A DNA stretch of 64,000 nt. Origin: Saccharothrix australiensis. Lineage in GTDB: Bacteria > Actinomycetota > Actinomycetes > Mycobacteriales > Pseudonocardiaceae. Each line of letters opens with the position of its first letter. Position 1 is the first letter of the stretch. Under the pieces are notes generated by a model. That model was given only the letters and a program-made list of their open reading frames with translations. It ran no database searches and was not told the DNA's origin. Where the stretch lies: positions 124,001 through 188,000 of the forward strand of contig NZ_RBXO01000001.1 in the NCBI RefSeq assembly GCF_003634935.1. Direction: 5' to 3'. The translations under genes and the position numbers were made by a program. Below are positions 1-64,000 of this stretch, piece by piece.

Positions 1-539
1 ACCCAGTCGTTCTCCAGCCAGACCACGGTGACGTCCGCGCCGATCTCCTCGGCGGCGTCCACCAGGTCCGGGGTGATCAGCCTGCGGGCGGCGGCCAGCT
101 CGCCGACGAACGCGTACCGCGAGCCGACCGGCCCGAGCAGGTCGGGCATCTGGTCGCGCTGGAACGGCACGCTCGGCAGCCACAGCTCGACCACCACGCC
201 GAGCGCGCGCCGGCAGCGCACGCCGACCAGCACCGAGTTGACCTTGCCGCCGGTCTCGTGGTCGAGCACGTAGACCTGGCGGCGGCCGTCCGCGGTGAAC
301 GTCGAGCCCGCCACCACGTCCTTCGCCACGCCCGTGCCGTAGTACGCGATCGCGCCGCTCTCCCAGCGGGTGGGCAGCACGTGGTCGGTCTCCTCGAACT
401 GCCACCCGCGCAACGCCGCCCACCGCCGCCGCTCGCGGTTGCGCGCGGTGCGCTGCGCTCGGTCGGTGGCGAGCAGAGCGAACCCCGCCACGCCCGCGAC
501 GGCGGCGACGGTGAACCAGACCCACGCCGGTATGCCCAC
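1..539 (-). CDS. Membrane-anchored protein of unknown function (3' end outside window)
   Basis: The reverse-strand frame runs off the left edge, so the C-terminus is missing. From the GTG at 539 the protein begins with a short hydrophobic segment (AWVWFTVAAVAGVAGFALLA), then a basic stretch and a soluble domain with the motifs RGWQFEETD and YVLDHETGG. I do not recognise the family; it looks like the small membrane-anchored hypothetical proteins common in Pseudonocardiales. The GTG at 539 is chosen because third-position GC falls upstream of it and a -10 like TACCCT ends 7 nt before it, as in a leaderless mRNA. In-frame GTG codons at 599 and 602 are possible but less likely. It has no clear operon partner in the window. 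Confidence 0.6.
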   Translation of the reverse strand, partial: MGIPAWVWFTVAAVAGVAGFALLATDRAQRTARNRERRRWAALRGWQFEETDHVLPTRWESGAIAYYGTGVAKDVVAGSTFTADGRRQVYVLDHETGGKVNSVLVGVRCRRALGVVVELWLPSVPFQRDQMPDLLGPVGSRYAFVGELAAARRLITPDLVDAAEEIGADVTVVWLENDW

Positions 540-546
540 GGGTGCG

Positions 547-552
547 AGGGTA
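547..552 (-). promoter_or_regulatory. -10 element of the left-edge gene
   Basis: TACCCT on the reverse strand lies 7 nt before the GTG at 539, which points to a leaderless transcript. No convincing -35 is seen. Confidence 0.4.
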
Positions 553-662
553 GCGGCAGTGGCCGGCAGAACGAAGATCACCGCCGCGAGTGTCGGCACC
601 ACGCCGCCACCCCCACCCCCCACCCCTATCCCCTACGCCCCTGTCCCCCGTTACCTTTTTCG

Positions 663-879
663 TAGCTCCTGATCAAGGAGTTGTGGTCGCCGGGTCCGGC
701 ATGACTGACGCCCCCAGCCGAAGGCATGATCCGGGGGGGGGTGGTGTCACCGGACCCGGTGGCATCGCCGGACCGCTGATAGGGACACGGCCGCCCGCCG
801 GGCAGGTCTCGTCGTAACGTGGGTGCCGGCCTGCGATGCCCACCGCGCGACCACCCGCGACGAACGAACGGCACGACCG
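663..879 (+). other. Non-coding left region of the IS110 element (bridge RNA candidate)
   Basis: There is no coding signal between the left-edge gene and the transposase start. The stretch holds several small dyads, for example CACCG-GACC-CGGTG near 748-761. IS110-group elements are known to express a structured bridge RNA from the non-coding end next to the transposase start. That this stretch carries it is inference. Only about 91-100 nt lie inside the element if its left end is at 779, short for a full bridge RNA, so the true left end may lie further upstream. Confidence 0.35.
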
Positions 880-2102
880 ATGACCAGTACTTTCGGGGTG
901 TTCCTCGGCCTGGACGTGGGCAAGGGCGAACACCACGCCGTGGGCCTGGACCCCGCCGGGAAGCGGCTGCACGACGCACCGCTGCCCAACAGCGAACCGA
1001 AGCTGCGCGCGTTGTTCGACAAGCTCGCCGTCCACGGGCCGCTGCTGGTGGTGGTCGACCAACCCGCCACGATCGGGGCGCTGCCGGTCGCGGTGGCCCG
1101 CGCGGCCGGTCACCGGGTGGCCTACCTGCCCGGTCTGGCCATGCGCCGCATCGCCGACCTCTACCCCGGCCGGGCCAAGACCGACGCCCGCGACGCGTTC
1201 GTCATCGCCGACGCCGCCCGGAGCCTGCCGCACACCCTGCGCCCGGTCGACGTCGGTGACGACGCCCTGGCGGAGCTGGACGTGCTGGTCGGGTTCGACG
1301 ACGACCTGGCCGGCGAGGCCACCCGGATCGCCAACCGCATCCGCGGCCTGCTCACCGGCGTCCACCCCGCCCTGGAACGCGCCATCGGCCCCCGCATCAC
1401 CCACCCGGCGGTGCTGGAGATCCTGTCCCGCTGCGGCGGCCCGACCGGCATCGCCAAAGCTGGCCGCCGCAAACTCACCGCGATCGCCACCGCACACGCG
1501 CCCCGCATCGGCGAGGAGCTGGTCGCCACGATCCTGGCCGCGCTGGACGAACAGACCGTCACCGTTCCCGGCACAACGGCAGCGGACACCGTGCTGCCGC
1601 GTCTGGCCGACAGCCTGAAGACCGTTCTCCTGCAACGCAAACAGGTCGCCGCCGAAGTCGAAGGGATACTCGATGCGCACCCTCTCGCCGGGGTCCTGAC
1701 CTCCATGCCCGGCATCGGGGTCAGGACCGCAGCCCGCATCCTGCTCGAGATCGGCGACGCCTCGGCCTTCAAGTCCTCCGGGCACCTGGCCGCCTACGCC
1801 GGCATCGCCCCCGTCACCCGCAGCTCCGGCAGCAGCATCAAGGGCGAACACCCGGCCCGCACCGGCAACCGCAAACTCAAACGCGCGTTCTTCCTCGCCG
1901 CGTTCGCCGCCCTCTCCGACCCGACCAGCAGGGCCTACTACCAGCGCAAACGAGACCAGGGAAAGAAACACAACGCCGCCCTGATCTGCCTGGCCCGACG
2001 ACGCTGCGACGTCCTGTTCGCCATGCTCCGCACCAAAACCCACTACCGACACCCCGAGACCACTTCTGCCCCGGCTGCGGCTTGACAACCACATAGGGAC
2101 AC
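779..2102 (+). mobile_element. IS110-family insertion sequence
   Basis: One intact transposase gene is bracketed by direct copies of the 10-mer ATAGGGACAC at 779-788 and 2093-2102. There are no terminal inverted repeats, which is usual for IS110. A long upstream and very short downstream non-coding segment suggests the IS110 rather than the IS1111 subgroup. The exact ends are uncertain: one 10-mer may be the target core. The right end lies about 20 nt from a dispersed hairpin repeat (2121-2250). Confidence 0.7.
880..2085 (+). CDS. IS110-family transposase (DEDD recombinase)
   Basis: This 401-residue protein catalyses RNA-guided insertion and excision of its element. The N-terminal RuvC-like DEDD domain begins FLGLDVGKGEHHAVGLD and carries the acidic motif KTDARDAFVIADAAR. 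The C-terminal transposase_20 region holds the helix-hairpin-helix-like SMPGIGVRTAARILLEIGD and the serine-bearing segment AYAGIAPVTRSSGSS typical of the family. The start is set at ATG 880 (MTSTFGVFLGLDVG), where homologues begin; an in-frame ATG at 823 would add an unlikely 19 residues. No frameshift or stop is seen, so the element looks active. No passenger gene is present. Confidence 0.93.
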   Translation: MTSTFGVFLGLDVGKGEHHAVGLDPAGKRLHDAPLPNSEPKLRALFDKLAVHGPLLVVVDQPATIGALPVAVARAAGHRVAYLPGLAMRRIADLYPGRAKTDARDAFVIADAARSLPHTLRPVDVGDDALAELDVLVGFDDDLAGEATRIANRIRGLLTGVHPALERAIGPRITHPAVLEILSRCGGPTGIAKAGRRKLTAIATAHAPRIGEELVATILAALDEQTVTVPGTTAADTVLPRLADSLKTVLLQRKQVAAEVEGILDAHPLAGVLTSMPGIGVRTAARILLEIGDASAFKSSGHLAAYAGIAPVTRSSGSSIKGEHPARTGNRKLKRAFFLAAFAALSDPTSRAYYQRKRDQGKKHNAALICLARRRCDVLFAMLRTKTHYRHPETTSAPAAA

Positions 2103-2120
2103 CCCCCGATCCCCCGCGCC

Positions 2121-2250
2121 GCGAGGCCGCCGTCGGGCTGTCGCGCCTCATTTCCCGCCGATCACGCTTTTCGATCGGCGGGAAATCAGGCGCGACAGCC
2201 CGACCACAGGGCGGCCGAGCCCGCCGTCTGCGAAGCAGCGGCAATCCAAC
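2121..2250 (-). repeat. Dispersed hairpin repeat, copy A
   Basis: Arms 2132-2163 and 2173-2204 pair over 31 of 32 positions around a 9-nt loop. The flanks (GCGAGGCCGC on one side, CCGCTGCTTCGCAGACGGCGG on the complement of the other) recur in copies B-D. Relative to copy D at 35750 it is inverted. It lies between the IS110 element and the 3' end of clpB and may also terminate clpB transcripts. Confidence 0.85.
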
Positions 2251-2270
2251 ACAGCCCGCCTCTGCTCTCC

Positions 2271-4853
<2,583 letters not shown>

Positions 4854-4930
4854 TCCTCACCTCGGTCGGCGTGTCGTGCATGGGCCCGGCCCTGCGGCGC
4901 CGGTCCGTCCTCCCGGTCAACGTCAGAAAA

Positions 4931-4951
4931 GTTGAGCCGGTTCCGCTCAAC
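4931..4951 (-). promoter_or_regulatory. HAIR operator (HspR box) of clpB
   Basis: GTTGAGC-N7-GCTCAAC is a perfect 7-bp dyad with the spacing of the HspR-associated inverted repeat (consensus CTTGAGT-N7-ACTCAAG). Its position upstream of clpB, with hspR in the same window, supports repression by HspR/DnaK. Confidence 0.85.
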
Positions 4952-4982
4952 CTACCGGAAGGGCGGTGTCGTGGCCCACACC

Positions 4983-5013
4983 TTGACCTCCACCATCATG
5001 GAGGTTTTACGGT
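4983..5013 (+). promoter_or_regulatory. MerR-type promoter with 19-bp spacer
   Basis: The -35 TTGACC (4983-4988) and -10 TACGGT (5008-5013) are separated by 19 bp. The over-long spacer contains the dyad ACCTCCA-N6-TGGAGGT (4986-5005). This is the architecture that MerR-family activators act on by DNA distortion. The predicted start of transcription falls at the ATG (5021), so the mRNA would be leaderless. Confidence 0.7.
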
Positions 5014-5020
5014 CGGTGAC

Positions 5021-5398
5021 ATGACCGTGAAGCTGAACCACACGATCGTTTCCGCTCACGACGCCCGCGCCACCGCCGACTTCCTGGTCGAGGTCTTCGG
5101 CTTCGGCCCCGCCACCCCGTTCGGGCCGTTCCTGTCCGTCGAGACCGACAACGAGGTCACCCTCGACGTCATGGCGGTGACCGGGGACATCACGCCCCAG
5201 CACTACGCGTTCCTGGTGTCCGAGGCCGAGTTCGACCGGATCTTCGGCCGGGTGCGCGAGCGCGGCCTGCCGTACTGGGCCGACCCGTTCCACCGGCAGG
5301 CCGGCGAGATCAACACCAACGACGGCGGCCGGGGCGTCTACTTCGAGGACCCCAACGGGCACAACCTGGAGATCATCACCGTCCCGTACGGCGGTTAA
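5021..5398 (+). CDS. VOC-superfamily (glyoxalase/dioxygenase-fold) protein
   Basis: A 125-residue single-module VOC protein beginning MTVKLNHTIVSAHD. It has the paired beta-alpha-beta-beta-beta layout with metal-ligand-like positions: H near the N-terminus (LNHT), H in PQHYAFLV and E in NLEIITV. The ending GVYFEDPNGHNLEI is the classic VOC signature. The family spans glyoxalases, dioxygenases and antibiotic-binding proteins, so the substrate cannot be told. The start is fixed by the leaderless promoter. The MerR-type operator suggests induction by a small molecule or stress; a related operator sits before the MerR gene at 45811-46716. Confidence 0.85.
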   Translation: MTVKLNHTIVSAHDARATADFLVEVFGFGPATPFGPFLSVETDNEVTLDVMAVTGDITPQHYAFLVSEAEFDRIFGRVRERGLPYWADPFHRQAGEINTNDGGRGVYFEDPNGHNLEIITVPYGG

Positions 5399-5439
5399 TA
5401 CCGGTGCGCCCGGCCCGGTCCGCCCGTGATGATCCGCGC

Positions 5440-5820
5440 ATGACGTCTCTTGTGCACAACATCACGTTCGACTGCCGGAACGCCTACGAGCTGGCCGGGT
5501 TCTGGAGCAGGGTCACGGGCCGCCCGCCGGCCGACGACGCCTCCCCCGGCGACCCCGAGGTGGTCATCCGGCCGGCCGGCGGCCCGAACCTGCTGTTCAT
5601 CGAGGTCCCGGAAAGGAAGACGGCCAAGAACCGGGTGCACCTCGACCTCCAGCCCGAGTCCACGCGGGACGAGGAGGTGGAGCGGCTGCTCGGCGTCGGC
5701 GCCACCCTGGTGGAGGACCACCGCCGCCCCGACGGGACCGGCTGGGTGACGCTGGCCGACCCCGAGGGCAACGAGTTCTGCGTGGAGCGCAGCGCGGCCG
5801 AGCGCGCCGCCACCCCCTGA
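5440..5820 (+). CDS. VOC-superfamily protein, second copy
   Basis: A 126-residue protein starting MTSLVHNITFDCRNAYELAGFW, with RVHLDLQPES and the C-terminal VTLADPEGNEFCVE typical of the actinobacterial glyoxalase_6 type. It follows the previous VOC gene by 41 nt and may be cotranscribed, but the two proteins are only distantly alike. No catalytic substrate can be assigned; such proteins are often annotated as glyoxalase-like. The start is taken at ATG 5440, because earlier in-frame codons read through non-coding-looking bases. Confidence 0.8.
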   Translation: MTSLVHNITFDCRNAYELAGFWSRVTGRPPADDASPGDPEVVIRPAGGPNLLFIEVPERKTAKNRVHLDLQPESTRDEEVERLLGVGATLVEDHRRPDGTGWVTLADPEGNEFCVERSAAERAATP

Positions 5821-5843
5821 TCGCACCCTTCGGCCGCAGCGAG

Positions 5844-5873
5844 TTGTCCACATCACTGGGATAGTTGTCCACA
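5844..5873 (+). promoter_or_regulatory. Two DnaA-box-like 9-mers 21 bp apart
   Basis: TTGTCCACA occurs at 5844-5852 and 5865-5873 in the same orientation, two helical turns apart. This is the preferred actinobacterial DnaA box. A degenerate third element (AATCCACA) lies near 5887-5894. There is no dnaA or dnaN nearby, so this is not the origin. It could be a DnaA-controlled promoter or a titration site. Confidence 0.5.
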
Positions 5874-6234
5874 ATCCGCAGGTGTGAATCCACAGGCCGT
5901 CGAGGCTGCCCGCACCGGTGCGGAGAGGCTGCCGCCGAGGGCGGGCACCCCGTCCCGTCGAGGGGCCGGGGCGGGGTCGCGACCGGTGGCGGGCGACCGC
6001 GCCGTGCTCGCCGGACGGTGGAGGACGACCCGCGCACCGGGTATACGTGGTGGGGAATAATCAGCCGGGAAGCGCAGCGCTGGTCACCGGCCGTGACCGG
6101 CCTGCACTCGAACGTGGCATCAAGGAGTCAACCGGCCAGTCGACGGGTTAGCCTCGCACCGTCGGGGATGGATGCTTGACGAGGACGTAGCGCCTTGCTG
6201 GCGCCGCCAGAAACGTGGAGACTGCGCCCGGACC
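5874..6234. other. 361-bp intergenic region before the flavohemoglobin gene
   Basis: No gene is seen. A possible -10 (TATACG near 6042-6047) lies here, but no matching -35 is clear. The small in-frame ORFs are GC artefacts. Confidence 0.4.
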
Positions 6235-7410
6235 ATGACTGCGAACGCCGTGTTGAGCCCCATCCCGAGCCCGCCACACCGAGAACCTCCTCCGGGTGTC
6301 GCCGCAATGGTGCGGATGATCCGGGAGAGCTTCGCGGTGGTCGAGCCGCGCTCGGACGAGGTCGCGAAGTTCTTCTACGGGATGCTCTTCAGCCTCGCGC
6401 CGGCCACCCGCGAGATGTTCCCGGCGAACATGGAGGTGCAGCGGAGCAGGCTGCTCCGGGCCCTGGTCCACGTCGTGCAGATGGTGGACCGGCCCGACGA
6501 CCTGATCCCGTTCCTCCGCCAGCTCGGGCGCGACCACCGCAAGTTCGGCGTGGTCAACGTGCACTACGAGTCGGTCGGGACGGCGCTGCTCGCCGCCGTG
6601 AAGAAGTACGCGGGCGACACGTGGACGCCGCAGGTCGAGCTGGCCTGGGCCGAGGCGTACACGATCATGGCCCGCGCCATGCAGGAGGCCGCGGCGGCCG
6701 ACGACGGCCCCGCCTACTGGCACGCCACCGTCCTGGACCACCAGCGGGTGAGCTGGGACCTCGCCGTCGTCCGGCTCCAGCCGGACCACCCCATCGGCTA
6801 CCGCGCCGGCCAGTACGTGAGCGTCGAGACGCCGCAGCGGGCGCGCCTGTGGCGGTACTACTCGCCCGCGAACGCGCCGCGCGACGACGGCATCATCGAG
6901 TTCCACATCCGCTCGGTCGAGGGCGGCTGGGTGAGCCGGTCGGTCGTCGGTCACACCCAACCGGGTGACGTGTGGCGCATCGGGCCGCCGATGGGCCGCC
7001 TGCACGTGGACCGCAAGTCCGGCCGCGACGTGCTCATGGTGGCGGGCGGCACCGGTGTCGCGCCGATGCACGCGATCATCGACGAGATGGCGCAGTGGGG
7101 CGAGAACCCGCGCGTGCACCTGTTCGTCGGCGGGCGCACCAGGGAAGACCTCTACGACCTGGACAACCTACAGCGGTTCGCCATGACCAACCCGTGGCTG
7201 ACCGTCGTGCCGGTGCTGGAGTCCGACCCCAACGTGCGCGGCGTCGAGCAGGGCACCCTCGCCGACGTGGTCACCCGCTACGGGGCGTGGGAGGAGCGGG
7301 ACGTGCTGGTGTGCGGGTCGCCGTCGATGATCCGGGCCACCGTGTCCCGGATGCTCGTCGCGGGCACCCCGCTGGACCGCATCAAGTACGACCCGTTCAC
7401 GCTGGACTGA
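6235..7410 (+). CDS. Flavohemoglobin-like globin/oxidoreductase
   Basis: A 391-residue fusion of a globin domain (about 20-155) with an FAD- and NAD(P)H-binding reductase (about 160-390). This is the layout of nitric oxide dioxygenases. The proximal haem ligand is probably H101 in GRDHRKFG, aligned to the KH motif of Hmp. The reductase has an FAD motif in RYYSPANAP, an NAD(P)H motif GGTGVAPMHAI and a late VCGSPSMI segment. It would detoxify NO with O2 in the cytoplasm; actinobacterial members with divergent haem pockets may act on other substrates. ATG 6235 is preferred over 6172, which adds residues unlike the family. A tail-to-tail gap separates it from hspR. Confidence 0.88.
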   Translation: MTANAVLSPIPSPPHREPPPGVAAMVRMIRESFAVVEPRSDEVAKFFYGMLFSLAPATREMFPANMEVQRSRLLRALVHVVQMVDRPDDLIPFLRQLGRDHRKFGVVNVHYESVGTALLAAVKKYAGDTWTPQVELAWAEAYTIMARAMQEAAAADDGPAYWHATVLDHQRVSWDLAVVRLQPDHPIGYRAGQYVSVETPQRARLWRYYSPANAPRDDGIIEFHIRSVEGGWVSRSVVGHTQPGDVWRIGPPMGRLHVDRKSGRDVLMVAGGTGVAPMHAIIDEMAQWGENPRVHLFVGGRTREDLYDLDNLQRFAMTNPWLTVVPVLESDPNVRGVEQGTLADVVTRYGAWEERDVLVCGSPSMIRATVSRMLVAGTPLDRIKYDPFTLD

Positions 7411-7479
7411 GCGGCCCGCGCGCGGTTCGGCACGCGCGGTTCGGGCCGCTCCGCGCGTCGTTCGAGCTGCTCGGGCGGC

Positions 7480-7908
7480 TCAGCGCTTGCGGTTCGGCTT
7501 CCAGACCACGAGCGCGGTCTCGTGGCGCACCGGCACGAGGTCGCGCCGCAGCGAGGCGTGCACCGACGCCGCCGCGTGCTCGGCGGCCGCCAGGGCCGAC
7601 GCCAGCTCCTCCGTCAGCTCGGCCACGCGGGCGCGCAGCGCGCCCACCTCGTTCTCCAGCTCGATGATCCGCTTGATGCCGGCGAGGTTCACGCCCTCCT
7701 CCTGGGAGAGGCGCTGCACCTCGCGCAGCAGCACGATGTCGCGCATCGAGTACCGCCGCCCGCCACCGGGCGTGCGGCCGGGCGACACCAGGCCCAGTCG
7801 GTCGTAGGACCGGAGGGTCTGGGCGTGCAGACCGGACAGCTGGGCCGCCACGGAGATCACGAAGAACGGGGTGTCCTCGTCCGTTCCGGGCGGGAACGGA
7901 AAAGTCAT
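7480..7908 (-). CDS. hspR: Heat-shock repressor HspR
   Basis: HspR is a 142-residue MerR-type repressor that binds HAIR boxes with DnaK as co-repressor. The N-terminal winged helix (VISVAAQLSGLHAQTLRSYD, then GRTPGGGRRYS) is followed by a coiled coil (about 75-115) and the basic tail VVWKPNRKR. Its ATG overlaps the dnaJ stop (ATGA, 7905-7908), so it is the last gene of dnaK-grpE-dnaJ-hspR and would be controlled by the two HAIR boxes upstream of dnaK, giving a feedback loop. It would also control clpB. Confidence 0.95.
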   Translation of the reverse strand: MTFPFPPGTDEDTPFFVISVAAQLSGLHAQTLRSYDRLGLVSPGRTPGGGRRYSMRDIVLLREVQRLSQEEGVNLAGIKRIIELENEVGALRARVAELTEELASALAAAEHAAASVHASLRRDLVPVRHETALVVWKPNRKR

Positions 7909-9068
7909 GTCGACCTCTTCTCCACCAAGGCGTTCAGGTCCGCCCTCGGGTCGTGCCGGGCGGTGGCGGCGGCGTACGCCTCCAGCGCCTCGCGCGCCGC
8001 GGCGTCGAGGTTGTTCGGCACGGCCACCTGGAGGGTGATCAGCAGGTCGCCGACGCGGCCGTCCCGCCTGCCGATGCCCTTGCCCTTGGCGCGCAGCACC
8101 TGGCCGGACGCCGTGCCCGCGGGCACCTTCAAGGTCACCTTGCCGTCCAGCGTGGGCACGGTCAACGTGGTGCCCAGCGCCAGTTCGGGGAACGTCACGG
8201 GCACCGTCACGGTCAGGTTGTCGCCCGAGCGCCCGAACACCGGGTCCGGGTTGACGTGCACGCGGACGAACAGGTCACCGCTCGGCCCGTTGTTGCGCCC
8301 CGGCTCGCCCTGCCCGGCCAGCCTGATCCGCTGCCCGTCGTCCACGCCCGCCGGGATGCGGATGGTCAGCGTGCGGGTCCTGGTGCTGACGCCGTCGCCA
8401 CCGCAGTCCGGGCACGGGTCGTCCACGATCCGCCCGGTGCCGCGGCAGTCCGCGCACGGCTCGGAGAACGCGAACGCGCCCTGGCTGCGGGTCACCAGGC
8501 CCGCGCCGGCGCAGTTCGGGCAGACGCGCGGCGTCGTGCCCGGCCGCGCGCCGGAACCGGCGCAGGTCGAGCAGGTCGCCGGGCTGGACAGCCGCATCGG
8601 CACCGTCGCGCCCCGCACGGCCTCCTGGAAGTCGATCCGCACGTCGGTCTCGACGTCCTCGCCGCGCCGCGGCCGGGTAGCGGACGTCGCCGCCCCGCTC
8701 CGCCGGTTGAACAGGCCGCCGAGCAGGTCGCCCAGACCGCCCATGCCACCGGCCTGCTGCTGCCGGTTGAACAGGTCGCCGACGTCGAACCCGCCGCCCT
8801 GCCCGAACCCGCCGGGAAAGCCGCCGCCGCCCGCGAACAGGCGACGGGCCTCGTCGTACTGCTTGCGCTTGGCGGCGTCCGACAGCACGCCGTACGCCTC
8901 GGACACGGCCTTGAACCGCGCCTCGGCCTTGGCGTCACCGGGGTTGGCGTCCGGGTGGAGCTCCCGCGCCAGCTTCCGGTACGACTTCTTGATCTCGTCG
9001 GCCGAGGCGTCCGAGGAGACACCCAGCTCCCGGTAGAAGTCCTTGTCGATCCAGTCTCTCGCACTCAC
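7905..9068 (-). CDS. dnaJ: Co-chaperone DnaJ
   Basis: A type I Hsp40 of 387 residues. The J domain has HPD at 38-40; a G/F-rich linker (GGGGFPGGFGQGGGF) follows. The zinc region has four Cys motifs (CSTCAGSG, CPNCAGAG, CADCRGTG, CPDCGGDG), and a C-terminal substrate-binding domain ends the protein. It presents clients to DnaK and stimulates its ATPase. The start codon is GTG (9068). Unlike in most relatives, it is separated from grpE by 425 bp containing two copies of a hairpin repeat. It overlaps hspR by 4 nt downstream. Confidence 0.96.
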   Translation of the reverse strand: MSARDWIDKDFYRELGVSSDASADEIKKSYRKLARELHPDANPGDAKAEARFKAVSEAYGVLSDAAKRKQYDEARRLFAGGGGFPGGFGQGGGFDVGDLFNRQQQAGGMGGLGDLLGGLFNRRSGAATSATRPRRGEDVETDVRIDFQEAVRGATVPMRLSSPATCSTCAGSGARPGTTPRVCPNCAGAGLVTRSQGAFAFSEPCADCRGTGRIVDDPCPDCGGDGVSTRTRTLTIRIPAGVDDGQRIRLAGQGEPGRNNGPSGDLFVRVHVNPDPVFGRSGDNLTVTVPVTFPELALGTTLTVPTLDGKVTLKVPAGTASGQVLRAKGKGIGRRDGRVGDLLITLQVAVPNNLDAAAREALEAYAAATARHDPRADLNALVEKRST

Positions 9069-9084
9069 CGGACGCCCCTGTGTT

Positions 9085-9208
9085 CAATTGCCTCGGCTCC
9101 GCCGAGGCGGGCGAGGCCGCCTGGAAGTCGGCCCATCGCGCCTGATTCCCCGCCGATCGAAAAGCGTGATCGGCGGGAAATGAGGCCCGACAGGCCGACG
9201 CGGCCTCG
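9085..9208 (+). repeat. Dispersed hairpin repeat, copy B (degenerate)
   Basis: Arms 9127-9158 and 9168-9199 pair with about six mismatches around the loop GAAAAGCGT. It carries the same CCCGCCGATC/GATCGGCGGG core and GCGGCCTCG edge as the other copies. Confidence 0.75.
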
Positions 9209-9343
9209 CTGTGTCGGATAGCCGCTGCTTCGCAGACGGCGGGCTCAGCCGCCTGGGAGTCGGCCCAGCGGGCCTGATTCCCCGCCGATCGAGAAGCGTG
9301 ATCGGCGGAGAATGAGGCCCGACAGGCCGACGCGGCCTCGCGT
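9209..9343 (+). repeat. Dispersed hairpin repeat, copy C
   Basis: Arms 9259-9290 and 9300-9331 flank the loop GAGAAGCGT. The upstream flank GCCGCTGCTTCGCAGACGG (9221-9239) matches copies A and D. It lies head-to-tail with copy B, making a tandem pair inside the chaperone operon. Confidence 0.8.
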
Positions 9344-9493
9344 GGTGGTCGGTTCGCCGGATCGGGGCCCGAGGCCGGTCGGCTTGTGCCGACCTCGCCT
9401 CGTGGCCCTGGTCCGGCGGCCGGACCGGGCGCCGTGGTCCGGTCCGGCGGCCGGGGTGGGCCTGGTGGCCTGGCCCGGCGGCCATGTGGTCGG
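9344..9493. other. GC-rich spacer between copy C and grpE
   Basis: No gene is seen. It contains short reiterations of GGTCCGGCGGCC-like sequence at about 9411-9485. Together with copies B and C it makes a 425-bp insertion in the chaperone operon. Confidence 0.4.
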
Positions 9494-10222
9494 TCAGGGC
9501 TGGTCGGGCGGCGGCTGGTCGGATTCCGGGGTTGCCGGTGCCTCGGCGGTCGCCGGGGGCTCCGGGGTCGCCGGGTCCGGGGTTGCCGCCGGCTCGTGGT
9601 CGGTCACCCCCACCAGGGCCGGACGCACCACCCGCTCGCCGAACCGGTAGCCCCGGCGCAGCACCGCGGTCACGGTCGGACCGCTCACGTCCGGGGACGT
9701 GCTGTGCTGCACCGCCTCGTGCACGGAGGGGTCGAAAGCCTCGCCCTCGTGCCCGAAGGGCTCCAGCCCGGTGCCGCGCAGGGCGCTGACGAGCTTGTCC
9801 GCCACCGCCTTGAACGCACCGGTCAGGTCGCCGTGCGCGCCGGCCCGCTCCAGGTCGTCGAGCACGCCCAGCAGCTCGGACGCCACCTGCGCCTTCGCGT
9901 TGGTGATCACCAGCTCCCGGTCGCGCTCGACGCGCTTGCGGTAGTTGGCGTACTCGGCGGTGAGCCGCTGGAGGTCGGCGGTCCGCTCGTCCAGCTGGGC
10001 CTTCAGCTCGGCGGCCGGATCGGCGTCGGCGTGGCCGGCCTCGGGCGCGGCGTGCTTGCCGCCCTCCTCGGCCGAGCCCTCCACCGGCGCGTCCGCGGCG
10101 TCCGGCGCTCCCGCCGCGTCGGGGGTGTCCGACGCGGGCGGCGTGCGCACCTCCCCGGTCTCGGGGTCGATCCGACGGCGGTCGTGCACCACCAGGTGGG
10201 GCTGCTCTTCCGGCTGCGTCAC
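9494..10222 (-). CDS. grpE: Nucleotide exchange factor GrpE
   Basis: This 242-residue protein releases ADP from DnaK. A long disordered acidic N-terminus leads into the coiled coil ([20 protein letters not shown]) and the beta domain with [20 protein letters not shown]. The PAT/E-rich C-terminal tail is longer than usual. The GTG start overlaps the dnaK stop by 4 nt (GTGA, 10219-10222), so translation is coupled. Confidence 0.94.
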
Positions 10223-12087
10223 TTCTTCTCGTCCTCGTCCACGATCTCGGCGTCCACCACGTTGTCGGCCTTCGCGCCGGCGGGGCCGCCCGCGGCGCCG
10301 GGCGCACCGGCGTCACCGGTCGGCGCGTCGGCGGCCGGCGCGCCCGTGTTGGCGTACAGGGACTGGCCGATGGCCTGCGACTCGGTCGCCAACTTCTCCA
10401 CCGCGGACCGGACCTTGGCGATGTCCGTGCCCTTCAGCGCCTCGTTGGTCTCCTCGATCGCGGCCTTGACCTTGTCCTTGACGTCGGCCGGGATCTTGTC
10501 GTCGTTCTCCTTGACGACCTTCTCGGTCTGGTAGACGAGCGTCTCGGCCTGGTTGCGGACCTCGGCCTCGTCGCGGCGGCGCTTGTCCTCCTCGGCGTGC
10601 GCCTCGGCGTCCTTGATCATCCGGTCGATGTCGTCCTTCGGCAGCGCCGAGCCGCCGGTGATCGTCATCCGCTGTTCCTTGCCCGTGCCCATGTCCTTCG
10701 CGGACACGTGCACGATGCCGTTCGCGTCGATGTCGAAGGTGACCTCGATCTGCGGGACGCCGCGCGGCGCGGGCGGCAGGCCGGTCAGCTCGAACATGCC
10801 GAGCTTCTTGTTGTCCGCCGCGAAGTCGCGCTCGCCCTGGAACACCTGGATCTGCACGGACGGCTGGTTGTCGTCGGCCGTCGTGAAGATCTCGGACCGC
10901 TTGGTCGGGATCGTCGTGTTGCGCTCGATGAGCTTGGTCATCACGCCGCCCTTGGTCTCGATGCCCAGGGACAGCGGGGTGACGTCGAGCAGCAGGACGT
11001 CCTTGACCTCGCCCTTCAGCACACCGGCCTGGAGCGCCGCGCCGACCGCGACGACCTCGTCCGGGTTCACGCCCTTGTTCGGCTCGCGACCGCCGGTCAG
11101 CTCCTTGACCAGCTCCGCCACCGCGGGCATCCGGGTCGAGCCGCCGACCAGCACGACGTGGTCGATGTCGCCCACGGAGATGCCGGCGTCCTTGATCACG
11201 TTGTTGAACGGCGCGCGGGTGCGCTCCAGCAGGTCGCTGGTGATGCGCTGGAACTCCGCGCGGGACAGCGTCTCGTCCAGGAACAGCGGGTTCTTGTCCG
11301 CGTCGACCGTGATGTAGGGCAGGTTGATGGTGGCGTTGGACGAGCTGGACAGCTCGATCTTCGCCTTCTCCGCGGCCTCGCGGATCCGCTGGAGGGCCAT
11401 CTTGTCCTTGGTCAGGTCGATGCCGTTGGACTGCTTGAAGCGCTCCACCAGCCAGTCGACGATGCGCTGGTCCCAGTCGTCGCCACCGAGGTGGTTGTCA
11501 CCCGAGGTGGCGCGCACCTCGACCACGCCGTCGCCCAGCTCCAGCAGCGAGACGTCGAACGTGCCGCCACCGAGGTCGAAGACCAGGATGGTCTGCTCCT
11601 TCTCGCCCTTGTCCAGGCCGTAGGCCAGGGCGGCGGAGGTGGGCTCGTTGACGATGCGCAGCACGTTGAGGCCCGCGATCTGGCCGGCCTCCTTGGTGGC
11701 CTGCCGCTGCGCGTCCTCGAAGTAGGCGGGGACGGTGATCACCGCGTCGGTGATCTCCTCGCCCAGGTACGCCTCGGCGTCGCGCTTGAGCTTCATCAGC
11801 ACGCGCGCGCTGATCTCCTGCGGCGTGTACTTCTTGCCGTCGACCTCGTCGGTCGTCCAGTTCGTGCCGATGTGCCGCTTGACCGACCGGATCGTCCGGT
11901 CGACGTTGGTCACCGCCTGGTTCTTGGCGGGCTGACCGACGAGCACCTCGCCGTTCTTGGCGAAGGCGACGATGGACGGGGTCGTCCGCGAACCCTCGGA
12001 GTTGGCGATCACCGTCGGCTCGCCACCTTCGAGAACCGCGACGACGGAGTTGGTCGTCCCCAGGTCGATGCCGACCGCTCGCGCCAT
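10219..12087 (-). CDS. dnaK: Chaperone DnaK (Hsp70)
   Basis: A 622-residue Hsp70. The nucleotide-binding domain begins [20 protein letters not shown], with the phosphate loops [13 protein letters not shown] and [12 protein letters not shown]. The linker is [13 protein letters not shown], then comes the substrate-binding domain and a helical lid. The tail ends [14 protein letters not shown], the usual EEVD-like bacterial end. AGGAGG precedes ATG 12087. It heads dnaK-grpE-dnaJ-hspR and has two HAIR boxes upstream. Confidence 0.98.
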
Positions 12088-12125
12088 TTGGATTCCTCCT
12101 GGTAGTGCGTTCGTGAGAGCCCCGC

Positions 12126-12146
12126 GTTGAGCGGCGTGCGCTCAAG
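12126..12146 (-). promoter_or_regulatory. HAIR operator 1 of dnaK
   Basis: GTTGAGC-N7-GCTCAAG, 39 nt upstream of dnaK, has six of seven dyad pairs and exact N7 spacing. Confidence 0.85.
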
Positions 12147-12164
12147 TTTGCCAGGAATCCCGGA

Positions 12165-12185
12165 CTTGAGTCCACTGGGCTCAAC
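12165..12185 (-). promoter_or_regulatory. HAIR operator 2 of dnaK
   Basis: CTTGAGT-N7-GCTCAAC lies 39 bp (centre to centre) from operator 1. The left half is the exact consensus. The promoter hexamers are presumably covered by these boxes. Confidence 0.85.
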
Positions 12186-12528
12186 CTTCCTGCTCGTCCA
12201 ACGATCGGCGGGCGGGCGGTGTTCCCGGAGGGACGTGATACACGCCACCCGGACCTCGACCGGGACGACGGCACGACGGCCGCCTGCTCCGCGTCGACGC
12301 GGGGGCGCACCGGCCGCACGCTGGGCGAACGGCCTCGCGGGTGGGGTTCCCGGCACACCCGACGCGAAGCCTCCCGGCGACCGCGCGGGCCGGGCAGCAG
12401 GAAGCCCCGGCCGGTCGACGGGGTGTCGACCGGCCGGGGCCGCCGAGGTGGACGGCGCGGCGCCGTCGTGCACGGCGACGGCTCCGGCGCGCGGCGAAGG
12501 CGCGCCGGCGCGCGCGACGGGGGAGCGG
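12186..12528. other. Intergenic region between dnaK and the DUF4097 gene
   Basis: It holds the upstream flank of the dnaK promoter and a strong hairpin at 12404-12440. No gene is seen. Confidence 0.4.
12404..12440 (-). terminator. Strong hairpin, likely terminator of the DUF4097 gene
   Basis: A perfect 16-bp stem (12404-12419 with 12425-12440) with a 5-nt loop lies about 90 nt past the DUF4097 stop. It has no U-tract, as is common in high-GC actinobacteria. Confidence 0.7.
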
Positions 12529-13320
12529 CTAGGCGGCGCGCAGCGTCAGGTCGCCGCTGCCGGACCTCAGGTACAGCTCCACCGACGCGCCCGGCTCGTC
12601 CTGCACCTCGATCTTCCTGTCACCGCTGCCCGTGTCCGCGTCGACCTTGTACGAGCCGCCCTTCGGCACCCGGACCTCGACGTTGCCCGAACCGGACTCG
12701 GCGCGCACCGGCTGCGGCGCGGACATCTCGACCACGACGCTGCCGGAGTTGTTGTCGACCAGCACCGGGCCGTTCATGCGCACCAGCCGGGCGTCACCCG
12801 ACCCGACCTTGCCGTTGAACTCGCCGCCGATGTCGGAGGCGTGCACCTCGCCGGACCCGTTGTCGACGCGCACCACGCCGGTCACGTCGCGGATGGTCGC
12901 GTCACCCGAGCCGAGGTTGATCTCGACGCTGGCGACACCCTCCACCGTCACGTCGCCCGACCCGTTGCCGCCGACGACCTTCACGTCCTTGGAGGGCACG
13001 GACACCTCGTAGTCCACCGAGCAGTTGCCGCGGCACCCGTCGAGGACGAGCGTCGCGCCCTCCACCCGGTGCGTGTCACCGCTCGGCTTGTCGGTGTTCT
13101 TCGAGTACTGGACGGTCCGCCGGATCTCGATGCCACCCACGCCACCGTCCCGGCTGCGCAACACGACGTTGCCCGCGCCGTTCTGGATGCGCACGGCGGA
13201 GACCGGCTCCGTCACCTCGTGCCGGTCGTCGAAGCTCTCCCTCACCAGCCGCACGCAGGAAGACATCGAACCCGCCACCGCCACCACCGCGAGGGCCGCC
13301 AACGCGAACCGCTTAACCAC
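12529..13320 (-). CDS. DUF4097-family beta-repeat lipoprotein
   Basis: A 263-residue exported protein. The signal peptide VKRFALAALAVVAVAGSMSSC ends in a lipobox-like SSC, so it is probably a lipoprotein. The rest is a repeating beta-helix with recurrent SGSGDV/NGSGEV/SGSGNV turns, typical of DUF4097. Its function is unknown; relatives often sit near PspC-like envelope-stress genes. The GTG at 13320 is preferred because an AGGGGGG site lies 5 nt upstream; an in-frame ATG at 13356 is possible. A palindrome at 13408-13428 may control it. Confidence 0.85.
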   Translation of the reverse strand: MVKRFALAALAVVAVAGSMSSCVRLVRESFDDRHEVTEPVSAVRIQNGAGNVVLRSRDGGVGGIEIRRTVQYSKNTDKPSGDTHRVEGATLVLDGCRGNCSVDYEVSVPSKDVKVVGGNGSGDVTVEGVASVEINLGSGDATIRDVTGVVRVDNGSGEVHASDIGGEFNGKVGSGDARLVRMNGPVLVDNNSGSVVVEMSAPQPVRAESGSGNVEVRVPKGGSYKVDADTGSGDRKIEVQDEPGASVELYLRSGSGDLTLRAA

Positions 13321-13407
13321 CACTGCCCCCCTAGGCATCAAAGTCATCGGCGACAAACCTAAGGTCCGCCCCCTCGCACCGACACCGGGGAAGCCCCCGA
13401 CCCCGTA

Positions 13408-13428
13408 CTGGGGTTGTCCCTACCCCAG
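13408..13428 (-). promoter_or_regulatory. Palindrome upstream of the DUF4097 gene
   Basis: CTGGGGT-N7-ACCCCAG is a perfect 7-bp dyad about 90 nt upstream of the start, a candidate operator. The regulator is unknown. Confidence 0.45.
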
Positions 13429-13537
13429 CTTCAGAAGAAGGCGCCGGCCGCCGGGAGGAAAAACAAAGACAGGCGTCGTGCCCCGCGCGAGCAAGGGCGG
13501 AGGTCCGTGCGCGCGAGCCGGAAGACCCGCCTTTCAC

Positions 13538-14137
13538 TCAGGCGAGTGATTCCACCACCGCGCGCAGCGCGGGCGCGCAGCGGGCCGGGTCGCCGAGGTA
13601 GCGCTCGGACGCGATCACGTGCGTGTCGGTCATCCGTTCCCACACCAGCCCCTGCACGGACACGACGGTGATCACCAGCCGGAAGGGTTTGACGTACCGG
13701 CCGAGCCGGCTCTCCACCCCGCGCACGACCTCGCCGATCGGCAGCGCGCCCGGCGAGCGCCCCGCGTGCCGCTGCTCGTACTCCGCCGCCGCCCCGCGCA
13801 GCGCGATCACCGCCGCCCGCAGGCTGGGTCGGATCGACAGCGAGGGCCCGGCCGGGTCGATCGGCGAGCCGGAGGGCAGTTCGGTCCGCGCGTGGTCCAG
13901 CACGTCGGCCCACCAGCCGAGCCACTCCTCCGCCGCGCCGGCCCGGTCGACGCCCGGTGGCACGAGGACCGGCACCGAGGGGTCGAGGCCGGGCAGCTCC
14001 GGCACGGTGTCGACCGACAGCGCCAACGTGTCGCGGAGGAACAGAGCGGTGTTGACCGTCTGATTCGTCCCGTGCGACACCTGCCACGACTCGCGCCCCG
14101 CGAACCTCATGCGCCCAGTGTCCCGCGTGAAGGTCAT
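13538..14137 (-). CDS. Protein of unknown function in the SMR-TetR operon
   Basis: A 199-residue soluble protein starting MTFTRDTGRMRFAGRESWQV. It has no membrane segment or signal peptide. I do not recognise a family. Its ATG overlaps the TetR stop (ATGA, 14134-14137), so it is translationally coupled as the third gene of an SMR-tetR-unknown operon. The C-terminal half (VKPFRLVITVVSVQGLVWERM) looks like a beta-strand domain. A role linked to the efflux pump or its inducer is only inference. Confidence 0.75.
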   Translation of the reverse strand: MTFTRDTGRMRFAGRESWQVSHGTNQTVNTALFLRDTLALSVDTVPELPGLDPSVPVLVPPGVDRAGAAEEWLGWWADVLDHARTELPSGSPIDPAGPSLSIRPSLRAAVIALRGAAAEYEQRHAGRSPGALPIGEVVRGVESRLGRYVKPFRLVITVVSVQGLVWERMTDTHVIASERYLGDPARCAPALRAVVESLA

Positions 14138-14670
14138 CGGGAAGGCATCAGAAGGGACACGACCGGCTCCATCTGTTCGGCCGTTGGGGGGAAATCCGCG
14201 ATGAGGCCCTGGATCAGCAGCCCGTCGAGCGCCGCCACGAACCCTAGGAACGCCGCCGGCTCCATCGTGCCGAACACGGACGTCAGCAGCGTGATCCACC
14301 GCCGCGCGGCGGGCCGCAGCTCGGGTCGCCGCGCCGCCACCAGGTACAGCTCGTACTCCGCCAGGGTCCGCCCCCGGTTGGGCCCGACGGCGTCGGCCAG
14401 GAACCCGGCCACCGACGCGGGCGTGGGCTTCACCGCGCCGAACGCGAGCGCCATCTCCCTGGCCGACCACGTCAGGGTCGCGACCAGCAGGTCGTCGAGG
14501 GTCGCGTAGTAGTAGGTCGACGACGACACCGGGACGCCCGCCTCCCGCGCCACGGACCGGTGCGACACCCCCGCCACGCCGTCGCGCTCGATGACCCGCA
14601 GCGTCGCTTCGAGGATCGCCCGCCGCCGCCGCGCGCCGCGGGCCCGCCTGCCGTCAGCCGGTGGGCGCAC
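14134..14670 (-). CDS. TetR-family repressor of the SMR efflux operon
   Basis: A 178-residue protein whose N-terminal helix-turn-helix reads RRAILEATLRVIERDGVAG then VSHRSVAREAGVPVSSSTYYY. The alpha-helical C-terminal domain would bind a ligand. It overlaps the SMR gene end by 17 nt and is followed by a 4-nt overlap with the next gene. It most likely represses its own operon through a site near 15006-15013. Confidence 0.9.
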   Translation of the reverse strand: MRPPADGRRARGARRRRAILEATLRVIERDGVAGVSHRSVAREAGVPVSSSTYYYATLDDLLVATLTWSAREMALAFGAVKPTPASVAGFLADAVGPNRGRTLAEYELYLVAARRPELRPAARRWITLLTSVFGTMEPAAFLGFVAALDGLLIQGLIADFPPTAEQMEPVVSLLMPSR

Positions 14671-14986
14671 CGCTGCCCAGTTCGATCACGACCACCCCGG
14701 CCACGACCAGCACGAGGCCGATGATCGTGGTGAGGTTGAGCGGCTCCTTGAACAGCACGACCCCGATGCCGGCGACGGCGGCGATGCCGAAGGCGCACCA
14801 GATGGCGTAGGCCACCCCGATGGGCATCCCGAGCTTCAGGACGAACCCGAGTGACGCGAACGCCACGAGGTACCCGACGACCACCGCCACCACCGGCCAG
14901 GGCTTGGTGAAGCCCTCGGACAGCTTGAGCGACACGGTCGCCGTGACCTCGCCCACGATCGCCAGCGCGAGCAGCAGGTACACCAA
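14654..14986 (-). CDS. Small multidrug resistance (SMR/EmrE) efflux protein
   Basis: A 110-residue protein with four transmembrane helices. The catalytic glutamate is in the first helix (LLLALAIVGEVTATVSLKLS). The motifs GMPIGVAYAIWCAFGIAAVAG and GVVLFKEPLN fit EmrE/Sug-type proton antiporters, which export cationic drugs as antiparallel dimers. Relatives such as Gdx export guanidinium, so the substrate is open. It is the first gene of the operon. Confidence 0.92.
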   Translation of the reverse strand: MVYLLLALAIVGEVTATVSLKLSEGFTKPWPVVAVVVGYLVAFASLGFVLKLGMPIGVAYAIWCAFGIAAVAGIGVVLFKEPLNLTTIIGLVLVVAGVVVIELGSGAPTG

Positions 14987-15005
14987 GGCGAGCCTCCGAC
15001 AAGTT

Positions 15006-15027
15006 GAACGTTCGTACCACTAGTTTA
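15006..15027 (-). promoter_or_regulatory. Promoter and possible TetR operator of the SMR operon
   Basis: A reverse-strand -10 TAAACT (15022-15027) is followed by the dyad GAACGTTC (15006-15013) just downstream of the expected transcription start. That is a plausible repressor site. Confidence 0.4.
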
Positions 15028-15050
15028 TGTGATCGACCACGCTCGGCTGG

Positions 15051-15064
15051 TTACCCACCGGTAA
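15051..15064 (+). promoter_or_regulatory. Operator TTACC-N4-GGTAA upstream of etfD
   Basis: A perfect dyad (TTACCCACCGGTAA) lies 7 bp before a -10 like TAGGCT (15072-15077). The same 14-bp pattern recurs at fadE5, fadA2/fabG4 and tetR/SCP2, which suggests one fatty-acid-oxidation regulator. Confidence 0.7.
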
Positions 15065-15116
15065 TCGGGCGTAGGCTGCCCAGCCAGGAGAACGGACGAG
15101 AAAGGCCGCCACCACA

Positions 15117-17387
15117 ATGGGAGCCCTCCAGCTCACCCTCGGCGCCATCGGCGTCGCCGTCAGCGTGTACGCCTGGGGTCTGTTCGTGGCCGGCGTGGTC
15201 CGGATGGTCCGGATCATCCGCCTGGGCCAGCCCGACGCGACGCGCAACGGGCCGTTCCTGCCCCGGCTGCGCACGCTCCTCGTGGAGTTCGTCGCGCACA
15301 CCCGGATGGCCAAGTTCCGCAACGTCGCCCCGTGGCACTGGATGGTGATGTGGGGCTTCCTCATCGGCTCCGCGGTGCTGTTCGAGGCGTACGGCGAGGT
15401 CTTCGACCCCGCCTTCCACTGGCCGATCATCGGCGCGTGGCCCGCGTGGGGCCTGCTCGTCGAGCTGCTGGGCATCGGCACGGTCGTCGGCGGCGTCGCG
15501 CTGGCGATCATCCGCCAGCTCAACCACCCGCGCCGCGCCGACCGGCTGTCCCGGTTCGCGGGCTCGAACTTCGCGTTCGCCTACTTCGTGGAAGCGGTCG
15601 TGATCATCGAGGGGCTGGGCATCCTCGGTGTGAAGGCGTTCAAGCTGTCCTCCGGGCTGGAGGACCTGCCGCTGTGGTCGTCCTTCGTGACGCTGCCGCT
15701 GAGCCACGTCCTGCCGGCGAACCCCGACTGGGTCTCCGTGATGGCGATCATCAAGCTGCTGTCGGGGATGGTCTGGCTGATCGTGCTCTCGCGGAACCTG
15801 ACGATGGGCGTCGCGTGGCACCGGTTCAGCGCGTTCTTCAACATCTACTTCAAGCGCGAGGACGACGGCGGCGTCGCCCTGGGCGCGCTCAAGCCCATGA
15901 TGAGCGGCGGCCGGGTCCTGGACCTGGAGGAGGCCGACCCGGACGAGGACGTGTTCGGCGTCGGCAAGGTGGAGGACTTCTCCTGGAAGGGCTGGCTGGA
16001 CTTCAGCACCTGCACCGAGTGCGGTCGCTGCCAGTCCCAGTGCCCCGCGTGGAACACCGGCAAGCCGCTGTCGCCCAAGCTGGTCATCACGCAGCTGCGC
16101 GACCACGCGTTCGCCAAGGCCCCGTACCTGCTGGCGGGCGGCAGCCGGGACGTGGCGGGCGACGAGGTCGGCCTGACCGAGGACAAGTACGAGGACTACA
16201 AGAAGCGCCTGGAGTCCATCGACGTGCTGGCGATGGCCGAGTCCGAGCGCCCGCTGGTCGGCGGCGCGGCCGAGCTGGGCGTCATCGACCCCGAGGTGCT
16301 GTGGTCGTGCACGACCTGCGGCGCGTGCGTCGAGCAGTGCCCGGTCGACATCGAGCACGTGGACCACATCGTCGACATGCGCCGCTACCAGGTGCTGATC
16401 GAGTCTAACTTCCCGTCCGAGCTGGGCGGCATGTTCAAGAACCTGGAGAACAAGGGCAACCCGTGGGGCCAGAACGCCAAGGACCGCCTCGCGTGGACCG
16501 AGGGCCTGGACTTCGACGTGCCGGTGTTCGACGGCGAGCTGGGCGACGCCGAGTACCTGTTCTGGGTCGGCTGCGCGGGCGCGTTCGAGGACCGGGCGAA
16601 GAAGACCACGCGGGCGGTCGCGGAGCTGCTGCACACCGCGGGCGTCAAGTACACGGTGCTCGGGCCGGAGGAGACCTGCACGGGTGACCCGGCGCGGCGC
16701 GCGGGCAACGAGTTCCTGTTCCAGATGCTGGCGCAGCAGAACGTCGAGGTGCTGAACGCGGTCTTCGACGGCCGCCCGGCGGGCCGGCGCAAGATCGTCG
16801 TGACGTGCGCGCACTGCTTCAACACCCTGGCCAACGAGTACCCGCAGGTCGGCGGGCAGTTCGAGGTGGTGCACCACACCCAGCTGCTGAACCGGCTGGT
16901 GCGGGAGCGCCGGCTGGTGCCGGTCGCGGAGGCCACGGAGGACGTCACCTACCACGACCCGTGCTACCTGGGCCGCCACAACAAGGTCTACGAGGCGCCG
17001 CGCGAGCTGGTCGGCGCGTCCGGCGCGAAGCTGCGCGAGATGCCCCGGCACGGCGACCGGTCCATGTGCTGCGGCGCCGGCGGCGCGCGGATGTGGATGG
17101 AGGAGCGCATCGGCAAGCGGATCAACGTCGACCGCGTGGACGAGGCGCTGGGCACGGCCCCGTCGAAGATCGCGACCGGCTGCCCGTTCTGCCGCGTGAT
17201 GCTCACCGACGGCGTGACGGCCCGCCAGAACGAGGGGCGGGCGGCGGAGCACGTGGAGGTCGTGGACGTGGCGCAGCTGCTGCTCACGGCCGTCCGGCGG
17301 GGCGCGGAGCGGCAGGACGTGCCGACCGACGAGACGCCGACCGGGACCCCGCTGCCGGACGAGGACAAGACGCCCTCGCAGGGCTGA
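15117..17387 (+). CDS. etfD: Membrane Fe-S reductase, EtfD type
   Basis: A 756-residue fusion of a cytochrome b-type/NarI-like membrane domain (about five helices in residues 1-240) with two 4Fe-4S motifs (CTECGRCQSQCP, CTTCGACVEQCP) and two CCG-type cysteine-rich domains (CAHCFNTLANEYP, HDPCYLGRHN, CCGAGGARMWMEE). This is the layout of M. tuberculosis Rv0338c/EtfD, known to pass electrons from electron-transfer flavoprotein to menaquinone during beta-oxidation. Sharing an operator with the fadE5-like gene supports that role here. EtfBA is not in the window. Confidence 0.88.
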   Translation: MGALQLTLGAIGVAVSVYAWGLFVAGVVRMVRIIRLGQPDATRNGPFLPRLRTLLVEFVAHTRMAKFRNVAPWHWMVMWGFLIGSAVLFEAYGEVFDPAFHWPIIGAWPAWGLLVELLGIGTVVGGVALAIIRQLNHPRRADRLSRFAGSNFAFAYFVEAVVIIEGLGILGVKAFKLSSGLEDLPLWSSFVTLPLSHVLPANPDWVSVMAIIKLLSGMVWLIVLSRNLTMGVAWHRFSAFFNIYFKREDDGGVALGALKPMMSGGRVLDLEEADPDEDVFGVGKVEDFSWKGWLDFSTCTECGRCQSQCPAWNTGKPLSPKLVITQLRDHAFAKAPYLLAGGSRDVAGDEVGLTEDKYEDYKKRLESIDVLAMAESERPLVGGAAELGVIDPEVLWSCTTCGACVEQCPVDIEHVDHIVDMRRYQVLIESNFPSELGGMFKNLENKGNPWGQNAKDRLAWTEGLDFDVPVFDGELGDAEYLFWVGCAGAFEDRAKKTTRAVAELLHTAGVKYTVLGPEETCTGDPARRAGNEFLFQMLAQQNVEVLNAVFDGRPAGRRKIVVTCAHCFNTLANEYPQVGGQFEVVHHTQLLNRLVRERRLVPVAEATEDVTYHDPCYLGRHNKVYEAPRELVGASGAKLREMPRHGDRSMCCGAGGARMWMEERIGKRINVDRVDEALGTAPSKIATGCPFCRVMLTDGVTARQNEGRAAEHVEVVDVAQLLLTAVRRGAERQDVPTDETPTGTPLPDEDKTPSQG

Positions 17388-17394
17388 CCCGCTC

Positions 17395-17444
17395 GACGGC
17401 GAAGGCCCGTCCGTCCCGCGGTGGACGGGCGGGCCTTCGTCGTC
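17395..17444. terminator. Bidirectional terminator after etfD
   Basis: A 22-bp stem (17395-17416 with 17423-17444, two wobble pairs) and a 6-nt loop lies between the convergent etfD and holin-like genes. Confidence 0.8.
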
Positions 17445-17464
17445 GGGCGGCCGCGCGGGAGGGG

Positions 17465-17845
17465 TCAGTCGCCGTCCCGGAGCCGGTCGTAGACCAGGTC
17501 GAGCACCCAGCCGGTGAGGGCCACGATGATCGCGCCGAAGAACGCCGGCCAGAAGCCGGTGACCTCGAACGGCAGGCCGAGCCGCTGGGCGAGCCAGCCG
17601 GTGAGCCAGAACAGCAGGCCGTTGACCACCAGGCCGATCAGGCCGAGCGTCACCAGGTAGAAGAGGCAGCCGAAGAACTTCACCAGCGGCTTGACGACGG
17701 CGTTCACGAGCCCGAACAGCAGCGCCACGCCGATCAGCGTGCCGATCCTGGCGGGTGTCGAGCCGCCCACCAGGTCGATGCCGGGGATGACCGTGGAGAC
17801 CCAGACCGCCACCGCGGTCAGCAGCACGTGAACCAGAATGCCCAT
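17465..17845 (-). CDS. Phage-holin-4-like (YvlD-type) membrane protein
   Basis: A 126-residue protein with four predicted membrane helices (LVHVLLTAVAVWVSTVIPG, IGTLIGVALLFGLVNAVV, FFGCLFYLVTLGLIGLVVN, FFGAIIVALTGWVLDLVYD). NAVVKPLVKFF is typical of the phage_holin_4_2 family, which is chromosomal and not necessarily phage-derived. Its role is unknown, perhaps in envelope homeostasis. It converges on etfD and is divergent from the CDF gene. Confidence 0.85.
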   Translation of the reverse strand: MGILVHVLLTAVAVWVSTVIPGIDLVGGSTPARIGTLIGVALLFGLVNAVVKPLVKFFGCLFYLVTLGLIGLVVNGLLFWLTGWLAQRLGLPFEVTGFWPAFFGAIIVALTGWVLDLVYDRLRDGD

Positions 17846-17953
17846 GCCGCGCAGGCTAGCGCCGGCAGTGCTCCGAACGGGTGAGGCCCGGTGACGTCCG
17901 CGTGCCGCCGGGCCGGCCGGCGTCGCGAACGCGCGGACCGCCGCCTCCGGTCC

Positions 17954-17959
17954 TACCGT
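17954..17959 (+). promoter_or_regulatory. -10 element of the CDF transporter gene
   Basis: TACCGT ends 6 nt before ATG 17966 and fixes that start as leaderless. Confidence 0.5.
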
Positions 17960-17965
17960 CGGTCC

Positions 17966-18937
17966 ATGAGTCCCAAGGGCGGGGAGAGCACCCTCACCGT
18001 GCTCCTGGCGCTGGCCGTGAACCTGGCCATCGCGGTGATGAAGGCGATCGCGGGCGCGATCACCGGGTCGGCGGCGATGCTCGCGGAGGCCGCGCACTCG
18101 GTGGCGGACACGTTCACGGAGGGCCTGCTGCTCACCGCGCTGCGGCGGTCGACCCGCCCGGCCGACCGCCGCCACCCGTTCGGGTACGGGAAGGACCGCT
18201 ACTTCTGGTCGCTGCTCGCGGCCGTGTCGATCTTCGTGTCGGGTGCCGTGTTCGCGTTCTACGAGGGCATCCGCACGGTGTTCGGCGAGCCGACCGAGCA
18301 GACCAGTCCGGGCGTCGGGTACGCGGTGCTGGCGATCGCGTTCGCGCTGGAGTCGGTGTCGTGGGCGCAGGCCGTGCGGCAGGTGCGGCGGGAGTCGCGC
18401 GCCGAGGGGCGGTCGGTGCTCGCCTACCTGCGGGTGTCCGACGACCCGACCGTGAAGACGGTGTTCTTCGAGGACTCGGCGGCGCTGGTGGGGCTGCTGC
18501 TCGCGTTCGGCGGGCTGGGCCTGCACCACCTGACGGGGTCGTCCGTGTGGGACGGGGTGGCGTCGCTGCTGATCGGCGTGCTGCTGGCGGTCGCGGCGTA
18601 CGTGCTCGCCGGCACCAACCGGGGGCTGCTGATCGGCAGGCAGGCGGACCCCAAGCTGGTGCGGGCGGTGTGGGAGCACCTGCGCGGCGTGCCCGAGGTG
18701 GAGCAGGTGGTGGACCTGCTCACGATGGCCGTCGGCACCGACCGCGTGCTGCTGTGCGTGCGCCTGGACTTCGACGACGCGCTGTCGGCGGGCGACCTGG
18801 AGCGTGCGTGCGTGCGCATCGACGCCGACCTCCGCACCCGGTGGCCGGACCTGGACGAGGTCTTCCTGGAGCCGGTGCCGCGGACCGACCCGGAACTGCG
18901 TTCGCGGGTGCTGGCCAGGTACGGCGACCTGCTCTAG
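17966..18937 (+). CDS. Cation diffusion facilitator (CDF) metal exporter
   Basis: A 323-residue protein with six membrane helices. The metal site is in helix 2/5 ([24 protein letters not shown]), with the family motif [12 protein letters not shown]. The C-terminal cytoplasmic domain ([28 protein letters not shown]) is typical. It would export Zn(II), Co(II), Fe(II) or Mn(II) by proton antiport; the ion cannot be told. The HxxxD..D pairs differ between Zn and Mn subgroups. It overlaps the dcd 3' end by 4 nt tail to tail. Confidence 0.92.
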
Positions 18938-19515
18938 CGGCGGGTGTCCGAGCGGTGGAAGTTCAGGTGGGCGCGGGAGGGCGTCGGCCCGCGCTGCCCC
19001 TGGTACCGCGAACCGGCCTGCGTCGACCCGTACGGGAACTCGGCGGCGCTGCTGAGCCGGAACAGGCAGAGCTGGCCGATCTTCATGCCGGGCCAGAGCG
19101 TGATGGGCAGGTTGGCGACGTTCGACAGCTCCAGCGTGATGTGGCCGGAGAAGCCGGGGTCGATGAAGCCGGCCGTCGAGTGGGTCAGCAGGCCGAGGCG
19201 GCCGAGCGAGGACTTGCCCTCCAGCCGGCCGGCGAGGTCGTCGGGGAGGGTGACGAGCTCGAACGTCGAGCCGAGGACGAACTCGCCGGGGTGCAGCACG
19301 AAGGGCTCGTCGTCCTGCGTCTCGACCAGGGAGGTCAGGTCGTCCTGCTGGATCGAGGGGTCGATGTGCGTGTACCGGGTGTTGTTGAACACCCGGAAGA
19401 ACCGGTCGAGGCGGACGTCGATGCTGGACGGCTGCACCATGACGTCGTCGAACGGCTCCAGCACCAGGCGGCCCGAGCCGACCTCTTCGCGCAGATCGCG
19501 GTCACTCAACAACAC
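18934..19515 (-). CDS. dcd: dCTP deaminase, probably bifunctional with dUTPase
   Basis: Trimeric enzyme of pyrimidine nucleotide metabolism. The 193 residues start [12 protein letters not shown], the family start. The GTG at 19515 is chosen over 19521 because it gives that start and lies 6 nt after a -10 TAGGCT (19522-19527). The core motifs [23 protein letters not shown] and [18 protein letters not shown] are present. Mycobacterial homologues convert dCTP directly to dUMP; this closely related sequence probably does too. Confidence 0.95.
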
Positions 19516-19521
19516 GGGCAC

Positions 19522-19527
19522 AGCCTA
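19522..19527 (-). promoter_or_regulatory. -10 element of dcd
   Basis: TAGGCT on the reverse strand lies 6 nt before GTG 19515. Confidence 0.45.
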
Positions 19528-19553
19528 TGTGTATGATCGGAGCCGCAGGACGC

Positions 19554-19624
19554 GCGGGTGTAGTTCATTGGTAGAACGACAGCTTCCCAAGCTGTAGAGG
19601 CGGGTTCGATTCCCGTCACCCGCT
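19554..19624 (+). tRNA. tRNA-Gly (anticodon CCC)
   Basis: A 71-nt cloverleaf. The acceptor stem GCGGGTG pairs with CACCCGC. The anticodon stem ACAGC/GCTGT encloses TTCCCAA, giving CCC. The T-arm has GGTTCGATTCC. CCA is not encoded. A -10-like TATGAT lies at 19532-19537. Confidence 0.97.
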
Positions 19625-19631
19625 CAGCAGC

Positions 19632-19664
19632 CGAAGGCCCAGGACGACATGTCCTGGGCCTTCG
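19632..19664 (+). terminator. Terminator of tRNA-Gly
   Basis: A perfect 14-bp stem (19632-19645 with 19651-19664) with a 5-nt loop lies 7 nt after the tRNA. Confidence 0.85.
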
Positions 19665-19792
19665 TCGTAACCGGCTCCGGGTCGGGCCCTCCGCGGTCAC
19701 CGGTACCTCCGACGTGAGCCTGCTCGGTGATCACAGCACGGGCCGGCGGCACGGGCGCCACAGCTCCGCGTGATCGGCTCCGCTGACAGGCG

Positions 19793-19822
19793 TTGACATG
19801 AAACCAAAAGGTTTCCTATGCT
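19793..19822 (+). promoter_or_regulatory. Promoter and operator of the ArsR-SRPBCC operon
   Basis: TTGACA (19793-19798), an 18-bp spacer and TATGCT (19817-19822) form a near-consensus promoter. The spacer contains GAAACC-AAAA-GGTTTC (19800-19815), a likely autoregulatory operator. Confidence 0.8.
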
Positions 19823-19829
19823 CGTTCCC

Positions 19830-20591
19830 GTGGAACTGGTCTTCAAGGCGTTGGCCGACCCGACGCGCCGCGAGCTGCTCGACGAGCTGTTCCGGCAGGA
19901 CGGCCAGTCGCTCAACGCCCTGGCGAGCAGGTTCGCGATGACGAGGGTCGCCGTCGCCAAGCACCTCCGCCTCCTGGAGGAGGCCGGCCTGGTCGTGCCG
20001 GACCGCCGGGGCAGGGAGAAGCTCCACTTCCTGAACCCCGTGCCGATCCGCCTCCTCCACGACCGCTGGGTCAGCAAGTACACCGGGACGTGGGCCGCCG
20101 GCCTCGTCGACCTGAAACGACATCTGGAGGCAAGCGTGGAGAAGGTGTTCGAGATCTTCATCCGCACCACGCCGCAACGGCTGTGGCAGGCGATCACCGA
20201 CCCCGGCACGCGGGCGCGGTTCCAGTTCGGCGCCCGCGTCGAGTCGGACTGGACCGCCGGCTCCGCCTACCGGGTCACCCACGACCGGACCGGCGGGTTG
20301 GTCGAGGGCGAGAACCTGGAGGTCGACCCGCCCCACCGGCTCGTGCAGACCTACCACGCGATCTGGGACGACGACGTCGCCGCCCAGGGCACCAGCCGCG
20401 TGACCTGGGAGATCGAGCCGGTGGGCGACAGCTGCCGGCTCGTCGTCCGGCACGACCGGCTCGCCCCCGACGCCGACGAGCACCTCTACGGCGGCTGGCC
20501 GATGGTCCTGTCCGGGCTCAAGACCTGGCTGGAGACCGGCACGGAACTCACCACGCCCGGCTCACTCATGTACGGAGGCGAATCCTCATGA
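19830..20591 (+). CDS. ArsR-type repressor fused to an SRPBCC (AHSA1-like) domain
   Basis: A 253-residue protein. Residues 1-85 are an ArsR winged helix ([39 protein letters not shown]). Residues 105-250 are a START/SRPBCC ligand-binding fold ([40 protein letters not shown]). In most genomes these are two adjacent genes; here they are one chain, so ligand binding could act directly on DNA binding. GTG 19830 fits a leaderless mRNA (7 nt after the -10) and the usual ArsR start. It overlaps the next gene by 4 nt. Confidence 0.88.
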
Positions 20592-20890
20592 CCGCGAACC
20601 GCACCACAACCGACGTGACACTGGACCGGGTGTTCACCGCGACGCTGCGCACGAGCCCGAACAAGGGCGGTTGGACCTACGTCGTGATGCCCGGCTCGGC
20701 CGAGTTCTTCGGCACCCGCGGCCTGGTGAAGGTCCGGGGCCGGGTCGACGGCGAGCCGTTCCGGGGCTCGTTCATGGCGCTCGGCGACGGCACGCACAAG
20801 CTCGCGTTCACCGCCGCCACCCGCGCCCGCATCGGCAAGCAGGCCGGCGACACCGTCACCGTCGCCCTCGACGAGCGGATCGGGCGATGA
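20588..20890 (+). CDS. DUF1905-domain protein
   Basis: A 100-residue beta-barrel domain ([56 protein letters not shown]). The biochemical role is unknown; many homologues occur next to YdeI/OmdA-type genes. It overlaps the upstream ArsR-SRPBCC gene (ATGA, 20588-20591) and the downstream VOC gene (ATGA), so all three are coupled. Confidence 0.85.
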
Positions 20891-21261
20891 CCGCGCCGGC
20901 GGAGGTCGTCACCGGCATCCGGGCCGTCAGCGTGCCCGTCGCCGACCAGGACCGGGCGCTGCGGTTCTACGTCGACCGGCTGGGCTTCACCGTGCTGCGC
21001 GACGTGCCGACACCCAACGGCCGGTGGATCGAGCTCGCGCCCGGCGGCGGCGACGTCGTCGTCACGCTGGACCACGTCACCGGGGAGGTCACCCGCGGCC
21101 CGGTCGCGATCCGGTTCACCACGGACGACGCGGCGGCCGCGCACGCCGCCCTCACCGACGCCGGCGTCGACACCGACGAAATCCTCACCTGGCCCGGCGT
21201 GCCACCGATGTTCGCCTTCCGCGACCCCGACGGCAACGCCTTCTCCCTCACCGAGACCTGA
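20887..21261 (+). CDS. VOC-family protein (glyoxalase-like), operon with ArsR-SRPBCC
   Basis: A 124-residue VOC protein ([20 protein letters not shown]; late motif [15 protein letters not shown]). It is the last gene of the ArsR-SRPBCC/DUF1905/VOC operon. The family and operon suggest a small-molecule detoxification or modification role induced through the upstream regulator. The substrate is unknown. Confidence 0.86.
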
Positions 21262-21318
21262 CCCCGCCCCCGGGCAGCCGGGTCGACCGGATACCGCCGA
21301 ACGGCGCAGACTTGCCGC

Positions 21319-21693
21319 ATGCAGACGAACGCCCGCCGGCACGGCCCGATGCACGAACGCGCCCGCCTCCACGGCACGCGCGAGGTCCTCGGCGCGGCGC
21401 TGACCGGGGCGCGTTCGGTCTTCCAGGACGACGCCCACCGGCCCCGGTGCCCGTACTGCGCCGAGCGGCTACGGCCCGGTCGCGTGCTGGGCGGCTGGAC
21501 GCCGGGCCGTCGGCGGCGGCACCACTACTGCCTGCTGTGCGACGGCGGCTGGTCCGTCGTCGACGACCCGGCCGAGCTGGTCGACGCGCTGGCCGCCTAC
21601 TGGGTCGCCCGCAACCGCCCCGGACGGCCCGCGCTGCACGCCGCCGAGGCCAGGCTGGCGACCCTGCACCTGGAAACCCCTCGGCCGGCGTGA
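21319..21693 (+). CDS. Small protein with paired CxxC (zinc-ribbon-like)
   Basis: 124 residues with CPYC and CLLC about 30 residues apart, which could hold one zinc ion. The N-terminus is basic. The family is unknown to me. It is on its own between convergent genes and begins 58 nt after the VOC gene, so it may be cotranscribed. Good third-position GC supports coding. Confidence 0.65.
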   Translation: MQTNARRHGPMHERARLHGTREVLGAALTGARSVFQDDAHRPRCPYCAERLRPGRVLGGWTPGRRRRHHYCLLCDGGWSVVDDPAELVDALAAYWVARNRPGRPALHAAEARLATLHLETPRPA

Positions 21694-21697
21694 GCAC

Positions 21698-22102
21698 TCA
21701 CTCGTCGGACGTCCGCCACGCCTCCCGGTACCGGCGTTCCCGCTCGCGGTCGCTCTCCGACGCGTGCTCCCTGCGGTACGCGCTCGCCGCCCCGGCGGGG
21801 TAGCCGTACTTCGTCATGCGGTGGTCCGTGCTCTCGATCGCGTAGGACACCGCGAAGTAGACGCCCACCACCAGCCCCAACGACCCGCAGGCCACCGCGA
21901 GCGGCCACGGCGAGCCGAGGCCCCAGACCAGCGCCAGCGCGATCACGACGGTCAGCGGCAACACCTGGAGCAGCGCCCGCACCACGAACCAGACCAGCCA
22001 CGTCGGCTTGGTCGCCTGGTGGAAGACCCACTCGCGGTACCGCATCGGCAGGCGTCCGCCCACGAGGTACCAGCCGCGCAGGAACACCGGCGGCCTGGTC
22101 AT
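21698..22102 (-). CDS. DUF5313-like two-helix membrane protein
   Basis: A 134-residue protein. After MTRPPVFLRGWYLVGGRLP and MRYREWV come two membrane helices (VVRALLQVLPLTVVIALALV; LAVACGSLGLVVGVYFAVSY) and a charged tail with HRMTKYGYPAG. This resembles actinobacterial DUF5313 proteins of unknown role. Its ATG overlaps the OhrR-type regulator stop (ATGA, 22099-22102). Confidence 0.75.
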   Translation of the reverse strand: MTRPPVFLRGWYLVGGRLPMRYREWVFHQATKPTWLVWFVVRALLQVLPLTVVIALALVWGLGSPWPLAVACGSLGLVVGVYFAVSYAIESTDHRMTKYGYPAGAASAYRREHASESDRERERRYREAWRTSDE

Positions 22103-22557
22103 GACGTGCGGTCCGTCGCCGCGATCACCCTGGTCAGCACGGCGTGCAGGGCCTCCAGCTCGGCGCGCTCCATGCCCAGCCGCTCGACGACCGCGGGCGG
22201 GATGGCCAGCGCCTGCTCGCGCAGCGCCGCGCCCTTCTCCGTCAGGCCGACGGCGAGCAGGCGCTCGTCGGACTCGGCCCGCGAGCGGGTGATGTACCCG
22301 ATCGCCTCCAGCCGCTTGAGCAGCGGCGACAGGGTGGCCGGTTCCTGGGCCAGCAGCCTGCTCAGCTCCTTCACCGACAGCGGCGTGCCGCCCCACAGCG
22401 CGAGCATCACCAGGTACTGCGGGTGGGTGAGGCCCATCGGCTCCAGCAGCGGCCGGTAGAGGGCCACCACGTTCCTGGACGCGATGGACAGGGCGAAGCA
22501 GACCTGCCGCTCCAGGGCCAGCGGGTCGTCCCCGGCAGTAGTTTGTGCGCTAATCAT
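22099..22557 (-). CDS. MarR-family regulator, OhrR type
   Basis: A 152-residue winged-helix regulator. The reactive cysteine C20 in ERQVCFALSIASRN and the following LYRPLLEPMGLTHPQYLVML match OhrR, which senses organic hydroperoxides by cysteine oxidation. There is no ohr peroxidase next to it; its partner is the DUF5313-like gene. The start codon lies within a 17-bp palindrome (22547-22563), implying autorepression. Confidence 0.88.
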   Translation of the reverse strand: MISAQTTAGDDPLALERQVCFALSIASRNVVALYRPLLEPMGLTHPQYLVMLALWGGTPLSVKELSRLLAQEPATLSPLLKRLEAIGYITRSRAESDERLLAVGLTEKGAALREQALAIPPAVVERLGMERAELEALHAVLTRVIAATDRTS

Positions 22558-22563
22558 TAGCGC
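22547..22563 (-). promoter_or_regulatory. Operator over the OhrR-type start codon
   Basis: GCGCTAAT-C-ATTAGCGC is a perfect palindrome centred on the ATG. Repressor bound here would block transcription and possibly overlap a leaderless start. Confidence 0.65.
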
Positions 22564-22570
22564 GCACAGT

Positions 22571-22610
22571 ACTACCTGGTCTCCAGCTCCACTACCTGGA
22601 CTCCAGCTCC
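22571..22610. repeat. 20-bp tandem duplication at a gene end
   Basis: Two adjacent 20-mers differ at one base (ACTACCTGGTCTCCAGCTCC and ACTACCTGGACTCCAGCTCC). The repeat unit carries a stop codon of the adjacent reverse-strand gene, so the end ELESR-stop is followed by a second ELETR-stop. Confidence 0.8.
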
Positions 22611-22972
22611 GCCCAACCGCCGCCCGCCGCCAGCACCGCCCGCACCTCCGCGGCGTGCTCGACGACGCCCGCGAGGTCGCCGTGCAGCAGCGCCGCCCGG
22701 TCCGCGTCCACCGGCAGGTGGTCGTCCCACCACAGCTCCAGCGGCAGGCTGACCACGAACACCACCGAGTCCACGAGCCGCAGCACGGGCGCGTCGGCCG
22801 GGCAGGCCGCCCTGATCTCCCCGCACGCCGCCGCGATACCGCGCAGCCCGGCGACGGCCGACGCGGGCGTGCCGTCCCACGACGCGTCCGGCCACACCCG
22901 CCCGCTCAGCGCCAGCCACAACCGCCACCCGGCGGCCGACTCGGTCCCGTCCCGCGGCAGCCACGCACCCAT
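22592..22972 (-). CDS. Protein of unknown function (126 residues)
   Basis: Starts MGAWLPRDGTESAAGWRLWL and contains the hydrophobic segment LRLVDSVVFVVSLPLELWW. Coding is supported by GC bias. It has no recognised domain. It sits upstream of, and in the same direction as, the OhrR-type gene. Confidence 0.6.
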   Translation of the reverse strand: MGAWLPRDGTESAAGWRLWLALSGRVWPDASWDGTPASAVAGLRGIAAACGEIRAACPADAPVLRLVDSVVFVVSLPLELWWDDHLPVDADRAALLHGDLAGVVEHAAEVRAVLAAGGGWAELESR

Positions 22973-23164
22973 GCACTCCACTGTGGCCCAGGCAGCCGGG
23001 CCCACCGAGTGAAACCGCGCACACGCGCACACGGCGGACACCCGTCGCGCGACACCGCACCGGCCGTTCCGCCACGTGCGCGGCCCGCGTCCACGCGCGG
23101 GCACCGGAACATCCCCGAAGTTTTTCCGCGAAAGACCGTCATGTCCGGTCCGCTCGCTACTCCT

Positions 23165-23872
23165 ATGACCATGCGAACCGGTGACAACGCGCGCCCGTCG
23201 GCCACGGCGGGCGCAGGTCGGCATGTCACGGGGCCGGGAATCGCGCTGGTGGACCCCATACCGCTGTTCCGCGAGGGCTTGTCGGCCGTCGTCCGGCGAA
23301 CACCGGGGCTGCACTGGCTCGGCTCGACCGGCCACCTGCACACGGCCGTCCGCCTGCACGAACGCCTGCGGCCCGACGTGCTGCTGGTCGACTCGGTGCT
23401 CGACCCGCAGGGCCACCTGGCGACCCTGCTGACCGGCAACGACCCGCAACTGGTGGTGATCGCGCTGGTCCGGGAGCCGCACCGGACCGCCAAGTACGTC
23501 CGCACCGCCCTGGCCGCCGGCGTGCGCGGCATGGTGCCGCGGGCGGGCGAGATCGGCGAGGTGGTCCAGGCGATCGTGCGCGGCCACCAGGAGCGCATGT
23601 ACCTGGACCCGACGCTCGCGCCGCTGGCGGCCGGCTTCACGCCCACCGCCGAGGCCGGGTCGCGCCGCGCGCTGTCGCGCCGCGAGTACGAGGTGCTCCA
23701 GCTCATCGCGGACGGCCTGGAGAACCAAGCCGTGGCGAACGAGCTGTACGTGTCCGTGGAGACCGTCCGCACGCACGTGAAGAACATCCTGCGCAAGCTC
23801 CGCGCGCGGGACCGCACGCACGCCGTCTCGCTCGCCTACCAGGCCGGGCTGCTCAACGGCAACATGCGGTGA
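23165..23872 (+). CDS. LuxR/NarL-type regulator with atypical receiver domain
   Basis: A 235-residue protein. Residues 25-145 are receiver-like (IALVDPIPLFREGLSAVVRR, VLLVDSV). The putative phospho-acceptor aspartate is kept, but the acidic pocket has only one D and the conserved lysine is replaced (MVPRAG). It may therefore act without phosphorylation. The C-terminal LuxR HTH reads LSRREYEVLQLIADGLENQAVANEL and VSVETVRTHVKNILRKL. There is no histidine kinase nearby, so it is an orphan. ATG 23165 or 23171 may be used. Confidence 0.85.
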   Translation: MTMRTGDNARPSATAGAGRHVTGPGIALVDPIPLFREGLSAVVRRTPGLHWLGSTGHLHTAVRLHERLRPDVLLVDSVLDPQGHLATLLTGNDPQLVVIALVREPHRTAKYVRTALAAGVRGMVPRAGEIGEVVQAIVRGHQERMYLDPTLAPLAAGFTPTAEAGSRRALSRREYEVLQLIADGLENQAVANELYVSVETVRTHVKNILRKLRARDRTHAVSLAYQAGLLNGNMR

Positions 23873-23905
23873 GGCGTGCCGCCCCTCCTCCCGGCACCCC
23901 CGACC

Positions 23906-23934
23906 TTGCCGGTGTTACCGACAGGTAATACCCT
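23906..23934 (+). promoter_or_regulatory. Promoter of the fadE5-like gene
   Basis: -35 TTGCCG (23906-23911) and -10 TACCCT (23929-23934) with 17 bp between them. Operator 1 fills the spacer. Confidence 0.65.
23915..23928 (+). promoter_or_regulatory. Operator 1, TTACC-N4-GGTAA
   Basis: A perfect dyad between -35 and -10, identical in half-sites and spacing to the etfD site (15051-15064). Confidence 0.75.
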
Positions 23935-23939
23935 GGTTG

Positions 23940-23953
23940 TTACCGGTCAGTAA
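23940..23953 (+). promoter_or_regulatory. Operator 2, TTACC-N4-AGTAA
   Basis: A second copy over the likely transcription start, 25 bp centre to centre from operator 1. Two sites flanking the -10 fit repression. Confidence 0.7.
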
Positions 23954-23987
23954 GGGGCCGGCCCCGACCTTCATGGAGTGAGACGAG

Positions 23988-25826
23988 ATGGGGCACTACA
24001 AGAGCAACGTCCGGGACCTCGAGTTCAACCTGTTCGAGGTTTTCAACGTGCAGGACCACCTCGGTGCGGGGCCGTTCGAGCAGTCCGACGAGGACACCGC
24101 GCGCGGCGTGCTGGCCGAGCTGAACAACCTGGCCGTCGGCCCGCTGGCGGAGTCCTTCGCCGACGCCGACCGCAACCCGCCGGTGTTCGACCCGAAGACG
24201 CACTCCGCCACGCTGCCCGAATCCTTCAAGCGGTCCTACCGCGCCATCTGGGACGGCGAGTGGTACCGCCTGTCGCTGCCCAACGAGCTGGGCGGCTTCG
24301 GCATCCCGCCGTCGGTGCAGTGGGCGGCGTCCGAGCTGATCCTGGGCGCGAACCCGGCGATCTACATGTACCTGGCCGGCCCGAACTTCGCGACGGTCGT
24401 GCACAAGAACGGCACCGAGCAGCAGAAGCGCTGGGCCGAGATCATGATCGAGCGCGGCTGGGGTGCCACGATGGTGCTCACCGAGCCCGACGCGGGCTCC
24501 GACGTGGGCGCGGGCCGCACCAAGGCCGTCCTCCAGGAGGACGGGTCGTGGCACCTCGACGGCGTGAAGCGCTTCATCACCTCGGGCGACCAGGACCTCA
24601 CCGAGAACATCATGCACCTGGTGCTCGCCCGCCCCGAGGGGCCCGGCATCGAGGCCCGGCCCGGCACCAAGGGCCTGTCGCTGTTCCTGGTGCCGAAGTT
24701 CCACTTCGACCCGGAGACCGGCGAGCCGACCGGTGAGCGCAACGGCGCCTTCGTCACCAACGTCGAGCACAAGATGGGCCTCAAGGTCTCGACGACCTGC
24801 GAGCTGACCTTCGGCCAGCACGGCGTGCCCGCCAAGGGCTGGCTGCTGGGCGACGTGCACGACGGCATCGCGCAGATGTTCCAGGTCATCGAGTACGCCC
24901 GGATGATGGTCGGCACCAAGGCGATCGGCACCCTGTCCACGGGTTACCTCAACGCCCTGGCGTACGCCAAGGAGCGCGTGCAGAGCGCCGACCTGACCCG
25001 CATGACGGACAAGACCGCGCCGCGCGTGACCATCACCCACCACCCGGACGTGCGCCGTTCGCTGATGCTCCAGAAGGCGTACGCCGAGGGCCTGCGCGCG
25101 GTGTACCTCTACACGGCGACGTTCCAGGACCGGATCGCGCTCGGCGGCCCCGACAAGGAACTCGCCGAGAAGGTCAACGACCTGCTGCTGCCCGTCGTGA
25201 AGGGCGTGGGCTCCGAGCGGGCGTACGAGCAGCTCGCGCAGTCGCTCCAGACGCTGGGCGGCTCCGGCTTCCTCCAGGAGTACCCGATCGAGCAGTACAT
25301 CCGGGACTCCAAGATCGACTCGCTGTACGAGGGCACCACCGCCATCCAGTCCCTGGACTTCTTCTTCCGCAAGATCATCCGGGACAAGGGGCAGGCGCTC
25401 GGCTTCCTCAACGGCGAGATCCAGAAGTTCCTCGACAACGAGAGCGGCAACGGCCGGCTCAAGGAGGAGCGCGCCCTGCTCAAGCAGGGGCTGGAGGACC
25501 TCCAGGGCATGCTCGGCGCGATGGTCGGCTTCCTGACCGCCTCGCAGGAGGACGTGCGCAACCTGTACAAGGTCGGCCAGAACACCGTCCGGCTGCTGAT
25601 GACGGCGGGCGACGTGCTCGTCGGCTGGCTGCTGCTGCGGCAGGCCGAGGTGGCGCTGGCCAAGCTCGACGGCCAGGTGTCGGCGCGCGACAAGGCGTTC
25701 TACGAGGGCAAGGTCGCGGTCGCGTCGTTCTTCGCGAAGTCGGTCCTGCCCGAGCTGACGGCCCGTCGCAAGATCGCCGAGAACACCGACAACTCGCTGA
25801 TGGACGTGGACGAGTCCGCGTTCTGA
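23988..25826 (+). CDS. fadE5: Acyl-CoA dehydrogenase, FadE5-like
   Basis: A 612-residue flavoenzyme for the first step of beta-oxidation. The length and the N-terminal extension [20 protein letters not shown] match mycobacterial FadE5 (broad-chain-length acyl-CoA dehydrogenase). The central motifs [16 protein letters not shown] and [15 protein letters not shown] bind FAD/substrate, and the catalytic glutamate is in [15 protein letters not shown]. The extra C-terminal helical domain is that of the large ACAD subgroup. Electrons would pass via ETF to EtfD (15117-17387), which has the same operator. Confidence 0.92.
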
Positions 25827-25835
25827 GCCGGGTCC

Positions 25836-25868
25836 TGATGCCGGCGGTGCGCGTCACCGCCGGCATCA
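25836..25868. terminator. Bidirectional terminator between fadE5 and DUF1206 genes
   Basis: A perfect 14-bp stem (25836-25849 with 25855-25868) with a 5-nt loop. Its right arm includes the stop codon of the convergent DUF1206 gene. Confidence 0.85.
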
Positions 25869-26669
25869 GTCCTTGTGGGCACGCGCAGCCGCGAAGCAGT
25901 AGCCGCCGAAGCCCAGGAAACCCAGGGCGATCACGGCGAGCAGGAAGACGCCGTAGGGCTGGGCGGCGAGGGTGTGCAGCGCCTTGTCGAGGCCGCCGGA
26001 CTCCCGCGGGTCGGCGTTGACCGCCGCGAACCCGACCAGGACGCCGATCAGGGCGTACGAGATGCCCTTGCCGACCCACCCGATGCGGCCGAGCCGCTCC
26101 ACCCACGTCCGGGTCGCGACGGGCAGCTCGGACATGTCGAGGTCGTCCTCGAACGACTTCTTGACGCCCTTGCGCGCCACCGCCACCCCGAGCCCGATGA
26201 CGAGCAGCGCCACCGCGCCGACCAGCACCTGGCCGAACGGCAGCGCGAGCACGCGGGCCGTCCACGTCTGGGACTGCTCGGTGGAACCGGACTGGCCGGC
26301 ACCGGTCGCGTAGTTGACCGCGGCGACGCCGATGGCGACCGCCGTGATGGCGCGGCCGGCCGCGCCGAGCCGCCGGACCACCCGCTTGCGCCCCGGCGGG
26401 ACCCACTGGTAGCCGGAAGCCGCCAGGGCCACCTGCCAGAGCGCGAAGGCGAACAGGCCGACGGCCACCACCCACAGCAGGACCGGGCCGAGCCCGGTCT
26501 CGGCGAGGGTCGCGACCGCGCCCTTCTGGTCGGCGCGTTCACCGCGGTCGCCGAGCACCACCTGGGCGGTGAGCACGGCGAGCAGCACGTGGACGAGCCC
26601 GTAGCACACCATCCCACCGCGGCCGAGCACCTGCACGGCCGGGTGACGTCGTACCGAGTGAACGCTCAC
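25866..26669 (-). CDS. DUF1206 membrane protein
   Basis: 267 residues with six predicted helices in three repeats of a two-helix unit, each with a conserved aromatic-glycine pattern (GRGGMVCYGLVHVLLAVLTA, LGAAGRAITAVAIGVAAVN, GRIGWVGKGISYALIGVLVG). DUF1206 is widespread in actinobacteria; its function is unknown. GTG 26669 lies 7 nt after a -10-like TATTCA (26677-26682), so the mRNA is probably leaderless. Confidence 0.9.
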   Translation of the reverse strand: MSVHSVRRHPAVQVLGRGGMVCYGLVHVLLAVLTAQVVLGDRGERADQKGAVATLAETGLGPVLLWVVAVGLFAFALWQVALAASGYQWVPPGRKRVVRRLGAAGRAITAVAIGVAAVNYATGAGQSGSTEQSQTWTARVLALPFGQVLVGAVALLVIGLGVAVARKGVKKSFEDDLDMSELPVATRTWVERLGRIGWVGKGISYALIGVLVGFAAVNADPRESGGLDKALHTLAAQPYGVFLLAVIALGFLGFGGYCFAAARAHKD

Positions 26670-26712
26670 GGACGGGTGAATACCCCGGTCCGCGGCGCGC
26701 CAACCGCGCCCG

Positions 26713-29100
26713 TCAGCCCGCGGGCGGGGCCTCGCAGACGATCTTCGGCGACGGGTCGTAGCGGACCGTGCGGGACTCCGAGCGGGTCTGGCCCGTGCGG
26801 CGGTCCTTGATGGTCCGGGTGTCGGTCACCGTGAAGCCCTCGGCGCCCGCGCTGGCCACGCAGGGCTGGGTGGTCTTCTTGACCTCGTTCGGCGGGGTCT
26901 GGTTGGTCTTGGCGCTGGTGGAGCCGGTGACGTCGTAGTTCTTCGTGCCCCAGAGGACGATCCGGATCGTGCTCGGCGTCCAGATGGTCTGGATCGCCAC
27001 GCCCGTCTCGTCGGGGTTCGTGAACTTGATGTCGATGAGGCTGTTGCCCGCGGCGTCCATGAACACCGTCGCCTCGCGACCCGCCGGGTAGCGCGAGATC
27101 CAGTAGCTGTGCTCCTTGTGGCCGGCGTCCTTCATGCCCGCGTTGTACGCCGCGTTGTACAGCGTCGTCGCGAACTGCGAGATGCCGCCGCCCACCGCGC
27201 GGCCGGGCGCGCCGTTCTCGATGATGCCCGCCTCGACGTAGCCCTGCGCCACGCCGCGCGGACCGGTGTGGCCGTTGAGGGAGAACGTCTCGCCGGGCTT
27301 GACGATCGCGCCGTTCACCTCCTCCGCGACCACGCGGATGTTCACCCCGGAGTCGGCGGCGAAGTTGCTCGTCTCGAACTCGCCGATGACCTCCTTGATG
27401 CCCATCTTGTTCGCCTGCTCGGTGGTGACCTTGGCGGGCGTGTGCTTGTACTCCGCCTTGATCTCCCGCTTGTCGGCGCTCTTGAGCACGTCCATGAACG
27501 GGGTCAGGGACTTCTCCCAGTCGATGCCGAGCCCGTCGACGGACTCCTTGACCGTCGGCCGGCCGCCCTCGAACACGATCTGGGCGTCCTTGCCCTCCTT
27601 CTCGGTCTCCTTCAGCTGCGGGCCGGCGGCCTCCACGACCTTGTTGTTGTCGACCTTCGCGGTCAGGCCGCCATCGTCGGCGGGCTCGAACACCAGGGTC
27701 GCGGCCAGCTGCTCGGGCGTGAGCGTCGCGTCCTTGCCCTGGCCCCGGACGACGACCGGCGCGGCGGTGGCGGGCTTGGCGACCTCGTCGAGCGCCTTCC
27801 GCACGCCCTCCTTGGTCGTCTTCACCGGCGTGGTCGCGACCGGCAGCTCGACCGTGCCGCCGTCGGCCCAGTCGGCGAGGAGCTTCTCCGACGCGCCCGC
27901 GACGTCCAGCTTCTGGCCCTGCTTCGGGTCGACCGGGACCGGGGTCGCGCCCTCGAACCGGATGGCGCCCTCGGCCGGGTCGTGGTCGATCTTGGCGCGC
28001 AACGCCTCCAGGGCCGCGGTGAGCTTGGCGCCGTCGCTGCGCGTGGCGAAGCCCACCTCGCGGGACGTGAAGAACGAGGTGACCCGCGTGATCGGGGACA
28101 GCGGCTGGTCGCCCGCCCGGTCCAGCGTGGCGGCCCAGTCCAGCTCCAGGCCCGCGCCCTTCGGGTCGAACTCGGTCGTCACGTCGCCCGCCTGCGCCTT
28201 CACCGGCGCGGCCAGGCGCGGTTCGATCGTCTCGCGCAGCTTCTGCTCGGCGTCGGCGTGGCTCATGCCGCCCACCTCGACCCCGGCGACCGTGACGCCG
28301 CGCGGCACGTCGCCGCCGGAGACGAGCATGTCCGCGCCGTAGAGCACGACCAGCAGGCCGAGCACGCTCGCCGCGACGACCAGGATCCTGCGGCGGTTGC
28401 GGCGGCGGTCGTCGGTCTCCCGCGCGTCGGAGCCCTCGTCCACCATCACCGGGCCGAGCACGGTGGCCTCGGGCGGCGACACCGGGTCGGCGAAGACGGT
28501 CGTCCGCTCGGCGGGGGACGGGCCCTGCGAGCGGTCCGGCGCGAAGGCGCGGGTCTGCTCGGCGGGCGGGGCGATCGCGCGGGTCTGCTCGGCCGGGTGC
28601 ACCCGCGGCTGCCCCGCCGGCGGGGTGTTCAGGCGGGTCTGCTCGGCCGCGTTCACCCGCGGCTGCCCGGCGGGCGGGGTGTTCACGCGCGTCTGCTCCG
28701 CGGGCGGGACGATCGCGCGCGGCTGCTCCGCGCCGTTGGGCCGCGGCTGCTCCGGCGCGTTCAGGCGCGTCCGCTCGACGCCGTCGGGGTGGTGCTGCTC
28801 GGCGGTCGGGGCGTGCCCGCGGGTCGCCGGGTCCGGCGGGTTCAGCGCGGAACCGATCGCGCGCGTCGCCTCGTCGGGGCCGTGCCTCGGCACGTCGGCG
28901 GGCGTGGTGCGCACCGTCGGGGCCGACGCCTGCTCGTCGGGCTCCTCCTGCGGCCAGGCGTCGTCGCCCGGCCACTGGTCCTCCCGCACGGACGACGCCG
29001 ACAGCTGCGTCGTGCGCTCCGAAGCGGTGCCCGACGGGCGGACGGGCTCGAAGGCCCTCGTCCGCTCAGCGTCGTACTCCGGTCGTTGGTTCTCCGGCAC
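26713..29100 (-). CDS. VanW-family cell-surface protein with disordered cytoplasmic tail
   Basis: 795 residues. Residues 1-230 are disordered and contain short reiterations (PPAEQTRVN, PPAGQPRVN, AAEQTRLN). One membrane helix follows (RILVVAASVLGLLVVLYGAD). Outside are two YoaR-like putative peptidoglycan-binding units and the VanW domain (PGETFSLNGHTGPRGVAQGY, GGGISQFATTLYNAAYNAGM). VanW proteins occur with cell-wall and vancomycin-resistance loci, but the activity is unknown. The GTG start has GAGGGGG upstream. The Thr-rich tail could be a target of Ser/Thr kinases (inference). Confidence 0.88.
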   Translation of the reverse strand: MPENQRPEYDAERTRAFEPVRPSGTASERTTQLSASSVREDQWPGDDAWPQEEPDEQASAPTVRTTPADVPRHGPDEATRAIGSALNPPDPATRGHAPTAEQHHPDGVERTRLNAPEQPRPNGAEQPRAIVPPAEQTRVNTPPAGQPRVNAAEQTRLNTPPAGQPRVHPAEQTRAIAPPAEQTRAFAPDRSQGPSPAERTTVFADPVSPPEATVLGPVMVDEGSDARETDDRRRNRRRILVVAASVLGLLVVLYGADMLVSGGDVPRGVTVAGVEVGGMSHADAEQKLRETIEPRLAAPVKAQAGDVTTEFDPKGAGLELDWAATLDRAGDQPLSPITRVTSFFTSREVGFATRSDGAKLTAALEALRAKIDHDPAEGAIRFEGATPVPVDPKQGQKLDVAGASEKLLADWADGGTVELPVATTPVKTTKEGVRKALDEVAKPATAAPVVVRGQGKDATLTPEQLAATLVFEPADDGGLTAKVDNNKVVEAAGPQLKETEKEGKDAQIVFEGGRPTVKESVDGLGIDWEKSLTPFMDVLKSADKREIKAEYKHTPAKVTTEQANKMGIKEVIGEFETSNFAADSGVNIRVVAEEVNGAIVKPGETFSLNGHTGPRGVAQGYVEAGIIENGAPGRAVGGGISQFATTLYNAAYNAGMKDAGHKEHSYWISRYPAGREATVFMDAAGNSLIDIKFTNPDETGVAIQTIWTPSTIRIVLWGTKNYDVTGSTSAKTNQTPPNEVKKTTQPCVASAGAEGFTVTDTRTIKDRRTGQTRSESRTVRYDPSPKIVCEAPPAG

Positions 29101-29179
29101 CGCTTCCCCCTCTTGCCTCTCGCAAGTTCCTGGGACTGCTTACCCGACCGCCGTCACGCGTCGATCACTTCCCGGTGCT

Positions 29180-29500
29180 TCACAGGTAAAGACCGGTCCC
29201 GTGGTCCGACCGCTCGGTCGCGGTCGCGTGCACGTCCCGCTCCCTCATCACGAGGTAGGTCGCGCCCTGCACCTCGACCTCGAACTGGTCCTCGGGGTTG
29301 AACAGCACCCGGTCGCCCACCTTGACGTGCCGCACGTTCGTACCGACACCCAGGACGTCGCCCCACGCCAGGCGCTTGGCCATCTGCGCGGTCGCCGGGA
29401 TCACGATGCCGCCGCTGCTGCGGCGCTCACCGTCCTCCGGGGAGATCCGCACCATGACGCGGTCGTGCAGCATCTGGATCTCAAGCTTGACATCGGCCAC
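29180..29500 (-). CDS. Lone Cpn10/GroES-like protein
   Basis: A 106-residue beta-barrel of the GroES fold (LHDRVMVRISPEDGERRSSG, GIVIPATAQMAKRLAWGDVL, VKVGDRVLFNPEDQFEVEV). There is no groEL next to it, and the ending HGTGLYL differs from true GroES, which usually has a mobile IVL loop here. It may assist a distant GroEL or have another role. It lies between the VanW and NHL-thioredoxin genes, in the same direction. Confidence 0.82.
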   Translation of the reverse strand: MADVKLEIQMLHDRVMVRISPEDGERRSSGGIVIPATAQMAKRLAWGDVLGVGTNVRHVKVGDRVLFNPEDQFEVEVQGATYLVMRERDVHATATERSDHGTGLYL

Positions 29501-29521
29501 CGGCCGAGTCTACGTGGCGCT

Positions 29522-31348
29522 TCAGCGGTCCTCGTCCAGCCCGCCCATCAGCAGGGGCAGCCGGCGCGGCCCGTCCGCGGCGATGCGGACCGGCACGCCC
29601 CAGTCCTGGCGGGTCAGCTTGCACACCGGGTGCTCGACGGCCGGGTCGTCGGTGCAGCTCGCGGCCTGCGCGACGACGTGCAGGACGCCCTCGGCGTACC
29701 CGTCCGCGATGCGGATCGCGCGGCGGAGGTCCGTGCCGGCGCCCGCGCCCTCGGCGAGCAGGCCGGGCGGGGAGCTGGTGACCTCCAGGCGGGTCGACGG
29801 GCCGTAGCGGTCGTCCAGCTTGGTGCCGGCGGGCGGCGTGAACACGACGGTCAGCTCCAGGTCGCCCGGTGCGAGGACGGTCGGCGGGCGGCGCACCCGG
29901 TGCGCCTCGCCGAGGACCTTGGTGCCGGGCGCCACGGGGCGTTCGAGGCGGTGCGCGGCGGAGGCGACGACCACCAGCTCACCGTCCACGAACAGGACGT
30001 CGGACGGCTCGCGGACGTCCGTGGCGAGGGTGGACACCTCGTCCGTCGCCGGGTCGTAGCGGCGGATCGCGCCGTTGTACGTGTCCGCGACCGCGACCGC
30101 GCCGTCGGGCAGGACGGCGACGCCCAGCGGGTGCTGGAGCAGCGCCTGGTCGGCCGGCCCGTCGCGGTGGCCGAAGTCGAACAGCCCCTTGCCGACGGCG
30201 GTGCGCACCTCGCCGTGCTCCAGGTAGCGCAGGGCGGAGGTCTCGGAGTCGACCAGCCAGAGCCGGTCGCCGTCGGCGGCCAGCCCCGAGGTCTGGGCGA
30301 AGAACGCCTCCTCGCGCGGTCCGTCGCCGAGGCCCTCGACGGTGGTGCCGGCGAGGCGCTCCAGGCGGCGCTCGACGGGCTTGAACAGGCCGAGGGTGTG
30401 GTTGCCCGCCAAGGCGATCGCGACGCCGCCCGCGGGTTCCCACCAGGCGACGTCCCAGGGGCTGGTGAGGTGGATCGCGTCGGCCGGCCCGTCGGTGTCG
30501 CCGTCGCGCCACTGCTCGCCCGTGCCGGCGACCGTGGTGACCTCGCCGGTGTCCAGGTCGAGGCCGCGCAGCAGGTGGTTGACCGTGTCGGCGACGACCA
30601 CGTGGTAGCCGACCTCGGCGGCGACGTCGGGCGGCAGCAGCGCCAGGCCGGCGGGCTCGGAGAACGTCGGCTCGACACCGTCCCGCCGCCCCCGCTCGCC
30701 CGTGCCGATGCGGCGGAGGACGGTCTCGCCGTCGAGGTCGAGTTCGACCAGGCTGTGGTGGGCGGAGTCGCTGACCAGCAGCGTGTTCCGCGGGGTGACG
30801 ACGGCCTTGGCGGGGAAGCGCAGCTCGGTGTCGGCGGGCGCGGGCGGGACGTACGGCCCGTCGCCGCGGTGGAGCGTGCCCTTGGCCTCGTGCTCCGCCA
30901 CGAGTTCGGTGACGATCTGGCGGAGGGCGTCGACGTGGCCCTCGCCGGCGGCGACGTGCACGACGTAGCCCTCGGGGTCGACCAGGGCCAGCGTGGGCCA
31001 CGCCTTGACGGCGTAGTTCTGCCACGTGGTCAGCTCGGGGTCGTCCAGGACGGGGTGGTGCACCTCGTAGCGCTCGACGGCGGCCCGGAGCGCGTCCGGG
31101 TCGGCTTCGTGCGCGAACTTCGGCGAGTGGACGCCGATCGTGACGAGGACGTCCTCGAACTCGGTCTCAAGGGGGCGCAGCTCGTCCAGCACGTGCAGGC
31201 AGTTGATGCAGCAGAAGGTCCAGAAGTCGAGCAGGACGACCTTGCCGCGCAGGTCTTCGAGCTTGAGCGGTCCGGCGGTGTTGAGCCAGCCGCGGCCGAC
31301 GAGTTCGGGGGCGCGGACACGGGCACGGCGGCGTTGAGCGGTCGTCAC
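29522..31348 (-). CDS. Thioredoxin-like protein with NHL-repeat propeller (NHLRC2-like)
   Basis: 608 residues from GTG 31348 (MTTAQRRRARVRAPELVGRG). The N-terminal thioredoxin fold has the active site WTFCCINC. A six-bladed NHL propeller follows (repeats with DSAHHSLVELDLDG, DTVNHLLRGLDLDTG, DTYNGAIRRYDPATD), then a small C-terminal beta domain. NHLRC2 relatives are poorly understood redox proteins. There is no signal peptide, so it is cytoplasmic. GTG 31348 is preferred over 31420; the upstream residues lack coding bias. A 10-bp inverted repeat straddles this start. Confidence 0.85.
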   Translation of the reverse strand: MTTAQRRRARVRAPELVGRGWLNTAGPLKLEDLRGKVVLLDFWTFCCINCLHVLDELRPLETEFEDVLVTIGVHSPKFAHEADPDALRAAVERYEVHHPVLDDPELTTWQNYAVKAWPTLALVDPEGYVVHVAAGEGHVDALRQIVTELVAEHEAKGTLHRGDGPYVPPAPADTELRFPAKAVVTPRNTLLVSDSAHHSLVELDLDGETVLRRIGTGERGRRDGVEPTFSEPAGLALLPPDVAAEVGYHVVVADTVNHLLRGLDLDTGEVTTVAGTGEQWRDGDTDGPADAIHLTSPWDVAWWEPAGGVAIALAGNHTLGLFKPVERRLERLAGTTVEGLGDGPREEAFFAQTSGLAADGDRLWLVDSETSALRYLEHGEVRTAVGKGLFDFGHRDGPADQALLQHPLGVAVLPDGAVAVADTYNGAIRRYDPATDEVSTLATDVREPSDVLFVDGELVVVASAAHRLERPVAPGTKVLGEAHRVRRPPTVLAPGDLELTVVFTPPAGTKLDDRYGPSTRLEVTSSPPGLLAEGAGAGTDLRRAIRIADGYAEGVLHVVAQAASCTDDPAVEHPVCKLTRQDWGVPVRIAADGPRRLPLLMGGLDEDR

Positions 31349-31364
31349 GTCCAGGCTCAACGCC
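31330..31364 (-). promoter_or_regulatory. Inverted repeat around the NHL-thioredoxin start
   Basis: GGCGTTGAGC (31330-31339) and GCTCAACGCC (31355-31364) are a perfect 10-bp dyad with a 15-nt spacer centred on the GTG. The half-site equals that of the HAIR boxes, but the spacing (N15) is not the HspR N7. Confidence 0.4.
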
Positions 31365-31541
31365 GTGCCCGCGGCCCGGTATTTCGACGTCCAGGATGTG
31401 GACGACCACGCCACCGCCACCTGTCACCCGAAGGGGTACCGACGACCGTTCGGGCCGGCGCTCCTGGGTGATCGGCAGGCACGCGACCGCCGGGCGGATG
31501 ACCCTGCTTTCGTTTTGTTCGTTTCGAGCTACGATCAGTCC

Positions 31542-32027
31542 ATGACGACCATCGTGGAGGAACGGACGGTACTGCCACCCGCGCAACCGGAGAGCCTGTC
31601 GCCGTGGGTCGCGGCGCTGTCCCGGCCGGGTGGGGGCGCCGCGGTGCTCGTCGGCCCTGATGGGAGCCGGTTGGACCTGCCGGTCGAGGTGTTCGAGGTG
31701 CTGCGCGACGTCGTGACGGCCATGTCCCAGGGCTTGGCGATCACGGTCGCGCCCCAGCACACCGTGCTCACCACGAGCGAGGCCGCACATCTGCTCGGAG
31801 TTTCCCGACCGACGCTGGTGCGCCTGCTCGAAGCGGGGGAGATCCCCTACGACAAGCCCAACCGCCACCGCCGGGTCAGGCTCGCGGACCTGCTCGCCCA
31901 TCAGGAGCGCACGCGCCGGGCCCGTTCCGCCGGTCTGGACCAAATGGTGCGGGACGGCGAAGAGGGTGGACTCTACGACCTCCCGCTCGACGCACCGGTC
32001 GAGCGGCTGCCGGTCGACGACAGGTGA
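31542..32027 (+). CDS. Excisionase-type DNA-binding antitoxin
   Basis: 161 residues. A leading segment is followed by a MerR/excisionase helix-turn-helix (LTTSEAAHLLGVSRPTLVRL, GEIPYDKPNRHRRVRLADLL). This type is the usual antitoxin paired with the PIN toxin that follows 3 nt later. It would neutralise the toxin and repress the pair. Confidence 0.85.
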   Translation: MTTIVEERTVLPPAQPESLSPWVAALSRPGGGAAVLVGPDGSRLDLPVEVFEVLRDVVTAMSQGLAITVAPQHTVLTTSEAAHLLGVSRPTLVRLLEAGEIPYDKPNRHRRVRLADLLAHQERTRRARSAGLDQMVRDGEEGGLYDLPLDAPVERLPVDDR

Positions 32028-32030
32028 GCA

Positions 32031-32471
32031 TTGTTCCCAGCGTTTTTCGACACGTGCGTGCTGTTCAAGCCGTACCTGCGGGACACGGTCCTGAGCATCG
32101 CCGAAACCGGCCTCTACCGACCGCTGTGGTCGACGTCCGTCCTGGAGGAACTCGAGCGCAACCTGCGCAGGCGGGGAGTGGACGAGCACCGGATCAGCCG
32201 CCTCCGAGGGCAGCTGAGGAGCGTGTTCCCGGAGGCGGAGGTCACCGGTTACACCGACCTGGTCGACCAGTTGGACCTCGCCCCGCGAACCGTGCACCGG
32301 GCGTTGCGGACGCAGGTCTCGCGTTACCGGCGCTCGCCCCGGTCGGTCGCGGAACTGCTCGACGTCCTGGCGAACGACGGCCACGCCTGCAAGGGGTTCG
32401 CGGACGCCTGCCGGCGGGACATCACGTGGAGGAGCAGCGCGAGGCCCGTGCGCGGTCACCACTCGTCGTGA
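32031..32471 (+). CDS. PIN-domain toxin, probably inactivated by an internal deletion
   Basis: 146 residues from TTG 32031 (FPAFFDTCVLFKPYLRDTV). The N-terminal half has the first catalytic aspartate (FFDTCVL) and the glutamate (VLEELERNL). Family members then have a segment like DPDDRHVLAAAI...VTFNLRDFP with the other acidic residues. Here LVDQLDLAP joins straight to the distal helix RTVHRALRTQVSRYRRSPRSV. About 45 residues, including key acids, seem missing in frame. This rests on my memory of the family. Nuclease activity is doubtful. Confidence 0.75.
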   Translation: MFPAFFDTCVLFKPYLRDTVLSIAETGLYRPLWSTSVLEELERNLRRRGVDEHRISRLRGQLRSVFPEAEVTGYTDLVDQLDLAPRTVHRALRTQVSRYRRSPRSVAELLDVLANDGHACKGFADACRRDITWRSSARPVRGHHSS

Positions 32472-32531
32472 CCCGCTGCTCGACGCGCGCCGGCTGCCGC
32501 GAATCGTTCACCGCCGCCGCCACCCGACCGG

Positions 32532-32906
32532 TCAGCGGACGGTCCGGGGGCCGAGGACCGTCGCGCCCAACGCGGTCACCCGCCGGCGGAGTTCGCGGTC
32601 GGCGGTGATCACCGCACAGTTGCGGTCCAGACCTTCCGCGCGCACCACGGCGACGATCGCGTCGTCACCCGACGCAGTGGCGGAGACCACACGGACGCCG
32701 GGCACGGACTGCACGTGGCGGGCTTTGCCTTCGACCACCAGGACGACCTCCACCGGACCCTCGGCGAAGCCCGGCAGACCCTGCGCACCCACCTCTACCA
32801 GGGAATTCCGCAGTCTGATCGCCGCGCCTTCGCGGTCGCGCCACCAGCCGTCGGGCACCGAGCCGATGACATTTGCCGCGTCAACTACCAGGAGCGGGCG
32901 GTTCAT
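32532..32906 (-). CDS. NYN/PIN-like small nuclease-fold protein
   Basis: 124 residues starting MNRPLLVVDAANVIGSVPDG; the DAAN motif matches the first acidic site of NYN domains. Further acids are in SGDDAIVAVV and ITADRELRRR. It is probably an RNA-processing or degradative nuclease; the substrate is unknown. It converges on the PIN toxin gene. Confidence 0.8.
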   Translation of the reverse strand: MNRPLLVVDAANVIGSVPDGWWRDREGAAIRLRNSLVEVGAQGLPGFAEGPVEVVLVVEGKARHVQSVPGVRVVSATASGDDAIVAVVRAEGLDRNCAVITADRELRRRVTALGATVLGPRTVR

Positions 32907-33000
32907 CGCCTCATGCTCTCAGCAAACCCTCAAAAAACTGTCGTACCCCGATGGCACCATGGGTGGTGTCCATGGGGGACAAGACACATTCAGGGGGATA

Positions 33001-33066
33001 GTGATGATGAGGCACGCCTGTAGACAGGACGAGGACACCTGGACCGGCTCGGCCACGTCCAAGTAG
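33001..33066 (+). CDS. Possible 21-residue peptide
   Basis: GTG-ATG-ATG start behind the ribosome-site-like AGGGGGAT. It reads MMMRHACRQDEDTWTGSATS then K and stop, and is followed 38 nt later by a perfect terminator. The peptide is hydrophilic, with one Cys. I know no homologue. The strong ribosome site and terminator support expression; the short length makes coding uncertain. Confidence 0.35.
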   Translation: MMMRHACRQDEDTWTGSATSK

Positions 33067-33103
33067 TAGTCCGGTTCTGAAGCAGTCGGGGGAGACATGG
33101 GAA

Positions 33104-33148
33104 ACCCCGCGGTGCTGCCAGGTCGGGGGTCCGACAGCACCGCGGGGT
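33104..33148 (+). terminator. Terminator after the micro-ORF
   Basis: A perfect 14-bp stem (33104-33117 with 33135-33148) around a 17-nt loop. Confidence 0.75.
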
Positions 33149-33178
33149 CACCAGGAACATCGAGACACGATCGTGGAC

Positions 33179-33204
33179 TGTTACACCCCCGAAAGGGTGT
33201 GACA
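33179..33204. terminator. Second hairpin
   Basis: A 10-bp stem (33179-33188 with 33195-33204, one wobble pair) with loop CCGAAA. Confidence 0.5.
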
Positions 33205-33230
33205 GATATCACATCTTGACTCGCCACACC

Positions 33231-33273
33231 GTCGAAGGCCCTGTCGCGCGGGAGGTGCGACAGGGCCTTCGAC
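33231..33273 (-). terminator. Terminator of the 48-residue gene
   Basis: A perfect 17-bp stem (33231-33247 with 33257-33273) with a 9-nt loop lies about 96 nt past the stop of the reverse-strand small gene. Confidence 0.75.
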
Positions 33274-33368
33274 GTTCTCCCCCTTCGCCGACAGCGCGGG
33301 ACGACGGGGCGCGTACCCGGTGTCGATCGGGTTGTCGTCCGCGCGCTCAGGGCACCGGCGCACGGTGG

Positions 33369-33515
33369 TCAGCGCAGGGTGGTCACCTGAGCCTGGGCGA
33401 TCGCCATCAGCTCGTGCCGCATCGCCGGGGTGGGCGCCATGTCGATCGCACGGGCGACAGCCTTGCGGTTGCGAGCCTCGACACGACGAGCGCGGAGCTT
33501 CGCAGTGAAGTTCAT
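33369..33515 (-). CDS. Conserved-looking 48-residue basic protein
   Basis: Reads MNFTAKLRARRVEARNRKAV, then ARAIDMAPTPAMRHELMAIA and QAQVTTLR. A GAGAGGG site precedes ATG 33515. The codons CGT, GCT and ACT in the 5' part are unlike the surrounding GC3-rich genes and are typical of highly expressed actinobacterial genes. Small proteins of this pattern (basic start, then APTPAMRHELM-like) recur in actinobacteria; no function is known. It is short enough to be missed by gene callers. It has its own palindromic operator candidate and terminator. Confidence 0.75.
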   Translation of the reverse strand: MNFTAKLRARRVEARNRKAVARAIDMAPTPAMRHELMAIAQAQVTTLR

Positions 33516-33575
33516 CAGGGTTTCATCCCTCTCGAAGGAGTTCCTCGGTGTTGTGCCTCAAGTATGCACCCTCCA

Positions 33576-33590
33576 GGTGATCAAATCACC
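33576..33590 (-). promoter_or_regulatory. Palindrome upstream of the 48-residue gene
   Basis: GGTGAT-CAA-ATCACC is a perfect 6-bp dyad about 65 nt before the start. A -10-like TACTTG on the reverse strand lies just downstream. Confidence 0.45.
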
Positions 33591-33784
33591 CGATTATCCG
33601 GTGAGATGGCGCACAGGCCGATGAATCTCCGGTCGACACTGGGAAGACTACCCCGATTCGTCCGGTGGACACCTATGTGAACCGGACGGGCCTGCCGACT
33701 CCCCCGACCTGCCGACGGACGGGTCCGGGCACCCCGGTGGACGGCGTCGCGCACAGCCGCGGACGCCGGGCGAGCGGCCGGCGC

Positions 33785-34978
33785 TCAGTCCTCGCGGCCC
33801 AGCAGGAACCGCCCGAAGTGCGGCACGGTGAAGGCGATCTGCCCGCGCTCCGCGCTGAAGACCAGGCCCTTCTTGATGAGGCTGTCCCGAGCGGGCGACA
33901 GCGAGGACGGTTTGCGGCCCAGGTGCCCGGCCACCTGCGCGGTCAGCACGCCCGCGTCCTTGCCGTCGGTCAGCTCCGCCATCGCCCGCAGGTACTCGCG
34001 CTCGGCCGGCGTCGCCCGCTCGTACCGCGACCCGAAGAACCCCACCGCCAGCTCCGCGTCCGCCTCCGGCGCGGCCACCGCCACGTCCAGCGGGCTGATC
34101 GGGTCGGCGGGCGCGGCGTCCCACGCGGCCTTCCCGTACGCCTGGATGAAGTACGGGTAGCCGCCCGAGGCGTCGAACAGCGCGTCCAGCGCCTCCTCCC
34201 GGATGCCCGCGCCCTCCCGCTCGACGGGCGCGAGCACGGCCCGGTCGGCGTCCTCGCGGGTCAGCCGGTCGATCCGCACGTACCGGAACAGCCGCTCGGA
34301 GTACGACTTCGACGCCGACAGCACGGCGGGCAGGTGCGGCAGCCCCGCGCCGACGACGACCAGCGGCGCGCCCGACTGGGACAGCTCGTGGCACGCCGCG
34401 CACAGCGCCGAGACGTCGTCCGGCGGCACGTCCTGCATCTCGTCGACGAGCAGCGCGACCCCGGTTCCGACGTCCTGCGCCAGCTCGGCGACCTCGGTGA
34501 ACAGCTCCACCAGGTCGATCTCGATGTCGCCGGAGTCGGCGCGCCCGTGCGCGGCGGGCACGTCGATACCCGGCTGCCAGCGGTCGCGCAGCTTCGCGTC
34601 GCCGGGGTTGGCCCGCAGCGCGAACGCCTTCAGCACGCCCAGCACCGCCTCCACCCGGTCCGGCGCGCGGTGCCGCACGGCCAGGTCGCGGATCGCCCGG
34701 TGCAGCGCGGCCGACAGCGGTCGCCGCAGCCCGGCGTCCGGCCGCGCCTCGACCTTGCCCGCGCCCCAGCCGCGCTTGAGCGCCATCGAGCGCAGCTCGC
34801 CGAGCAGGACGGTCTTGCCGACGCCCCGCAGCCCGGTGAGGACGAGGCTGCGCTCGGGCCGCCCGCGCGCCACCCGTTCGAGCACCACGTCGAAGGCGGC
34901 CAGCTCCTTGTCCCGCCCCGCCAGCTCGGGCGGTCGCTGGCCCGCGCCGGGGGCGAACGGGTTGCGGACCGGGTCCAT
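33785..34978 (-). CDS. AAA-type (ORC/STAND-like) ATPase with winged helix
   Basis: 397 residues. Walker A is in LTGLRGVGKTVLLGEL (about 50) and Walker B in VALLVDEMQDVP. Sensor-like motifs follow, and a C-terminal winged helix (VLTAQVAGHLGRKPSSLSPA). It resembles the archaeal-type ORC/MalT-like ATPases common in actinobacteria; the partner is unknown. A -10 TACCGT (34985-34990) lies 6 nt before ATG 34978, so the mRNA is leaderless. It is divergent from the SIMPL gene. Confidence 0.85.
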   Translation of the reverse strand: MDPVRNPFAPGAGQRPPELAGRDKELAAFDVVLERVARGRPERSLVLTGLRGVGKTVLLGELRSMALKRGWGAGKVEARPDAGLRRPLSAALHRAIRDLAVRHRAPDRVEAVLGVLKAFALRANPGDAKLRDRWQPGIDVPAAHGRADSGDIEIDLVELFTEVAELAQDVGTGVALLVDEMQDVPPDDVSALCAACHELSQSGAPLVVVGAGLPHLPAVLSASKSYSERLFRYVRIDRLTREDADRAVLAPVEREGAGIREEALDALFDASGGYPYFIQAYGKAAWDAAPADPISPLDVAVAAPEADAELAVGFFGSRYERATPAEREYLRAMAELTDGKDAGVLTAQVAGHLGRKPSSLSPARDSLIKKGLVFSAERGQIAFTVPHFGRFLLGRED

Positions 34979-34984
34979 CCTCGG

Positions 34985-34990
34985 ACGGTA
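34985..34990 (-). promoter_or_regulatory. -10 element of the ATPase gene
   Basis: TACCGT on the reverse strand lies 6 nt before ATG 34978. Confidence 0.5.
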
Positions 34991-35109
34991 TCCAGCCGTC
35001 TACGGCCGATCCAATACTCGGCGCGTGTCGCTGCATATTCGGCTTTCTAGTGAACGAGCTAGAGAGGCTTATCGTTGCGCATGATCCGGCCGCCCGGTTG
35101 GCTGGGCGC

Positions 35110-35736
35110 GTGGCTGAAGTCGTGACCAAGGGCACCGGCAAGGTCGAGCGCACCGCCGACCGCGCCGAGGTGCAGGTGAACTTCGAGACCGTCGGCGCGA
35201 CCCGGAACGAGGCCGTCGAGCTGCTGAACGAGCGCGTGGCATCGGTCGAGCCGGTCCTGGGCCGCCCGGGGGTGGAGGTGCGGTCGCGCCAGTTGTCCGT
35301 GCACGACAACTGGGACGGGCAGCAGCGGGCGGGCAGCCGGGCGTCCCAGCAGTACGTGGTGCGGACCGATGACCTGAGCCAGCTGGACGCGCTGCTGTCC
35401 GCTCTCGTCGCGGCCGAGCCGACCTGGCTGAACGGCCCGCAGTGGCAGCTCGCGCGGGACGCTGAGGCGATCCGCGAGGCGCAGCGGGAGGCCGTGGCCG
35501 ACGCCCGCCGCCGCGCCGAGGGCTACGCGGAGGCGCTCGGCGCGCGCTTGGGCACGCTGCAGCGCCTGTCCGACGGTGACGGCGAGGTGTGGGCCGCCGA
35601 GGCCGCGGGCGGGCGCGCGTTGGCGGCCTACGGGGGCGCGGTCGGCGCGCCGCCGCAGATGGACCAGTTCAACCTGGAGGCGCAGCAGATCGTGGTGACG
35701 GTGCGCTGCACGGCAACGTGGATCTTGTTGGACTGA
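35110..35736 (+). CDS. SIMPL (DUF541) domain protein
   Basis: 208 residues from GTG 35110 (MAEVVTKGTGKVERTADRAE). It has the paired SIMPL beta-alpha units (ATRNEAVELLNERVASVEPV, REAVADARRRAEGYAEALGA, QQIVVTVRCTATW). There is no signal peptide from this start, unlike many periplasmic members. Oligomerising SIMPL proteins have unclear roles. The in-frame GTG at 35050 would add 20 atypical residues. A hairpin repeat begins within 15 nt of the stop. Confidence 0.8.
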   Translation: MAEVVTKGTGKVERTADRAEVQVNFETVGATRNEAVELLNERVASVEPVLGRPGVEVRSRQLSVHDNWDGQQRAGSRASQQYVVRTDDLSQLDALLSALVAAEPTWLNGPQWQLARDAEAIREAQREAVADARRRAEGYAEALGARLGTLQRLSDGDGEVWAAEAAGGRALAAYGGAVGAPPQMDQFNLEAQQIVVTVRCTATWILLD

Positions 35737-35738
35737 GT

Positions 35739-35868
35739 TGAATTGCCGCTGCTCCGCAGACGGCGGGCTCGGCCGCCACTGAGGTCGGGCCATCGCGCCT
35801 CATTTCCCGCCGATCGAAGAGCGTGATCGGCGGGAAATGAGGCGCGACAGCCCGACGGCGGCCTCGCG
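35739..35868 (+). repeat. Dispersed hairpin repeat, copy D
   Basis: Arms 35784-35815 and 35825-35856 pair at 30 of 32 positions around loop GAAGAGCGT. The upstream flank TTGAATTGCCGCTGCTCCGC matches copy A on the other strand. It sits between the convergent SIMPL and thiolase genes and abuts the SIMPL stop. Confidence 0.88.
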
Positions 35869-35914
35869 GTGCGGGGGGCTGGTGGTTGTGTGAGGGGGCG
35901 ACTTGGGGTGGGGG

Positions 35915-37192
35915 TCAGCGTTCCAGGATTGCGGTCAGGCCCTGGCCGCCGGCTGCGCAGATGGAGATCAGGCCGCGGCCGGAGCCCTGGTGGGCCAGTT
36001 GTCGTGCCAGGGTCGCCACGATCCTCGCCCCGGTTGCCGCGAAGGGGTGGCCCGTGGCCAGCGACGAGCCGTTGACGTTGAGCTTCGACCGGTCGATCGG
36101 GCCCAGCGGCCCGGTGAGGCCGAGCCGGTCCGTGCAGAAGTCCGCGTCCTCCCACGCCTTCAGCGTCGCCAGCACCTGTGACGCGAACGCCTCGTGGATC
36201 TCGTAGAAGTCGAAGTCCTGGAGCGTCAGGCCGGCGCGGGCCAGCATCCGGGGCATCGCGTGGGCGGGTGCCATGAGCAGCCCTTCGCCGCCGTGCACGT
36301 AGTCGACCGCCGCCGTCTCGACGCACGTCAGGTAGGCCGCCACGGGCAGGTTGCGCGCCGCCGCCCACTCCTCGCTCGCCAGCAGCACCACCGACGCGCC
36401 ATCGCTCAACGGCGTCGAGTTGCCCGCCGTCATGGTCGCGCCCTCACCCCGCCCGAACACCGGCTCCAGCCGGGCGAGCCGTTCCGCGGACGAGTCCGGC
36501 CGCAGGTTCTGGTCCCGCGTCAGCCCGCGGAACGGCGTCACCAGGTCGTCGAAGAAGCCGCGGTCGTAGGCGGCGGCGAGGTTGCGGTGGCTCGCGGCGG
36601 CCAGCTCGTCCTGCTCCTCCCGCCCGATGCCCCACTCGCGGGCGGTGTCGGCCGCGTGCTCGCCCATCGACCGGCCGGTGCGCGGCTCGCCGTTGCGCGG
36701 CACCTCCGGCACCACGTGGCGTGGCCGCAGCTTCAGCGCCGCCCTGATCCGCGCGCCCGCGCCACGCGCCCGGTTGAACTCCAGCAGCACCCGGCGCAGG
36801 CCCTCGTTGACGCCGATGGGCGCGTCGCTGGTGGTGTCGACACCGCCCGCGACACCGGACTCGATCTGGCCCAGCGCGATCTTGTTCGCGACCGCGACGA
36901 CCGCCTGGAGGCCCGTGCCGCACGCCTGCTGCACGTCGTGGGCGGGTGTCTCGGCGGACAGCCCGCTGCCGAGCACGGACTCCCGGACGAGGTTGAAGTC
37001 GCGGCTGTGCTTGAGCACCGCGCCGGCGACCACTTCACCGAGCCGTTCGTCCCGCAACGCGAACCTGCTCACGAGGCCGTCCAGGGCGGCGGTCAGCATG
37101 TCCTGGTTCGAGGCCGTCGCGTAGGGGCCGTTCGAGCGGGCGAACGGGATGCGGTTGCCGCCCAGGACGGCAACCCTCCGGATCTCGGCCAT
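35915..37192 (-). CDS. fadA2: Acetyl-CoA C-acyltransferase (thiolase), FadA2-like
   Basis: A 425-residue thiolase for the last step of beta-oxidation. The nucleophile is C91 in QQACGTGLQA. The other catalytic residues are in YEIHEAFASQ, GHPFAATGARI and SICAAGGQG. The length and gene partners match mycobacterial FadA2 (Rv0243), which sits beside fabG4 and htdX. It is transcribed away from fabG4 across two operators. Confidence 0.9.
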   Translation of the reverse strand: MAEIRRVAVLGGNRIPFARSNGPYATASNQDMLTAALDGLVSRFALRDERLGEVVAGAVLKHSRDFNLVRESVLGSGLSAETPAHDVQQACGTGLQAVVAVANKIALGQIESGVAGGVDTTSDAPIGVNEGLRRVLLEFNRARGAGARIRAALKLRPRHVVPEVPRNGEPRTGRSMGEHAADTAREWGIGREEQDELAAASHRNLAAAYDRGFFDDLVTPFRGLTRDQNLRPDSSAERLARLEPVFGRGEGATMTAGNSTPLSDGASVVLLASEEWAAARNLPVAAYLTCVETAAVDYVHGGEGLLMAPAHAMPRMLARAGLTLQDFDFYEIHEAFASQVLATLKAWEDADFCTDRLGLTGPLGPIDRSKLNVNGSSLATGHPFAATGARIVATLARQLAHQGSGRGLISICAAGGQGLTAILER

Positions 37193-37228
37193 GTCGTCCT
37201 CCAGGTGCGGGTGCGCCCGCCATCCTAC

Positions 37229-37242
37229 CTACTCATCAGTAG
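37229..37242. promoter_or_regulatory. Operator CTACT-N4-AGTAG (1)
   Basis: A perfect dyad in the 82-bp gap between the divergent fadA2 and fabG4 genes; same family as the etfD/fadE5 sites. Confidence 0.75.
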
Positions 37243-37244
37243 AC

Positions 37245-37258
37245 CTACTAGCGAGTAG
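37245..37258. promoter_or_regulatory. Operator CTACT-N4-AGTAG (2)
   Basis: A second perfect dyad, 16 bp centre to centre from the first. The same pairing is seen at tetR/SCP2. Confidence 0.75.
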
Positions 37259-37274
37259 GGAGTGTGATGTCCCC

Positions 37275-38603
37275 ATGGATCGCTACCAGTCGTTCGCCAG
37301 GTCCGGTGTCGGGCGGTTCGTCGTCCGCAAGCTCGGCCTGCCCGACCCGCACCCGCTGCGCAGGCACTCGCCCGACCGGCCCCCGCTCGACGGCCCGGTG
37401 CTGCTCGGCGGCGGTGGACGCCTGGTGGCGCCGGTCGGCGCGGTGCTGCGGTCCATCGGCCTGGACGTGGTGCGGGGCGGTCACCACGCCCCCGGTGCGG
37501 AGCGCTACGGCGCGCTGGTGTTCGACGCGACCGCGATCGACGGCGTCGAGCGGCTGCGCGAGCTGTACGAGTTCTTCCACCCGGTGATCCGGTCGCTCGG
37601 GCCCTGCGGGCGGGTGGTCGTGCTCGGCACGCCGCCCGGTTCCGCCGCGTCCCCGGTCGCGCAGCGGGCGCTCGAAGGCTTCACGCGCAGCGTCGGCAAG
37701 GAGCTGAAGCGCGGCGGGACGGCCCAGCTCGTGCACGTGGCGGAGGGCGCGGAGGGCAGCACCGAGTCGACGCTGCGCTTCCTGCTGTCCGGCCGGTCCG
37801 CGTACGTGTCCGGGCAGGTGATCCGCATCGGCACGGACCCGGTGGCGGCGCCCGGTGACTGGTCCCGGCCGCTCGCCGGCAAGGTCGCCCTGGTCACCGG
37901 CGCGGCGCGGGGCATCGGCGCGGCGATCGCGGACGTCCTCGGGCGCGACGGCGCGCACGTCGTCTGCCTGGACGTGCCCGCGCGGGGCGAGGAGCTGTCC
38001 GCGGTGGCGAACCGGGTGGCCGGGTCGGCGCTCCAGCTCGACGTCACGGCGGCCGACGCGCCCGCCCGGCTCGTCGACCACCTGCGGCAGCGGCACGGCG
38101 GCGTGGACGTCGTCGTGCACAACGCGGGCATCACCCGCGACCGGACGCTCGGGCGGATGGACGAGGGCCGGTGGGACGCCGTGGTCGCGGTCAACCTGGC
38201 CGCGCAGGAACGGCTCAACGAGGCGTTGCTCGACTCGGGCGCGCTGCGCGCGAACGGGCGGGTCGTGGGCGTCTCGTCCATCGCGGGCATCGCGGGCAAC
38301 GTCGGCCAGACCAACTACGCCACCACCAAGGCCGGCGTGATCGGCATGGTCGACGCGCTGTCCGCGCGGTTCGCGGGCACCGGGACGACGGTCAACGCGG
38401 TCGCGCCCGGCTTCATCGAGACCGGGATGACGGCCGCCGTGCCGCTGGTCGTGCGCGAGGTGGGTCGGCGGCTGAACAGCCTGGCGCAGGGCGGCCTGCC
38501 GGTCGACGTGGCCGAGGCGATCGCGTGGCTCGCGCACCCCGCGTCCGGTGGCGTCAACGGCAACGTCGTCCGGGTGTGCGGGCAGAGCCTGATGGGCGCG
38601 TGA
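37275..38603 (+). CDS. fabG4: 3-oxoacyl reductase, high-molecular-weight FabG4-like
   Basis: 442 residues. The N-terminal half (to about 200) is a degenerate Rossmann domain. The C-terminal half is a full SDR: cofactor loop ALVTGAARGIGAAIADVLGR, NAG in VVHNAGITRDRTL, catalytic Ser in GVSSIAGIAGN and Tyr/Lys in NYATTKAG. This tandem layout is that of mycobacterial HMwFabG (Rv0242c), which uses NADH on long-chain beta-ketoacyl-CoA. The GTGA overlap couples it to the MaoC gene. Confidence 0.9.
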   Translation: MDRYQSFARSGVGRFVVRKLGLPDPHPLRRHSPDRPPLDGPVLLGGGGRLVAPVGAVLRSIGLDVVRGGHHAPGAERYGALVFDATAIDGVERLRELYEFFHPVIRSLGPCGRVVVLGTPPGSAASPVAQRALEGFTRSVGKELKRGGTAQLVHVAEGAEGSTESTLRFLLSGRSAYVSGQVIRIGTDPVAAPGDWSRPLAGKVALVTGAARGIGAAIADVLGRDGAHVVCLDVPARGEELSAVANRVAGSALQLDVTAADAPARLVDHLRQRHGGVDVVVHNAGITRDRTLGRMDEGRWDAVVAVNLAAQERLNEALLDSGALRANGRVVGVSSIAGIAGNVGQTNYATTKAGVIGMVDALSARFAGTGTTVNAVAPGFIETGMTAAVPLVVREVGRRLNSLAQGGLPVDVAEAIAWLAHPASGGVNGNVVRVCGQSLMGA

Positions 38604-39454
38604 CGGTGAGCCCGACCTGGCTGTACGCGAAGGCGGCGCTGACCGGGCTCACCCGGCGCGGGTCGTCGCCGGCGGACGTGCGGTTGCCGCCGGAGGTGAA
38701 GTCGACAAGGGCACTCGTCGATCGGGAGCACCTGGCGGCGTACGGCCGCGTGTGCGGGTTCCGGGTGGGTGACGAGCTGCCGATCACCTACCCGCACGTG
38801 CTGGCGTTCCCGGCGCAACTGGCGCTGTTGACCGGGCGCGGGTTCCCGTTCCCCCTGCCGGGGCTGGTGCACGTGGCGAACCGCGTCGCGCGGACCCGGC
38901 CGCTGCTCGCGTCCGAACCGCTCGACCTGCGGGTGCGCTTGGACGACCTGCGACCGCACGAGCGCGGGTGGCAGTTCGACGTGGTGTCCACGGCCTCCGT
39001 CGACGGCGTGGAGGTGTGGGTCGACGTGTCGACTTATCTGCGCCGGGAGCGCGGCGCTCCCGGCCGCGGTGGGGGTCCCGTCGGCGGTGAAGGGTCCGGT
39101 CCGGGCCCCGAACGGGGTGGACCGCCGATGCCCACGGCGGTGTGGCGGGTCGGCGGTGACGTCGGGCGGCGGTACGCGGCGGTCTCCGGTGACCGGAACC
39201 CGATCCACCTGCACGCCGTGCCGGCCAGGGTGTTCGGGTTCCGGAGGGCGATCGCGCACGGCATGTGGTCCAAGGCCCGGTGCGTCGCGGAGTTCGAGGG
39301 CGGGCTGCCGGACGCCTGCGCGGTGGACGTGCGCTTCAAGGCCCCGATCCCGCTGCCGGGGCAGGTCGACTTCTCGATCACCCGGACGGGTGACGGGTGG
39401 CGGTTCTCGCTGTGGTCGCGACGTCCTCACCTGGAGGGCGTCGTCACCGGTTAG
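38600..39454 (+). CDS. htdX: MaoC-type hydratase, HtdX-like
   Basis: 284 residues with a double hot-dog fold. The hydratase-2 motif is in YAAVSGDRNPIHLHAVPAR with AIAHGMWSKARCV, which holds the catalytic Asp and His. The N-terminal hot-dog lacks it. It would hydrate trans-2-enoyl thioesters. The fabG4-htdX order is that of mycobacterial Rv0242c-Rv0241c. A GPGR/G-rich linker joins the two halves. It ends 4 nt into the convergent tetR gene. Confidence 0.87.
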   Translation: MTVSPTWLYAKAALTGLTRRGSSPADVRLPPEVKSTRALVDREHLAAYGRVCGFRVGDELPITYPHVLAFPAQLALLTGRGFPFPLPGLVHVANRVARTRPLLASEPLDLRVRLDDLRPHERGWQFDVVSTASVDGVEVWVDVSTYLRRERGAPGRGGGPVGGEGSGPGPERGGPPMPTAVWRVGGDVGRRYAAVSGDRNPIHLHAVPARVFGFRRAIAHGMWSKARCVAEFEGGLPDACAVDVRFKAPIPLPGQVDFSITRTGDGWRFSLWSRRPHLEGVVTG

Positions 39455-40164
39455 CCCGCCGGCGGCGTCGAACCGCCGATGTCGGTGTCGACCTCGGGCG
39501 CACGCCGCGACGGCGGGTGCCAGACGTTGCCCGCCACGAGGTCGCCGAAGCCCATCCAGACCAGGTTCATCAGGCGGGCCGCGACGACGCCCGCGGGTTC
39601 CTCGGGGTTGTCCAGCCACCAGTCCGCCAGCGACTCGCCCGCGCCGACCAGGGCGGCGGCCAGGGACTCCGCCTCCTTGCCGCCGTCGCGCGGCCCGTCG
39701 GGGAAGCCCGAGGAGTGCAGCAGCAGGGCCGCCACGAGGCCGATCGCCCGGCCGCGCAGGTCGGCCAGCTCCTCGGCGAACGGACCGCCCTGGGACGACG
39801 CCTGCCGGTGCAGGACCTGCCAGCTCGCCCGGTTCTCGCCGACGAACCCGAAGAACGCCCGCAGGCCGCTCCACAGCTGCACGTCCGGCGGCTGGTCGGG
39901 CTCGACGCCGTGCGCGATGGCCTCCATCATCCGCGTGGCCTCGCGGCGGATGCAGGTCGCGAACAGCTCCTCCTTCGAGCCCAGGTACGCGTACAGCATG
40001 GGTTTGGAGATGCCCGCGACCTCGGAGATCTCGTCCATCGACGCGGCGTGGAAACCGAGGCGGGAGAAGACCTCCACCGCCGCGTCCATGATCTGCCGCT
40101 CGCGCACCGCGCGGGGCAGCCTCTTGGCTCGGCCGGTCCGGACCGCCGGTTGCTCTGCGTGCAT
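39451..40164 (-). CDS. TetR-family regulator, likely repressor of the YTACY-N4-RGTAR regulon
   Basis: 237 residues from ATG 40164. The N-terminal HTH reads RERQIMDAAVEVFSRLGFHA and MDEISEVAGISKPMLYAYLG. The rest is a helical ligand domain, likely sensing an acyl-CoA given the setting. AAGGGGGT precedes the start; an in-frame GTG at 40167 is possible. Two copies of the operator lie in its own promoter region, consistent with autoregulation. That it acts at etfD and fadE5 is inferred from shared half-sites. Confidence 0.88.
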   Translation of the reverse strand: MHAEQPAVRTGRAKRLPRAVRERQIMDAAVEVFSRLGFHAASMDEISEVAGISKPMLYAYLGSKEELFATCIRREATRMMEAIAHGVEPDQPPDVQLWSGLRAFFGFVGENRASWQVLHRQASSQGGPFAEELADLRGRAIGLVAALLLHSSGFPDGPRDGGKEAESLAAALVGAGESLADWWLDNPEEPAGVVAARLMNLVWMGFGDLVAGNVWHPPSRRAPEVDTDIGGSTPPAG

Positions 40165-40213
40165 CACACCCCCTTAGGCCCGCCCAGGTTATCGGACCCC
40201 CTTGCCGCTCTAC

Positions 40214-40227
40214 CTACTCACCAGTAG
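40214..40227. promoter_or_regulatory. Operator CTACT-N4-AGTAG in tetR/SCP2 gap
   Basis: A perfect dyad between the divergent tetR and SCP2 genes. Confidence 0.75.
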
Positions 40228-40229
40228 TC

Positions 40230-40243
40230 TTACCTCCGAGTAG
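40230..40243. promoter_or_regulatory. Operator TTACC-N4-AGTAG, hybrid form
   Basis: Combines the half-site of the etfD/fadE5 operators with that of the fadA2 operators, which links the two classes. It lies 16 bp from the neighbouring site. Confidence 0.7.
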
Positions 40244-40260
40244 GTAGTGGAGGAGCCCTC

Positions 40261-40911
40261 ATGACCATCGACCTCACCGCCGAGGCCATCGCCCGGCTCA
40301 GCCCCGGCGAGCTGCTCTCGGCGCTCCGGCGGGTCGCTCCGGGCGATCCCGCGCTGGAGGACCTGGACATCGACGTCCTCGCGCGCGGCATCGACCCGAA
40401 GGAGCTGGGCCGGGACGAGTTCGCCGACCTGCTGGGCGCGCTCGCCGACCTGGCCGACGGCGGCGCGGCCCTCGACCTGTCCCGGATGGACGCGGGGAAC
40501 TTCGCCCGCATCGTCTCGCGCGCGTCGAAGGACCAGATCGACGCCGTCACCGGTCGCGCCGGCCTGCGCGAGCGCGTCCTCGACGAGGTGTTCCGGCGCA
40601 TGGAGGTCCACTTCCGCGCCGATCGCGCCGGCGCGACCCGCGCCGTCGTGCGCTTCCGGCTGACGGGCGGGTTCGGCGAGGGCGGCCACGACGTGTACGA
40701 GGCGGTCGTCGAGGACGCGAAGTGCACGATCACCAAGGGCGCCGCGCGCGAGCCGCGGGCCACCGTCACCCTGGGCCCGGTCGACTTCCTCAAGCTGGCC
40801 ACCGGCAACGCGTCCGCTCCCGTGCTGTTCATGACCGGCAAGCTGAAGGTCAAGGGCGACCTGGGTTTCGCGGCCGGTTTCATGAGCCTGTTCGACGTGC
40901 CGGGGGCGTGA
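40261..40911 (+). CDS. SCP2-family sterol/lipid-binding protein
   Basis: 216 residues. The C-terminal half is an SCP2 fold (VVRFRLTGGFGEGGHDVYEA, RATVTLGPVDFLKLATGNAS, VLFMTGKLKVKGDLGFAAGF). The N-terminus is helical and charged. It would carry lipid or acyl-CoA ligands. It is the first gene of an operon with the acyl-CoA dehydrogenase 7 nt downstream. Confidence 0.86.
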   Translation: MTIDLTAEAIARLSPGELLSALRRVAPGDPALEDLDIDVLARGIDPKELGRDEFADLLGALADLADGGAALDLSRMDAGNFARIVSRASKDQIDAVTGRAGLRERVLDEVFRRMEVHFRADRAGATRAVVRFRLTGGFGEGGHDVYEAVVEDAKCTITKGAAREPRATVTLGPVDFLKLATGNASAPVLFMTGKLKVKGDLGFAAGFMSLFDVPGA

Positions 40912-40918
40912 GGACCAC

Positions 40919-42133
40919 ATGGGCGGCTTTTCGCTGGAGCTGAACGAGGACCAGGTGGCCCTGCGGGAGTGGGTGCACGGGTTCGCGAAGGACGTCATCC
41001 GCCCCGCGGCGGCCGAGTGGGACGAGCGGGAGGAGACGCCGTGGCCGGTGATCCGCGAGGCCGCGAAGATCGGCCTGTACGGGTTCGAGGCGCTGGCGAC
41101 GTGGTTCTCCGACCCGATCGGCCTGTCCCTGCCGATCGCGACCGAGGAGCTGTTCTGGGGTGACGCGGGCATCGCGCTGGCCCTGATGGGCACCGGCCTG
41201 GCGGCGGCGGGCATCTTCGCGTCCGGCGAGCCCGAGCAGCTTGCCGAGTGGGTGCCCGAGTGCTTCGGCACCGAGGACGACCCGAAGCTGGCGGCGTTCT
41301 GCGCGTCGGAGCCGCAGGCGGGGTCGGACGTGGCGGGCTACCGCACGCGCGCGGTCTACGACGAGGCGACCGACGAGTGGGTGCTCAACGGGCAGAAGGC
41401 GTGGGCCACCAACGGCGGCATCGCGAACGTCCACGTCGTGACCGCCGTCGTCGACCCGGCGCTCGGGTCGCGCGGGCAGGCGGGTTTCATCGTGCCGCCG
41501 GGCACGCCGGGCTTGTCGTCGCCGGGCAAGATCCGCAAGCACGGGATGCGGGCCTCCCACACGGCCGACGTGTTCCTCGACGACGTGCGCGTGCCGGGCC
41601 GCTGCCTGCTGGGCGGCAGGGAGAAGCTGGAGGCGCGCCTGGCCCGCGCCCGCGAGGGGCTCCGGGCGGGTGGGCAGGCGGCGATGGCGACGTTCGAGAC
41701 GACCCGGCCGACCGTCGGGGCGATGGCGGTGGGCGTCGCGCGGGCGGCCTACGAGTACGCGCTGGAGTACGCGGGGGACCGCGAGGCGTTCGGGCGGAAG
41801 ATCATCGAGCACCAGTCCATCGCGTTCGACCTGGTGAACATGAGGACCGAGATCGACGCGGCGCGCCTGCTGGTGTGGCGGGCGGCGTGGATGGGGCGCA
41901 ACAACGTCCCGTTCACGGCGGGCGAGGGTTCGATGTCGAAGCTCAAGGCGGGCGAGGTCTCGGTGTGGGCGACGGAGCGGGCGATCCACATCCTGGGCGG
42001 TGCGGGGTACACCCGCGAGCACCCGGTGGAGCGGATGCACCGGGACGCGAAGATCTTCACCATCTTCGAGGGGACGTCGGAGATCCAGCGGTTGGTGGTG
42101 GCCAGGGCCATTTCCGGGCTCCACATCAAGTGA
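40919..42133 (+). CDS. Acyl-CoA dehydrogenase, 3' end rebuilt by the island attachment site
   Basis: 404 residues in the standard ACAD fold (LELNEDQVALREWVHGFAKD; FAD-side motif CASEPQAGSDVAGY; glutamate in TIFEGTSEIQRLVVARAIS). It oxidises an acyl-CoA to its enoyl form. The last 81 bp are duplicated at 45612-45692, where the native terminator remains. The gene thus ends in the left copy of an integration site. The other copy encodes IR instead of IK at the end, so function is probably kept. Confidence 0.92.
   Translation: MGGFSLELNEDQVALREWVHGFAKDVIRPAAAEWDEREETPWPVIREAAKIGLYGFEALATWFSDPIGLSLPIATEELFWGDAGIALALMGTGLAAAGIFASGEPEQLAEWVPECFGTEDDPKLAAFCASEPQAGSDVAGYRTRAVYDEATDEWVLNGQKAWATNGGIANVHVVTAVVDPALGSRGQAGFIVPPGTPGLSSPGKIRKHGMRASHTADVFLDDVRVPGRCLLGGREKLEARLARAREGLRAGGQAAMATFETTRPTVGAMAVGVARAAYEYALEYAGDREAFGRKIIEHQSIAFDLVNMRTEIDAARLLVWRAAWMGRNNVPFTAGEGSMSKLKAGEVSVWATERAIHILGGAGYTREHPVERMHRDAKIFTIFEGTSEIQRLVVARAISGLHIK
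42053..42133 (+). repeat. Left 81-bp duplicate (attL-like)
   Basis: 79 of 81 bases match 45612-45692. It runs from ATCTTCACCAT to the ACAD stop. Together they bracket the 3.5-kb low-GC island. Confidence 0.85.
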
Positions 42134-42144
42134 GTTGATCTCCC

Positions 42145-42163
42145 CAGGCCGTCTCTAGGCCGT
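42145..42163 (+). repeat. Inner direct repeat, left copy
   Basis: CAGGCCGTCTCTAGGCCGT overlaps the integrase stop. It matches 18 of 19 with 45487-45505. Confidence 0.7.
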
Positions 42164-42681
42164 CCGGGGGTTGGACGGGGTCTTTCGGGCGCGGAAGACC
42201 CCGTCCACTGTTTTCGGGCGCGCTCGTGGCTGGACGGCATCAGGTGGGTGTAGGTGCGGAGGGTGAAGCCGGGGTCTTCGTGGCCCAGATACTCCGCGAG
42301 TTCCTTGATAGACACGCCCTGGGCCAGGAGGACCGAGACGTACAGGTGCCGCATGGCGTGCATCCCGTCCTGACGCTTGGTGTAGATCAGTCCGGCCTGC
42401 TTGAACGCCGGCACCCAGACGACCTTGTTGAACAGGTCGCCGTGGCAGACCTTCCCGTCCGCCCTGGCCATGAGCAGGTTCACCGTCACCAGCTCGCCGT
42501 TCGGCTTGTCCCAGGGCAGCGTCACGGCGATGGGCGGGAACATCTCCATGTAGTCGTCTACCGCGTCGAGCACACCTTGCGACAGCGGCACTTGGCGCTC
42601 CTAGTTGCGCTTGGGCAGCGAGAACACCGCCACGCGGTCGATCAGCCTGACCTGCCGCTGGACGTTGATCACCATCGCTTC
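42155..42681 (-). pseudogene. Tyrosine integrase, C-terminal remnant
   Basis: The readable part has the catalytic core of phage-type integrases: HAMRHLYVSVLLAQGV (H-x-x-R), EYLGHEDPGFTLRTYTHLMP (H and the tyrosine). The N-terminal half is absent. An in-frame TAG interrupts LPKRN-stop-ERQVPLSQG. A one-base shift after HERARK moves the end into another frame (VDGVFRARKTPSNPRTA). The enzyme cannot be functional, so the island cannot excise by itself. The upstream boundary is approximate. Confidence 0.85.
42173..42206. terminator. Hairpin after the ACAD gene, inside the island
   Basis: A perfect 12-bp stem (42173-42184 with 42195-42206) with a 10-nt loop. It may replace the native terminator, now 3.5 kb away. 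Confidence 0.55.
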
Positions 42682-42700
42682 CCCGGTCGATGTACAAGCG

Positions 42701-43415
42701 GTGACCACAAATCGCGTGTCGGTGGACGACCCCGAGGTCTTGCGCGGCATCCTAGCGACCACCGACGCGCTGTTCCTCGACTTCGACGGTCCTGTCTGCT
42801 CCGTCTTCGCCGGGATACCCGCTCACCTTGTGGCTGCTCAACTGCGTGATGTCCTCAAAGATGGAAGTCACACCGCGCTGCCACTTGAGGTTGAGAAGAC
42901 TGACGACCTTTCGAAATATTCCGTTTCGCTGCAGTCAAAGGCTATCAAGAGGCAACCTACGTAGAAGCTGCACTGAGAGCTCATGAGATGGAAGCCGTAC
43001 GACTCGCAGAGCCTACTACGGGGCACACGAGGTTATCCGTCAACACTCGATGCTTGGCCGCGCCATAGGAATTGTGAGCAACAACAGTCGTTCCGCAATC
43101 GAGGCATATGTCCGACTCCACGAACTCGGCGAGTACGTCGACTTTATCGCCGCACGCGACACCGCCGATCCATCAAAGCTGAAGCCCGCTCCACACCTAC
43201 TCGACAAGGCGATCAAAGGTGTCGGGGTTAGTCTGTCGAGGTGCACATTCGTGGGTGACTCGACAACCGACATACAGGCCGCTAAACGATCGAGTGTGAA
43301 GTCGGTCGCGTTCGCGAATAAGGCAGCCAAACTGGCGACCCTTGCATCCAAGATGCCTGACGCGATGGTGACTTCTATGGATCGATTCCTTCCTGCGAGT
43401 CGCCATCTTCAGTGA
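42701..43415 (+). pseudogene. HAD-family hydrolase with two frameshifts
   Basis: From GTG 42701 the N-terminal motif I reads DALFLDFDGPVCSVFAG. Near 42905 the frame shifts to PFEIFRFAAVKGYQEATYVE, and near 43020 to AHEVIRQHSMLGRAIGIVSN. The later part has motif II (IVSNNS), KPAP and motif IV GDSTTDIQAAK. All parts together form one phosphoglycolate-phosphatase-like HAD. Either the gene is dead or the assembly has two indels. The tail overlaps the 386-residue gene by 41 bp. Confidence 0.8.
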
Positions 43416-44535
43416 AGCTGAGGTACAACTCGTCTACTGGGTGACATCTCGACGGTTGCGAGATCGTCAAGTGACCCCGGTCGCGCCCAACCTCACCTTC
43501 TGCGATTATTGTCCGAGCTTGTTTATGCCAGTCTACTGCCATCCGGTAACGCGGATACGGCAATCGAATGGTGATTTCTGCATGCCTGCCGTCCCGCACG
43601 GTAGCAATAGTAATGTACCCATCCGGGTCAGGATCTTCGTGACGCAGAGCCACAATCGGTCCGGTGAAAGTTCGCGGTGGCTCGATCCGGTTTTCCTGAA
43701 GTTTTCTTGCTGCGGTTTGCACAACCTCCTGCGCCTCGACAGGGAGCTCGACGCGTTTCGGAATATTGGTTGGCGTGCGTACCGCATCAGCCCATGTGAA
43801 TATCGTTTCGAGTTCAGCAAGCGCAGGCTGTGCGAGCACGTTACTTACCGCCCTGCACAGCTCTCGACTCACGCCGACCTCGACGGCGGAATACAAAACA
43901 TCGATAGACGGCTCCACCGCTGGCTCAATAATAAGCTGTTGGATAGCCGCCAACGACTGTGCCAGAGTCCGGACCGCGCGCCGCTCAAGCGGTTCTGGCG
44001 TTCTCTTATCGACATCGAGAAGGGCGACCTGACTCTCGGTCTTACTTGGAACCTCTGATAGTGGAACCAGTACAGGAATGATGAAAGAACCGTTCTTAGT
44101 GTGGCCCATACGAGCGCCACGAACTATCTCATAGCTAAGTCGGGAATAATTTCCACGTAGGTCACCCTGGGGCCGGAGTGACGTACTAGCCGCACTTCGA
44201 AGCATCATTCTTGCAGACTTCATCATCGCCGACGCCGTATCGAGCGGAATCGAATCACTGCTTCGCGTGTCGACCACTGCTCGAAAATCCGTGACATCGG
44301 TTCGATAGTATCGAATCTTCTCCGAGAGCCGTTCGGGCACAGTTTCACGGAATGACGCCAGTCGCTCGACTATCCCGACGCGGAAGTCAGGGTCGTCGTT
44401 AGAGGGAACCGCAATGGATCGACCGTCCCGTACCCACAGGCTGCCTGCCGGACCAGGAGGACTCTCTTGCCAGCCTTCGTAGCTCAGAAAGGTCCGGATC
44501 TCACTTAGACTAGGGACCGCGTATTGCCCCCTCAT
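43375..44535 (-). CDS. 386-residue protein of unknown function, partner of DUF4365
   Basis: Starts MRGQYAVPSLSEIRTFLSYE and reads GWQESPPGPAGSLWVRDGRS, then a helical region (MMKSARMMLRSAAST; GHTKNGSFIIPVLVPL). It ends in a beta-rich module (TFTGPIVALRHEDPDPDGY; ITIATVRDGRHAEITIRL) with an OB-fold look. The codon usage is AT-richer than its neighbours. I recognise similar proteins as an uncharacterised actinobacterial family. Its ATG overlaps the DUF4365 stop (ATGA, 44532-44535), so the two act as one unit. A role in defence is inference from context. Confidence 0.75.
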   Translation of the reverse strand: MRGQYAVPSLSEIRTFLSYEGWQESPPGPAGSLWVRDGRSIAVPSNDDPDFRVGIVERLASFRETVPERLSEKIRYYRTDVTDFRAVVDTRSSDSIPLDTASAMMKSARMMLRSAASTSLRPQGDLRGNYSRLSYEIVRGARMGHTKNGSFIIPVLVPLSEVPSKTESQVALLDVDKRTPEPLERRAVRTLAQSLAAIQQLIIEPAVEPSIDVLYSAVEVGVSRELCRAVSNVLAQPALAELETIFTWADAVRTPTNIPKRVELPVEAQEVVQTAARKLQENRIEPPRTFTGPIVALRHEDPDPDGYITIATVRDGRHAEITIRLPYPRYRMAVDWHKQARTIIAEGEVGRDRGHLTISQPSRCHPVDELYLSFTEDGDSQEGIDP

Positions 44536-45056
44536 GCCGTCATTCCCTGCTCAGCAGGAGTAAAGCATGCGACAACGTCCTTATGCCACTCAGTCAGAGT
44601 TTCTGCAGTAAATCTTTGCGCCTTAGGAATGCTTATCCTGTCAGTTACGATTCCAGTGTTAACACGGACCCAGAAAGCAGCCGACCGGTGATCAGTCCCA
44701 ATCGCTGGATGGGCAATCCATTCCGTGTTCAAGTCGTGCTCGAGTATCACAAGTACTACATAGACTGGAACCTGAGCCGCGCTCCACTTCTGCCGCCAGG
44801 AGACGTCACAGGGCCAACTAGCAGAATTTCCCGCAATCGTGAACTTGGAGGTGCATTTAACCTGCACGCGTGCCGAGGCCGGAAGATATTGTATCTCGCC
44901 ATCGACGGCCAGTACGTCTTCGTCGGGCGAGGTCTCGATGAAACCGATGCCAGCTTGGCTGCATATGGATCTGACGTATGCGACACCATACCGAGCCTTC
45001 GCCGCACTATCGTGCAGCGTCGCAACGACAGCGTTGCCATCCCCCGCAGCTAACAT
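44532..45056 (-). CDS. DUF4365-domain protein (PD-(D/E)xK nuclease-like)
   Basis: 174 residues. AKARYGVAYVRSICSQAGIG is followed by DEDVLAVDGEIQYLPAS and RVQVKCTSKF. This D...D...(Q)xK arrangement is that of DUF4365, a restriction-endonuclease-like fold. The C-terminal half includes PVYVVLVILEHDLNTEWIAH. It is the first gene of the pair. Predicted DNA or RNA cleavage is inference from the fold. Confidence 0.8.
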   Translation of the reverse strand: MLAAGDGNAVVATLHDSAAKARYGVAYVRSICSQAGIGFIETSPDEDVLAVDGEIQYLPASARVQVKCTSKFTIAGNSASWPCDVSWRQKWSAAQVPVYVVLVILEHDLNTEWIAHPAIGTDHRSAAFWVRVNTGIVTDRISIPKAQRFTAETLTEWHKDVVACFTPAEQGMTA

Positions 45057-45486
45057 CGGTTCATCCTCCGTCGATACCGTCCGAAGTGAAATCCTCCGGA
45101 CAGGTGGTTCACGGTGCTTACCGGACCATCGCTCAGCGGGTCGTCTGTGTTGCAGAACTTGGCTCTATGGGATCAAGGCGCGCCGGCTTCGCTCCGCCCG
45201 TCGGCCGCGCGCGGAGTCGGTGCACCAGGCTGGCACGGCGGCGCACCACAGCGGCGGGTGCCTGACCTACAGCAGCTCCCAGCGGCCCGACTCGGGACGA
45301 TCGCGCGGTCATGGCGGTTGGCAGCGCTGGGCGCGGCGTTCGGCTGCCGCGACGGCTTCGCCGCCTTGCCAACGGGAAGGCCACTCGGCAACAGCACCAG
45401 GCGCAGGATGCGTGAAGGGCGTCGCTCAGCCGGCCGTGCGTAAGGCACAGCTAGCCGCAGCGACGCCCTTCGTGGAGATCAGCCGC
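45057..45486. other. Island segment without recognisable gene
   Basis: 430 bp: upstream region of the DUF4365 gene, then GC-rich debris with a 12-bp hairpin (45414-45425 with 45460-45471). I find no coding stretch with bias. Confidence 0.4.
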
Positions 45487-45505
45487 CAGGCCGTCTCCAG
45501 GCCGT
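45487..45505 (+). repeat. Inner direct repeat, right copy
   Basis: CAGGCCGTCTCCAGGCCGT; pair of 42145-42163. Confidence 0.7.
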
Positions 45506-45611
45506 GAGGTGTCGGAGAGGGTTGATCAATAACGACGAACGTTGACCAGGTATGCGCAGGTCAGGCCGCCATTCCACGCCGAAGCGCCAGGTCCGCCCAG
45601 ACCCGGCGCAA

Positions 45612-45692
45612 ATCTTCACCATTTTCGAGGGGACGTCGGAGATCCAGCGGTTGGTGGTGGCCAGGGCCATTTCCGGGCTCCACATCAGGTGA
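45612..45692 (+). repeat. Right 81-bp duplicate (attR-like) of the ACAD 3' end
   Basis: Encodes IFTIFEGTSEIQRLVVARAI and the stop without a start. It is followed by the gene's native terminator, so this is the original 3' end. Confidence 0.85.
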
Positions 45693-45701
45693 CCGGGCCC
45701 C

Positions 45702-45744
45702 GGTGGGCGGGGGTCGTTCAGGACGCGGACGACCCCCGCCCACC
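45702..45744 (+). terminator. Native terminator of the split ACAD locus
   Basis: A perfect 16-bp stem (45702-45717 with 45729-45744) with an 11-nt loop, 9 nt after the right duplicate. Confidence 0.85.
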
Positions 45745-45810
45745 GTGTCGCGTCAACCGACCGCGGTCCGGTCGGCGTGCTGCCTGCCGTGCGCTCGGCC
45801 CGACCTGAGG

Positions 45811-46716
45811 TCAGCGGCCGGCTTCCGCCAGCCACGCCCGTTCCGCCGTCGTGTCCGGCACCGGCGGCCAGCCGTTGATGACCGCCAGCAACGACCAGTA
45901 GCGCTCCGCCCGCGGGTCACCGAACTCCGCCAACCACCGGGACAGCTCCGGGCCGACGCGGACCGCCAGGACGTCGCCCCACCGCTCGTTGATCTCCTCG
46001 ACGATCCGCCGCGCCTCCTCCGACGCCGGCGGCACGCCCGCGTCCAGTGCCGCGCGGGCGCGGGACATGACGTGTTGGAACGCCTCAAGCTGTTCCGGCG
46101 TGCCGCCCGTGGACAGGTCCGCGCCCTGCGCCCGCATCTCCTGGTGCCGCTCCGACATCCGCCGGATCGACGCCCGGAAGTCCTCGTCGCGCACCAGGTT
46201 CGCCAGCTCGACCCACGCCTCCAACTGCTCGGCCGTCGGGTCGTCCGGCAGCTCCACGCGCACCGAGCGCATCCGGTCGCGGAAGGCCGGGTCCAGCTCC
46301 AGCCCCCCGAACACCTCGTCGAAGAAGTCGTCCAGGATCGCCTGCCGCTCCTCCTCCGACAGCCGCGCCAATTCGTGCACCGCTTCCACCTCCCCGTTCC
46401 GCGCCACGACCCGCAGCACGGCCCGGCGCAGCCGGAGCGTGCGCAACTGCGCGTCGATGGCGTCCGCGTGCGTCCGCGCCACGTCGGCGACGGACACCTC
46501 CCGCGCGAGGACGCGTTGCGCCGTGGGCAGGTCCACCCCGAGGTCGCGCAGCGTCCGCACGAGCTTGAGCCGCGCCAGCCCGTCGACGTCGTAGGTGCGG
46601 AACCCGCCCGCGGTCCGCCCCGCCACGGGGACCAGACCGGAGTCGGAGTAGAACCGGATCGTCCTGGTGGACAGCCCGGTCATCCGCGCCAGGTCGCCGA
46701 TCGAGTAGTGCGTCAC
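45811..46716 (-). CDS. MerR-family (TipA-like) transcription activator
   Basis: 301 residues from GTG 46716 (MTHYSIGDLARMTGLSTRTI). The MerR winged helix is followed by RFYSDSGLVPVAGRTAGGFR. A coiled coil and a long helical C-terminal domain (about 120-300) resemble the TipAS-type drug-binding part. The start is set by a MerR-type promoter whose transcription start coincides with the GTG. It is probably autoregulated. Confidence 0.88.
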   Translation of the reverse strand: MTHYSIGDLARMTGLSTRTIRFYSDSGLVPVAGRTAGGFRTYDVDGLARLKLVRTLRDLGVDLPTAQRVLAREVSVADVARTHADAIDAQLRTLRLRRAVLRVVARNGEVEAVHELARLSEEERQAILDDFFDEVFGGLELDPAFRDRMRSVRVELPDDPTAEQLEAWVELANLVRDEDFRASIRRMSERHQEMRAQGADLSTGGTPEQLEAFQHVMSRARAALDAGVPPASEEARRIVEEINERWGDVLAVRVGPELSRWLAEFGDPRAERYWSLLAVINGWPPVPDTTAERAWLAEAGR

Positions 46717-46723
46717 GGGGACC

Positions 46724-46754
46724 ACCTTGGACTCTCCAGTCGCTGGAACTTCAA
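46724..46754 (-). promoter_or_regulatory. MerR-type promoter and operator of the MerR gene
   Basis: -35 TTGAAG (46749-46754) and -10 CAAGGT (46724-46729) with a 19-bp spacer containing CTCCAG-TCG-CTGGAA (46734-46748). The predicted mRNA is leaderless. Confidence 0.75.
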
Positions 46755-46790
46755 CCCGATTAACGCGATGATCGGGCAGCATGTCCCGTC

Positions 46791-47345
46791 GTGCACGGGG
46801 TGCGGGAGCTGATCGACGCGTACGGGCCCGCCCTGCTCGCCCTCCTCGCCTTCCTCGTGGTCTGGCGGCTGGCGCGGTCCGCGTTCCTGGTGTGGTCCGG
46901 GCAGGACGCCGAGGACGAGGAGGAGCCGGCGCCGCGCAGCGCGGTCGACGGTGCGCGCGGGTCGATGGGCTGGGCGGTGGCGCGGTGGCTGCTGCTGGCC
47001 GTCGTGCTGGCGGGTGTCACCGGGTTCGGCCTGTTCTGGCTGTTGGGCAGGCCCGCGCTGCCGTCCGGCGCGAGCTTCACCACGGCCGAGCTGCCGGACC
47101 TGCTGAAGATCGGCCTGGCGGTGGTGGACGTCCTCTGCGGGTACCTGCGCGCGCCCTACCCGGAGGACGACCGCACCGAGCGCACGGTCCGCTTCACCGG
47201 CAGCCGACGAGGTCGCGGCCACCTACGCCGGGCTGAGCGCGGCGGACGTGTCGCCCGACGCGTTCGCCGCCGGGCTCCGGGCGATGCGGCGGGCCGGCCG
47301 ACCGGAGCCGGCCGACCCGTCGACGGGGTGGGGCTCAGTACGTCA
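46791..47345 (+). pseudogene. Wrecked membrane gene (pentapeptide-type family) and fused remnant
   Basis: The N-terminal part has two membrane helices (LLALLAFLVVWRLA; WLLLAVVLAGVTGFGLFWLL) and FTTAELPDLLKIGLAVV, as in actinobacterial pentapeptide-repeat membrane proteins. It then jumps to VDVLCGYLRAPYPEDDRTER, a motif that in relatives lies well downstream, so an internal piece is missing. After TVRFTG the frame shifts; the bias-rich reading is DEVAATYAGLSAADVSPDAF, which belongs to something else. No proper stop lies before the bkd E2 gene. End coordinates are approximate. Confidence 0.6.
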
Positions 47346-48765
47346 TCGCCACACCGGGGTCGGCCAGCAGCGCGCCGACGTCGGCCAGGAACCGCGAGCC
47401 CTGCTGGCCGTCGACCACGCGGTGGTCGAAGCTGAGCGCCAGCTGGCACACCTTGCGCGGCACCACCTGGCCGTCGACCACCCACGGCATGTCCCGGATC
47501 GCGCCCAGGGCGAGGATCGCCGACTCGCCGGGGTTGATGATCGGCGTGCCGGTGTCGACGCCGAAGACGCCGACGTTGGTGATGGTGATGGTGCCGTTGA
47601 GCATGTCCGCCGGTGGCGTCCTGCCCTCGCGGGCGACCGTGGCCAGCTCGTCGAGCGCGATCGCCAACTCCCGCAACGACATCCGGTCGGCGTCCCGGAC
47701 CTTCGGCACCACCAGGCCGCGCGGCGTGGCCGCCGCGATGCCCAGGTGGACGTAGTCCTTGTAGACGATCTCGCCGGCCGCCGCGTCCCACGTCGCGTTC
47801 ACGTCGGGGGTGCGGCGGGCCGCCAGCACCACGGCCTTCGCCGCGAACGCCAGCGGCGTCAGCTTGACGTCCCGGAACTCGGGCGCGTTCTTCAACCGCG
47901 CGCGCAGCTCCATCATCGGGGTCACGTCGACGGTCAGGAACTCCGTGACGTGCGGCGCGGTGAAGGCGCTGTCCACCATCGCCTGCGCGGTCGCCTTGCG
48001 GACGCCCTTGATGGGCACCCGCCGCTCACGCGCCCCACCGTCCACAGTGGACGCGGTGGGCGCGGTCGACGGCTCGGGCGCACCCGCGAGGGCCGCTTCC
48101 ACGTCCTCGCGCGTGATCACGCCGCCGGGGCCGCTGCCGGTCAGGCCGTGCAGGTCGACGCCCAGGTCCTTGGCCAGCTTGCGGACCGGCGGCTTGGCCA
48201 GCGGCACGTAGCCGCCCGGAGCCGGGGTGACCGGAGCCGGGGTGACCGGGTCCGGAGCCGTCGCCTGCCGCGCCACCGGGGCGGGCCGGGGCGGTGCGAC
48301 CGCAGCCGCCGGTGCCGGTGCCACGGCCGGCGCGGGCGGCGCCACCGGGGCCGGGGTCGCGGCCACCGGGGCGGGCGCGGGCGCGTCCTTGCGGGCGCGG
48401 CGCTTCGCCGGACCCGTCTTCGGCCCGTACCCGACCAGGTTGGCGACCCGGCCCTCGTCCTCGGCGCCCTTCGCGGGCGCGGGCGCGCCGTTCGTCGCCG
48501 GCGCGCCCGCCGCCCCGGTCGGGTCGACGTCGATGGTGATGATCGGCGCGCCGACCTCGACCGTCTGCCCCACCTCGACCAGCAGCTCGGTCACCACGCC
48601 GTCCCACGGGCACGGCAGCTCGACCGCCGCCTTGGCGGTCTCGATCTCCACGATGATGTCGTTGACCTTGACCGCGTCACCCGGACCCACGTGCCAGGTC
48701 AGGATCTCGGCCTCGGTCAGCCCCTCCGCCGTGTCGGGCAGGGGGAACTGCTTGAACTGCGGCAT
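47335..48765 (-). CDS. bkdC: Branched-chain 2-oxoacid dehydrogenase E2 (acyltransferase)
   Basis: 476 residues. The lipoyl domain has K45 in EIETAKAAVEL. An Ala/Pro-rich linker is followed by the E3-binding domain (KPPVRKLAKDLGVDLHGLTG) and the catalytic domain with SFDHRVVDGQQGSRFL. It transfers branched acyl groups to CoA, feeding valine/leucine/isoleucine breakdown and branched fatty-acid primers. It is the last gene of bkdA-bkdB-bkdC. A pyruvate complex is less likely, because most actinobacteria use a one-chain AceE. Confidence 0.88.
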   Translation of the reverse strand: MPQFKQFPLPDTAEGLTEAEILTWHVGPGDAVKVNDIIVEIETAKAAVELPCPWDGVVTELLVEVGQTVEVGAPIITIDVDPTGAAGAPATNGAPAPAKGAEDEGRVANLVGYGPKTGPAKRRARKDAPAPAPVAATPAPVAPPAPAVAPAPAAAVAPPRPAPVARQATAPDPVTPAPVTPAPGGYVPLAKPPVRKLAKDLGVDLHGLTGSGPGGVITREDVEAALAGAPEPSTAPTASTVDGGARERRVPIKGVRKATAQAMVDSAFTAPHVTEFLTVDVTPMMELRARLKNAPEFRDVKLTPLAFAAKAVVLAARRTPDVNATWDAAAGEIVYKDYVHLGIAAATPRGLVVPKVRDADRMSLRELAIALDELATVAREGRTPPADMLNGTITITNVGVFGVDTGTPIINPGESAILALGAIRDMPWVVDGQVVPRKVCQLALSFDHRVVDGQQGSRFLADVGALLADPGVAMTY

Positions 48766-48778
48766 TCCCGGTGTCCCC

Positions 48779-49801
48779 TTACCAGGCCAGTGAGCGGTCG
48801 ACGGCGTGCAGCACCCGGTCGAGGTCGGGGAGGAACTCCTCCTCCAGCTTCGACGGCGGGTACGGCGTGTCGAAGCCGGTCACCCGCAGCACCGGCGCTT
48901 CCAGGGAGTAGAAGCACTCCTGCTGCACCTTCGCCGCGATCTCGCTGGAGATGGACGACTCGCTGGGCGCCTCGGTCACCACGACCAGCCGCCCGGTGCG
49001 CCGCACCGACTCGTACACCGGGGCCAGGTCCAGCGGGGACAGCGTGCGCAGGTCGACGACCTCCAGCGAGCGGCCCTCCTCCTCGGCCGCCGCCGCGGCG
49101 TCCAGTGCGGTGCGGACCATCGGGCCGTAGGCCACCAGGGTCGCGTCCGCGCCGGTGCGCAGCACCCTCGACGCGAACAGCGGGCCGGGCGCGGCCGTGG
49201 TGTCGACCTCGCCCTTCTCGTAGTAGCGGCGCTTGGGCTCGAAGAACAGCACCGGGTCGTCGCACCTGATCGCCTGCTGGATCATCCAGTACGCGTCGGC
49301 CGGGTTCGAGCACGACACGACCTTCAGGCCGGCGGTGTGCGCGAAGTACGACTCGGGCGACTCGGAGTGGTGCTCGACCGCGCCGATGCCGCCGCCGAAC
49401 GGCACCCGGATCACCATCGGCAGCTTGATCCTGCCCTGGGTGCGGAAGTGGAGCTTCGCGACCTGGCTGACGATCTGGTCGAAGCCGGGGAAGATGAAGC
49501 CCTCGAACTGGATCTCGCACACGGGCCGGTAGCCGCGGATCGCGAGGCCGACCGCCGTGCCGATGATGCCGGACTCCGCCAGCGGCGTGTCGAGGACGCG
49601 CTGCTCGCCGAAGTCCTTCTGGAGGCCGTCGGTGATGCGGAAGACGCCGCCGAGCTTGCCGACGTCCTCACCCATCACGAGGACCTTGGGGTCGGCCTCC
49701 ATCGCCGCGCGCAGGCCGGTGTTGATGGCCTTGGCGATGGTCAGCGTCTGCTTCGCGGCGGGCGCCGCGGACGTGGGTCGGTCCACCGTCGGAGCAGCCA
49801 T
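48779..49801 (-). CDS. bkdB: Branched-chain 2-oxoacid dehydrogenase E1 beta
   Basis: 340 residues: transketolase-like pyrimidine-binding domain (VLVMGEDVGKLGGVFRITDG, DTPLAESGIIGTAVGLAI) and C-terminal domain (ATLVAYGPMVRTALDAA, GRLVVVTEAPSESS). It pairs with E1 alpha to decarboxylate branched 2-oxoacids. ATG overlaps the E1 alpha stop by 4 nt, with 13 nt to E2. Confidence 0.92.
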   Translation of the reverse strand: MAAPTVDRPTSAAPAAKQTLTIAKAINTGLRAAMEADPKVLVMGEDVGKLGGVFRITDGLQKDFGEQRVLDTPLAESGIIGTAVGLAIRGYRPVCEIQFEGFIFPGFDQIVSQVAKLHFRTQGRIKLPMVIRVPFGGGIGAVEHHSESPESYFAHTAGLKVVSCSNPADAYWMIQQAIRCDDPVLFFEPKRRYYEKGEVDTTAAPGPLFASRVLRTGADATLVAYGPMVRTALDAAAAAEEEGRSLEVVDLRTLSPLDLAPVYESVRRTGRLVVVTEAPSESSISSEIAAKVQQECFYSLEAPVLRVTGFDTPYPPSKLEEEFLPDLDRVLHAVDRSLAW

Positions 49802-50994
49802 CAGTGCTCACCTCCCGCGAAACCGGCCTGGTAGGCCAGGAACTCGTCGCGCTGGGCGTCCAGCACGGGGTTGGCCTCGGCGTAGACCTGGCTGAAGATC
49901 CGCGACGCGGGCGGCGTCGGCAGGTTGACGCAGTACTCGCGCATCCCGATCGCGAGCTCCTCGGCGTCGGCCTCGACGGAGTCGAAGAACGCCTGGTCGG
50001 CCCACTGCTGCTTGACCAGGTGCACCTTCACCCGCTCGATCGGGTCCTTCAGCTTCCACAGCTCCAGCTCGTCGGACAGCCGGTAGCGGGACGGGTCGTC
50101 GGACGTGGTGTGCGCGTCCATCCGGTAGGTGAACGCCTCGATCAGGATCGGGCCGTTGCCCTGGCGGCACTCCTCCAGCGCCCAGCGGGACACGGCGAGC
50201 GACGCCAGCACGTCGTTCCCGTCGACCCGGATGCCGGGGAAGCCGTAGCCGCGCGCCCGCTGGTACAGCGGCAGGCGGGACTGGCGCTCGGTGGGCTCGG
50301 AGATGGCCCACTGGTTGTTCTGGCAGAAGAAGACGAGGGGCGCGTCGTACACGGCCGCCCACACGAAGCCCTCGTGCACGTCGCCCTGGCTGGTCGCGCC
50401 GTCGCCGAAGAAGACCATCGTGGCCTCGCTGTCGGCGTCGCCCACCTTGCCGTCGAACTTCTGGCCCATCGCGTAGCCGGCGGCGTTGAGGACCTGGTTG
50501 CCGATGACGATCGTGTACGGGTGGAACCGGTGCTCCACCGGGTCCCAGGAGCCGTTGTCGGTGCCCCGGAACATGCTCAGGATCTGGCCCGGCTGGACGC
50601 CCCGGCACCAGGCCACGCCGTGCTCGCGGTAGCTCGGGAACGCCATGTCCATCGGCTTGAGCGCCCGGCCCGCGCCGATCTGCGCGGCCTCCTGGCCGAG
50701 CAGCGGCACCCACAGGCCCAGCTCGCCCTTGCGCTGGAGCGCGTTCGCCTCGCGGTCGATCCGCCGCACGAGGACCATGTCGCGGTAGAGCCCGCGCAGC
50801 TCGTCGGCCGTGATGTCGATGTCGAAGTCGGGGTGCCGGACCCGCTCGCCCTCGGGGGTGAGCAGCTGCACCAGGTCGGCGCCGCCCTCGTCGGTCGCTC
50901 GCAGGCCCGCGATCACCTGTGCCGCGGTCGGTGCGGCGGCGGTGGCCGGCGGGCTGTCCGGCCCCGGGTGCGTCCATTTCTCAGGGGACGACAT
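49801..50994 (-). CDS. bkdA: Branched-chain 2-oxoacid dehydrogenase E1 alpha
   Basis: 397 residues. The thiamine diphosphate site is in VFFGDGATSQGDVHEGFVWA with NN in FCQNNQWAIS. The substrate motif AFPSYREHGVAWCRGV and the late TYRMDAHTTSDDPSRYR (phosphorylation-loop region in eukaryotic BCKDH) fit the branched-chain type. It is the first gene of the operon; a GAGG site precedes ATG 50994. Confidence 0.92.
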   Translation of the reverse strand: MSSPEKWTHPGPDSPPATAAAPTAAQVIAGLRATDEGGADLVQLLTPEGERVRHPDFDIDITADELRGLYRDMVLVRRIDREANALQRKGELGLWVPLLGQEAAQIGAGRALKPMDMAFPSYREHGVAWCRGVQPGQILSMFRGTDNGSWDPVEHRFHPYTIVIGNQVLNAAGYAMGQKFDGKVGDADSEATMVFFGDGATSQGDVHEGFVWAAVYDAPLVFFCQNNQWAISEPTERQSRLPLYQRARGYGFPGIRVDGNDVLASLAVSRWALEECRQGNGPILIEAFTYRMDAHTTSDDPSRYRLSDELELWKLKDPIERVKVHLVKQQWADQAFFDSVEADAEELAIGMREYCVNLPTPPASRIFSQVYAEANPVLDAQRDEFLAYQAGFAGGEH

Positions 50995-51265
50995 TGCGCC
51001 TTACTCCTCGTCTTCGAGGCCGCCAAGTCGCTCGTGACGACCATGCGCGGCGGCACCGCCAGTCGCCGCCACCCTGGTGAGGGAGGTCGGACAACCGTCG
51101 GCGCTGACGGTGTTCTCATCCACATCCTGACACGCGTTCACCCGTGATGGTGAGCCCCGTCCCACTTCGTCATCTTCCCGGCACCCGCCTGAACAGCGGT
51201 AACGATAGGATGGCCAATCTTCGGCAGTCCGACTGAGGCGTTCGGGGGACGGACACCCGTGTCCC

Positions 51266-51283
51266 GGTTACCGATCGTTAACC
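51266..51283. promoter_or_regulatory. 18-bp palindrome in the bkd/M20 gap
   Basis: Eight of nine base pairs match across the centre GATC. It is 204 bp from the M20 start and 272 bp from bkdA. The regulator is unknown. Confidence 0.4.
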
Positions 51284-51474
51284 CGGTCCCCGCTCCGGTG
51301 GGCGCGGCCGGTCGGCGCAGCGCCGCTCGGCCGACCAGCCCGTTCGCCCGGCCGGCGCGCCCGGCACGGGTGGACGCCCGACTGTCGGCGTCGCGCGGGA
51401 TTTCCACGACCCGGTACGCCCGGTCCGCCGGGTCCCGAGGGCAGGTCGCGGCGATCCGCCGGACGCGGGGCATT

Positions 51475-51480
51475 TAAGTT
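51475..51480 (+). promoter_or_regulatory. -10 element of the M20 peptidase gene
   Basis: TAAGTT lies 6 nt before ATG 51487; leaderless. Confidence 0.5.
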
Positions 51481-51486
51481 GCGGGC

Positions 51487-52899
51487 ATGGACCGTTCAGC
51501 GCTGACCCGTACCGTCCGCGGCCTCTGGGACGACGACATCCTCCCGAGCCTGTCCGATCTGGTCGCGGTGCCCGCGATCTCACCCGCGTTCGACCCGGCC
51601 TGGGAGGAGCACGGCCACCTCGCCGCCGCCGTCGAGCACGTGCGGGCCTGGCTCGCCGACCGCGACCTCCCCGGCGCCACGATCGAGGTGGTGCGGCTGG
51701 CGGGCCGCACGCCGCTGCTGCTGGTCGACGTGCCCGCCACGGGCGCGACGACGGACACCGTGCTGCTCTACGGCCACCTGGACAAGCAGCCGCCGGTGGC
51801 GAACTGGTCCGAGGGCCTGGGCCCGTGGACGCCGGTCGTGCGCGACGGGCGGCTCTACGGCCGGGGCGCGGCCGACGACGGCTACTCGGGTTACGCGGCG
51901 ATCGCGGCCGTCGAGGCGGTGCGCGCGGCGGGCGGCGAGCACGCCCGGTGCGTCGTGCTGCTGGAGACCGGCGAGGAGTCCGGCAGCCCGGACCTGCCCG
52001 CCTACCTGGAGCACCTGCGGCCCCGGCTCGGCGACGTGTCGCTGGTGGTGTGCCTGGACTCGGGCGGCAGCGACTACGACCGGATGTGGCTGACCACGTC
52101 GCTGCGCGGGCTGGTGCAGGTGACGATGACCGTGCGGGTGCTGGAGAGCGGCATGCACTCGGGCATGGCCAGCGGCATCGTGCCGAGCTCGTTCCGGATC
52201 GCCCGGCGGCTGCTGGACCGGCTGGAGGACTCCGCGACCGGCGAGGTGCTGATCCCCGAGATGCACGTCGAGGTGCCCGCGAACCGGGTCGCCGAGGTGC
52301 GCCAGGCCGTCGCCAGCGCGCCGGGCGTCCAGGTCGGCACGGTGCCGTGGGCGGCGGGCACGCGGCCGGTCGCCTCGGACGAGGTCGAGCTGGCGCTGAA
52401 CGCGGGCTGGCGGCCCACGCTGTCGGTCACCGGCGCGGACGGCCTGCCCGCGCCGGACGACGCGGGCAACGTGCTCCGGCCGTTCACGACGCTCGTGCTG
52501 AGCTTCCGGCTGCCGCCGACCGCCGACGCCGCGGCGTCCGTCGAGGCCGTGCGGCAGCGGCTGACCACGGACGTGCCCTACGGCGCGGTGGTCGAGCTGA
52601 GCCGGGTCGAGCACGCCGACGGCTGGAACGCGCCGGAACTCGCGCCGTGGCTGCGGGACACGCTGGACCGCGTCGGCGAGGACGTGTTCGACGCGCCGTG
52701 GCGGACCGTGTCGCTGGGCGGCTCGATCCCGTTCATGGGGCTGCTGCACGAGGCGTACCCGGACGCGCAGTTCCTGGTGACGGGCGCGGTCGGGCCGGAC
52801 AGCAACTGCCACGTGCCGGACGAGTGGCTGCACCTCGCGCACGCCGCGCGGGTGACCGAGGCCGTGGCGGTGGTGCTGGACGCGCACACCCGCCGGTGA
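51487..52899 (+). CDS. M20-family dipeptidase/metallopeptidase
   Basis: 470 residues. Zn-ligand motifs: LLYGHLDKQPP (His), GRGAADDGYSGYAAI (bridging Asp), LLETGEESGSPD (general base Glu and Glu ligand), VVCLDSGGSD (Asp) and a late SNCHVPDEW (His). This is the two-zinc M20 site. The dimerisation domain lies between about 200 and 330. It hydrolyses dipeptides or acylated amino acids; the specificity is unknown. No signal peptide is seen, so it is cytoplasmic. Confidence 0.93.
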   Translation: MDRSALTRTVRGLWDDDILPSLSDLVAVPAISPAFDPAWEEHGHLAAAVEHVRAWLADRDLPGATIEVVRLAGRTPLLLVDVPATGATTDTVLLYGHLDKQPPVANWSEGLGPWTPVVRDGRLYGRGAADDGYSGYAAIAAVEAVRAAGGEHARCVVLLETGEESGSPDLPAYLEHLRPRLGDVSLVVCLDSGGSDYDRMWLTTSLRGLVQVTMTVRVLESGMHSGMASGIVPSSFRIARRLLDRLEDSATGEVLIPEMHVEVPANRVAEVRQAVASAPGVQVGTVPWAAGTRPVASDEVELALNAGWRPTLSVTGADGLPAPDDAGNVLRPFTTLVLSFRLPPTADAAASVEAVRQRLTTDVPYGAVVELSRVEHADGWNAPELAPWLRDTLDRVGEDVFDAPWRTVSLGGSIPFMGLLHEAYPDAQFLVTGAVGPDSNCHVPDEWLHLAHAARVTEAVAVVLDAHTRR

Positions 52900-53026
52900 G
52901 GCGGCGCACCCGACCGGGTTCCCGCAGCTCAGGGTGCATACCCGCCACGGCGCCGGGTACACCCGGAAGTGCGCTGCACCCGGTGGGGTGTGCCCCTGAC
53001 CCGTCGGTAACCGCTTTACTGGATCG

Positions 53027-55720
<2,694 letters not shown>

Positions 55721-55878
55721 TCTACCGCAACCATCTGGACATCTTTCAGTCAAATCGACCGTGTGACGCAAGATTCATGCGTGCGGCGGGGCTGTAACAC
55801 TGATGTGCTGTGCACCACGTCACCCAGGTGGCAGTATGCCGAGCACTCGACCGACACAGTGACGAGGAGTGACCCGCC
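55721..55878. promoter_or_regulatory. Promoter region of the amino-acid ABC operon
   Basis: AT-richer 158 bp containing a -10-like TATGCC (near 55835) and a GAGGAG ribosome site before GTG 55879. Confidence 0.4.
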
Positions 55879-56691
55879 GTGGCCCGTCGTACCAGGAACG
55901 CAGCGCTCGCCCTGCTACCCGTGCTCGCGCTGGCCGCGTCGGCGTGCGCGACCAAGGTCAACACCGGCTCGTCGGACGGTGGTTCGGGCATCAGCCTCGT
56001 CAAGAGCGGCAAGCTGGTCACCTGCACCCACCTGTCCTACAAGCCCTTCCAGTTCAGCGAGGGCGAGAAGACCGTCGGCTTCGACGTCGACCTGGTGGAC
56101 CTGGTGGCGAAGGACCTCGGGGTCGCGCAGGAGATCTTCGACACGCCGTTCGAGACCATCACCTCCGGCGAGGTCTTCAACACCAACAAGTGCGACCTCG
56201 CGGCGGCCGGCATGACGATCAAGCCGGAGCGCGCGGAGGCGATCGACTTCTCCGAGCCGTACTTCGACGCCAAGCAGGCGCTGCTGGTGAAGAAGGACTC
56301 GCCGGTCAAGGGCCTCGGTGACCTCCGGGGCAAGAAGGTCGGCGTCCAGCTGGAGACGACCGGCGAGATCTACGCCAACGAGAAGTCCGCCGAGTTCGGC
56401 TACACCGTCGTCCAGTTCGAGGACCTGCCGCTGATGCAGACCGCCGTGCGCACCGGCGCGGTCGAGGCGGCCATCAACGACGACCTCGTGCTCCGGGACT
56501 ACGTCAAGGAGTTCCCGGACACCGCGGTCACCGCCGAGTTCGACACGAACGAGCGCTACGGCATCGGCATGAAGAAGGGCAACACCGCCCTCAAGGCGAA
56601 GGTCGACGCGGTCCTCAAGAAGGCCAAGGACAGCGGCGAGTACGACACCATCTACGAGAAGTGGTTCGGCAAGAAGCCGCCGAAGAAGTAG
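55879..56691 (+). CDS. Polar amino-acid ABC transporter, substrate-binding lipoprotein
   Basis: 270 residues. The signal peptide ends in a lipobox (LALAASAC). The SBP_bac_3 fold follows: GKLVTCTHLSYKPFQFSEGE, FDVDLVDLVAKDLG, CDLAAAGMTIKPERAEAIDF, then RYGIGMKKGNTALK. It binds glutamate, glutamine or a related polar amino acid outside the membrane. The gene precedes its permease and ATPase genes, with a strong hairpin after it. Confidence 0.9.
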   Translation: MARRTRNAALALLPVLALAASACATKVNTGSSDGGSGISLVKSGKLVTCTHLSYKPFQFSEGEKTVGFDVDLVDLVAKDLGVAQEIFDTPFETITSGEVFNTNKCDLAAAGMTIKPERAEAIDFSEPYFDAKQALLVKKDSPVKGLGDLRGKKVGVQLETTGEIYANEKSAEFGYTVVQFEDLPLMQTAVRTGAVEAAINDDLVLRDYVKEFPDTAVTAEFDTNERYGIGMKKGNTALKAKVDAVLKKAKDSGEYDTIYEKWFGKKPPKK

Positions 56692-56703
56692 TCGGCTTTC
56701 ACC

Positions 56704-56737
56704 GCGGGGCCGGTGCTCGACGCAGCGCCGGCCCCGC
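56704..56737 (+). terminator. Attenuating hairpin between SBP and permease genes
   Basis: A 14-bp stem (56704-56717 with 56724-56737, one wobble) with a 6-nt loop. Such intra-operon hairpins raise binding protein over transporter. Confidence 0.65.
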
Positions 56738-56768
56738 CCCTTGTCCCCACTCCCCGCGAGGTATCGAC

Positions 56769-57581
56769 ATGGCACTCTCCAAGCGACAACGGGCGAAGGT
56801 GTTCCGGGGCGCCCAGTACGCGCTGCTGGTCGTGGCCGCCGCCGCCCTGGCGCTGTTCGCCGACTGGGGCGAGATCAAGCGCGCGTTCTTCAACCTCGAC
56901 ACCGCGGCGGCGATGTTCCCCAGCGCCATCACGGTGGCGTTGAAGAACACCGTCATCTACACCGCGCTCGGCTTCGCGTTCGGCCTGCTGCTCGGCCTGG
57001 TGCTGGCGCTGATGAAGCTGTCGCCGGTCGCGCCGTACCGGTGGCTGGCCACCATCTACATCGAGTTCTTCCGCGGCATCCCCGCGCTGCTGGTGTTCAT
57101 CGCGGTCAGCTTCGGCGTGCCGCTGGCGTTCGGCATCCAGTTCGACATCTACTCCACGGTGATGCTGGCGCTGGGCATCGTCGGCGCCGCCTACATGGCC
57201 GAGACGATCCGCGCGGGCATCCAGGCGGTGCCCAAGGGCCAGCTGGAGGCGGCCCGCTCGCTGGGCATGTCGCAGGGCCGCACGCTGGTCACGGTCGTGA
57301 TACCGCAGGCGTTCCGGATCATCCTGCCGCCGCTGACCAACGAGCTGATCATGCTCACCAAGGACTCGTCGCTGATCTACATCATCGGCTTGGCGCGCGA
57401 GCAGTACGAGCTGACCAAGTTCGGCCGCGAGACGTTGAGCCGGTCGCCGTCGCTGACCCCGATCCTGGTGGTCGGCCTGTGCTACCTGCTCATCACGTTG
57501 CCGCTGGGCCACCTGTCGCGGTACCTGGAGCGGCGCACCGGCGGGCGCAAGGTGCGCATGCCGGAATCGACGGAGGTGTAG
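56769..57581 (+). CDS. Polar amino-acid ABC transporter permease
   Basis: 270 residues with about five helices and the His/Glu/Gln permease motif ([58 protein letters not shown]). The EAA loop is complete. The partner ATPase is 4 nt downstream. Confidence 0.92.
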
Positions 57582-57585
57582 GTCC

Positions 57586-58368
57586 ATGACCGCTGCAACC
57601 GAGGCCCCGGACGGCCTGGCCGTCGAGATCACCGGGCTGGCGAAGTCGTTCGGGTCGCTGGAGGTGCTCAAGGGCATCGACCTCTCGGTCCGGCGCGGTG
57701 ACGTGGTGTGCGTCATCGGGCCCTCCGGCTCGGGCAAGTCGACGCTGCTGCGGTGCGTGAACCTGCTGGAGGAGCCCAGCGCGGGCCGGATCGTCGTCAA
57801 CGGGGTCGAGCTGACCCACCCGGACGTGGACATCGACCGGGCGCGGACCGGCATCGGGATGGTGTTCCAGGGCTTCAACCTGTTCTCGCACCTGAACGTC
57901 CTGAACAACCTGACCGTCGCGCAGCGCAAGGTGCTCAAGCGCTCGCCCGACGAGGCGCAGCGGATCGCGCTGCGCAACCTGGAGCGCGTCGGGCTGTCGG
58001 AGAAGGTCGACGCCATGCCCGCGCAGCTGTCCGGCGGGCAGCAGCAGCGGGTGGCGATCGCGCGGGCGCTGTCGATGGAGCCGTCGGTGATGCTGTTCGA
58101 CGAGCCGACCTCGGCGCTGGACCCCGAACTGGTGGGCGACGTGCTGGGCGTGATGCGGCAGCTCGCCGACGAGGGGATGACGATGCTCGTGGTGACGCAC
58201 GAGATGCAGTTCGCGCGCGAGGTGGCCGACCGGGTGCTGTTCGTGGACGGCGGGCTCGTGGTCGAGGAGGGCCCGGCGGAGCAGGTCATCGGCGACCCGC
58301 GGCACGAGCGGACGAAGTCGTTCCTGGCGCGCGTGCTGAACCCGACCCACCAGGGGCCCGGCGCCTGA
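57586..58368 (+). CDS. Polar amino-acid ABC transporter ATPase (GlnQ-like)
   Basis: 260 residues: Walker [11 protein letters not shown]-loop [14 protein letters not shown], signature [15 protein letters not shown], Walker [17 protein letters not shown]-loop VVTHEMQFA. It powers uptake by the preceding permease. Confidence 0.95.
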
Positions 58369-58374
58369 CGGCCG

Positions 58375-58394
58375 GGGCGGTCGCCGGACCGCCC
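58375..58394 (+). terminator. Short hairpin after the ABC operon
   Basis: An 8-bp stem (58375-58382 with 58387-58394) with a 4-nt loop in a GC-rich stretch. Confidence 0.4.
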
Positions 58395-58488
58395 GCCGGG
58401 CGCGCGGCCGGGCGGTTCGGCACCGGATGGGCGGCGTTTTGGCGCGTTTCCTTGCGGGCACGGCGTCCGAACCCCCATTGTCGATCAC

Positions 58489-60633
58489 ATGACGGAGACG
58501 GGCGCGCGGGGGCTGGACGTGTTCGACCCCAGTCCTCCGCGCGCCTACCGGATGCCGGCGGCGGACGTCCTGCGCGGGCTCGGGGAGGCCGAGGGCGGGT
58601 GGCTGCTGCCCCGCCGGAAGCCGAACGTGCCGCCCGTCATCCGGGTCGCGGACAAGTTCCTCACCGGACCGCTCGACCTGCGCGCGGTGGAGCTGAACTA
58701 CCTGCTGGAGTTCGTCCGCTGCCGGTTCGAGGAGCCGCCCGACCTGCGGCAGGGCAAGCTGGCCGGCATCGAGTTCGCCGAGTGCCGGCTGCCCGGCCTG
58801 CTGGCCCGCAACCTCAACAGCGCCAACGAGGTGTCGCTCGCGGGCAGCACCGTCGAGGGCCTGGTGGACCTCACCGACGCCGACATCGCCGCGTCCCTGT
58901 CGCTGCGCGACAGCGTCCTGCGCGCGCCGGGCGGCGTGGCGCTCCAGGCGGACCGCGTGAAGCTGGCGGGCGCGCTGCTGGGCCAGCGGGTGTCCGTCGC
59001 GGGTGAGCTGCGGCTGGCCAGCGCCCACGTCGGCGGCTACGGCAACTTCACGGGCGCCACCCTCGACAACCCCGCGGGCTACGCGGTGCGGGCCACGAAC
59101 TGCCACGTCGGCGGGAGCCTGCTGCTGAACAACACCACGATCCGCGGCACGGTCCTGCTGGCCAGCGCGCGGGTCGAGTCGGAGCTGACGCTGCGCGCGG
59201 CGGTGGTGACGGACGGCCGCGAGGAGGAGGAAGCCGCGCTCGACCCGCACGCCGACCCCACGTCGACCGTCGTGCTGGACCGCGTCACGGTCGGCGGCGA
59301 CGTGCACCTGGACCGCGGTTTCAGCGGCGCGGGCACCGTCCGGATGGTCAACGCGGCGCTCGGCGGGACGCTGTCGCTGTCCGGCGGCCGGTTCGACGCC
59401 CGCCAGGCGCCCGAGGACAACGACCCGACCGGCCACGGCCGGGCCCTGCACCTGGACGGCGCGCGGATCGGCGGCGACATCGTCGGGCGGCGGGCCCACG
59501 TGCGCGGCCAGGTGCGGATGGTCGACCTCCAGGTCAAGGGCAGCCTCACGCTCGACGGGTCCAGGCTGGACAACCCGCGCGCCGACGCCGTGCTGGGCAA
59601 CCGCTCGCACATCGGCAGCAACCTCACCCTCCGCGAGGTGGAGGTGGCGGGCGGGGTGGAGCTGCGCGGCGTCCGCATCGGCGCGAACCTCGACCTGCGC
59701 GGCAGCCGCATCACCCGACCCGGCCGGTACCGGCACATGGCGGCGGGCAAGCCGTCGCTGGACGTCGGCGGCGCGGTCATCGGCCGCGACCTGATCTGCG
59801 CGCGCGGCGCGAAGGAGTTCGTCGCGCACGGCGGTGTGCGGGCCCGGCGGGCGCAGGTCGGGCGGATGGCGAACTTCGCGGGCTCGGTGCTCGGCGACAA
59901 GCTGGACAGCCACGCGCTGAACCTGCTCGGCCTCCAGGTGCAGGAGCTGGTGCTGACGCCGATCAGCCCGCCGCGCGGCGACGTGACGCTGCGCCAGGTG
60001 CGCTGCACGTCGCTGGACGACAACGAGGCGTTCTGGGCCGCCACGGGCTGGATCGACCTGGAGGAGTTCCGCTACGACTCGCTGCGCCACCCCATCGACC
60101 TGCGCGACGACGACGAGGTCGACCGCCGCCTGCGGTGGCTCCGGCAGGCCATGCGGCGCACCTACCGGCCGGGGCCCTACGACCAGTTCGCCGAGATGCT
60201 GCGGGCGTGCGGCAACGACGAGCACGCCTCGACCGTGCTGGTGGAGAAGCAGCGGCTGCGGTTCCGGGCGCTGGCCGAGGGCAGGCGCTGGCTGCGACCG
60301 CTGGTGCTGCTGTGGAGCTGGCTCCAGCGCAGCATGGTGGGCTACGGGTACCGGCCGGCGCGGGCGCTGGCGTGGCTGGTCGTGTCGTGGGTGCTGGGCA
60401 GCGTCTGGTTCACCGTGGCCGGGCCGCTGGAGGTCATCAACTCCGACGACCGCCTCTCGTGGCACGCGTGGCTCTACACGATCGACCTGGTGGTGCCGAT
60501 CGTGGACCTGGGCAACAAGAACCGGTGGCAGACCTCCGGCGTCTCGCAGTGGATCGCGGCGGGGCTGATCGTCACGGGGTGGGTGCTGGCGACGACGGTC
60601 GCGGCGGGCCTCGGGCGGCTGCTCAAGCGGTAG
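58489..60633 (+). CDS. Large beta-helix protein with C-terminal membrane pair
   Basis: 714 residues. About residues 60-480 form a right-handed beta-helix of irregular repeats (GSLLLNNTTIRGTVLLASAR, VGGDVHLDRGFSGAG, GGDIVGRRAHVRGQVRMVDL) like pentapeptide/bactofilin folds. A helical linker (LRWLRQAMRRTYRPGPYDQF, then EMLRACGNDEHA) leads to YGYRPARALAWLVVSWVLGS, a loop with LYTIDLVVPIVDLGNKN and a last helix. This matches a Streptomyces family often misnamed oxidoreductase. The pore-like loop between two helices suggests a channel or scaffold; this is not proven. The gene stands alone. Confidence 0.8.
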   Translation: MTETGARGLDVFDPSPPRAYRMPAADVLRGLGEAEGGWLLPRRKPNVPPVIRVADKFLTGPLDLRAVELNYLLEFVRCRFEEPPDLRQGKLAGIEFAECRLPGLLARNLNSANEVSLAGSTVEGLVDLTDADIAASLSLRDSVLRAPGGVALQADRVKLAGALLGQRVSVAGELRLASAHVGGYGNFTGATLDNPAGYAVRATNCHVGGSLLLNNTTIRGTVLLASARVESELTLRAAVVTDGREEEEAALDPHADPTSTVVLDRVTVGGDVHLDRGFSGAGTVRMVNAALGGTLSLSGGRFDARQAPEDNDPTGHGRALHLDGARIGGDIVGRRAHVRGQVRMVDLQVKGSLTLDGSRLDNPRADAVLGNRSHIGSNLTLREVEVAGGVELRGVRIGANLDLRGSRITRPGRYRHMAAGKPSLDVGGAVIGRDLICARGAKEFVAHGGVRARRAQVGRMANFAGSVLGDKLDSHALNLLGLQVQELVLTPISPPRGDVTLRQVRCTSLDDNEAFWAATGWIDLEEFRYDSLRHPIDLRDDDEVDRRLRWLRQAMRRTYRPGPYDQFAEMLRACGNDEHASTVLVEKQRLRFRALAEGRRWLRPLVLLWSWLQRSMVGYGYRPARALAWLVVSWVLGSVWFTVAGPLEVINSDDRLSWHAWLYTIDLVVPIVDLGNKNRWQTSGVSQWIAAGLIVTGWVLATTVAAGLGRLLKR

Positions 60634-60655
60634 CCGCCGCGCCGCCCGCGTGACC

Positions 60656-60661
60656 TAGGGT
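60656..60661 (+). promoter_or_regulatory. -10 element of the ROK kinase gene
   Basis: TAGGGT lies 6 nt before GTG 60668; leaderless. Confidence 0.55.
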
Positions 60662-60667
60662 GCTCGT

Positions 60668-61573
60668 GTGACGGACTCGGTGCTGGCACTGGACATCGGC
60701 GGCACCAAGGTCGCCGGTGGGCTGGTGGACCGGAGCGGCGGGGTGCGGCGGGCGGTGCGGGTCGCGACGCCGACCGGGGACGCCGAGCGGACGTGGCGGG
60801 CCGTCGTCGACGTCGTCGAGCAGGTGCTCGCCGGCGAGCCGGTCGCGGGCGTCGGCATCGCGTGCGCGGGTCCGGTGGACGCCGCCGCGGGCACCGCGAG
60901 CCCGATCAACGTCCCGGCCTGGCGGGGGTTCCCGCTGCGCGACCGGGTGTCGGCGCTGCTGCCGGGCGTGCCGGTCGAGCTGGCGGGTGACGGCGCGTGC
61001 ATGGCGCTGGGCGAGCACTGGCTGGGCGCGGGGCGCGGCAGCCGGTTCATGGTCGGGCTGGTCGTGTCGACGGGGGTCGGCGGTGGGCTCGTGCTGGGCG
61101 GGCGGCCGTTCGGCGGGCGCACCGGCAACGCCGGGCACATCGGGCACGTCGTCGTGGAACCGGACGGTGCGGACTGCACGTGCGGCGGGCGGGGCTGCGC
61201 GGAGACCGTGGCGGGCGGGCCGCGCATGGTGGCGTGGGCGCGGCGGCAGGGCTGGCAGGGACCGGAGCACGCGGACGCGGCGCACCTCGCGGCGGCGGCG
61301 CTGAGCGGTGAGGAGCTGCCGAGGGCGGCGTTCGAGCGGGCGGGGCGCGCGGTGGGGCTGGCCATCGCGGCGACGGCGGCGCTGTGCGACCTCGACCTGG
61401 CGGTGGTCGGCGGCGGTGTGGCGCAGGCCGGCGAGCTGCTGTTCGAGCCGATCCGCCGCACCATCGCCACGCACAGCGGTCTGTCCTTCGTGGACGGATT
61501 GCGCGTCGAGCCCGCGCGGCTCGGTGGTCAGGCCGGGCTGGTCGGCGCGGCGGCCCTGGTGCTCCAGTCTTAA
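60668..61573 (+). CDS. ROK-family sugar kinase
   Basis: 301 residues. Phosphate-1 loop LALDIGGTKVAGGL, catalytic-site segment ELAGDGACMALGEHWLGAG, GTGVGGG-like STGVGGGLVLGG. The ROK zinc signature is complete: GHIGHV then CTCGGRGCAETVAGG. It probably phosphorylates glucose or an N-acetylhexosamine; no HTH, so it is an enzyme and not a repressor. GTG start. Confidence 0.9.
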   Translation: MTDSVLALDIGGTKVAGGLVDRSGGVRRAVRVATPTGDAERTWRAVVDVVEQVLAGEPVAGVGIACAGPVDAAAGTASPINVPAWRGFPLRDRVSALLPGVPVELAGDGACMALGEHWLGAGRGSRFMVGLVVSTGVGGGLVLGGRPFGGRTGNAGHIGHVVVEPDGADCTCGGRGCAETVAGGPRMVAWARRQGWQGPEHADAAHLAAAALSGEELPRAAFERAGRAVGLAIAATAALCDLDLAVVGGGVAQAGELLFEPIRRTIATHSGLSFVDGLRVEPARLGGQAGLVGAAALVLQS

Positions 61574-61617
61574 CGTTCCGACGCGCGCCAAGAGCATTGC
61601 GTGGTTCGTCTTTTGAA
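61574..61617. other. Left flank of the inverted-repeat element
   Basis: Short spacer after the ROK gene, ending in GAA. The same three bases follow the element at 62016-62018, a possible 3-bp target duplication. Confidence 0.35.
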
Positions 61618-62015
61618 GCAGCTTGACGGCAGACGGGCAACCACGGACTCAACACGCGCACGGAGCACGCAGGTCCGGGCTCAAGCCGGGAACAGCACGC
61701 AACGGGACCACATCATCGGTGAAATACCCATGCCCTGCCAGGGGACGGCCGCCAACCGGACGCGCCGCCCGCAGGGCAACCCGCCCAGCGTGCCGAGTGG
61801 CGGGGCCGAGAGCCGTCACCGAAGGACCTGAGGGCCACGCGAGTCCATCGGCTGGGGAGGTTGCTCGGCGGGCGGCGCGTTGCGTCCCGGCCGTCCCCTG
61901 GCAGAAGGCTCAACCGGGTGGTGTGGTCCCTTTGCGTAGTGTTCCGCCTTGAGCCCGGACCTGCGTGCTCAAGGCGTGCGTTGAGTCCGTGGTCCCCCTT
62001 CTGCCGTCAAGCTGC
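61618..62015. repeat. 398-bp imperfect inverted-repeat element
   Basis: The outer arms (61618-61711 and 61923-62015) are over 80 percent complementary over about 93 bp, beginning GCAGCTTGACGGCAGA. The inner arms (61735-61781 and 61859-61904) also pair, for example CTGCCAGGGGACGGCCG with its complement. Most of the element is therefore one long hairpin. There is no transposase. It could be a MITE or a large bidirectional terminator between the convergent ROK and symporter genes. Confidence 0.8.
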
Positions 62016-62073
62016 GAAAAAACGCGAAGATGAAGAGTGATCCGCCAACTGTGTAAAAGCTCAAGGGCAAGGG

Positions 62074-63744
62074 TCAGTGGGCGGTGGCCACGGGCTTGAC
62101 GCGGGTGCTGTCCTCGTCGACGTGGTAGTCGTCGCCGTCGGTCTCGTCGGTGCCGTTGAAGACGTGCAGCCGCTTGGCGATCAGCGTCACGAGCACCGCC
62201 ACCACCAGGTTCGCCACCACGGCCACGATACCGACGTAGACCTGCACGGCGGAGCCCGCGAACGGGTGCCAGCCGAACAGCGACAGCTTGTCCAGCGCCA
62301 GCGCGGAACCGGCGAAGTGCGGCCGGCCCGCCGTGACGACCTTGCCCGTGACCTGGTCCTTGATGTCCGGCGTGCTGATGTTGTAGAGCAGCCACATCCC
62401 CCAGCCCATGCCGACGACCCACCCGGCCACCAGGCCGTAGACGTGGAACCACCGGGTGTAGAGGGCGATCGCGACGGCGGGCAGCGTCTGGAGGATCATG
62501 ACGCCGCCGATGAGCTGGAGGTCGATGGAGAACTGCGGGTCGATGAAGACGATGAACGCGACCGCGCCGAACTTCACCACCAGCGAGGCGATCTTGGCCT
62601 GCTTGGCCTCCTGCTTGGGCGTGGCGCCCTTCTTCAGGTACTCCTTGTAGATGTTGCGGGTCCACAGGTTCGCCGCCGCGATGGACATGATCGCCGCCGG
62701 CACGAGCGCGCCGATCCCGATCGCGGCGAACGCGATGCCGGCGAACCAGGACGGGAACTCGTTGCCGAACAGCACCGGGACGATGGTGTTGGTGTCGGCG
62801 CGCCCGGTGGCCTGGTTGGTGATCGGCTTGACGCCCGCGCTGATCGCCACGAAGCCCAGCATCGCCAGCAGGCCCAGCAGCAGCGAGTACGCGGGCAGCG
62901 CGACCATGTTGCGCTTGATGACGTTGCGCCCGCGCGAGGCGAGGATGCCGGTCAGCGAGTGCGGGTAGAGGAACAGCGCCAGCGCGGAGCCGAGCGCGAG
63001 CGTCGCGTACTGGAGCTGGTTGTCGGCATTGAGCAGGATTCCGTCGGACTTCGCCGGCGAGGCGTCGTACTTGGCCTGCGCGGTGTCGAAGATCTGGCCC
63101 CAGCCGCCGAACTTCGCGGGCAGGTAGACCACGGCGACCAGGATCACCACGTAGATCAGGATGTCCTTGACGAACGCGATGAGCGCGGGCGCGCGCAGGC
63201 CCGACTGGTACGTGTACAGCGCGAGGATCACGAACGCGATGAACAGCGGCAGGTGGCCGAGCACGCCGGAGCCGTTGAGCCCCATCGTGCGCAGCACGGC
63301 CTCCAGGCCGACGAGCTGCAACGCGATGTAGGGCATCGTCGCGACGATGCCGGTGATGGCGATCAGCAGCGCCAGCCAGTGCGACCCGTACCGGCCGCGC
63401 ACGAAGTCGGCCGGCGTCACGTAGCCGTGCACGCGCGACACCGACCACATCCGCACCAGCGGCAGGAAGACGATCGGGTAGAGGATGACCGTGTACGGCA
63501 GGGCGAAGAAGCCGGTCGCACCGGCCCCGAACACGAGCGCGGGCACCGCGACGAACGTGTACGCGGTGTAGAGGTCGCCGCCGACCAGGAACCAGGTGAT
63601 CCACGAGCCGAACTTGCGACCGCCCAGCCCCCACTCGTCGAGGTGGTCGAGCGTGTCGCCGGCCCGCCACCGCGCGGCGACGAACCCGAGCACCGTCACC
63701 AGCAGGAACAACGCGCTGAAGACGACCAGTTCGGTCCACTGCAT
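62074..63744 (-). CDS. Sodium:solute symporter (SSS), monocarboxylate type
   Basis: 556 residues with about 13 helices. The N-terminal segment GLGGRKFGSWITWFLVGGDL and the VHGYVTPADFVRGRYG loop fit the MctP/MctC-like group that takes up lactate, pyruvate, acetate or propionate. Na+-site region: FAAIGIGALVPAAIMSIAAA. The hydrophilic tail is acidic. The gene starts directly at the DUF3311 stop (TAG-ATG), as in the usual two-gene unit. Confidence 0.88.
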   Translation of the reverse strand: MQWTELVVFSALFLLVTVLGFVAARWRAGDTLDHLDEWGLGGRKFGSWITWFLVGGDLYTAYTFVAVPALVFGAGATGFFALPYTVILYPIVFLPLVRMWSVSRVHGYVTPADFVRGRYGSHWLALLIAITGIVATMPYIALQLVGLEAVLRTMGLNGSGVLGHLPLFIAFVILALYTYQSGLRAPALIAFVKDILIYVVILVAVVYLPAKFGGWGQIFDTAQAKYDASPAKSDGILLNADNQLQYATLALGSALALFLYPHSLTGILASRGRNVIKRNMVALPAYSLLLGLLAMLGFVAISAGVKPITNQATGRADTNTIVPVLFGNEFPSWFAGIAFAAIGIGALVPAAIMSIAAANLWTRNIYKEYLKKGATPKQEAKQAKIASLVVKFGAVAFIVFIDPQFSIDLQLIGGVMILQTLPAVAIALYTRWFHVYGLVAGWVVGMGWGMWLLYNISTPDIKDQVTGKVVTAGRPHFAGSALALDKLSLFGWHPFAGSAVQVYVGIVAVVANLVVAVLVTLIAKRLHVFNGTDETDGDDYHVDEDSTRVKPVATAH

Positions 63745-64000
63745 CTACTTCGCCCCCTCGTCCAGGTCGTCCACGCCCAGCAGGTCCGGTTTGCCCTTGA
63801 CGGCGGGTTCGCCCCTGGTCTTGACGTAGACGAGGCCCACGCACACGACACCGACCGGCACCCAGGCGAACTGGAACCAGTAGAAGAACGGCAGCCCGAG
63901 CAGCCGCGGTTCGTCGGAGTTGAACCACGGCGTGACGAGCATGAGCAGCGGGACCAGCAGCAGCAGGTTCCAGTTGCTCCAGCGCAGGCTGGGTGGTCGA
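63745..64000 (-). CDS. DUF3311 membrane protein (5' end outside window)
   Basis: The partner of SSS monocarboxylate transporters. The visible part reads WSNWNLLLLVPLLMLVTPWF, then LLGLPFFYWFQFAWVPVGV and a charged tail. Two membrane helices are seen. The in-frame reading continues upstream of the ATG at 63942 to the window edge with helix-like residues, so the true start lies outside. It is probably needed for assembly of the symporter. Confidence 0.85.
   Translation of the reverse strand, partial: RPPSLRWSNWNLLLLVPLLMLVTPWFNSDEPRLLGLPFFYWFQFAWVPVGVVCVGLVYVKTRGEPAVKGKPDLLGVDDLDEGAK

What the first reader, a model, noticed from the sequence alone, without database searches (positions are those of the whole stretch)
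43375..45056. Two-gene DUF4365 + unknown module in a mobile island: candidate new defence system
A DUF4365 nuclease-like protein (PD-(D/E)xK-type acids, QVK motif) overlaps by 4 nt a 386-residue protein of unknown function. Both sit in a low-GC island with a phage-type integrase remnant. Both reading frames are intact although the neighbouring integrase and HAD genes are broken, which suggests selection for the module. Coupled nuclease plus large partner in an island is the usual profile of an anti-phage system.
Basis: partly seen in the sequence, partly recalled or inferred. Interest (0 to 1): 0.8.

Follow-up and report, generated by a model that had tools for sequence, protein, structure and literature searches.

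The report
Likely nuclease–sensor anti-phage gene pair
A two-gene module, a DNA-cutting enzyme subunit plus a larger protein with a probable single-strand-binding domain, rides in a decayed mobile element of a soil bacterium and probably protects against phages; it belongs to a catalogued but apparently uncharacterised candidate defence family.

Summary
Gene A (44532-45056, minus) is a DUF4365 nuclease with a D52-Q65-K67 triad; gene B (43375-44535, minus) overlaps it by 4 nt. Both match PADLOC's candidate system PDC-M02, so the pair is not new, though I found no paper on its function. The island is a decayed pSAM2-like integrative element between 87-nt repeats of the 3' end of an acyl-CoA dehydrogenase gene; related elements at that site carry other defence-like cargo in the same slot. 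A sits directly upstream of B in 46 of 51 B loci, plasmids and a prophage included. Neighbours hold more defence genes than controls: clear counted by protein, only suggestive counted by locus. A's predicted fold matches the DREN nuclease of SPARDA; B's model ends in an OB-fold-like domain (weaker evidence). Best reading: B senses phage or foreign nucleic acid and unleashes A. Against a purely mobile defence gene: a related pair with an intact triad is fixed beside thrS in most genomes of a genus taken to be Streptomyces (123 of 150) and beside electron-transfer-flavoprotein genes in Nocardia. Activity is untested.

The parts
44532..45056 (-). Gene A: DUF4365 / DREN-type PD-(D/E)xK nuclease subunit, 174 aa
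   Evidence: Pfam PF14280 1.1e-12; PADLOC PDC-M02A 4e-15; Foldseek match to SPARDA chains, best 7.3e-6
44901..44903 (-). codon of D52 of gene A, the presumed catalytic aspartate
   Evidence: D in 99 of 100 aligned A rows, 96 of them distinct; corresponds to D41 of NbaSPARDA (PMC12205087, passage)
44856..44864 (-). QVK motif (Q65, K67) of gene A
   Evidence: Q in 100 of 100, K in 99 of 100 rows; corresponds to Q60 and K62 of NbaSPARDA
43375..44535 (-). Gene B: PDC-M02B protein, 386 aa, probable recognition or regulatory subunit
   Evidence: PADLOC PDC-M02B 2.8e-70 over residues 8-370; model mean pLDDT 76.8
43438..43674 (-). C-terminal OB-fold-like domain of B (residues 288-366, strand-strand-strand-helix-strand-strand)
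   Evidence: secondary structure of the model; PDB matches led by chains I recall as OB folds, E 3.8e-3 to 3e-2; residue range inferred from topology, the tool gives none
42047..42133 (+). attL-like repeat: 3' end of the acyl-CoA dehydrogenase gene
   Evidence: 87-nt direct repeat, 95% identical to 45606-45692
45606..45692 (+). attR-like repeat
   Evidence: sites with one copy only in relatives, for example G022/L168
42134..42693 (-). remnant (3' part) of a tyrosine integrase gene
   Evidence: 84% nt identity to the gene of the intact 408-aa integrase of G015; only residues 234-408 are matched (Phage_integrase in Pfam)
42692..43391 (+). remnant of a HAD-hydrolase gene of the element, in three frames
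   Evidence: tblastn with the intact HAD genes of the G015 and G008 elements
45150..45690 (.). attR-proximal segment shared with related elements
   Evidence: 71-73% nt identity to the G017, G015 and G008 elements over 45180 to about 45690
40919..42133 (+). acyl-CoA dehydrogenase gene, the integration target
   Evidence: Pfam; 23 of 25 genus genomes, own included, at E<=1e-150

Best explanation
A and B form a two-subunit anti-phage (or anti-mobile-element) system of the PDC-M02 candidate family, carried as cargo in a decayed actinomycete integrative element. A is a DREN-type PD-(D/E)xK nuclease that is inactive alone. B is the sensor: its N-terminal region (with the RxGHTxxGS motif) would hold A, and its C-terminal OB-fold-like domain would bind single-stranded nucleic acid exposed during phage replication or element entry. 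Binding would change the complex, probably by oligomerising A as in SPARDA, and A would cut invader DNA or degrade nucleic acid without specificity, stopping the infection or the cell. Shown here: conserved gene order, conserved nuclease triad, A's fold match to DREN, defence genes near many copies, and the element structure. Inferred: physical complex, OB-fold ligand, trigger, substrate and outcome.
For: PADLOC candidate models for both proteins. A lies immediately upstream of B in 46 of 51 B loci chosen by a B match, 21 with exactly 4 nt overlap even with the earliest start, and in 29 of 35 loci of a second set that shares 4 genomes with the first. Triad DQK in 98 of 100 A rows. All 11 PDB hits of the A model with E<=1e-3 are SPARDA chains; catalytic D41/Q60/K62 of NbaSPARDA correspond to D52/Q65/K67. 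B model: PDB hits led by OB-fold chains; the two BFVD hits with E<=1e-3 are a full-length Leptospira phage LE1 protein, 3.6e-18, and an Arthrobacter phage ssDNA-binding protein, 9.2e-4; the LE1 gene follows an A homologue, 4.2e-24. Neighbours at E<=1e-15: at least 15 of 117 flanking proteins match PADLOC models against 2 or 3 of 117 control proteins, one-sided Fisher p 0.003. Plasmid copies beside type I-E CRISPR genes in S. aurantiacus and beside DUF262 and Abi genes in Entomospira; prophage copy. Cargo slot of sister elements: NACHT protein (G008), DUF4411 plus IrrE-like protein (G015).
Against: No activity data of any kind. No PDB hit of B reaches E 1e-3, and most of B has no relative among solved structures by sequence. 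Counted by locus the neighbour test is only suggestive: 12 of 32 loci with a hit against at most 3 of 20 control regions, p 0.07; 10 of 32 without the two generic kinases, p 0.16. A fixed, syntenic pair under purifying selection in Streptomyces-like genomes, and fixed copies in Nocardia, fit a house function as well. Two other PADLOC candidates, PDC-M63AB and PDC-S04, showed no defence in their native host (PMC12409345, passage), and validation is pending for most such candidates (PMC12988326, passage). The cargo comparison rests on four elements, and the 186-aa cargo of G017 matched no family.
Confidence: 0.5

Rival explanations
1. House function in DNA or RNA metabolism: A and B are a nuclease and single-strand-binding pair for repair or processing, mobile copies being accessory versions.
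For: A core B in 123 of 150 genomes of a genus taken to be Streptomyces, and in named S. morookaense, Kitasatospora xanthocidica and Streptacidiphilus carbonis; exonuclease-A-B-thrS order in 30 of 30 retrieved loci, the best-matching ones; beside ETF genes in Nocardia; median dN/dS 0.14 (A) and 0.24 (B); core A triad intact in 36 of 36.
Against: Patchy elsewhere: 12 of 99 genomes, own included; plasmid and prophage copies; defence genes near many copies; no core match in 27 of 150 genomes at E<=1e-40 and partial matches in some; decayed in some Nocardia; core B lacks the RxGxTxxGS motif (0 of 25), so the core pair may have changed role. S. morookaense, K. xanthocidica and S. carbonis hold both a core and a second copy.
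Confidence: 0.2
2. Restriction of modified or unmodified DNA without a methylase (type IV-like): B reads a chemical mark or sequence and A cuts there.
For: PD-(D/E)xK nuclease with a large partner; no methylase among the island ORFs scanned; a type IV/DUF262-like gene near one copy (L075).
Against: OB-fold-like domain rather than a known modified-base reader; no base-reader family found in B.
Confidence: 0.14
3. Toxin-antitoxin or element-stabilising module: A is the toxin and B restrains it.
For: Tight overlap and carriage on plasmids and integrated elements.
Against: B at 386 aa is large for an antitoxin; fixed chromosomal copies exist.
Confidence: 0.1
4. Non-functional passenger of a decaying island.
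For: Integrase and HAD genes are broken; no rep or tra gene was seen in the island; a near relative of B in G031 is interrupted.
Against: Both frames open over 560 codons with the triad kept.
Confidence: 0.04

Closest known systems
PDC-M02 (PADLOC-DB candidate, models PDC-M02A and PDC-M02B)
   Same: Both proteins match the models, B over nearly its full length, adjacent and in the usual order
   Different: No difference found; I saw no function reported in the searches made
SPARDA (short prokaryotic Argonaute with DREN/DUF4365-APAZ nuclease)
   Same: Nuclease fold and catalytic triad
   Different: No APAZ domain found on A and no Argonaute partner; B is unrelated by the searches made and carries an OB-fold-like domain
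Actinomycete integrative and conjugative elements of pSAM2 type (RepSA)
   Same: att repeats, integrase remnant and HAD gene shared with a G015 element that carries RepSA, an FtsK-type protein and a GntR regulator
   Different: The window copy lacks rep, tra and most of int; its target is the acyl-CoA dehydrogenase 3' end, while tyrosine integrases of such elements often use tRNA genes (PMC3218068, passage)
SSB / PriB / RPA OB-fold proteins
   Same: Predicted topology of B residues 288-366
   Different: Weak structural scores only; no sequence match in the PDB at E<=1

Membership tests
PDC-M02 | A matches PDC-M02A | tested here: met
   best 4e-15, 14 PDC-M02A models hit
PDC-M02 | B matches PDC-M02B | tested here: met
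   best 2.8e-70, residues 8-370
PDC-M02 | the two genes are adjacent | tested here: met
   4-nt overlap; PADLOC's own system rule was not run
PDC-M02 | anti-phage activity | not testable with these tools
   needs phage assays
SPARDA | DREN/DUF4365 nuclease with D, Q, K triad | tested here: met
SPARDA | APAZ domain fused to the nuclease | tested here: not met
   A is 174 aa and DUF4365 spans residues 23-159; no other Pfam family found
SPARDA | short Argonaute partner | tested here: not met
   B has no Argonaute hit in Pfam, in the 25 of 35 PADLOC hits shown, or among PDB sequences
Restriction-modification | cognate methyltransferase beside the nuclease | tested here: not met
   no methyltransferase among the five island ORFs scanned; a gene elsewhere in the genome was not sought
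Toxin-antitoxin | toxicity of one gene relieved by the other | not testable with these tools
   needs expression tests
pSAM2-type integrative conjugative element | att repeats flanking the island | tested here: met
pSAM2-type integrative conjugative element | intact int, RepSA and Tra genes | tested here: not met
   int and HAD remnants only in the window; int, RepSA and an FtsK-type gene are present in the sister element of G015

The most novel reading that the evidence does not exclude
A new activation logic for DREN nucleases: instead of a guide-loaded Argonaute, an OB-fold sensor protein that recognises exposed single-stranded nucleic acid gates a SPARDA-type nuclease, and this module has been fixed at least twice as a chromosomal gene pair, next to thrS in Streptomyces and its kin and next to electron-transfer-flavoprotein genes in Nocardia, while still travelling on plasmids, prophages and integrative elements.
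Probability: 0.33. Interest if true: 0.7.

Novelty: new member of a known kind. Interest (0 to 1): 0.5.

Why it matters
The pair gives a catalogued but apparently uncharacterised candidate system a testable mechanism: a SPARDA-like nuclease triad in A and a probable single-strand-binding domain in B. The Streptomyces core copy makes the question directly testable in laboratory strains: is it a fixed immune gene pair, or a house nuclease from which a defence system was built (or the reverse)? The acyl-CoA dehydrogenase site also looks like a reusable place to find defence cargo in this genus.

Tried and rejected
Newness: rejected, PADLOC lists both proteins. SPARDA membership: rejected, no APAZ and no Argonaute found. 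Sequence link of B or A to solved structures: none at E<=1. Weak Pfam matches of B relatives (BldD-like, UBA, YbjN, VQ) are scattered and were not used. The single best PDB hit of B is a chain of a pertussis toxin-antibody complex, E 3.8e-3; I read it as an OB-fold resemblance only. Viral contig scans: 5 of 8 run, two loci found, L131 and L132. First count of neighbours: 88 PADLOC families against 2; rejected as a measure, since one kinase alone matches 27 models and one DUF262 protein 25; counted by protein and by locus instead. Confidence in the best explanation was lowered from 0.55 to 0.5, and the house rival raised to 0.2, for that reason. In one search the acyl-CoA dehydrogenase query was translated out of frame by mistake; its rows were not used, the repeat and MerR rows were.

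Papers, all seen as listings or passages, none read whole: PDC-M02 is in 0 papers; DUF4365 in 10, passages of two seen; SCO1532 and SCO1533, recalled as the S. coelicolor core pair, in none, SCO1531 in one. Term searches inside PMC13118837, PMC12255303, PMC3218068 and PMC13092281 gave nothing on the pair; passages of PMC12409345, PMC12988326 and PMC11811056 seen. Listings only. The 14 control genomes of the family search gave no match.

Full report
Two open frames lie on the minus strand, A at 44532-45056 (174 aa) and B at 43375-44535 (386 aa), sharing 4 nt. A is DUF4365 at 1.1e-12; B has no Pfam family above its cut-off. GC falls to 54-63% from 42 to 45 kb; third-position GC is 0.56 and 0.55 for A and B, 0.98 for the acyl-CoA dehydrogenase gene next door.

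What the island is. An 87-nt direct repeat, 95% identical, bounds it: 42047-42133, the 3' end of the acyl-CoA dehydrogenase gene, and 45606-45692. That gene was found in 23 of 25 genomes of the genus, own included. The genus appears to be Saccharothrix: two same-genus genomes, G017 and G010, have contigs of the same lengths as named Saccharothrix records (an inference). I read 20 of the 22 other sites; one is cut short by its contig end and one gave no MerR match. Five show a second repeat copy: G017, G015, G008, G009 and G023. Some have the downstream MerR gene almost directly after the site, for example G022. The G015 element, 10.7 kb, keeps a 408-aa integrase, a helix-turn-helix protein, a RepSA protein, an FtsK-type protein and a GntR regulator. 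The window island shares its integrase 3' part (84% nt with G015), its HAD gene (in three frames in the window) and its last 500 bases (71-73%) with these elements. Between the HAD gene and that last segment lies the cargo: A and B in the window; DUF4411 plus an IrrE-like protein in G015; a 1085-aa NACHT protein in G008; an unmatched 186-aa protein in G017. Genes at the same site without a second repeat include a GmrSD/DUF262 protein in G021 and a HATPase protein similar to type II restriction models in G016. So the pair is cargo of a decayed integrative element at a site that repeatedly collects defence-like genes.

What the pair is. PADLOC-DB holds both proteins as candidate system PDC-M02: B at 2.8e-70, A at 4e-15. 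B homologues came from actinomycete genomes (12 of 99, own included; 54 of 394 class genomes with a B model, own included), plasmids (13 records, three of them paired duplicates by organism) and phages (2 records; 4 with a spirochaete query). In 51 B loci including the window and six core loci, A lies directly upstream on the same strand in 46; the five without are L047 (cut at the record end), L048, L080 (a fragment), L088 and L089. In five core loci the adjacency was read from gene calls; A is in pieces or short in L046 and L082, and B is interrupted in L057. L085 was fetched but gave no B frame and is not in the 51. In 35 further loci A lies beside B in 29 (in two pieces in L113, L114 and L129); L108 has B without A, L125-L128 hold broken B pieces without A, and L130 gave neither. 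Four of these 35 are genomes of the first set.

Fold and active site. In 100 A rows, 96 distinct, D52 is kept in 99, Q65 in 100, K67 in 99, and all three in 98. The model of A (mean pLDDT 75.9) matches SPARDA chains in all 11 PDB hits with E<=1e-3, best 7.3e-6. The NbaSPARDA paper gives D41, Q60 and K62 as the catalytic residues of DREN, also called DUF4365 (PMC12205087, passages); TmuRE-Ago, another DUF4365 system, degrades DNA without specificity after target recognition (PMC10810196, passages). The model of B (mean pLDDT 76.8, pTM 0.62) ends in strand-strand-strand-helix-strand-strand. Its PDB hits are led by chains I recall as OB folds, many of them SSB, PriB, RPA, PolC or RecG, but the best E is 3.8e-3 and none reaches 1e-3. 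In BFVD two hits reach 1e-3: a full-length Leptospira phage LE1 protein, 3.6e-18, and an Arthrobacter phage ssDNA-binding protein, 9.2e-4. The LE1 gene lies just after a gene that matches the A profile at 4.2e-24. I found no named fold for the first 280 residues of B.

Neighbourhood. I took up to two genes on each side of 32 loci outside the Streptomyces core, 117 proteins of 80 to 1499 aa (44,378 residues), and 117 proteins drawn at random from 195 called in 20 regions elsewhere in the same genomes (38,368 residues). Gene calls are from a script of my own. At E<=1e-15, 12 of the 30 longest neighbours scanned match PADLOC models (30 of 32 loci): DrmA, DrmB twice, DruA, a type IV-like DUF262 protein, PDC-M55C twice, mad8 three times, and two kinases, which are generic. 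With a third DrmB and two DrmC proteins that makes at least 15 of 117, against 2 or 3 of 117 controls; one-sided Fisher p 0.003. By locus it is 12 of 32 against at most 3 of 20, p 0.07, or 10 of 32 without the kinases, p 0.16. So the association is real for several copies but not proven for the family by this test. A Streptomyces plasmid has the pair beside type I-E CRISPR genes, and an Entomospira plasmid beside DUF262 and Abi genes.

What speaks against a purely mobile defence role. In an unnamed genus that I take to be Streptomyces, a divergent pair was found with a core B query in 123 of 150 genomes, a few partial. The same core B is in named Streptomyces morookaense (68% identity), Kitasatospora xanthocidica and Streptacidiphilus carbonis, each of which also has a second copy, and not in Saccharothrix carnea. 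In the 30 best-matching loci the order exonuclease, A, B, thrS holds in 30 of 30; Pfam supports the names exonuclease, threonyl-tRNA synthetase and the SsgA-family gene nearby. Core A keeps the triad in 36 of 36; median dN/dS over 60 random pairs is 0.14 (A), 0.24 (B) and 0.17 (the part of thrS held). Core B lacks the RxGxTxxGS motif in 25 of 25; by a relaxed pattern 59 of 71 other B rows keep it, by the strict RLGHTxxGSF or RMGHTxxGSF 44 of 71. In Nocardia the pair follows two electron-transfer-flavoprotein genes in several species, intact in most of those seen and decayed in some. In a tree of 83 B proteins the core rows and the Nocardia rows each form one group; the window protein groups with two copies from its family, support 100/95, one of which (G031) is interrupted. 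A house function, or a core pair that has changed role, is therefore a live rival.

Mechanism. Most likely B holds the DREN nuclease A in check and releases it on binding exposed single-stranded nucleic acid. The nuclease part is well supported; the ligand, the complex and the outcome are inference. Other PADLOC candidates have failed when tested (PDC-M63AB and PDC-S04; PMC12409345, passage), so activity must be shown.

Noticed in passing
L076:8497-13605, L086:7993-13485, L081:5242-10594, L064:5160-10503: In one B subclade a conserved P-loop ATPase of about 900-1070 aa lies next to the pair (four loci, 37-52% identical to each other; MADS mad8-like C-terminal part in three; HerA-type domain in L076); in three of them a related 187-232 aa protein stands between, giving a four-gene A-B-C-D order.
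   Followed up: partly
window 42047-42133 and L156-L175: The acyl-CoA dehydrogenase 3' end is a recurrent integration site in this genus, with varied defence-like cargo between it and a MerR gene.
   Followed up: partly
L090-L095, L177-L206: Conserved locus exonuclease-A-B-thrS near an SsgA-family gene in Streptomyces-like genomes; function of the pair unknown.
   Followed up: partly
L098-L105, L125-L128: Nocardia copies at one chromosomal place, decayed in some species: a natural series from intact to lost.
   Followed up: no
L078, L079: Two genomes of one unnamed genus carry the pair between the same flanking genes, possibly a third fixed place.
   Followed up: no
L045:398-2160: Mycobacterium abscessus prophage prophi102-2 carries the pair as its genes 1 and 2 at the left end of the record.
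   Followed up: no
L156:3616-4176: 186-aa low-GC3 cargo protein in the sister element of G017 matched no Pfam or PADLOC family; possibly another defence gene.
   Followed up: no
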